DNA of 35,935 nucleotides from Lachnospiraceae bacterium. Lineage in GTDB: Bacteria > Bacillota > Clostridia > Lachnospirales > Lachnospiraceae. This document shows positions 1 through 35,935 of this stretch, piece by piece. The DNA is taken from assembly GCA_015057955.1 (NCBI GenBank), contig SVDE01000012.1:1-35935 (forward strand), read 5' to 3'. Numbering within the stretch: position 1 is the stretch's first letter; each line of letters begins with the position of its first letter. The notes under the pieces are model-generated. The model worked only from the letters and a program-made list of their open reading frames with translations. It had not been told where the DNA came from and ran no database searches. A program made the translations under genes and the position numbers.

Positions 1-1
1 G

Positions 2-145
2 TTTGTTCCCGGCAAGGTTTATGAAGAGAAAGAACTTAATGACATTATCACTAAGTTCCATGAGGATTACTGCACCATAAGACGTGACATGATAAGTGAG
101 GGCATTCTCCAAAGAGACGGAAGCAAATATGTCCGCATAAAGTGA
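2..145 (+). CDS. DUF2087 domain-containing protein, C-terminal fragment (5' end outside window)
   Basis: Open frame from base 2: FVPGKVYEEKELNDIITKFHEDYCTIRRDMISEGILQRDGSKYVRIK*, which matches the DUF2087 pattern (G.xYxExElNxxxxxxxxDxxxxRRxxIxxGxLxRxxxGxxY). Confidence 0.75.
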   Translation, partial: FVPGKVYEEKELNDIITKFHEDYCTIRRDMISEGILQRDGSKYVRIK

Positions 146-149
146 GCAT

Positions 150-839
150 ATGGATATAGAACATTTTTATGTTGAAAAAGGCAATGGTGATCCATTGATA
201 CTGCTGCATGGCAACGGAGAAGACAGTTCGTATTTTAAAGGACAGGTCGATGAGTTCGCAAAGCAGTATCATGTGTATGCCATAGATACCCGCGGGCACG
301 GCAGAACGCCGAGGGGAGAGGCTCCGTTTACCATTCGTCAGTTTGCAGACGACCTGTTGGGTTTCATGGATGAACACCGGATCGGGAAAGCCCATATACT
401 CGGGTTCTCAGACGGCGGCAATATAGCCATGATCTTTGCGATGAAGTATCCGAAGCGGGTAGACAGGCTGATCCTTAACGGCGCCAACCTTGATGCAAAA
501 GGTGTCAGGAGATCAACGCAGATCCCGATAGAGATCGGATACCGGATAGCAAGAAGATTTTCCGGTAAAAGTGATCAGGCAAAGAAAAACATGGAAATGC
601 TCGGTCTGATGGTAAATGATCCCAACATCAGACCCCAAGAGCTGAAAATGATACGTGCAAAGACACTTGTCATTGCAGGCACAAAGGACATGATACTTAA
701 GTCTCATACACAGCTGATCGCGGACAGCATCCCGGGGAGCCGGCTTGTGTTCATTGAAGGCAGCCATTTCGCAGCAAACAAAAACCCTGAAGAATTCAAT
801 AAGGAAGTGCTTGATTTCCTGAAAGGAGTGAGTGCTTAG
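150..839 (+). CDS. alpha/beta hydrolase
   Basis: LLHGNGEDSSYF oxyanion region, GFSDGGN nucleophile elbow, C-terminal GSHF His; stop codon overlaps the GTG start of the next gene. Confidence 0.9.
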   Translation: MDIEHFYVEKGNGDPLILLHGNGEDSSYFKGQVDEFAKQYHVYAIDTRGHGRTPRGEAPFTIRQFADDLLGFMDEHRIGKAHILGFSDGGNIAMIFAMKYPKRVDRLILNGANLDAKGVRRSTQIPIEIGYRIARRFSGKSDQAKKNMEMLGLMVNDPNIRPQELKMIRAKTLVIAGTKDMILKSHTQLIADSIPGSRLVFIEGSHFAANKNPEEFNKEVLDFLKGVSA

Positions 840-2056
840 TGCAGGTATTTAACGAGACCGGGCAATTGAAAAAGGTGCTTCTGCACAGGCCCGGGAAGGA
901 ACTGGAACATCTGATCCCGGAGAAACTGGAACAGCTGCTGTTTGATGATATCCCGTATCTGAAAACGGCAGCCGAGGAGCATGACAGATTTGCGGAAACT
1001 TTAAGAGCATACGGAGCCGAGGTGGTGTATCTTGAAGACCTCGCTGCGCAGACCATACAGCAGTCCAACGAAATAAAAGAACAGTTCGTCCGTCAGCTGA
1101 TAAGGGAAGGCGGGAGCAAGGCACAGAATTTCAGCGAAGAGTTATATTCCTACCTGATGTCTGTGGAAGACTGCAGGGAACTGATACTTAAGACCATGGC
1201 CGGCATATCTGCCGCAGAGCTTGGAGTAAGGGACCGGCAGCCGCTCGCGGAACTGGTACAGCAGGGGAACAGGTTTCTGCTGGATCCCGTTCCCAATCTG
1301 TATTTCACACGTGATCCCTTCGCTGTCATAGGCAGAGGCGTAAGCCTGAATCACATGTACTCGGTAACTAGGAACCGGGAAACTATCTATGCGCAGTATA
1401 TCCTGGAGCACCATCCTGACTTTGCCTTAGATCTAACATTTTATTACCGCAGGGAATATTCCAACCGGATCGAAGGCGGAGACATACTGGTCCTGAGCAG
1501 AAATGTGATCGCTGTAGGAATTTCACAGCGCACAACTCCCGAGGCGGTCGAAGTGCTGGCTAAGAACATATTCGCGGATCCGGACAGCAAAGTGGACACA
1601 GTCCTTGCTGTCAGCCTTCCGAACATCCGGGCTTACATGCATCTGGATACCGTATTTACCCAGGTGGATAAAGACAAGTTCCTGATACATCCCGGCATCT
1701 TAGGGACTATCCGAATTTTTGAGATCAAACCGGATGGAAGCAGACTCTGTGTACGGGAACTGGAGGGCAGCCTTTCCGATATACTTGCAGGTTATCTGCA
1801 CCGGACAAAGATAGAACTGATCCGGTGCGGAGGAAACAGCCACGTGGCATCGGAGAGGGAGCAATGGAACGACGGTTCCAATACACTGTGTGTAAGGCCC
1901 GGCACAGTTATAGCTTATGACAGAAACTATATAACCAACGGAATACTCAAGGATCACGGGATAGAGGTCCTGGAGATCCCCAGCTCGGAACTGTCAAGGG
2001 GAAGAGGCGGTCCAAGATGCATGAGCATGCCGTTGGAGAGAGAAATATCAGAATAA
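839..2056 (+). CDS. arcA: arginine deiminase
   Basis: NLYFTRDPFAVIGRGVSLNHMYSVTRNRET and catalytic RGRGGPRCMSMPLERE motifs; full length. Confidence 0.95.
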   Translation: MQVFNETGQLKKVLLHRPGKELEHLIPEKLEQLLFDDIPYLKTAAEEHDRFAETLRAYGAEVVYLEDLAAQTIQQSNEIKEQFVRQLIREGGSKAQNFSEELYSYLMSVEDCRELILKTMAGISAAELGVRDRQPLAELVQQGNRFLLDPVPNLYFTRDPFAVIGRGVSLNHMYSVTRNRETIYAQYILEHHPDFALDLTFYYRREYSNRIEGGDILVLSRNVIAVGISQRTTPEAVEVLAKNIFADPDSKVDTVLAVSLPNIRAYMHLDTVFTQVDKDKFLIHPGILGTIRIFEIKPDGSRLCVRELEGSLSDILAGYLHRTKIELIRCGGNSHVASEREQWNDGSNTLCVRPGTVIAYDRNYITNGILKDHGIEVLEIPSSELSRGRGGPRCMSMPLEREISE

Positions 2057-2068
2057 GGAGAATTTGAA

Positions 2069-3169
2069 ATGTCATTTGATATGCCGATCTATCATCAGCC
2101 GGATTTTTCCAAAGAAATGTTTGTTGATGCACCTGACGCGGTATATGCGCCGGTTAAGCAGGATGGAGTTGTTCCTGATAACTACCACAGCACATCAATG
2201 TATCCGGAGTATTTTAAGATAAATGGGAAGTGGAAACTAGCCGAAGAGAGCCGCATGGATTCCTGTGTCATATTGAGAGATGACGGCAGGCTTGATGTGG
2301 TTGAACCGAGAAATGTAAAAATAGGCGATCAGGTCATCCTTGGACGGTCTGAACGGTGTGAAGACGGGATCTACATGCACTGCCACGGATTTGAATCGGA
2401 GGAAGAGCGTATCGATGACCAGTTCGTATTCCGCCAGGGCAGGAGCAGGGAGACTTCATATGCCAGGGATTATGATAAACTGTTTGAACTCCTGAAATAT
2501 GAAAAAGCCCACGGCGGCAAGATAGTCTGGGTCATGGGACCGGCATTTGCATTTGACGCTGACGCGAGAAACGCAATGTCTGCGCTGATAGATAACGGAT
2601 ATGCGCAGGCGGTTATGGCAGGAAATGCTCTTGCGACACATGACCTTGAAGGCGCGTATCTGCACACCGCACTCGGGCAGGACATATATACGCAGAGATC
2701 TGTACCTAACGGGCATTACAACCATCTGGATGTATGCAATAAGGTCAGGGAGAGCGGATCCATTGAACAATTCATAAAAGATCAGAACCTGAATGACGGC
2801 ATAATCTGCAGCTGCGTGCGGAACCATGTCCCCATCGTGCTGGCGGGATCGATCCGCGATGACGGGCCGCTGCCGGAAGTCATAGGTGACGTATACGAGG
2901 CAGCAGCTGCAATGCGTGACCAGCTGAGGGACTGTACGACAGTCATCTGCCTGGCGACTATGCTGCATACAATAGCGACCGGCAACATGACACCATCATT
3001 CCGTGTTCTTAAAGACGGTACGGTGAGGCCTGTATATTTTTACGCGGTCGATGCTGATGAGTTTGTTGTCAATAAACTGACTGACAGGGGGAGCCTCAGT
3101 GCCACCACCGTAGTCACAAACGTGCAGGATTTCATTACGCTTGTTGCTAAGGGGCTGAATGTGATCTGA
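2069..3169 (+). CDS. TIGR00300-type (LOR/SDH conserved region) ornithine cyclodeaminase-like protein
   Basis: GPAFAFDADARNAMSALIDNGYAQAVMAGNALATHDLEGA...TALGQDIYT...GHYNHL...GSIRDDGPLPEVIGDV...ATMLHTIATGN, a pattern recalled for archaeal Ocd and the C-terminal part of cyanobacterial AgrE/ArgZ. Confidence 0.8.
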   Translation: MSFDMPIYHQPDFSKEMFVDAPDAVYAPVKQDGVVPDNYHSTSMYPEYFKINGKWKLAEESRMDSCVILRDDGRLDVVEPRNVKIGDQVILGRSERCEDGIYMHCHGFESEEERIDDQFVFRQGRSRETSYARDYDKLFELLKYEKAHGGKIVWVMGPAFAFDADARNAMSALIDNGYAQAVMAGNALATHDLEGAYLHTALGQDIYTQRSVPNGHYNHLDVCNKVRESGSIEQFIKDQNLNDGIICSCVRNHVPIVLAGSIRDDGPLPEVIGDVYEAAAAMRDQLRDCTTVICLATMLHTIATGNMTPSFRVLKDGTVRPVYFYAVDADEFVVNKLTDRGSLSATTVVTNVQDFITLVAKGLNVI

Positions 3170-3192
3170 TAAACAGTAAAGGAGTCAAAGCC

Positions 3193-4536
3193 ATGCTGTT
3201 CGGGAACAGTACAAATAAAAATGACAAATGGATAAAGAAACTGAATAAGACCTATGATCCTGTAAAGCAGAAAGAGGCGGTCGATCATATCGTCGGTCAG
3301 ACTGCGCTGGAAAACATAGCGCGCGGCGGGTTTACTGATAATGTACGGGAATTGGCGATAGGCAGGCTTGAAGATCCTAAAACGCTGCTGCAGATCGCAG
3401 TGGAAAATGTCAATCTCATGAAAGGATCGAACTCCTATGTGACCAGAGCTGCCGGCAGGCGTTATCTTCAGGTTGCAGGTCCGGCAAAGTTTTTCCCGGC
3501 CATCTCCAAACTGGGCAATAATAAGGAGAAGACCGCCGTCACAGCGGTCTGGACTCTGAAAGATGATCACAAGGCGCTTGAGGAAGCGCTGCGGCATGCA
3601 AATGACATTGAAGTGGTCAGACTCATGAGCAGCTGGATGAGAAGCTATAATTATGCGCACGGGTTCAGCAGTGATGACGGTTTCGGACGTATCTGCAGCA
3701 ACAGAGCAGATGAACTGGAAATACAGGCTGCAAAACAGAAGGCAATGTCGCTTACAGATAAACAGAAAGTCGCTTTCGTGAAGAACGGAGCCAATCCATC
3801 AGCAGAGCGCAAAGCCATGGCGCATACGATCACGGATGACGAAGTGCTGGCGTCGCTCCTGAGTTCTCTTGGCCGCTATGACGGGCTGCTGTGTCAGGAC
3901 ATTGCGGAAGCATTTACGGATGAACAGTATCTTGAACAGACTGCCGCGAAACTTGACCATGAAAGATATCAGGACATCTATCCTGCGCTCATGAAAAAGT
4001 GCAGCAAATATACACCGGAGTTTATCATTCAGGATAAAAGGGCTCCGCAAGAGGAATGGGAAAAGGCACTGGACTTGATAGAGGCTCAGGATATACTTAA
4101 GTATGTTGCTGAAAGCGTGTTATATCCTGACAGGATACGTGTCAAGGCAGCAAAGAAGCTCGGCAGCCAGGAACTGCTTGCAAGCCTGGCGTTGGGCACT
4201 ATATATGAGGAGCCCGGAAAAGAAGCTATTGCAGCCATGACAGACCGCGATCTTCTGAGGAAGATCGTTCGTGAGAGCAGGAATATTTTCCTGAGATGGG
4301 GTGCCGCGTGGAGATTACAGGACCCGGTCCTTATAACCAATGTTGAGCTGGAGGCAGAACCGAAAGGCAATGGGCATATGGTGATCGTCACGGTGAAAAA
4401 AGACTGGGAACAGTACGAGGAAAGATGCATCCGCTGCGGCGCGGTCTACGGACATGAGGATGATTCCGAGTCCACCACATATTACGGGAAATCGTTCAAT
4501 TCTTTCCCGTGCAAACCTGACATGCCGGTATTATAA
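3193..4536 (+). CDS. HEAT-like repeat protein of unknown function with C-terminal CxxC motif
   Basis: Alpha-helical repeats (ELAIGRLEDPKTLLQIAVE, TAVWTLKDDHKALEEALR, RVKAAKKLGSQELLASLAL) and C-terminal ERCIRCGAVYG. Confidence 0.65.
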   Translation: MLFGNSTNKNDKWIKKLNKTYDPVKQKEAVDHIVGQTALENIARGGFTDNVRELAIGRLEDPKTLLQIAVENVNLMKGSNSYVTRAAGRRYLQVAGPAKFFPAISKLGNNKEKTAVTAVWTLKDDHKALEEALRHANDIEVVRLMSSWMRSYNYAHGFSSDDGFGRICSNRADELEIQAAKQKAMSLTDKQKVAFVKNGANPSAERKAMAHTITDDEVLASLLSSLGRYDGLLCQDIAEAFTDEQYLEQTAAKLDHERYQDIYPALMKKCSKYTPEFIIQDKRAPQEEWEKALDLIEAQDILKYVAESVLYPDRIRVKAAKKLGSQELLASLALGTIYEEPGKEAIAAMTDRDLLRKIVRESRNIFLRWGAAWRLQDPVLITNVELEAEPKGNGHMVIVTVKKDWEQYEERCIRCGAVYGHEDDSESTTYYGKSFNSFPCKPDMPVL

Positions 4537-4543
4537 AAAAAAA

Positions 4544-4570
4544 TTAGCACTCACTCTTGACGAGTGCTAA
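4544..4570 (+). promoter_or_regulatory. CIRCE operator (HrcA-binding site)
   Basis: Exact TTAGCACTC-N9-GAGTGCTAA (TTAGCACTC ACTCTTGAC GAGTGCTAA). Confidence 0.95.
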
Positions 4571-4585
4571 TAAAAGTGGTATAAC
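4557..4585 (+). promoter_or_regulatory. sigmaA-type promoter of hsp20
   Basis: TTGACG (4557-4562), N17, TATAAC (4580-4585); the -35 lies across the CIRCE spacer. Confidence 0.8.
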
Positions 4586-4701
4586 AATGTCAGAACAAAG
4601 GAACAGAGAAGATCAGAGCAGACTCAAAAGGTTTCACCGGTCCAAACCCTCCGTCCCCTTGCCCTAATAGATAAATGGCAAAGACAAAGGAGGTAAGAAT
4701 C

Positions 4702-5151
4702 ATGTTAGTACCTAGTATTTTTGGAGAGAGTTTATTTGACGATTGGTTTGATTTTCCGCAGTGGCCGGATTTCAGGGATATTGACAAAGCCGAGAAAAAA
4801 CTCTACGGCAGACATCCTGAAAGAGTCATGAAGACTGATGTTCATGAGCATGAAGACCACTATGAAGTTGATATCGACCTTCCGGGATTCAAGAAGGAAG
4901 AGATCAGGCTTGAACTGGAGAATGGTTATCTGACAGTAAGTGCGCAGAAGGAGCATGAACAGGAACATGCCGGCAAGGCAATCCGTAAGGAGCGTTATTC
5001 AGGCTCAATGCAGAGAAGCTTCTACATTGGCGAGTATGTAACCGAAGAAGAGATCAAGGCTAAATTTGAACATGGCGTTTTAAGCCTTGAGATTCCTAAG
5101 AAGAATGCTCCTAAGGTCCCTGAAAAGAAGACGATAATGATCGAAGGATAA
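4702..5151 (+). CDS. Hsp20/alpha-crystallin family small heat shock protein
   Basis: MLVPSIFGESLFDDWFDFP...MKTDVHEHEDHYEVDIDLPGFKKEEIRLELENGYLTVSAQ...GVLSLEIPKK; SD AAAGGAGGT just upstream of ATG 4702 (ORF track begins at 4675). Confidence 0.95.
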   Translation: MLVPSIFGESLFDDWFDFPQWPDFRDIDKAEKKLYGRHPERVMKTDVHEHEDHYEVDIDLPGFKKEEIRLELENGYLTVSAQKEHEQEHAGKAIRKERYSGSMQRSFYIGEYVTEEEIKAKFEHGVLSLEIPKKNAPKVPEKKTIMIEG

Positions 5152-5165
5152 TATATGACAGAATG

Positions 5166-5202
5166 GGCTGCCGCGGTTGAAAGACCGCGGCAGCCTTTTT
5201 TT
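5166..5202 (+). terminator. Rho-independent terminator after hsp20
   Basis: GGCTGCCGCGGT-TGAAAG-ACCGCGGCAGCC followed by TTTTTTT. Confidence 0.95.
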
Positions 5203-5300
5203 GTTTCGATTTTTGTACAATTGCATATATAAAAAACAACTCTATCAAAAAGACAGTGCTATAATGGGAAATACCAATAGGAAAGGAGAAATAAAACATT

Positions 5301-6251
5301 ATGAAAGGTTGGGAATTTACAGGAACACATCAGCCGCTTAGGGTAGTGGAGAAACCGGATCCGACAGCAAAGCCCGGCTATGTAGTCCTTAAGACGCTTG
5401 CAGGCGGACTCTGCCATTCAGACGTAAGCGCTCTGGATATAGAGTCATGGATGGGAAGCTTCAATGTTCCGGTTATCATGGGACATGAGGTCTGCGGAGA
5501 GATCGTTGAGATCGGTGAAGGCGTGGAAGGATATGAGATCGGTGATATCGTCGCTGTATGTCCTCTCTATGCAAAAGATGGAACAACTCCCGGATACACA
5601 CGTGACGGCGGATACGGAACCATGACTACTGCTCCTGTTGAGCAGCTTGTCAAAGTACCGGCAGGACTTGCACCCGCGAAGGCAGCAGCTGCTACTGACG
5701 CAGGAGCTACATCGTATCATGCTGTATGTACAGTAGGCGGAGTAGGACCCGGAACCAAGGTCGGTATTATCGGCGTTGGTGGACTCGGACAGTTCGCAGT
5801 ACGTATTGCTGTTCTTAAAGGAGCAGAGGTTTATGTAGCTACAAGAAAGCCTTCAGCTCAGGAGCGTGCTCTCAGCCTCGGCGCAAAAGAGGTAAGACCG
5901 AGCATTACAGATTTTGCTGACACAAACCTGGATGTCATCATAGACTTCGCAGGAGCAGGAAAGACTACCGCAGACGCCCTTAATACAGTAAAGCAGTACG
6001 GCAAGGTCGTACTTGTAGGCATGGCAAGCGACAAGTCTGAGATCTATACATACTCAATGATCTTTAAGGAGCTGACATTCATGGGATCACAGGGAAGCAC
6101 AACAGAAGATCTTCGCGGATGCCTTGAGCTTCTTGCAAGCGGAGAACTTGATCCCAAGATCAATATCTGCTCATTTGATGAGATCGCTGAGGGAATAGAC
6201 AGACTCCGCAGAGGTGAGATAGATGGACGTCTCGTCTGCGTCTACGATTGA
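5301..6251 (+). CDS. zinc-dependent alcohol dehydrogenase family protein
   Basis: GLCHSDV, GHEVCGEIVEIGEGV, GVGGLGQFAVRIA (Rossmann), MDR family layout. Confidence 0.9.
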   Translation: MKGWEFTGTHQPLRVVEKPDPTAKPGYVVLKTLAGGLCHSDVSALDIESWMGSFNVPVIMGHEVCGEIVEIGEGVEGYEIGDIVAVCPLYAKDGTTPGYTRDGGYGTMTTAPVEQLVKVPAGLAPAKAAAATDAGATSYHAVCTVGGVGPGTKVGIIGVGGLGQFAVRIAVLKGAEVYVATRKPSAQERALSLGAKEVRPSITDFADTNLDVIIDFAGAGKTTADALNTVKQYGKVVLVGMASDKSEIYTYSMIFKELTFMGSQGSTTEDLRGCLELLASGELDPKINICSFDEIAEGIDRLRRGEIDGRLVCVYD

Positions 6252-7167
6252 TACCCGGCTTGTATACGGATTTAAAGACGCGGGAAAAACAACATATATC
6301 AGTGATTGCTTAAGGTACGATTTCTTTTATAAATACGGGACAACGCTGATACTTTGCTTTGAACGGGGAGATGAGGAGTATGACTCTGAACTGCTCCGTG
6401 AGAAGAATGCCAATGTGGCTTATTACGATGGCAGTCGGGAGGTCGGGGAATTTTGCCGTGATCAGATTGAAAGGTACAAGCCTGACAGGATCTATGCGGA
6501 AATGTGTACGGAATACCCTGATGCGAGAGATCAGTTCCCGGAAGACATGAACATCACCTCCGCGGTGACGTGGATCGACTGGGAAACACTTGATCTGTAT
6601 TATGCATATTTCAGGCAGGATATAAGCGACATGGTCAGGCAGTCCATACAGGTCACTTTCAGGGGATGCCCGTCAAAAGAACTGCTCATTCCCTACAGTC
6701 AGGGATTCAGGCTGATGAACAACAAGGCATCCTACCTCAGGGAGGATCCGATGGGGTTCCATGAGAAGGCGTTTGATCTGTTCGTTCCTTATTCACTTGA
6801 TGAGAGCAGGATAACCATCACGGCCGGCGAATACCTTATTTTCTGGCTCGATGCTGCCGAACATCCGGAGCATTATGATGGCAAACTTCTGTGCTTTACA
6901 GATCCGCTGGAGCTTCGCCGGATCACAGATAACGGCAAATGGTCTGCAGGCAGGGTTGTCATGACCTGCTGCATGGCAGATCTTCAGTTCATGTCTTTTG
7001 AACTGGCAGAAGCGGATGACCTGGATGGCGGTTGGATCACAATGGAAGCTGCCGGATATCTGTCGGCAGATGAATACGGGCGCAAGGTTTTGAAACTGAA
7101 ACCGGAAAACGTATCATATGCCGCAGCCCCGGAAGGACTCATCCTGGAAGCCGGCCGGACAGCATAA
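6223..7167 (+). CDS. G3E/CobW-like P-loop GTP-binding protein with TIGR03943/YcgQ-like C-terminal domain
   Basis: P-loop GFKDAGKT; ILCFERGDEEYDSELL; C-terminal HPEHYDGKLLCF...GRVVMTCCMADLQFMSFE...WITMEAAGYL, as in clostridial G3E-permease associated proteins. Confidence 0.65.
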   Translation: MDVSSASTIDTRLVYGFKDAGKTTYISDCLRYDFFYKYGTTLILCFERGDEEYDSELLREKNANVAYYDGSREVGEFCRDQIERYKPDRIYAEMCTEYPDARDQFPEDMNITSAVTWIDWETLDLYYAYFRQDISDMVRQSIQVTFRGCPSKELLIPYSQGFRLMNNKASYLREDPMGFHEKAFDLFVPYSLDESRITITAGEYLIFWLDAAEHPEHYDGKLLCFTDPLELRRITDNGKWSAGRVVMTCCMADLQFMSFELAEADDLDGGWITMEAAGYLSADEYGRKVLKLKPENVSYAAAPEGLILEAGRTA

Positions 7168-7172
7168 GAATG

Positions 7173-7204
7173 AAAGAGCTCTGCAGATGCAGAGCTCTTT
7201 TTTA
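7173..7204. terminator. Bidirectional terminator between convergent genes
   Basis: AAAGAGCTCTGC-AGAT-GCAGAGCTCTTT followed by T-rich tract. Confidence 0.9.
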
Positions 7205-8206
7205 TTTTTCTTCACCGCAGATGGATGTTTCCATGAGGCTTTTTATCTTATCCGGAGTATAACCCTTGCTGAATAAATAGTATAGTTTGGCTACCGCAGC
7301 TTCTGTGGTCAGGTCCTTTCCGCTGACGGCTCCGGCATCAGCCAGGGCGCTGCTTGTCTCATATGCCCCTAGGCTTACTGTACCCTGGAGGCACTGGGAA
7401 CAGACTGTAATTACAGTCCCGTTTTTCACAGCTTTATTCACAATGGGCAGCAGAGCATTGCCGCCATTCGGGATATTCCCGGTCCCGAAGGTTTCTATGA
7501 CTATTCCCTTTAGCTTTTCAGTAAGTATCTGGTCAAAAAGGCTGAACTGTATGCCCGGGAAGACCTTTATCACGCCGATAGGGATCTCTTCAAGCTGCTG
7601 AAGACGGAAAGGCACGGGATCCCTTTTCAGGAAAGCGGACTCATTATAAAAGATAGATATGCCGGCTTCCGCAAGTGCGGGGTAATTCGGCGAAGCAAAC
7701 GCTATGAGCTCATCGGCAGAATATTTTGTTGAGCGGTTGCCCCTTAAGAGTTTGCCGCCAAAGAAAATGCAGACTTCATTTACCCGTCTGTCCGCCGCAA
7801 TTAAGAGAGCGTTTATGAGATTGTCACGGCCGTCGCTGCGGATCTCCCCGAGCGGTATCTGTGAGCCGGTCAGGATGACAGGCTTATCAAGACCTTCAAG
7901 CATGAATGAAAGTGCGGACGCGGTGTAAGCCATGGTATCCGTTCCGTGGAGGATAACAAATCCGTCATAAGCATCATGGTTTTCTGCAATAAGGGCACCT
8001 ACACGGTTCCATTCCGCAACAGTCACATTTGAAGAATCGAGCAGAGGTTCTGTTTCGATAAGATCCCAGTCCGGCATTGGATATGCCTTTAGAAGATCCG
8101 TTCCTTCAAGCATTTTCCTGAACCTTTTCCCATCAGGAACATAGCCGCGGTCTGAGTGTACCATGCTGATCGTTCCGCCTGTATTGATCATCAGAATATG
8201 TGACAT
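7202..8206 (-). CDS. ansA: type I L-asparaginase
   Basis: MSHILMINTGGTISM, HGTDTMAYTASALSFML, LTGSQIPLGEIRSDGRDNL; SD GGAGGG precedes the ATG at 8206 (ORF track begins at 8221). Confidence 0.92.
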   Translation of the reverse strand: MSHILMINTGGTISMVHSDRGYVPDGKRFRKMLEGTDLLKAYPMPDWDLIETEPLLDSSNVTVAEWNRVGALIAENHDAYDGFVILHGTDTMAYTASALSFMLEGLDKPVILTGSQIPLGEIRSDGRDNLINALLIAADRRVNEVCIFFGGKLLRGNRSTKYSADELIAFASPNYPALAEAGISIFYNESAFLKRDPVPFRLQQLEEIPIGVIKVFPGIQFSLFDQILTEKLKGIVIETFGTGNIPNGGNALLPIVNKAVKNGTVITVCSQCLQGTVSLGAYETSSALADAGAVSGKDLTTEAAVAKLYYLFSKGYTPDKIKSLMETSICGEEK

Positions 8207-8305
8207 GATATCCCTCCGCATAAAGTCGTTTTGTATTCAGCCAATGTAATGTTATCATATTATGTTACGTCCGGGACAGTAATCGTGGATGAAGAATAAA
8301 AAACA

Positions 8306-8331
8306 GTCCTTCCGCCATGTGGCAGAAGGAC
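8306..8331 (-). terminator. Probable terminator of the CYTH-containing operon (minus strand)
   Basis: GTCCTTCCGCC-ATGT-GGCAGAAGGAC hairpin (one G-U/mismatch) with minus-strand T-rich tract. Confidence 0.75.
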
Positions 8332-8363
8332 CATTTTTAGTCATGTTTCCTGTTCAATTGAGA

Positions 8364-8885
8364 TCATTCAAATCCGTTGAAAGCGAGATATTCGTTTTTG
8401 TACTTACGGTCACCGGTGACTTCCCTTATGACCTTCATCCACTCAGGATGTTTGACGGGTGAATTCTCTTCAGGGAGTTCCACTTCCACGAGAGCCTGGT
8501 CTTTCCACTCAGGATACAGATCGATCTCGAAGCAGAGATCGCCTTCGTAGTAGTAATACCTGGTCTTATTGATCGTGTGGGAACCAACTGCTCTTTCATC
8601 GAACAGCTCGTTGTATTCTTCTTCTGTTATCTCTTTCTCGCGCTCGATCCTTGTAGTATCAGAAAGGCGGAATTTCTCTGTATAGTAAAACTTGATACCT
8701 TCTTCGGTAACTGCTTTTCTGATCCTTCTTATCTTGTTGTTGATATTGGGAAGATAGTCCTGCCTGATCTCAACCTTTTTGCATCCAAGCTCTTCCAGCT
8801 TGGCAGTATCCGGATACTGTATGAGAAATCGTCTTTCAATCTCGAGCGGCTCGCCGCCATCAAGTAAGCTATTCTGATTTACCAT
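8364..8885 (-). CDS. CYTH domain protein (triphosphate tunnel metalloenzyme superfamily)
   Basis: LEIERRFLI (ExExK-like strand), RQDYLP, RIRR, EREKEIT, CFEIDLYPEWKDQALVEVELP. Confidence 0.88.
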   Translation of the reverse strand: MVNQNSLLDGGEPLEIERRFLIQYPDTAKLEELGCKKVEIRQDYLPNINNKIRRIRKAVTEEGIKFYYTEKFRLSDTTRIEREKEITEEEYNELFDERAVGSHTINKTRYYYYEGDLCFEIDLYPEWKDQALVEVELPEENSPVKHPEWMKVIREVTGDRKYKNEYLAFNGFE

Positions 8886-8945
8886 GTAAGTAGTTTCCTT
8901 TCTGTAATATTTCTAATTGATTTATATCACAATGTGGCTGTGTAC

Positions 8946-9155
8946 TCAACCTCCTGCCTTCAGAAAATGAAGGAAAAACTCGTGATAAAGCTGTTCGGAG
9001 TCTTCTCCTCCTATGATGATGCGTGTTTGGGGAAGCGCAACTGCACCAAGCTTCCTGTCAGGAAGAGGTATGACGGATACATTGCCGGGATGATCTTTAA
9101 AGAAATCACGAACCTCGTCAGATTTTATTGCCCATACTTCATCATATTCTTTCAT
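8946..9155 (-). CDS. small hypothetical protein (69 aa)
   Basis: ORF 21 bp downstream of the 581-aa hydrolase gene on the same strand; protein-like composition. Confidence 0.6.
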   Translation of the reverse strand: MKEYDEVWAIKSDEVRDFFKDHPGNVSVIPLPDRKLGAVALPQTRIIIGGEDSEQLYHEFFLHFLKAGG

Positions 9156-9176
9156 GATATCTCCGCAAGTCAGGGA

Positions 9177-10922
9177 TCAGTACAGTTCGATCGTCTCTCC
9201 GGTCTCAAGATCTCTTGCAAACCGTCTCATGAATTCCCAGCCGGTCTCGGCCATCTGGTGTGAGATGAAATGTCCCTGGTTTGTGAGCATCACCAGACGG
9301 TAATGCTTCTTTCCTTCATTGTTCTTAAGTTCACCGACATATGCAGCAGATCCGTCATGATACTCAACCCAGACATCATCCAGCGGGTATTCGATCGCGG
9401 CGCGGAGAGGGTCAGGGTCACTCTGGGCTGCAAGTATCTCTTCAACTGACATGATAGGGCAGTTCAGGGCTTTCTGCCTTCTCTGAAATGCCCTTGCCGC
9501 GCTTGAGAACTGCTCGTCATCCTGTCTGCAGTGAAGCCTGCCGCTGCGGCTTTCACTTAATGTGGTGATCACAGCTGTCGGCATGTCATGTCCCGCCCAT
9601 TCATCTACCTGTTCATCGGTCACAGGATATGGAGAGGTGGTCCAGGCTGGCTCCGGGATACCGGGATGGTTTCCTAGAGGTGCGACTGCCGCAATTGAAC
9701 GGTAGAACTTATGGGCAAACAGGTCGCTGAAATAACCGTTGTGGGAATGACCGGTAACGTAAACACGTGTAAGGTCGATGGGGTAGATCTTTGCAGCGTC
9801 CTGAAGAATACCGTAAAACCGTTCATTTGAAGCAGGATCTTCCAAAGCAAAGAACAGCGCTATAAGCTCACCCTGGGCAGCAAGCTTCGCATATCCGCTG
9901 TATGCTGCAATGGCACCTACAGGCTGGTGACGGTCCTGATATGTGACTTCCTGGAATATGAGCACTGCGGGAAGTTTGTACCCTGTCTGTCCGGCAAGAC
10001 ATTTCGGAACGCAGGATATCCATTGGTAATCATCATAGTCGTGCGATTCAACGATCAGGCCTCTCTCATCCCAGTAATCAATGAATGCGGGGTCATCACC
10101 GTAGTCGAAATCGTATTCAATACGCAGCTGATCTGCCAGTTCCCGGCCCTGCTCCGAGTGGACGAACATGTCTCTGTCGAACTTCGGATGCTGTATCCAT
10201 TTCGCATTTACTTCCATGCATCCGCTGTAGCGGTTCTGCCATCTGTGGGATATGTCCAGAACAGGGATCCCCAAAAGCTCAGTGATAAACTGATCGGGAT
10301 CTTCTGCTGCGTTGCCGTTTTCATCAGCATAATAAAAGCCCGGAATGTCTTTAAGGCTGCTCTTGGTTTCAGTCAGAGCACTGACATCCAGAAAGACTTT
10401 ATCCATGAGGATGTTGTATATTACGGAGAATTCCTGCATGACGCCGAAAGGAGTGTCATTCAGGTTTGCTCCGTTTACGGTGATGTAGAGTACGACAGCG
10501 CCTTCCGCGCATGCTTTCTGTGTGTAGTCCTCATGTTTTGTAAGAACATGAATGGACCAGTTGGGATCGGAAAAGTCGGCGTCACTTAAAACCACCAGTA
10601 CCTTGGGAACACGTACTTTTCTGTCATACACATCCTGCGGGATCATGGCAGTCCAGCATATACCGCCCATCTCTGTGGAGTGGAATACCATTCCTTTTTC
10701 CTTCCAGCCGTCAATGTATTCGGGATAGAAGTAGCTTAAAGTTTTGGCATTGTATTCGCCGGTCCTTGAAGCATAAGGGCCTTCGCCTGCTTTAAACCTG
10801 TAATGCCTGTTGTTTATCTCTTCGATCTTATGAAACAGGTACCTGACAGGGCTGAAATGACCGGCCCAGGTTTCGGGTTCGTACAGGGAAATGTTTTCGT
10901 AGCTGTAATATTTGTTATACAT
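9177..10922 (-). CDS. alpha/beta hydrolase / PHB-depolymerase-like esterase with duplicated N-terminal half
   Basis: YPIDLTRVYVTGHSHNGYFSDLFAHKF nucleophile-elbow region and LTNQGHFISH C-terminal His; two halves share WxE[KR]G[ML][VI] ... W[TI][AS]x[IV]P ... LP-VLVV patterns. Confidence 0.7.
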   Translation of the reverse strand: MYNKYYSYENISLYEPETWAGHFSPVRYLFHKIEEINNRHYRFKAGEGPYASRTGEYNAKTLSYFYPEYIDGWKEKGMVFHSTEMGGICWTAMIPQDVYDRKVRVPKVLVVLSDADFSDPNWSIHVLTKHEDYTQKACAEGAVVLYITVNGANLNDTPFGVMQEFSVIYNILMDKVFLDVSALTETKSSLKDIPGFYYADENGNAAEDPDQFITELLGIPVLDISHRWQNRYSGCMEVNAKWIQHPKFDRDMFVHSEQGRELADQLRIEYDFDYGDDPAFIDYWDERGLIVESHDYDDYQWISCVPKCLAGQTGYKLPAVLIFQEVTYQDRHQPVGAIAAYSGYAKLAAQGELIALFFALEDPASNERFYGILQDAAKIYPIDLTRVYVTGHSHNGYFSDLFAHKFYRSIAAVAPLGNHPGIPEPAWTTSPYPVTDEQVDEWAGHDMPTAVITTLSESRSGRLHCRQDDEQFSSAARAFQRRQKALNCPIMSVEEILAAQSDPDPLRAAIEYPLDDVWVEYHDGSAAYVGELKNNEGKKHYRLVMLTNQGHFISHQMAETGWEFMRRFARDLETGETIELY

Positions 10923-10989
10923 AGATACGCCTCCGTTGGTTTCTGTTATAATTATACTCTATTGAGAATGTTTACATAATGGGGTATTT

Positions 10990-11658
10990 ATGAGAATGCG
11001 CATTTCAATCCTTACCATATGTCCGGAGCAGTTTGGGAGTTTCCTTGAAACGCCATTGATCTCGAGGGCTGAAAATGCCGGGATATTGAAGATGGAGATA
11101 ATCGATATCAGGGATTTTGCCCCCGGCAGTTTCCGGAAGGTGGACGATTCCCCTTACGGCGGGGGAGCCGGAATGATATTAAGATGTCAGCCGGTGCTGG
11201 ATGCCCTTGACTCGGTACGCGGCGAAAACAGCCATGTGGTCATACTTGCTCCGTCAGGCAGAACATTTACCCAGGCAGACGCCCACAGGCTCTCTGAAGA
11301 AGAACACCTGATATTTATCTGCGGACATTACGAAGGAATGGATGCGAGGATATTTCCCCATTCGGATGAGATCATGTCCATAGGAGACTATATCGTGACA
11401 GGAGGAGAACTCCCCGCGATGGTGATCAGCGATGCGGTCATGCGGCTTGTAAAGGGAACGATAAAAGAAGAGAGCGTCAGGGATGAGTCATTCGAGAACG
11501 GACTCCTTGAGTATCCCCAGTACACAAGACCTGCTGACTACAGGGGTGAAAAAGTCCCCGCCGTACTGCTCAGCGGGGACCATAAAGCCATTGAAAAATG
11601 GAGAAGAGAGCAGGCGCTTGAACTGACTGAAAAGCACCGCCCTGACCTTCTCATATGA
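10990..11658 (+). CDS. trmD: tRNA (guanine-N1)-methyltransferase TrmD family
   Basis: DDSPYGGGAGM, ICGHYEGMDARI, SIGDYIVTGGELPAMV, LLEYPQYTRPADYRG, VLLSGDHKAIEKWRREQ. Confidence 0.93.
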   Translation: MRMRISILTICPEQFGSFLETPLISRAENAGILKMEIIDIRDFAPGSFRKVDDSPYGGGAGMILRCQPVLDALDSVRGENSHVVILAPSGRTFTQADAHRLSEEEHLIFICGHYEGMDARIFPHSDEIMSIGDYIVTGGELPAMVISDAVMRLVKGTIKEESVRDESFENGLLEYPQYTRPADYRGEKVPAVLLSGDHKAIEKWRREQALELTEKHRPDLLI

Positions 11659-12697
11659 TCTTGGAAAAACGATCGTAGATAGCGGCGAAGCGCTCGTCAC
11701 GGATACCGAAATCCTTTTCCTTATAATTCCATAATGCGTGTCCGATGCCGTATTTTTCAAACACGGCATGGATGTCCTGCAGCCATCTGAGCTTATCCTC
11801 GTTGTCTGCCAGATCTATGACACCGTATTCTCCGCAGTACAGGGCAACACCATCCTGCTTAGCCTTTTCTATTGCCGGAGCAAAAATGTCCTCAAAGAAA
11901 CCTTTTCCGATCTCACGGATATTATCCCTGTATACAGCGCCGCCGTTAATGCTTTCGATCGTTCTGCCGGCACTGCGGTATTCTTCCAGAGTCTTCGGAT
12001 ATCCTATCCTGAAATCAGAAGGCATGTCATACATCCAATAGGCGCCCTGATGGGTAAATGCCATTGGCTCGTAGCAGTGGAAGTTATACACTATCCCTTC
12101 CTGAACGGGCACATTTATCAGAGGGACCGTGAGTACGCTGTTGTAACATACACCGCCTATCACAAGCCTGCAGTCAGGTATTATCTCCTTCATCATGCGG
12201 ATATAACGGGATGCCAGATCATTCCAGGCGTCAGCGACATCTTCCGGAACAACCTCGTTCAGCGGCTCAAATGCCACCTGGTCAGAATAGTCCCTGAACC
12301 GCTCCGCTATTTCTCTCCAGAGTTTCAGGAAACGTTCCTGCAGCGCGCTGTCATAGAAGAATCTGTGTCTGTTCATGTCCACTTTGAGCGGATCAAAAGA
12401 GTACCCGTAGCATTCATGCAGGTCGATCAGCATGTTCAGGCCGCGCTTTTCACACCACCTGCGGCAGTCTTCGAGATGACGGAAGCCATCTTCAATGAGG
12501 ACTCCTTCTTCATCTTCGAGCACGTTGTAGTCAACCGGGACTCTGACATGGTCAAAGCCGAGTGAGGCGATGAGCTCAATGTCTTCTTCAGTTATGAAAG
12601 TATCAAAATGTACCGGGTCATACTCTGCAAACTGGGAGATCCAACCGCCTAGATTGATCCCTTTTAAAAAGCCCGTAAAACCTTTCATGATGATCAT
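11651..12697 (-). CDS. glycoside hydrolase family 5-like (cellulase-fold) protein
   Basis: GINLGGWISQ, HVRVPVDYN, LIDLHE, FEPLNEV (acid/base), YCGEYGV (nucleophile); no signal peptide visible; start overlaps stop of upstream gene (ATGA). Confidence 0.88.
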   Translation of the reverse strand: MIIMKGFTGFLKGINLGGWISQFAEYDPVHFDTFITEEDIELIASLGFDHVRVPVDYNVLEDEEGVLIEDGFRHLEDCRRWCEKRGLNMLIDLHECYGYSFDPLKVDMNRHRFFYDSALQERFLKLWREIAERFRDYSDQVAFEPLNEVVPEDVADAWNDLASRYIRMMKEIIPDCRLVIGGVCYNSVLTVPLINVPVQEGIVYNFHCYEPMAFTHQGAYWMYDMPSDFRIGYPKTLEEYRSAGRTIESINGGAVYRDNIREIGKGFFEDIFAPAIEKAKQDGVALYCGEYGVIDLADNEDKLRWLQDIHAVFEKYGIGHALWNYKEKDFGIRDERFAAIYDRFSKII

Positions 12698-13626
12698 TCC
12701 CGTATCCTGTCCGGATCAATGCCCACAAAACATCTTCCTTTGCGCAGCGTTACGCGTTTACCGCGCGGAGGCCCTTCAGGCTTTGGGGCGTCTGCTTTGG
12801 GATCTTTGCGCTCGCCTTTTGTAAGCGGAACACTTTGTCCCCAGAAGCTGGGTGTTTCAACAACATTTATGTAACCGTTCATGGCGTCTTCAAGAAGCTC
12901 GATGATCGTGGGCAGACAGTCATCGTCGAGCGGCGCGCCGAGTGCCCTGAAGTCATGGTGTCCGTTGTATATGCAGTCATAGCGGTCAGACATTGACTGC
13001 ATGCGCTTAAGGTACCTGAGTGTTGTCTCAACCGGCACAGCGTTAACGCCCAGGTTGAAGTTCAATGCGTCACCGCAGAACAGAGTCCTTGTCTGCTCAT
13101 CAAGAAAGATCATTTCACCGGGGGAATGTCCGGGGCATTCATAAGCGGTCACTATCCTTCCGCCAAGGTCAAACTGCATGCCGTCGGTCAGATCATGAAT
13201 GACCGGCATGGGCTCGTCTGCAGGGTCGATCAGGTCAACATCAATGTCAAACGGATAGAGGTTGAACATTGTGTAAGGTGATCCGAAGCACCCTTTCTGG
13301 CGTGCGGCTATGCGCTCTGTATCCCATTTCCTTCTTGCAAGCGACTGAGGGATCGGAGCTTCGGCATCCTTGGGATTGATCCAGATCTCCTCAAACTGTC
13401 TGGCGTTTCCGGTATGATCAACATGTCCGTGCGAGATCACGCAGATAAGAGGCTTGTCGGTTATCATTTCTATGGCGCCGCGCAGATCGCCTATGCCCAT
13501 TCCGCAGTCGATCACCATCGCCTTTTCTTCACCAATGAGCAGAAAAACGCTCGCGCAGTCAAATTCGTCGATCTCCCATGTGTCTTTCTTGAACTGGACC
13601 ATAGGGAAAAGTTTTGTTCTTTCCAT
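12694..13626 (-). CDS. metallo-beta-lactamase fold hydrolase
   Basis: ISHGHVDHTGN (HxHxDH), CPGHSPGEMIFLDEQTRTLFCGDAL, YNGHHD; ATG at 13626 preceded by GGAGGT (ORF track begins at 13638). Confidence 0.92.
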   Translation of the reverse strand: MERTKLFPMVQFKKDTWEIDEFDCASVFLLIGEEKAMVIDCGMGIGDLRGAIEMITDKPLICVISHGHVDHTGNARQFEEIWINPKDAEAPIPQSLARRKWDTERIAARQKGCFGSPYTMFNLYPFDIDVDLIDPADEPMPVIHDLTDGMQFDLGGRIVTAYECPGHSPGEMIFLDEQTRTLFCGDALNFNLGVNAVPVETTLRYLKRMQSMSDRYDCIYNGHHDFRALGAPLDDDCLPTIIELLEDAMNGYINVVETPSFWGQSVPLTKGERKDPKADAPKPEGPPRGKRVTLRKGRCFVGIDPDRIRE

Positions 13627-13638
13627 TTTTACCTCCAT

Positions 13639-14676
13639 TTATCGGATCTCAGCAGCATGATCCATGTAAACGCCGTTTTCGGTATATGTAAGGTATCCCG
13701 ATTCGAAGATGCGTTTCCCGTACTGGGTAAATTTCCTGCCGTTTCTTTCCACATCTTTTCTGTAGTCGTAATCGCTTGGATCAGCCAGCACTTCCTCACA
13801 GGTTTCAAGGAGACTGAGGAGCATTACCGGTCCGGTCTCAACAGGGCCGTGGCTCGGGAACATGCTGTCAAATTCGTCCATGCGCGCTATGACCTTGCGC
13901 AGCTCCTTTGTAAGAGCCTCAATGGTCAGATACTCCCTGTATTCCTGACCGGGAGTTCCGCCGCCCCCTGCGCCTACATTGCCGACGCAGCAGTCGTCGC
14001 CGGGGAAGAAGATGCGGTTCTTTTTATCCAGAAAGCCGCAGTGTCCGGGCGAATGTCCGGGCAGCCATACCAGCTCGATTTCGTGTCCCTGTCCGAGATC
14101 AAACAGATATCCGTCAGGCACACCGACGATCTCATATTCCCTGAACGGGACCAGATCGTTTCTGTCAAAGTCAGCCCATATGCCATTGCCGTTTTCATCG
14201 AAGAGATAGTCCCATATGTGGGGATTGCGCTTTGATGTAAGCAGAGGGACTTCATATTCATGGCAGTATACCTTATCAAACTGGAAGTTTCCGTACGCAT
14301 GGTCAAAATGCGAGTGGGTATTTGCCACAAAGTATTCCTTATCTTTTCCGATGAGCTCTTCGATAAGGCTCTTCAGATCCCCGAGACCGAAACTGGTATC
14401 AATGACAAGAGCCCTTTCAGGTCCGTCGATCACAAAGATCCACGGATTGCCCATGCCGTCGAGACTTAAGGTAAGGATGCCGTAGAGATTCTCGCGGAAC
14501 GTGTAAACTTCCGCGTAGGGGTTGATCCCGGTGAAAACGCGCTTGGTCCTGTCGCGTTCCCTTAGGAGCTTCTCGTACGCGAAGCGAACAGGGTTTTCCG
14601 GTTCCCTGTAGATTGTTCTTTTCACTTTCAGCGGAGAGTTGACTGTCCGCTGGATCTTTACGTCCTGATATGCCAT
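13639..14676 (-). CDS. metallo-beta-lactamase fold hydrolase
   Basis: ANTHSHFDHAYGN (HxHxDH), LPGHSPGHCGFLDKKNRIFFPGDDCC, FPSHGPVE. Confidence 0.92.
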   Translation of the reverse strand: MAYQDVKIQRTVNSPLKVKRTIYREPENPVRFAYEKLLRERDRTKRVFTGINPYAEVYTFRENLYGILTLSLDGMGNPWIFVIDGPERALVIDTSFGLGDLKSLIEELIGKDKEYFVANTHSHFDHAYGNFQFDKVYCHEYEVPLLTSKRNPHIWDYLFDENGNGIWADFDRNDLVPFREYEIVGVPDGYLFDLGQGHEIELVWLPGHSPGHCGFLDKKNRIFFPGDDCCVGNVGAGGGGTPGQEYREYLTIEALTKELRKVIARMDEFDSMFPSHGPVETGPVMLLSLLETCEEVLADPSDYDYRKDVERNGRKFTQYGKRIFESGYLTYTENGVYMDHAAEIR

Positions 14677-14687
14677 TTGCTCCTCCC

Positions 14688-15173
14688 TTACTGGTCGTTT
14701 CTCAGATCTTCGCAGAAGATCTCAAAAGTTTTCTGCTTTTCATAGGATTCAAATTCAAATACCTGATATTTTGAGCGGTCATTTTTCCAGTAAATGAATA
14801 ACCAGGGACCGCTGTCACCGGACTCGGCGGAATCTTTCCTTGCGGTTACGGTTCCGGCATTTATATAATCCAGAAAATTCGACCATCCGGATTCAGTCAG
14901 TTCTACAGTGCCTTTTACGGTTGCGTCATCCTCGGTCAGCGGCCAGCGCGAACCCTCCCTTGTTTCATGGTAGAAATAATATTTGCCGTTCTCAATATAG
15001 AAACGGTATCTTTGATAATGGGGAGGGAAGGTTGAAGCGTCAATGGTGTAATAGAATTCTGTGATATCAGAAGGTTTGATGTCTTTGCCGACAGTCAGTT
15101 CTCTTTTCATCATGCATCCGGGCATGGAGATAAGAGCAAGCATCAGCAGAGCTGCCGGTATGATCTTTTTCAT
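14688..15173 (-). CDS. predicted lipoprotein of unknown function
   Basis: MKKIIPAALLMLALISMPGC signal peptide with lipobox-like Cys. Confidence 0.8.
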   Translation of the reverse strand: MKKIIPAALLMLALISMPGCMMKRELTVGKDIKPSDITEFYYTIDASTFPPHYQRYRFYIENGKYYFYHETREGSRWPLTEDDATVKGTVELTESGWSNFLDYINAGTVTARKDSAESGDSGPWLFIYWKNDRSKYQVFEFESYEKQKTFEIFCEDLRNDQ

Positions 15174-15841
15174 TTAGCATCCTCCGTTTTTATTATGGGA
15201 TCGTCTTTGGTTACAGCCAGATAAAAAGTAAATATGATAATGACATAGCAGATGGTCTTGGGAAGCATGAGCATGCCAAGTATCGGAACTATCCCTGCCA
15301 ATACAGCAACAGGGATGTAGAACGCAAATGAGAGCAGGATCCAAAGCCAGATCAGCTTGAAGCGTTTAACAACGTTCCTGTTCTGGAAGAAGATCACTAT
15401 CACTATGATGCCAAGCGCAAGAAACGGGATGTTCCTCAGACTTCCCCAGAGCGGATCGCTGGAATTTGAAGCCCAGCCGTTCTGGGGGAACAGGCAGAGG
15501 ATGACACGCGCGAAAGCGAGGAAATTTACAATTATGAGGAGCCAACGCTGATCCTTCAGCTGGTAGATCACTGCAGCAATGTGATACACGAACATGTAGA
15601 ACACAGTCATGGTGATCGATGTGATAAGCTTCCCGACGCCGAGAGCGACAGTAAAGTCTGAATCAACGAAATAATTCAGCACCCTCGGGATCAGGTGAAA
15701 AGCGTCACCGCCGCCAAGTATGAGCACCGCTACGCCCATCCAGATTTCGACGCGGTTGCGCGATCTTTTAAGGATCAGTATCCCGACGATGATCGCAATT
15801 GCCAGATATAAAATGTCAAATAAAGACTCTCCGTACTTCAT
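15170..15841 (-). CDS. predicted multi-pass integral membrane protein (unknown function)
   Basis: Multiple hydrophobic segments (LYLAIAIIVGILIL, MGVAVLILGGG, WLLIIVNFLAFARVIL, FLALGIIVIVIFF); stop overlaps the start of the lipoprotein gene. Confidence 0.8.
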   Translation of the reverse strand: MKYGESLFDILYLAIAIIVGILILKRSRNRVEIWMGVAVLILGGGDAFHLIPRVLNYFVDSDFTVALGVGKLITSITMTVFYMFVYHIAAVIYQLKDQRWLLIIVNFLAFARVILCLFPQNGWASNSSDPLWGSLRNIPFLALGIIVIVIFFQNRNVVKRFKLIWLWILLSFAFYIPVAVLAGIVPILGMLMLPKTICYVIIIFTFYLAVTKDDPIIKTEDAK

Positions 15842-15981
15842 GGCTTTCTCCCAATATATTTTCCTATTAATAAATTATATCTCTCATATTTACAGTGTGT
15901 AAAGATTAATTCTGATCACAATTTCTTTTCAAAATCCTGCCGTTGTGCAATAATTATAAAAAAGAAAAGGGCATAGGTTCC

Positions 15982-16443
15982 ATGACAAAAACGGTGAAGA
16001 TATTGATCATAATGGGGGCGCTGCTGATGATCTCACTTTTGTGCGGATGCCATGGCAATGTCAAGGTAAGCGGAATCACATCTTTCAGTTACAGGTTTAC
16101 GACAGGAAACATGGTAAATGCGGATGTTTTCTACGGCCTTGAGTATAAAAACGGTAACTATACAGCGACCGTTAAACCAAATGGAGAGCCGGAACAAAAT
16201 GCGAAAAAGATCAAGGTTGATAAGAGCTTTGAGGAGAACCTGCGAGCCATTCTCGAAAAATACAAAGTCAGCAAATGGAACGGTTTTAACAAGACTAATA
16301 AAATGGTATTGGACGGTAACAGCTTTTATCTGGACATATACATGGAGGAAGGCGACATAAGCGCCCATGGCTATATGTCATGGCCAAACGGATACGCTGA
16401 TTTTAAGGATGAAGTAACAGTCCTTTTTGAGAGCATACAATAA
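15982..16443 (+). CDS. predicted lipoprotein of unknown function
   Basis: MTKTVKILIIMGALLMISLLCGCHG lipoprotein signal; ORF track start 15943 but the signal peptide begins at 15982. Confidence 0.78.
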   Translation: MTKTVKILIIMGALLMISLLCGCHGNVKVSGITSFSYRFTTGNMVNADVFYGLEYKNGNYTATVKPNGEPEQNAKKIKVDKSFEENLRAILEKYKVSKWNGFNKTNKMVLDGNSFYLDIYMEEGDISAHGYMSWPNGYADFKDEVTVLFESIQ

Positions 16444-16460
16444 GAAAGGAGCAACAAATC

Positions 16461-17231
16461 ATGTGGAACAGCTTTAATGTAAGCGACTATGAGGGCATGA
16501 TCGCAGAGACCATCAGGATCGAAGGACATGACGGAAAACCCATACATGCTTACTATTCACGTCCCATAACGGAAAAAGAGGTGCCGGGCATCGTCCTGAT
16601 CCCTCATATGCCGGGCTGGGATGAGTGGTGCCGCGAAACAGCGCGCAGGTTCACCGCACACGGCTACAGCGTTCTCTGTCCGAACATCTATGAGGATTAC
16701 GGCGACGGAACTCCCGCGGAAGTAGCCGCAAGAGCTAAGGAATCAGGAATGGTTCCGGACAAGGATGTCATGGGCGATGTCAAAGGATCGCTTGCATTCC
16801 TGCACAATCAGGCAAATGCCAATGGTAAGGTAGGAGTCATCGGCATGTGCTCAGGCGGCCGTCATACTTTCCTTGCTGCTGCGACACTTGATGGAGTTGA
16901 CGCTGCAGTTGACTGTTGGGGAGGCGGAGTAGTGGCATCTCCGGATCAGCTTACACCTGCACGTCCTGTTGCCCCTATCGACTATGCGGTAGGACTTGGC
17001 TGTCCGCTTCTGGGCATCTTTGGAAATGATGATAAAAACCCCAAACCGGAAGATGTGGACAAACTTGAGGAAGTCCTGAAATCCCTGGGCAAGGAATACG
17101 AGTTTTACAGATATGACGGAGCCGGGCACGGCATCTGGTACTATGACAAGCCAATGTACCGGCAGGAACAGGCGATGGATTCGTGGGACAGAGTCCTTGA
17201 ATTCTTCGAGAGGTATCTGAAAGAGACATGA
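16461..17231 (+). CDS. dienelactone hydrolase family protein
   Basis: PGIVLIPHMPGWDEW, GVIGMCSGGRHTFLAAA (Cys nucleophile elbow), GAGHGIWYY. Confidence 0.9.
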   Translation: MWNSFNVSDYEGMIAETIRIEGHDGKPIHAYYSRPITEKEVPGIVLIPHMPGWDEWCRETARRFTAHGYSVLCPNIYEDYGDGTPAEVAARAKESGMVPDKDVMGDVKGSLAFLHNQANANGKVGVIGMCSGGRHTFLAAATLDGVDAAVDCWGGGVVASPDQLTPARPVAPIDYAVGLGCPLLGIFGNDDKNPKPEDVDKLEEVLKSLGKEYEFYRYDGAGHGIWYYDKPMYRQEQAMDSWDRVLEFFERYLKET

Positions 17232-17235
17232 TGCC

Positions 17236-18399
17236 GTGACAGATTCAAATATAAAACCATTTGCCGTGATGGCAAAACCGGTCGGATCGCGCTGCAACAT
17301 GAGATGCAGCTATTGTTACTATCTTGACAAAGGCAAGTATTCAACAAGCGCGGTCCAATCCCGGATGAGCGATAATGTGCTCGAACAGATGATAAAGCAG
17401 ACAATAGCGCTTTCAGGAGGCCCCGTCGTTTCATTTACATGGCACGGCGGGGAGCCTACGCTTGCAGGGATAGAGTTTTACAGGAAAGCAGTAGAACTTG
17501 AAAGGAAATATCTTCCCGCAGGCTGGCAGGTCTGGAACAACCTGCAGACGAATGGCCTGCGCATCAGCGACGAGTGGTGCCGATTCCTGAAAGAAAACCG
17601 CTTTGACGTGGGCGTCAGCATAGACGGCTCTGCCGCGATCCATGACAGGAACCGCCATACGGTTAATGGAGATGGAACATTTAATAAAGTGATCCGCGGT
17701 ATCAGGCTTCTGAAGAGCTATGGTATCGAGCCTGATCTTCTGTGCACCGTAAACTCTGCCACAGCAGCTGACCCGTTAGGCGCATACCGGGCTCTTAGGG
17801 AAACAGGCTGCGGGTGGATACAGTTCATCCCCATAGTAGTGCGCCGCCCTGACGGGACTTTGTCCAAACAGAGCGTAACAGGCGAAGATTACGGCAGATT
17901 CCTGTGTGCAGTCTTTGACGAGTGGGCAAAACACGATATCGGCAGGCTGGATGTCCAGCTTTTTGCCGAGATGGCGCGGATCATGGCCGGCGGTGAGGCG
18001 AGTCTTTGCTGGATGGGCAGGACCTGCGGCCGCGTGCTCATTGCGGAAGAGGACGGCAGCATATATTCCTGCGACCATTTTGTAGACGGTGAACACCGCC
18101 TTGGGAATATTAAGACAGATGAACTTGGCTCCCTGTTGGACAGCGACAGACAGCTGCTTTTTGGTAATTCAAAAGAGACAGGGCTGACATCTGAATGCAG
18201 GAATTGTCCGTACCTTACGTACTGCAACGGCGGATGTCCGAAAGACCGGTTTGGAAAGAGCGTGAACGGAGAAGAAGGACAATATGCCCTATGCACGGGA
18301 CTGAAAGCGTTTTTCGCCCATGCCGAGCCGATAATGAAGCGGATAATGGAGCTTAGTTCCGATGGAATGAAGCCGCATGAGATAATGAAAAAGCTGTAA
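17236..18399 (+). CDS. anaerobic sulfatase-maturase-like radical SAM/SPASM protein
   Basis: CNMRCSYCYYL (CxxxCxxC), FTWHGGEPTLAG, LQTNGL, SPASM cysteines C..CDHF...CRNCPYLTYCNGGCPKDR; GTG start. Confidence 0.9.
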   Translation: MTDSNIKPFAVMAKPVGSRCNMRCSYCYYLDKGKYSTSAVQSRMSDNVLEQMIKQTIALSGGPVVSFTWHGGEPTLAGIEFYRKAVELERKYLPAGWQVWNNLQTNGLRISDEWCRFLKENRFDVGVSIDGSAAIHDRNRHTVNGDGTFNKVIRGIRLLKSYGIEPDLLCTVNSATAADPLGAYRALRETGCGWIQFIPIVVRRPDGTLSKQSVTGEDYGRFLCAVFDEWAKHDIGRLDVQLFAEMARIMAGGEASLCWMGRTCGRVLIAEEDGSIYSCDHFVDGEHRLGNIKTDELGSLLDSDRQLLFGNSKETGLTSECRNCPYLTYCNGGCPKDRFGKSVNGEEGQYALCTGLKAFFAHAEPIMKRIMELSSDGMKPHEIMKKL

Positions 18400-18422
18400 A
18401 AATAAGAACAGATCATGTAATA

Positions 18423-18452
18423 AAAACCCCGGAGCAGCAGCTCCGGGGTTTT
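18423..18452. terminator. Bidirectional terminator between convergent genes
   Basis: AACCCCGGAGC-AGCA-GCTCCGGGGTTTT with flanking A/T tracts. Confidence 0.92.
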
Positions 18453-18480
18453 GTCGTGTATTCAGTTTCGTTTCAGAACA

Positions 18481-20196
18481 TTATTCAGCAGGTGTGAAAG
18501 CACCGGGTGTGAAGCTGTTCTGGTTTCCTGAAAGTGCAGGGATATATTTGCTGCTGAGAGCTGTCTGGTTGTTGAAGCAGCAGAGAGCATAACCCATGCA
18601 TTTATCAAATGTGAAGTACTGATCCCATGCAGCAATTGAAGCATCGTCATGGACGAACAGAATGTCTTCATAAAGCTTATCCATTTCGGGGTCTTCAATA
18701 CCGCAAGCGTTTAATCCATGAAGAGTATTCATGTCATTGCCTGACCACCATCTTCTCATGGTGTTAGGAAGGTATGAGCCGCCACCGAATGTATCGAAAC
18801 GGATATCCCACTTGGTCCAGTCGTACTGGATCTCCTGCATTGTGCTCATTTCTGCCATCAGAAGGTCAGACTTGATACCGATCTCATTGAGCATTGACTG
18901 GACAAGAACGGTTGCCTGTCCTCTCATGTCCATGTCAGAGAAGAGAATGACCAGCGTCTCGCCATTGTAATTTGAAGCAGCAAGGCACTCTTTTGCCTTT
19001 TCGACGTTGTAGTCATAATACTCGCGGCCGGTTGTCCACTCTTCAGGAGCATCAAGCATACGGGGTGACATGCCATATGCCGGATATGCAGGTGCATCGA
19101 TGCCCTCTGCGATGGCTGCATTGTCGATAGCGTAGCAGATTGCCTGACGAAGGTTGATATCTGAGCAAGGGGATGCTTCGTTCAGATTAAAGTAGAATGA
19201 TACCGGAGGATCGACCGGGATATCTACAACCGTGATGTCCGGATTTCCGGCATACATTGCAACATCAGCAAGGTTCATTGATGAACAAGCGTCCACAGCA
19301 CCATTCTCCAGGGCGATGGCTCTTGCAGCACCGTCTGTGATAACGTCGCAGCGGATCTCTTTGAAGTTCTGGTAACGTGTTACATAGTCGTTCTCAGCAA
19401 GCCATGCTTCATCATCGATCTTGTTATACCAGTAATCTTCATTTGCTTCGAAAATGGCATAGGAGCCTTCCATAAATTCTTTAACCTTGTAAGGGCCTGT
19501 GCCTATGGGATTCATGGCCATATGATCGGGATCTCCCTCATATGCTGCCTGTGAGAAGATAGGAGGGTTGCTGATCTGCTTTACATACTCGCCAACTGTG
19601 AATGCCTCTTTGTTGTGCCAGATGAAAGTATAATCGCCTGTAACTTCGATATTGTCGAGCTTTGCAACTGCGCCAAGGTTACCTGAATCAACATAAGCCT
19701 GGATGCTCCACTTTACATCGTTAGCTGTTATGTTGTTGCCATTGAAATCAGTAATGAAATCCCAGAGCTCGCATTCGTAATCAAGATCGCTTATCTGTTC
19801 GATGCTCTTGAGCATGAGAAGATGGAAACCACCCTGCTTGTCAGCCTCTGCGAGTTTCTCAATAGTGGGGATAGCCACACCAAAGCCGCCGCCCCTTGTT
19901 AAGGGATCAAAGCTGGTTACGCCTGAGTTGCATGCTATTGTAACAAGATCGCCGAAGTATTCGCCGGGCTCAGCTCTGCGTACCTGGCTAAGAAGCTGAA
20001 CGTCAACTGTGTCTTCACCTTCACCCTGTCTGATATCAGCGTCAGTATTTCCTTCAGTATTGGCCTGTGTAGCCTCTGTAGGAGCAGCCTGAGTGTCAGC
20101 AGGAGCAGCTGTTGTCTGTGCGGATCCGCCGCCGCATCCTGCAAGAAGCGAAACGGAAAGGATACCTGCAAACAATAATGATAAGATCTTCTTCAT
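18481..20196 (-). CDS. ABC transporter substrate-binding protein, family 5 (peptide/oligopeptide type), SBP2
   Basis: MKKILSLLFAGILSVSLLAGCGGG lipoprotein signal, Thr/Ala-rich linker, NPIGTGPYKVKEF, INLRQAICYAIDNAAI. Confidence 0.92.
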   Translation of the reverse strand: MKKILSLLFAGILSVSLLAGCGGGSAQTTAAPADTQAAPTEATQANTEGNTDADIRQGEGEDTVDVQLLSQVRRAEPGEYFGDLVTIACNSGVTSFDPLTRGGGFGVAIPTIEKLAEADKQGGFHLLMLKSIEQISDLDYECELWDFITDFNGNNITANDVKWSIQAYVDSGNLGAVAKLDNIEVTGDYTFIWHNKEAFTVGEYVKQISNPPIFSQAAYEGDPDHMAMNPIGTGPYKVKEFMEGSYAIFEANEDYWYNKIDDEAWLAENDYVTRYQNFKEIRCDVITDGAARAIALENGAVDACSSMNLADVAMYAGNPDITVVDIPVDPPVSFYFNLNEASPCSDINLRQAICYAIDNAAIAEGIDAPAYPAYGMSPRMLDAPEEWTTGREYYDYNVEKAKECLAASNYNGETLVILFSDMDMRGQATVLVQSMLNEIGIKSDLLMAEMSTMQEIQYDWTKWDIRFDTFGGGSYLPNTMRRWWSGNDMNTLHGLNACGIEDPEMDKLYEDILFVHDDASIAAWDQYFTFDKCMGYALCCFNNQTALSSKYIPALSGNQNSFTPGAFTPAE

Positions 20197-20493
20197 TTGT
20201 TTTCTCCTTTTAAATTTTTTATATTGAAAAACTATTTTTAACAGTTCCTCAATTTGAAAACATTATAATTAACTGATCTCTGCCGCATTCAATACGTTCT
20301 GAACATATATATTCCGTTTTACAGAAAATGAATATCAGAATTTTCCGCGGTATTCCTCCGCAATGGGGAAATAGTCCCGGCATAAATCACCTGCTGCTAT
20401 ATTTATTCAGGATAAAAGAACAATTTATAATCTCCTCAAGACAAATGAAAACCTTCAGGAAGTACCTGAAAGATCACATGAAAGGAGTTAAAG

Positions 20494-21042
20494 ATGTTCG
20501 TCCGCATAATTGGGATTATCGCCCTGATCTGGCTGGTAATATTTATCTTTGCAAGGATAAGCACCAGGAAGGGTGAGAAATACAGCCCTGAAAAAGCACA
20601 GAGCAAAGTTGTGGATGAAGCAGGGTCTCCCGAAAAGAAAGAAACCGATCCATACAAAGCTGCGATGGGACACGTAAAAGCCATCTCAGCATCCCTGTAC
20701 CAGATCTGCTGCATGGACATACGGAATGCCGGTATGAGAGTCCTTAGGATCGCGAAAGACATGCTCAGGGAAAAGTATGAGGGAAAGAAAGAATGCAAAG
20801 GCTATGCCCAGTTTGAGAGATATTATCTCCCGACCCTCAGAAAAACTGTGGACAACTACAGCAGGATGGAAGAGAAGGACATGACAGACCTCAAGATCCG
20901 TGCGGACATGATGAGTTATCTGCAGAGCTGCGAGGAAGCATTCTCGAAATTATATGCAAGCATGTTCAGCGATGACATCCTAAACATGGAAGTCCAGATG
21001 GAAGCAATGAACATAACAATGAAAAGAGACGGTCTGCTGTAA
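20494..21042 (+). CDS. XpaC-like (5-bromo-4-chloroindolyl phosphate hydrolysis family) protein
   Basis: N-terminal TM segment; YYLPTLRKTVDNYSRME ... AFSKLYASMFSDDILNMEVQMEAMNITMKRDGL resembles the conserved XpaC C-terminus. Confidence 0.7.
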   Translation: MFVRIIGIIALIWLVIFIFARISTRKGEKYSPEKAQSKVVDEAGSPEKKETDPYKAAMGHVKAISASLYQICCMDIRNAGMRVLRIAKDMLREKYEGKKECKGYAQFERYYLPTLRKTVDNYSRMEEKDMTDLKIRADMMSYLQSCEEAFSKLYASMFSDDILNMEVQMEAMNITMKRDGLL

Positions 21043-21069
21043 GGCAGGCCGTCCGGCTTTTTAGAAGTA

Positions 21070-22542
21070 TCACCAGCTGCCTTTCAGCGCGCTGTAGTAT
21101 CTGTCAAATCTTTCTTTTACTTCTTTATACAGTTGTTTCACATCAGGCCCGGGTTCTCTGACAGAAGATATCTTAAGAAAACGGTCAACCGCTGAAAAGT
21201 CTTTATAGACCCCGGTTCCGACTCCGGCACAAACAGCAGCTCCCATGGAACCTGCCTCTTCGAGCACGGCAGGGACCAGTATGCGTGCGTCATAGATATC
21301 CGCCATTATCTGCTGCCAAAGAGAACTTTTTGCGCCTCCGCCAAGCAGAGTAAGCTCGTTAACGTCTATGCTGCCTCTTAGGACATCAAGGATGATGCCC
21401 AGGTTGCAGGCAACTCCTTCAAGCACGCTTCTTATGAGATCGCCTTTTGATGTCTGGGGTGTAAGTCCGATAAAACAGCCTTTGGCGTCATCATCCCATC
21501 TGGGAGCCCGTTCACCGATAAGATAGGGCAGGAAGGTCAGGCCGCCTGATCCGGGGGAACTTTTTGCGGCTTCAGTATTGATATCATCATATGAAATATC
21601 AGGGAAGAGGGTGTGCTTAAGCCAACTTAATGATCCGCCTGCATACTGCATGGTCCCGTTAGGAGCATACAGCCCGGGGATCATGTGAGCCCAGGTAACA
21701 GTCCTCATCTGAGGATCAATGAGGTGCTCTTCGGCAGTAGTGGTGATCCATGCGGAAGTTCCAAGACAGCAGAATGTCTTCCCTGGCGTAATGGACCCGG
21801 CTCCGACATTGCTGGCGACGCCGTCTCCGGCGCCGATAATGACGGGAGTGCCTTTCGCCAGACCGGTCTTTTCAGATGCTTCGTCTGTTACTGTCCCTGC
21901 GATGAATGTTGAGGGGTGTACATCCGGCAGCTTATTCCGGTCAATGTCTGTAAGAGACAGCAGCTCGTCTGACCAGTCAAGAGTTTTAAGATCAAAGAAG
22001 CCGCAGCCGTTTGCGTCGGAATGATCCGTACAGAATGTGCCGGTGAGCTTCAGCACGATAAAGTCCTTTGCATTCAGGGTCTTATATGTCTGTTCATATA
22101 TCTCCGGCTCATTCTTCTGTATCCACATGAACTTGTATAGTCCATATGATTGGCTGATCCTGTGACCGCAGACTTTGTAGTAATCGAAGAGAGATATCTT
22201 TGCAGCAATGCCTGCAGCTTCTTCCCTGGCGCGCATGTCTGCCCATATGATCGCAGGCCTTAAAGGATCGCCGGCCCGGTCCACGCAAAGGCAGCCCATC
22301 ATCTGACCGCTGAAACTGATCCCGGAAATGTCTTGTGGATCTATGCCGCTTTTTCTGATCAGACTTGAAGTAGAGGCGCAGAAAGCATTCCACCAGTCCT
22401 CTGCATTCTGTTCCGCCCAATTTGAATTAAAATAATGCGTATCATAGGAAGACAGAGAACTTGCGATAAGCTCTCCGTCTGTCGAGAACAAAGTCGCTTT
22501 GTCTCCGCTGGTCCCGAGATCATGCGCTAACAGGTATTTCAT
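21070..22542 (-). CDS. xylB: FGGY family carbohydrate kinase, xylulokinase-like
   Basis: LLAHDLGTSGDKATLF, SGQMMGCLCVD, IIWADMRA, GAGDGVASNVGAGSITPG, LLGGGAKSSLWQQIMADIY. Confidence 0.88.
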   Translation of the reverse strand: MKYLLAHDLGTSGDKATLFSTDGELIASSLSSYDTHYFNSNWAEQNAEDWWNAFCASTSSLIRKSGIDPQDISGISFSGQMMGCLCVDRAGDPLRPAIIWADMRAREEAAGIAAKISLFDYYKVCGHRISQSYGLYKFMWIQKNEPEIYEQTYKTLNAKDFIVLKLTGTFCTDHSDANGCGFFDLKTLDWSDELLSLTDIDRNKLPDVHPSTFIAGTVTDEASEKTGLAKGTPVIIGAGDGVASNVGAGSITPGKTFCCLGTSAWITTTAEEHLIDPQMRTVTWAHMIPGLYAPNGTMQYAGGSLSWLKHTLFPDISYDDINTEAAKSSPGSGGLTFLPYLIGERAPRWDDDAKGCFIGLTPQTSKGDLIRSVLEGVACNLGIILDVLRGSIDVNELTLLGGGAKSSLWQQIMADIYDARILVPAVLEEAGSMGAAVCAGVGTGVYKDFSAVDRFLKISSVREPGPDVKQLYKEVKERFDRYYSALKGSW

Positions 22543-22548
22543 GTCATT

Positions 22549-23244
22549 TTATCCGTTTCTTGCAGCGTCGAACTCTTCGAGGATCTTAAGGGAACTGCTG
22601 GTTCCTATCCTCTCGGCGCCTGCATCTATCATTTCAGCACAAGCCTGCCATCCGCGGATCCCTCCCGCAGCTTTGACTTTAACCTTGTCTCCTACTGTCT
22701 CCTTCATCAGTTTTACTGCCTGGACAGTTGCTCCGCTTGTTCCGAATCCGGTACTTGTCTTAATGAAATCGGGTTCCACTTCTTTTGCGATCTGAGCGAT
22801 CTTTACGATATCCTCATCGGTAAGGTAGCAGATCTCAAAAATGACTTTGATCAGGACGCCTGCTTCCCGGCAGAGAGCTGTCATCTGTTCCATTTCATCT
22901 CTGATGTAGTCAAAATTGCCGTTTTTAACTTCACCGACATTGATGACATAATCGATCTCATCGGCGCCGTTTGCTATGGCATCCTTTGTCTCGGCAATCT
23001 TTCCTGCGATCGTCATCTGTCCGAGAGGAAAACTGATCGCTGCGCCAACATGAACGCCGGTACCATCAAGCAGTCTGCGGCACAAGGCTACAGGGGCTGA
23101 GTTGATGGCTACCATTGCAAAGTGACCGTCAGCAGCTTCACGGCAAAGTGTTTTGAAAGCCTCTTTGTCAGCAAATGCTTTAAGGTTTGTATGGTCGAAA
23201 AGAGAACACAGCTCTTCGCGCGTAATGGTCTTGCTGTTATACAT
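22549..23244 (-). CDS. deoC: deoxyribose-phosphate aldolase
   Basis: FDHTNLKAFADKE, EIDYVINVGEVKNG, KVIFEICYLTDEDI, FIKTSTGFGTSGAT, KAAGGIR. Confidence 0.94.
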   Translation of the reverse strand: MYNSKTITREELCSLFDHTNLKAFADKEAFKTLCREAADGHFAMVAINSAPVALCRRLLDGTGVHVGAAISFPLGQMTIAGKIAETKDAIANGADEIDYVINVGEVKNGNFDYIRDEMEQMTALCREAGVLIKVIFEICYLTDEDIVKIAQIAKEVEPDFIKTSTGFGTSGATVQAVKLMKETVGDKVKVKAAGGIRGWQACAEMIDAGAERIGTSSSLKILEEFDAARNG

Positions 23245-23253
23245 TATGGTCTC

Positions 23254-24276
23254 CTATCGCTGTACCCTTCCTGAGCCGTCTCCGCCCGCGAGCTTTTCAA
23301 CTTCGGCAATTGTGGCATGGTTGAAGTCGCCTTCGATCGAATGCTTAAGAGCTGATGCAGCTACTGCAAATTCGAGGGCGGCCTGAGTATCCTTTCCGTT
23401 CAGGAGTGAGTAGATAAGTCCTCCTGCGAAGCTGTCGCCTCCGCCGATCCTGTCGACTATGTGAAGCTTATAGGTCTTGGAGAAGCAGTAATCTTTTCCG
23501 TCATAGAGCATTGCGCTCCAGTTGTTGTCGGAAGCGCTGATGCTCTCCCTGAGTGTTATGGCAACTTTGTCAAAACCGAATCTGTCGGCCAGCTGCCTTG
23601 CAACAGACATGTATCCGGCCCTGTTCAGTTCACCTGCTGTGATGTCAGTTGCTTCTGCTTCGATGCCGAAGACATCTTTGGCATCTTCCTCATTTGCAAT
23701 GCAGACGTCAACATACGAGCAAAGTTCTGTCATGCATTTGCGGGCTTCCTCTCTGGTCCAGAGTTTTCCGCGGTAGTTAAGGTCACATGATATTGTGAGG
23801 CCTTTGGCTTTCGCTGCGGCACAGGCCTCTTTGCAGATGGCAGCAACGTTCGGACCAAGGGCGGGGGTGATGCCTGTAAAGTGGAACCAGTCAGCTCCGT
23901 CAAAGATCCGATCCCAGTCAAAGTCTTCAGATACGGCTTCCGCGATCGCAGAATGCGCGCGGTCATAAATGCAAACGCTCGCCCTCTGGGAAGCGCCTTT
24001 TTCATTGTAGTATATTCCGACTCTGGCTCCGCCGCGGGTGATCAGGGAAGTATCCACTCCATAGCGGCGCAGCGAGTTGACTGCGGCCTGGCCGATGGCG
24101 TGTGCGGGAAGCTTTGTCACATAAGCGCTGTCCACCCCGTAATTTGCCAGCGAAACGGCAACATTTGCCTCTCCGCCTCCAAATGTGAACTCCAGATGAT
24201 CTGCCTGGACGAAACGCTCATAGTTATAGGGCTGAAGGCGGACCATAAGTTCGCCGAATGTTATGACTCTTGCCAT
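23254..24276 (-). CDS. kdgK: 2-dehydro-3-deoxygluconokinase-like PfkB sugar kinase
   Basis: TFGELMVRLQP, FGGGEANVAVSLANYG, WFHFTGITPAL, DRIGGGDSFAGGLIYSLL. Confidence 0.9.
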   Translation of the reverse strand: MARVITFGELMVRLQPYNYERFVQADHLEFTFGGGEANVAVSLANYGVDSAYVTKLPAHAIGQAAVNSLRRYGVDTSLITRGGARVGIYYNEKGASQRASVCIYDRAHSAIAEAVSEDFDWDRIFDGADWFHFTGITPALGPNVAAICKEACAAAKAKGLTISCDLNYRGKLWTREEARKCMTELCSYVDVCIANEEDAKDVFGIEAEATDITAGELNRAGYMSVARQLADRFGFDKVAITLRESISASDNNWSAMLYDGKDYCFSKTYKLHIVDRIGGGDSFAGGLIYSLLNGKDTQAALEFAVAASALKHSIEGDFNHATIAEVEKLAGGDGSGRVQR

Positions 24277-24280
24277 TTAT

Positions 24281-24922
24281 TTACCTCCGTGCTTCCTTTA
24301 CAATTTCCCTGGACTTTACACATAATTCAGTGATCTCGTCCCATTTCTGGCCGTCGATAAGGTCAGCAGTTACCATATAGGATCCGCCGCATGCACAGAT
24401 GACCGGAGATGACAGATAGTCCTTAAGGTTTTTAAGTGAAATGCCTCCTGTAGGCATGATCTTGAACATGGGGAACGGCGCGCTCATTGCCTTGATCTTT
24501 GCAAGACCGCCGGACTGTTCGGCAGGGAAGAATTTGAGCACTTCAAGCCCCAGTTTATAGGCCGTGTGATAGTCTGTCGGCGTTGTACATCCCGGAAATA
24601 CCGGAATACCGATGCTCTGGCAATATGTGACTATGTCCGGATCAAGACCCGGAGTTACAATGAACTGAGCTCCGGCGGCGACTGCCTCGTCAACCTGATC
24701 ATTTGTAAGGACAGTCCCGGCTCCGACCAGCATGTCTGGGCAGTTCTCCCGCATGAGTTTTATGGCGGATGCAGCTCCTGCTGCGCGGAAAGTCACTTCA
24801 GCGACCGGAACGCCGCCTTTGATCAGCGCATGTGCGAGGTTAACGGCATCCTGCTCTGGATTGTTCAGTTTTATCACCGGGACGACACCGGTTTCTTCAA
24901 TTATTTCAGCTGCGGTTTTCAT
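24281..24922 (-). CDS. eda: bifunctional KHG/KDPG aldolase
   Basis: GVVPVIKLN, GGVPVAEVTFRA, VGAGTVLTNDQVDEAVAAGAQFIVTPG, KFFPAEQSGG, MPTGGISLKN; ATG 24922 preferred over 24934. Confidence 0.93.
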   Translation of the reverse strand: MKTAAEIIEETGVVPVIKLNNPEQDAVNLAHALIKGGVPVAEVTFRAAGAASAIKLMRENCPDMLVGAGTVLTNDQVDEAVAAGAQFIVTPGLDPDIVTYCQSIGIPVFPGCTTPTDYHTAYKLGLEVLKFFPAEQSGGLAKIKAMSAPFPMFKIMPTGGISLKNLKDYLSSPVICACGGSYMVTADLIDGQKWDEITELCVKSREIVKEARR

Positions 24923-25065
24923 GTTTCCCCCCATTAATTTTTTATAACTTAATTGTACTACTATCTTTAAGATATAGCCAATGAAAACAGGATGTTCAGG
25001 TACACTTACGCACCGTTTTTTAGTATAATAACCACAGTGGAAAATATTATTTGGGGAGGGGAAAA

Positions 25066-25971
25066 ATGATCTTTTTACAGAATGGAACCCTGAGGGTTGA
25101 AATAGCTGATCCCGGCGAGCATCCTAATGACGGAGTACGCTTCGACAGGGCAGGATTCATTACTGATGTAGTCCTGAACAACGAAATACACTTCTGCGGA
25201 AGCGAAAATAAAAACAATATACATAAAACAACACACGGCAGGGGACTGTGCTGCGAGTATAAAATGGACGCCAGCAGCGAAGCAGATATCGGTGAGAGAT
25301 ATCCCAAACTCGGCGTCGGCCTGGTGCTGAAAGAGAAAGAAGGCAGATATCATTTTACGGAAAAATACGACATAGAGTATTTCCCTGTTGAAGTGCAGTC
25401 CGCAGATACATGGGCACAGTTCGTGACAAAGGCTGTCCTCTGCTGCGGATATGCCGCTGAACAGATCAAGAGAGTGAGCATTGAAGACAATACTCTGACA
25501 GTGGAATATGAACTGAAGAATGTGGGCGAAAAAGAGATAGTCACTGACGAATACTGCCACAACTTCATAAACATCGACGGCTATGCGATGAGTGACGATT
25601 ACATCCTTGAGACGCCAATGATGAAGGATTTTGGAAATGATCAGGTGATCAGCAAGTATACAGATGCCCCTTCTAAGCTAAAAGCCTGCGGCAAGGGATT
25701 TACCTTCTCGGATGTTAATAAGGATATCATTCTTCAGGATATGGATATCGAAGGTACCTCTGCGGAGCTGCCCTTTGTATGGAAACTGAGGAACAAGGCG
25801 GCACAGGCCTCTATTTTGGCGGAAGATCTGTACACACCCTCCGCCCTTTGCATATGGACTACTGACCATGTAATATGCCCTGAGTTCATGCATTCCATTT
25901 CCATTAAGCCTGGAGAGACCTGCAAATGGTACAGAAAAATGACATTTATAGATGAAGAGGAAGATCAATGA
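25066..25971 (+). CDS. aldose 1-epimerase-like (mutarotase fold) protein
   Basis: HGRGLCCEY, YDIEYFPVEVQ, VEYELKNVGEKEIVTDEYCHNFINIDG, PGETCKWYRKM; SD GGGGAGGGG before ATG 25066 (ORF track begins at TTG 25051). Confidence 0.75.
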   Translation: MIFLQNGTLRVEIADPGEHPNDGVRFDRAGFITDVVLNNEIHFCGSENKNNIHKTTHGRGLCCEYKMDASSEADIGERYPKLGVGLVLKEKEGRYHFTEKYDIEYFPVEVQSADTWAQFVTKAVLCCGYAAEQIKRVSIEDNTLTVEYELKNVGEKEIVTDEYCHNFINIDGYAMSDDYILETPMMKDFGNDQVISKYTDAPSKLKACGKGFTFSDVNKDIILQDMDIEGTSAELPFVWKLRNKAAQASILAEDLYTPSALCIWTTDHVICPEFMHSISIKPGETCKWYRKMTFIDEEEDQ

Positions 25972-26666
25972 AGCGTTCAGAGATAAACAGGGCACTTAAG
26001 GATATGGAGGAAATGTGCAGGAAGTATTCATGCTTTCTTCCTCCGTTTTGCGCATTTACTCCGGAGGAGTGGCAGGAAAAAGGGCATGAGTATGATGAGG
26101 TGCGGGATTGCTGCCTGGGTTGGGACATTACCGATTATGGTCTCGGCGATTTTGACAAAGTGGGATTCTCGCTGATAACGATCAGGAACGGAAACCGCGC
26201 GATGCAGGATAAGTATCCGAAGGTTTATGCGGAAAAACTCTTGTTCCTCAAAGAAGGACAGTATGCGCCAAATCATTTTCACTGGTTCAAGACTGAGGAC
26301 ATAATCAACCGGGGCGGCGGTAATGTGTTGATCCGTGTTTATAACTCAAAAGAAGATGAATCGATTGACAGGGAAACAGATGTAACAGTCCATACTGACG
26401 GAAGGACCTACATTGTTCCGGCGGGAACGCAGATAAGGCTTACCCCCGGCGAGAGCATTCACATACAGCAGCGCCTTTACCACGACTTTGAAGTGGAGAA
26501 GGGAAGCGGAGATGTCCTGCTTGGCGAGGTTAGCCAGTGCAATGATGATAATACAGACAACCGATTCGAACCGCCTGTCGGAAGGTTCCCTGAAATAGAA
26601 GAGGATGAGCCGCCATACAGGCTGCTGTGCAACGAGTATCCCCCTGCAGCAGGAGACATGAAATGA
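25968..26666 (+). CDS. D-lyxose/D-mannose-type sugar isomerase
   Basis: YAEKLLFLKEGQYAPNHFHWFKTEDIINRGGGNVLIR ... IRLTPGESIHIQQRLYHDFEVEKG (cupin metal ligands). Confidence 0.88.
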   Translation: MKRSEINRALKDMEEMCRKYSCFLPPFCAFTPEEWQEKGHEYDEVRDCCLGWDITDYGLGDFDKVGFSLITIRNGNRAMQDKYPKVYAEKLLFLKEGQYAPNHFHWFKTEDIINRGGGNVLIRVYNSKEDESIDRETDVTVHTDGRTYIVPAGTQIRLTPGESIHIQQRLYHDFEVEKGSGDVLLGEVSQCNDDNTDNRFEPPVGRFPEIEEDEPPYRLLCNEYPPAAGDMK

Positions 26667-27091
26667 AATTATTTGAAAGATCAAGGAAACTGAATTACAT
26701 ACTGTGCGGAGTCATATTTGTCGGAGTGATAGTGTATACTCTGCTTGCTACGGGTAACAGGGACATGATCTATTTTAAGCCGTCCGAGACGGGAATCCTC
26801 ATTCAGGGGCCGGAGAACTATACGATCGACATAGCTTTTACAGACATTCAAAAGGTGGAACTCCTTGACTACTTTGACAGAGGAGTGAGTGCCGGCGGGG
26901 TAGAGGAAAAGGATCTGTACTACGGAACATTTGAAAACGACATGTATGGAAAATATGAATTGTTCGCCATAGCTCCTGTCAGGACGCACATGAGTATCAC
27001 GACAAAAGACGGAAAGGTATACGTGATCACCAGGGAAAACAACGGCGATACCGAAAACTATTACAATGCAGTGAAAGACAAAGTGAAATAA
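26663..27091 (+). CDS. small membrane-anchored protein, possibly PH-like domain
   Basis: One N-terminal TM (LNYILCGVIFVGVIVYTLL) then beta-rich segment; ATG overlaps the stop of the lyxose isomerase gene. Confidence 0.7.
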   Translation: MKLFERSRKLNYILCGVIFVGVIVYTLLATGNRDMIYFKPSETGILIQGPENYTIDIAFTDIQKVELLDYFDRGVSAGGVEEKDLYYGTFENDMYGKYELFAIAPVRTHMSITTKDGKVYVITRENNGDTENYYNAVKDKVK

Positions 27092-27110
27092 TATAGACCA
27101 AAGCATATAA

Positions 27111-27147
27111 AAAGAGACTGCCTTTTAAGAATAAGGCAGTCTCTTTT
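27111..27147. terminator. Bidirectional terminator between convergent genes
   Basis: AAAGAGACTGCCTT-TTAAGAAT-AAGGCAGTCTCTTT with flanking A/T tracts. Confidence 0.92.
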
Positions 27148-27174
27148 TTGATCTTGATCAAGGGGAATCTTGGA

Positions 27175-28443
27175 TCAGAATCTTGCAAGGATCCAGTCAG
27201 CAACAAAATCGAATGTGTTCTTAACTGTGTCGCCGAACTCGCCGGGGAACTTCTCTGCATCCTTTTCAGGGCGGAAGTTATGTGTTGCGCCTTCTACGAA
27301 AGCGATGGTCTTGTCATTTGTCTTTTTAGCGTTCTGGTATGCAACCTCGGAAGCAAGGAACTCATATCCTCCGGTCATGCCCATGAGCAGCATCGGAGCG
27401 GAGATGTGCTGAATGTTGCCGGGAGTTGCGCAGTATGCTGAATCCCAATCGATTCCAAGAACTTCTGTCTCAGTGATCCTGTATCCGTTGCTGCGGATGG
27501 TGCTGCCGCTGACGTATGTGCGGACTGTGGTAACTTCGCATGACATGCCGCAGTTCCTGTCAACAGACTTCGCGAATTTAGCAGGTCTTCTGGTATGAAC
27601 GATCTCGTTTGTGATGGAGCCGTCTGCATGGATCAGGTCATAAGCTTCCTTGGTGTGATTCAGGTAGCGGATGTCCTGAGGGAACAGACGGTTGTTAGGT
27701 GCAAGCTGTGTGCCGCAATGGATGATGAGGGGTTCATCATCATCATAGTATCCCTCTCCTGCGTCAAGGACAGCAGCCCTTGCCAAAGCGGTCTCGCGGA
27801 TGCGGTTGAATCTCTCTTCCTGTGCCTTGTTGTATTTAGCGACAAACTCCTCTGAATATGTTGAGCCTTCAGGTGTAAATCCATTTTCCGGAGCGTACGG
27901 ATCAAGCTCTTTATTGAGTTTTGTCGGGTCATCTTCGTCAATGATCATCGGGTTTACGCTAAGGATGTTCATTACGCCGTTGCCCCAGTTGGTATCGAGG
28001 AACATGACTGCTTCTGCAGGTGTAAGAGGATCGATATCCGGCATCTTATAGATGCGTCCTTCGTCCTGGAATATTTTAGCGCCGTTCTCAGCAACAGCCT
28101 GGTAGCAGCTCATAAGTGTTGCGCCGCCGCTGTGTCCGAGCAGGATAACTCTGTCAATGTCGGGAAGATTCCTGAGGTAGTCGGCGAAGAATCCTACATC
28201 TTGGATCTTTTTGTAGAGAGGAGATTTGGATTCGTGGACATTTGCGCCCATGACAGTGAAGCCTCTCTTTGCCAGCTCGGGGCAGGGGATGAATCCGTAG
28301 TAGTCACCGTCTGAGTGCATGACGAGTATGGCTGTCCTGCTGCGCTCATCTTTTTCAATAGGCTCATAGATAACGGCGCCTCTGCCGAATCCCATCTGGA
28401 TGTAAGTGTTCTTGATCTCGTAGTATTTTTTCTCTGCGCTCAT
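27175..28443 (-). CDS. alpha/beta hydrolase family protein (422 aa)
   Basis: ILVMHSDGDYYGF, VILLGHSGGATLMSCYQ nucleophile elbow, VEGATHNF His. Confidence 0.82.
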   Translation of the reverse strand: MSAEKKYYEIKNTYIQMGFGRGAVIYEPIEKDERSRTAILVMHSDGDYYGFIPCPELAKRGFTVMGANVHESKSPLYKKIQDVGFFADYLRNLPDIDRVILLGHSGGATLMSCYQAVAENGAKIFQDEGRIYKMPDIDPLTPAEAVMFLDTNWGNGVMNILSVNPMIIDEDDPTKLNKELDPYAPENGFTPEGSTYSEEFVAKYNKAQEERFNRIRETALARAAVLDAGEGYYDDDEPLIIHCGTQLAPNNRLFPQDIRYLNHTKEAYDLIHADGSITNEIVHTRRPAKFAKSVDRNCGMSCEVTTVRTYVSGSTIRSNGYRITETEVLGIDWDSAYCATPGNIQHISAPMLLMGMTGGYEFLASEVAYQNAKKTNDKTIAFVEGATHNFRPEKDAEKFPGEFGDTVKNTFDFVADWILARF

Positions 28444-28459
28444 TTGTTCTCCTTTTTTA

Positions 28460-29893
28460 TTATTCCAATATGTTTCTTAAAATATATGATTTGACCTGCG
28501 TCATCTCATCGAGAGTAACTGATACGCCCTCCCTGCCGATGCCGCTCATCTTCCGGCCTCCAAAGGGCTGGTCAAGATGCCTGTAGTTGCCTGACTGGTT
28601 GATCACGACTCCGCCGCATTCCAGTTTAGCGGCAACACGGATGGCCTTATTTATGTCTTTAGTAATTACTCCTGCCTGAAGGCCGTACATGGTCTGATTT
28701 GCGATCGCTATTGCTTCCTCTTCGGTGTCAAATCCTATGATGGGGATGACCGGACCGAAGCATTCCATGTCTTTCGCGATATCCATGCTCGGAGTTACTT
28801 CCAGTATGGTAGGAGCGTAATATGTCTCGGAAATGAATGTCCCGCCGCATATAAGCTTTGCGCCTTGGCTTATTGTCAGCTTAACCTGCTCATCGACTGT
28901 TTTGGCAGCTTTTGCTGATATCAGAGAGCCGAGTTCTGTTTTGTCATCCAGAGGGCTTCCCATGACAAGGGCGCCGATCTGTTCAACAGCACGTTTGATG
29001 AATGCGTCCTTGATGCTGTTCTGGACAAGAAACCTCTTGGGGGAGCAGCACGTCTGTCCTGCATTCTGCACACGGCCTCTGACTGCTCCTGTAACTGCCA
29101 GCTCAAAGTCAGCGTCTTCGAAAACGATGTAAGGATCGTTGCCGCCAAGCTCAAGGAATACACGTTTGAGTGTTCCTGCAGCCTTTTCGGCTATGTGCTT
29201 TCCGACAGCGGTGCTTCCGGTAAATGTGATGGCCGCTATATCAGGGCTTTCTGAAAGAATATCTCCGATATCGCTTCCGGCACCGGTCACAAGCTGAAGG
29301 ACGTTGCCGGGAACACCTGCTTCCCAGAGGATCTCAGCAACCTTCATCACTGTAAGCGGGTTGTCTGTGGAAGGCTTTATTATGACAGCGTTGCCTGCTG
29401 CAAGGGCAGCAGCATACTTCTGGCTGCACAGCTCGACCGGATAGTTAAAAGGTGAAATGCATGCTACCACTCCGAGTGGTTCATGCCTGGTAAATATTAT
29501 ATCATGTTCAGTACCAACTTGGTAATCGGTCATTGTCTGTCCGTAAAGATGGTTTGCTTTTTCCGCAAAACCGCGGATGATCTGGGCTGCGACGCGCACT
29601 TCCGGTCTTGCCTCAGATATGATCTTTCCCATTTCTATGCTGAGTGATCCGGCAAGTTCTTCACGTCTGGAGTCTATAAGATCGGCAGCCTTGTTTAATA
29701 TGGCTGATCTTTCGTAAACAGGAAGGGATCCCCAGTAACGGGCGCCTTCTTTTGCTGCTGCGATCGCTTCATTAACATCTTTCTCAGTCGCAGCAGGTAC
29801 TGTATCTATAAATTCAAGTGTTGCGGAGTTCAGCACATCTATGGTACGTCCGTCAGAGGCTTCTCTGCGCTCACCGTTAATAAACATTTTCAT
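28460..29893 (-). CDS. NAD(P)-dependent aldehyde dehydrogenase family protein
   Basis: ISPFNYPVELCSQKYAAALAAGNAVIIKPS, FTGSTAVGKHIAE, FLELGGNDPYIVFEDAD, NAGQTCCSPKRFLV; ATG 29893 preferred (ORF track TTG at 29917 falls inside a hairpin). Confidence 0.93.
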   Translation of the reverse strand: MKMFINGERREASDGRTIDVLNSATLEFIDTVPAATEKDVNEAIAAAKEGARYWGSLPVYERSAILNKAADLIDSRREELAGSLSIEMGKIISEARPEVRVAAQIIRGFAEKANHLYGQTMTDYQVGTEHDIIFTRHEPLGVVACISPFNYPVELCSQKYAAALAAGNAVIIKPSTDNPLTVMKVAEILWEAGVPGNVLQLVTGAGSDIGDILSESPDIAAITFTGSTAVGKHIAEKAAGTLKRVFLELGGNDPYIVFEDADFELAVTGAVRGRVQNAGQTCCSPKRFLVQNSIKDAFIKRAVEQIGALVMGSPLDDKTELGSLISAKAAKTVDEQVKLTISQGAKLICGGTFISETYYAPTILEVTPSMDIAKDMECFGPVIPIIGFDTEEEAIAIANQTMYGLQAGVITKDINKAIRVAAKLECGGVVINQSGNYRHLDQPFGGRKMSGIGREGVSVTLDEMTQVKSYILRNILE

Positions 29894-29912
29894 GATAGTT
29901 ATCTCTTTTATT

Positions 29913-29945
29913 ATCAAGGGGCTGCTTTTAATGCAGCCCCTTGAT
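29913..29945. other. Strong 13-bp-stem hairpin in the SBP1-ALDH intergenic region
   Basis: ATCAAGGGGCTGC-TTTTAAT-GCAGCCCCTTGAT, perfect stem, no clear T-tract on the minus strand. Confidence 0.85.
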
Positions 29946-29980
29946 GATCCCTAAGGGATAGGTTTGATCGTTACAATGGT

Positions 29981-32062
29981 TTACAGTCCTGTGAAAGCTC
30001 CGCTTTCCCAATCTGCTTTATACTTCTCGTAATCCTTGAAGTTAACAGGAACGAGACCGTTGTTGTCGAGGATTTCCCACTTGCATACGCCGTCATCCTC
30101 ATACCAGTCAGCATGCTCTTTCCAGAAATCGCTTCCTTCAGGAGGAACTGTGGTGATCTGGTTCGGGCCGTCTCCAGGGAAGTTCTTGTCACCTGTCATG
30201 GTGATAGTCTCAGCAGGCTCGATGTCAGGCTTGGTGCTCTTTACTTCAAGTGTCCAGCTGTCATCGGGATTAACTGTCAGTTTCCATACGATTCCGGCAC
30301 CATCTTCAGGATTGAATACCTGGTAGAAGATGTGAACATTGTTCGGAAGTCCTGAAGGCTCAGGAAGTGCAACGTCAAGCGGAGTTACGTTTGCTGAATG
30401 CTCAGCAGCATATCCTACGAATTCGCATGCTGTAGGAATTGTGAAGTTATGCTCTCTCTTGTAGAGCTTAGCAACGTTCTTTGAGCAGACGATAGCTGTT
30501 GCAGGCTGTGCCAGAGCGTAGAAGAAAGCATTCTCCTTGGTTGTGTAGTCGATAGCTTCCTGGATGTGCTCTGTATCATGAGTAGCATCAGCCTTGGCTG
30601 TCTCATAGAGTTCCTGCATCTTGTCATCGCTGACAAATGATACATTGTACTTCTTGCCATCGATCTCGTAAGTGCCGTTACCCATCAGACGGTTGTAAGA
30701 ACCAACAAGTGAAGGTCCGCCGATTGATGCGATGGAGATCTCCCATGCGTCATGATCAGCTTCTGTTGTACGCATAAGGCTGTTTGCAAGAGCATTGATC
30801 TTAACCTTGATGCCGATCTGATCAAGCTGTGCCTGGATCATGACTGCAGCGTTCTGCTGTGCTTCATTTGATTCACAGATAAGGGTGAGTTCTTCTCCCT
30901 TATAGTTTGACTTGCTGAGATAATCCTTAGCAAGGTCAGGATCATATGTGTTCATGTAGGTTTCCTGATCGCCCATGGAGTCATCCCAGTCGGGATAAGC
31001 GCTGTTACCGATAGTATCCATCGGAGCATAGTTGCCGCCCATAGCTACGCAGACAGCAGCACTGTCGATCGCATACCAGATTGCTTTACGAAGGTTTACG
31101 TCAGATGTAAGCTTGGTATCCCAGCAGTTGCAGTGAACGAATATATAGTCGCCCTGCACAAGCTCTTCAGCTGTATACTTGTCAGCGAAAGGTCCGCCCT
31201 CTTCGAACTCAGGCATAGCCATGGTCTGGATGTATTCGCAGTAGTCAACTGTGCCCTGCTCAAGAGCGATCTGAGCCTGAGCAGCTTCTGCAATGATAAG
31301 GAATTCAACTGTCTGTACATTTGCCCTGTGGATGTCAAGGTGTGTATCCATGATCTCAGGGTTCTTAAGAAGCCAGTAATCATCGTTAGCTTCAAGAACT
31401 ACGCTGGAGCCGGGGACATAAGACTTAACAACGTAAGCGCCTGTTCCTACAGGAGCGGTAGCGAAGTTGCCGTTCTCCATCTCTTTCTGTGAGAAGATCC
31501 ATGTACGGGTCATAGGGAACTCGAGCTCATCCCATGATGTGGGCTCAAACTTCCATGTCCACTCAACAGTGTAGTCATCAATTTTCTTGATGCTGTCGAA
31601 TACTTCATACTTCGGGCACTCACCGCTCTCTACGAGCCAGTTTACTGAGTAAACAACATCATCAGCTGTGATGTGGTTTCCGTTAGAGTCATAGATGCAG
31701 TCATAGATCTCTACCTGATAATGAAGAGAGTCGACACATGTGATGGATTTGCCCAGAGAAGGAACAAAGTTGTTGTCATCATCATAATCGAACAGAGCTT
31801 CATAAATTGAATGATAGAATAATGTCTTAGGGTTACCGTTGCCGTTTGTGGGATTCAGGTTTGTAGGATCCGCATTAACGGCGATCTTGAATGACGGATA
31901 ACGTCCGGTCTCAGTTGCAGCCGGAGTTTCTCCGCCGCCTGCTGCTGTAGTAGCGTCACCGCCGCCTGCTGCTGTTGTTGCGCCGCCTGAACCAGAACCG
32001 CCGCATGCAGCGAGACTGATAACCATGATAACTGCAAGCAAAGTCGCAATAAGTTTCTTCAT
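29981..32062 (-). CDS. ABC transporter substrate-binding protein, family 5 (peptide/oligopeptide type), SBP1
   Basis: MKKLIATLLAVIMVISLAACGGSGSGG lipoprotein signal, ATTAAGGG linker repeats, APVGTGAYVVKSYVPGSSVVLEAN, VNLRKAIWYAIDSAAV. Confidence 0.93.
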   Translation of the reverse strand: MKKLIATLLAVIMVISLAACGGSGSGGATTAAGGGDATTAAGGGETPAATETGRYPSFKIAVNADPTNLNPTNGNGNPKTLFYHSIYEALFDYDDDNNFVPSLGKSITCVDSLHYQVEIYDCIYDSNGNHITADDVVYSVNWLVESGECPKYEVFDSIKKIDDYTVEWTWKFEPTSWDELEFPMTRTWIFSQKEMENGNFATAPVGTGAYVVKSYVPGSSVVLEANDDYWLLKNPEIMDTHLDIHRANVQTVEFLIIAEAAQAQIALEQGTVDYCEYIQTMAMPEFEEGGPFADKYTAEELVQGDYIFVHCNCWDTKLTSDVNLRKAIWYAIDSAAVCVAMGGNYAPMDTIGNSAYPDWDDSMGDQETYMNTYDPDLAKDYLSKSNYKGEELTLICESNEAQQNAAVMIQAQLDQIGIKVKINALANSLMRTTEADHDAWEISIASIGGPSLVGSYNRLMGNGTYEIDGKKYNVSFVSDDKMQELYETAKADATHDTEHIQEAIDYTTKENAFFYALAQPATAIVCSKNVAKLYKREHNFTIPTACEFVGYAAEHSANVTPLDVALPEPSGLPNNVHIFYQVFNPEDGAGIVWKLTVNPDDSWTLEVKSTKPDIEPAETITMTGDKNFPGDGPNQITTVPPEGSDFWKEHADWYEDDGVCKWEILDNNGLVPVNFKDYEKYKADWESGAFTGL
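31932..31985. repeat. Two tandem copies of an imperfect 27-bp repeat encoding the SBP1 linker
   Basis: CCGCCGCCTGCTGCTGTAGTAGCGTCA followed by CCGCCGCCTGCTGCTGTTGTTGCG...; encodes ATTAAGGGD/ATTAAGGGE. Confidence 0.85.
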
Positions 32063-32184
32063 GTTTCTTTCTCTCCTTTTTTGAAAAAAATTGAAAAATT
32101 GGTTTGTAAAGACTGTGCCAAGTACAATCTACCATGAAATGAAGCCTGTACAAATAGCGAAAAAGGATAGACTGTTACCGGCAG

Positions 32185-32227
32185 TTCCTATTTTGAAAAT
32201 CCGGTATTTAACTATTCCAATTTGGAA
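32185..32227. promoter_or_regulatory. Pair of predicted LysR-type (T-N11-A) boxes in the SBP1/lysR intergenic region
   Basis: TTCC-TATTT-TGAA (32185-32197) and TTCC-AATTT-GGAA (32215-32227), exactly 30 bp apart. Confidence 0.65.
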
Positions 32228-32231
32228 ATGA

Positions 32232-32260
32232 TTGACGGTTTTTCTAATGAAAGATATAAT
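32232..32260 (+). promoter_or_regulatory. sigmaA-type promoter of lysR
   Basis: TTGACG (32232-32237), N17, TATAAT (32255-32260). Confidence 0.85.
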
Positions 32261-32306
32261 ATTGGTAAATTATTTGGTCAAATCTACCAAATAGGGGGGG
32301 CAAGTA

Positions 32307-33206
32307 ATGGAAACCGAGCATGTAAAAGAATTTCTTGTAATGGCTGATAAGCTGAACTATACGGCCGCCAGCGATGAATTGTTCATTTCCCAGTCATCTC
32401 TTTTCAAGCACATACGCGCTCTTGAAGATGAACTGGGAGTTGCTTTCTTTGCAAAAGAAGGCAAAAGAGTGGTAATGACAGAGTATGGCAAGATGTTTGT
32501 CCATCATGCCGAGATCATGCTGCGCCAGATCCAAACATACAAAGCCGAGGTTGAAGCTCACAGGGAAGCGCAGGAAAAAACTCTTAATATAATGATAGCA
32601 AACCCGAATGCCGAACTGGAATTCGCATTCAGGAAAGCATTTCCTCAGTACAAGCTGAATTCCGAGCATTTGTCTAATATCGAGGATACAGAAAAAACTG
32701 ACGCCGAGATAATAATACTCCGCGGTTCAATTCCTGAACTTGAAGAAAACTGGGATCATCAAGATCTTGCCACAGACTCCCTTGTGGTGATCGCTCCAAA
32801 TGATCATCCGGTCGCCGCCAGGAAGAGTGTTAAGCTGATAGATCTGAAAAATGAGGACTTTATCGGTTTCTCCGCGCGCGGTCCGCATGTGCTCAATAAC
32901 CGTTTCGGAATGATGTATGATGTGGTCAGTATCTGCAGAGGCGCAGGATTCGAACCGAATGTGATCATGTCAGCCTTCCCGGGAAGCGAGATAGCAAGGC
33001 TCGTAAGCCAGGGAGGAGGCATTTCCATCTTATTTAAAAAAGCAACCATGCGCAGGATGGGAGATCAGGTCAGTTATGTTGATATCGAACCGTCATTGAT
33101 ATTCCCGATAAGAGCCTATCACAGGAAAGGCAAAAAGCTTTCTGAGGTGGCACAGGCTTATCTGAAGTTTACAAAAGAATGGTATCAATCTTTATATAGT
33201 AAATAA
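32307..33206 (+). CDS. LysR family transcriptional regulator
   Basis: N-terminal wHTH FLVMADKLNYTAASDELFISQSSLFKHIRALEDELGVAFFAKEGKRVVMTEYG and substrate-binding C-terminal domain. Confidence 0.95.
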   Translation: METEHVKEFLVMADKLNYTAASDELFISQSSLFKHIRALEDELGVAFFAKEGKRVVMTEYGKMFVHHAEIMLRQIQTYKAEVEAHREAQEKTLNIMIANPNAELEFAFRKAFPQYKLNSEHLSNIEDTEKTDAEIIILRGSIPELEENWDHQDLATDSLVVIAPNDHPVAARKSVKLIDLKNEDFIGFSARGPHVLNNRFGMMYDVVSICRGAGFEPNVIMSAFPGSEIARLVSQGGGISILFKKATMRRMGDQVSYVDIEPSLIFPIRAYHRKGKKLSEVAQAYLKFTKEWYQSLYSK

Positions 33207-33215
33207 AATCTTATC

Positions 33216-33247
33216 TCCGCGAAGGGCATTCCTTCGCGGATTTCTTT
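33216..33247 (+). terminator. Terminator after lysR
   Basis: TCCGCGAAGG-GCATT-CCTTCGCGGA followed by TTTCTTTT. Confidence 0.85.
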
Positions 33248-33289
33248 TCCAAAACGGAATAATACCCACGCCTTTTTTCCAATTGTAAA
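33247..33289 (+). promoter_or_regulatory. Pair of predicted LysR-type boxes upstream of the hydrolase-dppBC operon
   Basis: TTCC-AAAAC-GGAA (33247-33259) and TTCC-AATTG-TAAA (33277-33289), exactly 30 bp apart; TATAAT at 33313-33318 downstream. Confidence 0.65.
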
Positions 33290-33338
33290 ATAGTATTCTC
33301 CGATAGCTGGTTTATAATAAGATCACCCATTGTAAAGA

Positions 33339-34436
33339 ATGTGCCAATTTTTTATAAATGAGGTGATCGTTATTTTAGCTTTAAAAAAGGGCCATCGCCC
33401 TCCTCCCAACGGAGGAATTCTTCATGCCCTTGAACCGGTCATCCCAGGCTGGAGCAAGGAAGCTTTTGATCTGTCCGCTTCCGGACAGGCAGCCGAAAGA
33501 CGCACACATAAAAATCTGAGATTCGAAGACGACGAACTGAACCCTGAGTACATTAAGCAGTTTACGGAAATGGGTGTAAAAAAAGAAGTCTTCGACACAG
33601 ACCATGACGAAGGCAGATACCGCTATAATGTCCACACTCCGTTGGATATTAAAGATGGAGAGCTGCTTCCGGTGCTCTATGTTTCCCATGGAGGAATGGG
33701 TACCCCGTTTCAGGCGGAGAACTGGGGATTTTCCGAACTGATCGCAAACGAACGTTTTATTGCAGTATATGCGAATAACGGCGGCTATTCCAATGAAGAT
33801 ACTGATACAGAGTTCCCAAGGATATTAGAGGCTGTGATCAGTAATTATCCGGTCGACCAGAGCAGGGTCTATGCATTCGGTTTTTCATCCGGCAGTGATG
33901 CAACCGAAACAGCAGCAACGCTGTGGCCTGAAAAGATAGCCGCATGCGTTCCGGCACCCGGATCCAATGCCATGTACAACAGCTTGTGCAGGCTGACAGA
34001 GGAGGCTTATGAGAAGTGTATCCCGCTGAGGATGCCATGTCTGTTTCTTGGCGGAACAGCTGACTATGGTGACAGATGGCCGTTCCCGGATGAAGAGTGT
34101 TTTGAAAATTTCAACATATGGGCAGAGAAGATCTGCAAAGTGCCGGAGTTCATCCCTACATCTCTGGCAAAATCCAAAATGATCATTGATATTTCGAATG
34201 ATCCTGTGGAAAGGGCGGCAGGGCTGCGCTTTCCGGTAACTTATACATTTGAGGAAGAAGAACGTGAATGGTATGTAGGCGAGTTCCCTGATGAGAACGG
34301 GCATCCGATCTTAAAGGTGATACTTGCAGAAGGACTTCCTCATGTTATCACGGACGCCCATGCTCCGCTTGCGTGGGAATTCCTGAAACATTGGTCAAGG
34401 GCTCCGAAAACGGGCAAATTGACCTATACAGAATAA
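33339..34436 (+). CDS. alpha/beta hydrolase / PHB-depolymerase-like esterase
   Basis: LLPVLYVSHGGMGTPFQ, YPVDQSRVYAFGFSSGSDATE nucleophile region, LPHVITDAHAPLAWEF; start uncertain (GTG 33363 is an alternative). Confidence 0.78.
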   Translation: MCQFFINEVIVILALKKGHRPPPNGGILHALEPVIPGWSKEAFDLSASGQAAERRTHKNLRFEDDELNPEYIKQFTEMGVKKEVFDTDHDEGRYRYNVHTPLDIKDGELLPVLYVSHGGMGTPFQAENWGFSELIANERFIAVYANNGGYSNEDTDTEFPRILEAVISNYPVDQSRVYAFGFSSGSDATETAATLWPEKIAACVPAPGSNAMYNSLCRLTEEAYEKCIPLRMPCLFLGGTADYGDRWPFPDEECFENFNIWAEKICKVPEFIPTSLAKSKMIIDISNDPVERAAGLRFPVTYTFEEEEREWYVGEFPDENGHPILKVILAEGLPHVITDAHAPLAWEFLKHWSRAPKTGKLTYTE

Positions 34437-34454
34437 AAATAGAAGGGAAAGATA

Positions 34455-35420
34455 ATGGGAAGATACATAATCAAACGTATACTCACGATGATTGTTATCA
34501 TAATCATTGCCGCTTTTGTGGGATTTACGCTTATGTACGTAGTACCGGGAGATCCCGCCAGAAACCTTCTCGGCAATGACGCAACAGCAGAGCTGCTCGC
34601 GGCAAAGAGAGCCGAATTGGGCATAGACAAGCCCTATCTGGTGCAGCTCGGAACTTACTTTTACAACACGTTCATAAGGTTTGATCTGGGTACTTCTTGG
34701 GTTTATAAAACACCCGTAGTAGAGGCTCTTGCTGAACGTCTTCCGAGAACGCTCATCATCGGAGCAGGCGGCATGCTGCTGAACGTTGTTGTCGGTACAC
34801 TGCTTGGTATATTCGCAGCTACGCATCAGGGCAAGCTCGGAGACAGCATAACGATGATCCTTGCCATGGCATTTGTTTCATTCCCGGATTTCTGGGTGGC
34901 GCTGATGGCGATACTGCTGTTCTCATCAACGCTCAACTGGCTGCCGGCCTTCGGTATTGACAGCTGGAAATGCTACATACTGCCGATCCTGTGTTCGTCG
35001 CTCGGCGGTATAGCGGTAAATGCAAGACAGAGCCGAAGCGCCATGCTGGAGACTATCCGTGCGGATTTCGTTACTACTGCAAGGGCAAAGGGACAGCTTG
35101 AAAAGGTTGTAGTCAGAAGACACATGCTCCCGAACGCCATGATGCCGATCATCACAGGTGTAGGCGGAGGTCTTGCACATATTGTTGCCGGATCACCTGT
35201 CATGGAGACGGTTTTCTCAATCCCCGGAGTCGGACAGTACATGCTCATGGGTGTAAATGTACAGGACAGGCCGATAGTCTGCGCATGTATCGTTTTCTTC
35301 GCAGCATTTACATCGGTTGCGATCCTTGTAATGGATCTGTGCTACGCATTCCTTGATCCGAGGATCAAAGCCCAGTACGCGAGCAAAAAGAGAAAGAAAA
35401 CAAAGGAGGCGATCGCATAA
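34455..35420 (+). CDS. dppB: ABC transporter permease, DppB/OppB family
   Basis: MGRYIIKRILTMIVIIIIAAFVGFTLMYVVPGDPARNLLG, ARQSRSAMLETIRADFVTTARAKG, GSPVMETVFSIPGVGQYM. Confidence 0.94.
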   Translation: MGRYIIKRILTMIVIIIIAAFVGFTLMYVVPGDPARNLLGNDATAELLAAKRAELGIDKPYLVQLGTYFYNTFIRFDLGTSWVYKTPVVEALAERLPRTLIIGAGGMLLNVVVGTLLGIFAATHQGKLGDSITMILAMAFVSFPDFWVALMAILLFSSTLNWLPAFGIDSWKCYILPILCSSLGGIAVNARQSRSAMLETIRADFVTTARAKGQLEKVVVRRHMLPNAMMPIITGVGGGLAHIVAGSPVMETVFSIPGVGQYMLMGVNVQDRPIVCACIVFFAAFTSVAILVMDLCYAFLDPRIKAQYASKKRKKTKEAIA

Positions 35421-35935
35421 TGAATGAGGCAGCAACTGTAAAAGTTAAAAAATCTTCTGCTTTTGGCGAATTCATTTATCGTCTCACAAAGAGCGCAAGC
35501 GCAAAGATCGGTCTTATCATATTGGGGCTGGTCATTCTGTTCTGTATCATCGGTCCGCTTTTCGTTCCTTATGGTGTGAATGAAATGGACATGACACTGA
35601 TGTTCGCAAAGCCTTCAGCCGCCCATCCTTTCGGATGTGACAGCCTTGGACGAGACATCATGATCCGTCTTATGTACGGTGGAAGATATTCACTTATCCT
35701 GGGCTTGAGCGCTTCAGTGCTTTCGGGATTTATAGGCATTATCATAGGATGTTTCGCCGGTTATGTCGGCGGAGTTGTTGAAACCATCATCATGCGTTTC
35801 ATGGATGTATGGAGCGCTCTTCCTGCAATGCTCCTTTGCATACTTCTGTCAGCAGTCTTCGGAGCAGGTTTCATTCCTACGATCGTAGCCCTGATAATCG
35901 GACAGATACCGGGCGGTGTCCGAATGACACGTGGA
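35420..35935 (+). CDS. dppC: ABC transporter permease, DppC/OppC family (partial, runs off window)
   Basis: Start codon overlaps dppB stop (TAATG); MNEAATVKVKKSSAFGEFIYRLTKSASAKIGLIILGLVILFCIIGPLF...AHPFGCDSLGRDIMIRLMYGGRYSL. Confidence 0.93.
   Translation, partial: MNEAATVKVKKSSAFGEFIYRLTKSASAKIGLIILGLVILFCIIGPLFVPYGVNEMDMTLMFAKPSAAHPFGCDSLGRDIMIRLMYGGRYSLILGLSASVLSGFIGIIIGCFAGYVGGVVETIIMRFMDVWSALPAMLLCILLSAVFGAGFIPTIVALIIGQIPGGVRMTRG

Follow-up and report, generated by a model that had tools for sequence, protein, structure and literature searches.

Paired palindromic boxes on both sides of a Lachnospiraceae lysR gene as probable operators of its product

The window, that is, the whole stretch of 35,935 nucleotides analyzed here, is an entire contig (C233) of a fragmented Lachnospiraceae assembly (2.94 Mb, 263 contigs) in which ORFs were called mechanically; the tests described below depend on both. 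A lysR gene lies there between a presumed leftward SBP1-aldehyde dehydrogenase-hydrolase operon, headed by SBP1, and a rightward hydrolase-dpp operon:

27175..28443, minus strand: 422-aa presumed alpha/beta hydrolase, homologues of which recur beside related lysR, SBP and dpp genes
28460..29917, minus strand: aldehyde dehydrogenase (PF00171, 4.5e-162)
29981..32062, minus strand: SBP1, SBP_bac_5 solute-binding lipoprotein (PF00496, 1.9e-56)
32307..33206, plus strand: lysR, 299 aa (Pfam HTH_1 4e-13, LysR_substrate 1e-20)
33216..33240, plus strand: intrinsic terminator 3′ of lysR (11-pair stem, T-rich tail), dividing lysR from the hydrolase-dpp operon
33339..34436, plus strand: 365-aa esterase-like hydrolase heading the rightward operon (NF050058, 1.5e-11, below cut-off)
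34455..35420, plus strand: dppB/nikB-type permease (BPD_transp_1, 3.5e-33)
35420..35935, plus strand: dppC/oppC-type permease, truncated by the contig end (OppC_N, 5.8e-10)

The lysR product has the build of a LysR-type regulator: an N-terminal HTH_1 domain (residues 5-62), a C-terminal LysR_substrate domain (residues 107-292), both exceeding the Pfam cut-offs, and a length of about 300 amino acids. The closest solved structures by sequence are the LysR-family chains 7w06 and 5y2v, both distant. GltC, CidR and AlsR are among the best NCBIfam models (E 1e-37, 4e-37 and 6e-27), but with 130, 128 and 95 bits against cut-offs of 350, 415 and 430 the protein stays far below all three and is not assigned to any of these equivalog families; their neighboring genes are unlike those of the window lysR. 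Similarity of the 365-aa hydrolase to PHB depolymerase-type esterases (NF050058) is weak, and a search for a Pfam match in the 422-aa presumed hydrolase returned none. Where the 365-aa hydrolase starts is doubtful: a good ribosome site is missing in front of ATG 33339, GAGGTGAT at 33360 stands before an in-frame ATT at 33372 (region 33339-33375), and the alignment with homologues begins only at about residue 38. Since SBP1 and the dpp permeases, seemingly parts of one transporter, are located in separate operons, there would be reason for a regulator common to both.

The candidate regulatory elements are as follows:

32185..32197: box A1, TTCCTATTTTGAA, proximal to SBP1, degenerate, candidate activation site
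32215..32227: box A2, TTCCAATTTGGAA, distal to SBP1, perfect, candidate recognition site
32232..32260, plus strand: lysR promoter TTGACG-N17-TATAAT, 11/12 consensus positions
33247..33259: box B1, TTCCAAAACGGAA, distal to the hydrolase, perfect TTCC-N5-GGAA, candidate recognition site
33277..33289: box B2, TTCCAATTGTAAA, proximal to the hydrolase, degenerate, candidate activation site
33313..33318, plus strand: TATAAT, read in the sequence, presumed -10 of the hydrolase-dpp promoter, no recognizable -35

An earlier note on this DNA had described these boxes, and direct reading reproduced exactly their four positions, the fit of each 13-nt box to T-N11-A and the 30-bp start-to-start spacing shared by A1-A2 and B1-B2. 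At both promoters the box farther from SBP1 or the hydrolase is the perfect TTCC-N5-GGAA and the nearer one is imperfect, as the note had observed; out of six dyad pairs, six are present in A2, four each in A1 and B1, and three in B2. The lysR promoter that it had recognized is likewise there, with A2 ending 4 bp upstream of its -35 element. The hydrolase TATAAT, described in the note as having no good -35, was absent from our promoter scan, which is consistent with the missing -35. Counted from an inferred start at about 33325, the centers of B1 and B2 would fall near -72 and -42. In front of SBP1 the promoter scan recognized no convincing -10, and hence no start was placed there.

As the earlier note had proposed, the genome was scanned for pairs of TTCC-N5-GGAA at 30 bp. 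With at most two mismatches, four places were retrieved from 2.94 Mb, two of them at this locus, which has the sole one-mismatch place and one of the three two-mismatch places in the genome. Pairs of TTCC-N7-AA separated by N17 also occur four times (none for the reversed control), twice at this locus, and all remaining matches of both searches are inside ORFs. The five genome matches to TTCCAAANNGGAA comprise two window boxes, two sites inside ORFs and one within a terminator-like hairpin, so that only the window boxes stand at promoters. The single TTCC-N5-GGAA is frequent (145 in the genome vs. 94 for the reversed control) and means little by itself. Pairs at 30 bp with at most one mismatch were found in 105 of 397 family genomes; those listed mostly resemble chance matches or repeats more than operators, and the pair alone is therefore not diagnostic. 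When the two intergenic regions were compared without a preset motif (13-mers at spacings of 13-45, in either orientation), the best solution consisted of these same four boxes, 30 bp apart, with 7/13 columns invariant. On identity alone this was equaled in 29 of 5000 dinucleotide shuffles; when dyad symmetry was added to identity, a combined score picked post hoc, no shuffle among the 5000 equaled it.

We have analyzed 250 bp upstream of each of 85 LysR genes, 31 of which were taken as related, matching either the window LysR or its relative L065 at E below 1e-24. Of 3072 gapped tetramer dyads, TTCC-N5-GGAA occurred most often, being present upstream of 8/31 related but only 2/54 remaining genes (Fisher 0.004; 0.009 with the window left out). 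Without the window it was still the top dyad, found at 7 of 30 related genes; in 1000 dinucleotide-shuffled sets its mean was 0.16 and its maximum 2, so that none reached 7, and neither did any dyad with at least two G/C per tetramer. The co-top dyads ATTC-N7-GAAT, TATT-N9-AATA and TTAT-N11-ATAA nest into a longer palindrome, TTATTCC-N5-GGAATAA. No more than 130 bp from the start codon, six boxes were counted, where their density in these loci would predict 0.24. A matrix was then created from six sites of other loci, with the window excluded, and about 35,900 window positions were scanned with it. Because the six sites had been selected by their TTCC/GGAA core, independence is limited to the inner and flanking bases in the resulting scores, which placed B1 (33247) first and A2 (32215) second, with 20.2 and 19.2 vs. 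11.6 for the next position; the proximal boxes A1 and B2 ranked 16th and 32nd.

Recurrence of the box upstream of related regulators, as expected of an LTTR operator, was thus found, though many members have no box: an exact one is wanting upstream of 23/31 related genes, including paralogues of the same genome on contigs C20 and C51. No second-box spacing common to the relatives emerged when matrix scores were averaged at set distances from their lysR boxes. A literature search for TTCC-N5-GGAA found no match, which is weak evidence given spelling variants and limited coverage.

In many family genomes, and on contig C213 of the same genome, LysR genes have SBP_bac_5, dppBC and hydrolase homologues as neighbors. 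The nearest LysR (36-38% identity) is that of Diplocloster agilis (G028), codirectional with SBP1-dppBC; close synteny is seen only there and conservation is partial. Congeners have neither a close LysR (best E 2e-18) nor the 365-aa hydrolase, contig scans of genomes retrieved nothing beyond D. agilis and one Lachnospiraceae MAG, and an order-level search added one relative with 31% identity. As regards phylogenetic footprinting, suggested in the earlier note as a check, the palindrome does recur at related lysR genes, but the D. agilis lysR has a box with one mismatch only and most related genes have no exact copy. Several candidates were put aside. L084 and L085 belong to a different LysR group, in L164 a pair of boxes at a distance of 31 bp (3199, 3230) falls within an ORF and was rejected as an operator, and a copy of TTCCAAAACGGAA in L078 (11252) has no recognizable target promoter.

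A parallel was detected in another genome of the family (G083, locus L168), where a related lysR is located near a homologue of the 422-aa hydrolase, SBP_bac_5, dppB, dppC and a gene for a secreted esterase (EstA_Ig_like, PF00756). The esterase promoter carries a TTCC-N5-GGAA box, TTCCATTCTGGAA (11170), and the SBP promoter carries TTCCAAATTGGAA (12735), which is A2 of the window on the opposite strand. In both, the same 9-mer, CGAATTGAT, begins exactly 30 bp downstream of the box. The two genes are non-homologous (blastp E 0.4), the spacers of the two promoters are 35% identical and the rest 22%, and a 9-base run at one offset arose in 5 of 20,000 shuffles. As in the window, two promoters thus combine TTCC-N5-GGAA with a second shared element at 30 bp. 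Since that element is unlike the degenerate TTCC boxes of the window, the parallel is one of layout, not of sequence; the lysR of G083, moreover, is without a clear box. Searches for orthologues of the esterase and SBP promoters returned none in its genus and no tight one in the family. Upstream of the esterase (L168, 11000-11090) is a 90-bp stretch, perhaps a small mobile repeat, that recurs at two other places of G083 with 99-100% identity.

LysR-type proteins usually bind two sites, one for recognition (T-N11-A) near -65 and one for activation near -35/-10 (PMC8407307, PMC11602165); in AccR, the RBS extends from -79 to -62 and ABS(I) from -48 to -33, with centers 30 bp apart (PMC11602165). 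The window shares with LTTR operators the dyad T-N11-A boxes, a strong distal and a weak proximal site, the 30-bp distance between centers and the position beside the regulator gene, and with their predicted distances from the start the hydrolase boxes would resemble them in position as well. It differs in that the palindrome is specifically TTCC-N5-GGAA and that two promoters flank lysR in place of one shared divergent promoter. Likeness to the AccR-accS operator is in geometry: organism and target gene are different, and no third subsite of the ABS(II) kind was identified in the window. Judged by sequence, the boxes are real and probably form a canonical LysR recognition/activation layout, and the predicted mechanism of control is classical.

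We consider it likely that all four boxes serve as operators for the product of the intervening lysR gene, their presumed binder, and that this protein controls both operons. The earlier note had arrived at the same reading, which is now strengthened by the recurrence of the palindrome at related lysR genes even when the window is omitted, by the top two ranks that the other-loci matrix gives to the perfect window boxes and by the two-element 30-bp design of the G083 esterase and SBP promoters.

It is unlikely that the two perfect palindromes are the only LysR sites, each bound by a dimer as the one site of its promoter, while the proximal boxes are chance products of AT-rich DNA. The low matrix ranks of the proximal boxes, the single clear box near lysR in most relatives and the shuffles that equaled the four-box solution on identity agree with such an arrangement; the exact 30-bp repetition at two promoters, the genome-wide scarcity of such pairs, the conserved second element that G083 has at the same distance and published LTTR geometry (PMC11602165) speak against it. 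The proposed role of the proximal boxes as activation sites leans mainly on the internal 30-bp repetition.

Binding of the boxes by a different regulator, possibly another LysR of the genome with the same palindrome, has a very small probability. Cross-binding would be possible, since 21 LysR proteins of the genome match this one and the paralogue on C213 has TTCCATACAGGAA just 3′ of its own -10; against this, the boxes flank this particular lysR on both sides, and no other TTCCAAANNGGAA match stands at a promoter. Chance similarity in AT-rich intergenic DNA is hardly credible, for although the pattern was picked after the sequence had been seen and one-mismatch pairs are widespread in the family, the enrichment at related lysR genes persists without the window, B1 and A2 head the matrix ranking, and the G083 parallel adds to a case in which chance was already disfavored.

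If the encoded LysR does control both operons, ligand-dependent activation of both by one LysR tetramer is the most likely mechanism. The tetramer would anchor on the strong palindrome TTCC-N5-GGAA as recognition site and reach the weaker box 30 bp closer to the target promoter, the activation site at about -42; ligand-bound LysR would then recruit RNA polymerase to promoters that have no good -35. Activation rather than repression is a prediction, as are the transcription starts. Control would extend leftward to SBP1-aldehyde dehydrogenase-hydrolase and rightward to esterase-dppBC, so that both halves of the split uptake/hydrolysis set would be switched together. A split peptide-type transporter/esterase set is very probably under one regulator, which acts on both of its halves as LysR proteins ordinarily do. 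The ligand is probably the compound taken up, an ester or a peptide-like molecule, or a product of it, and a regulon that unites the split SBP/permease transporter with an esterase and an aldehyde dehydrogenase would help to guess the substrate.

A2, adjoining the lysR promoter, may also adjust lysR expression. The autorepression suggested in the earlier note is only plausible: in relatives the box usually stands about 3 bp after the -10 (it begins 1-3 bp 3′ of the lysR -10 in several), an autorepression position, while A2 is found just upstream of the -35.

Many LysR genes of the clade adjoin peptide-type ABC transporter and esterase/hydrolase genes. We put forward, as a tentative and rather doubtful generalization, that a Lachnospiraceae LysR clade shares the operator TTATTCC-N5-GGAATAA, with members distinguished by the proximal element 30 bp away. 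If true, paralogous regulators would share an anchoring palindrome and differ in their activation sites. Apart from this generalization, the boxes provide a concrete operator candidate for an uncharacterized LysR group of gut-type Lachnospiraceae.

Some further observations were made on other loci. On C213, a homologue of the 422-aa hydrolase (L080, 20-898) matches in three separate segments, which would fit frameshifts or errors of assembly, and adjoins another LysR-SBP-dppBC set. L044 and L094, members of a different LysR group (MDIxQLRYFNTVxHLENISKAA), likewise carry an exact TTCC-N5-GGAA, some 50 bp ahead of their start codons. TATTCC-N5-GAATA-like boxes were seen in G289 (L163, at about 6911 and 9408) upstream of a related lysR and of a UbiD-type decarboxylase gene, the latter suggesting another target class.
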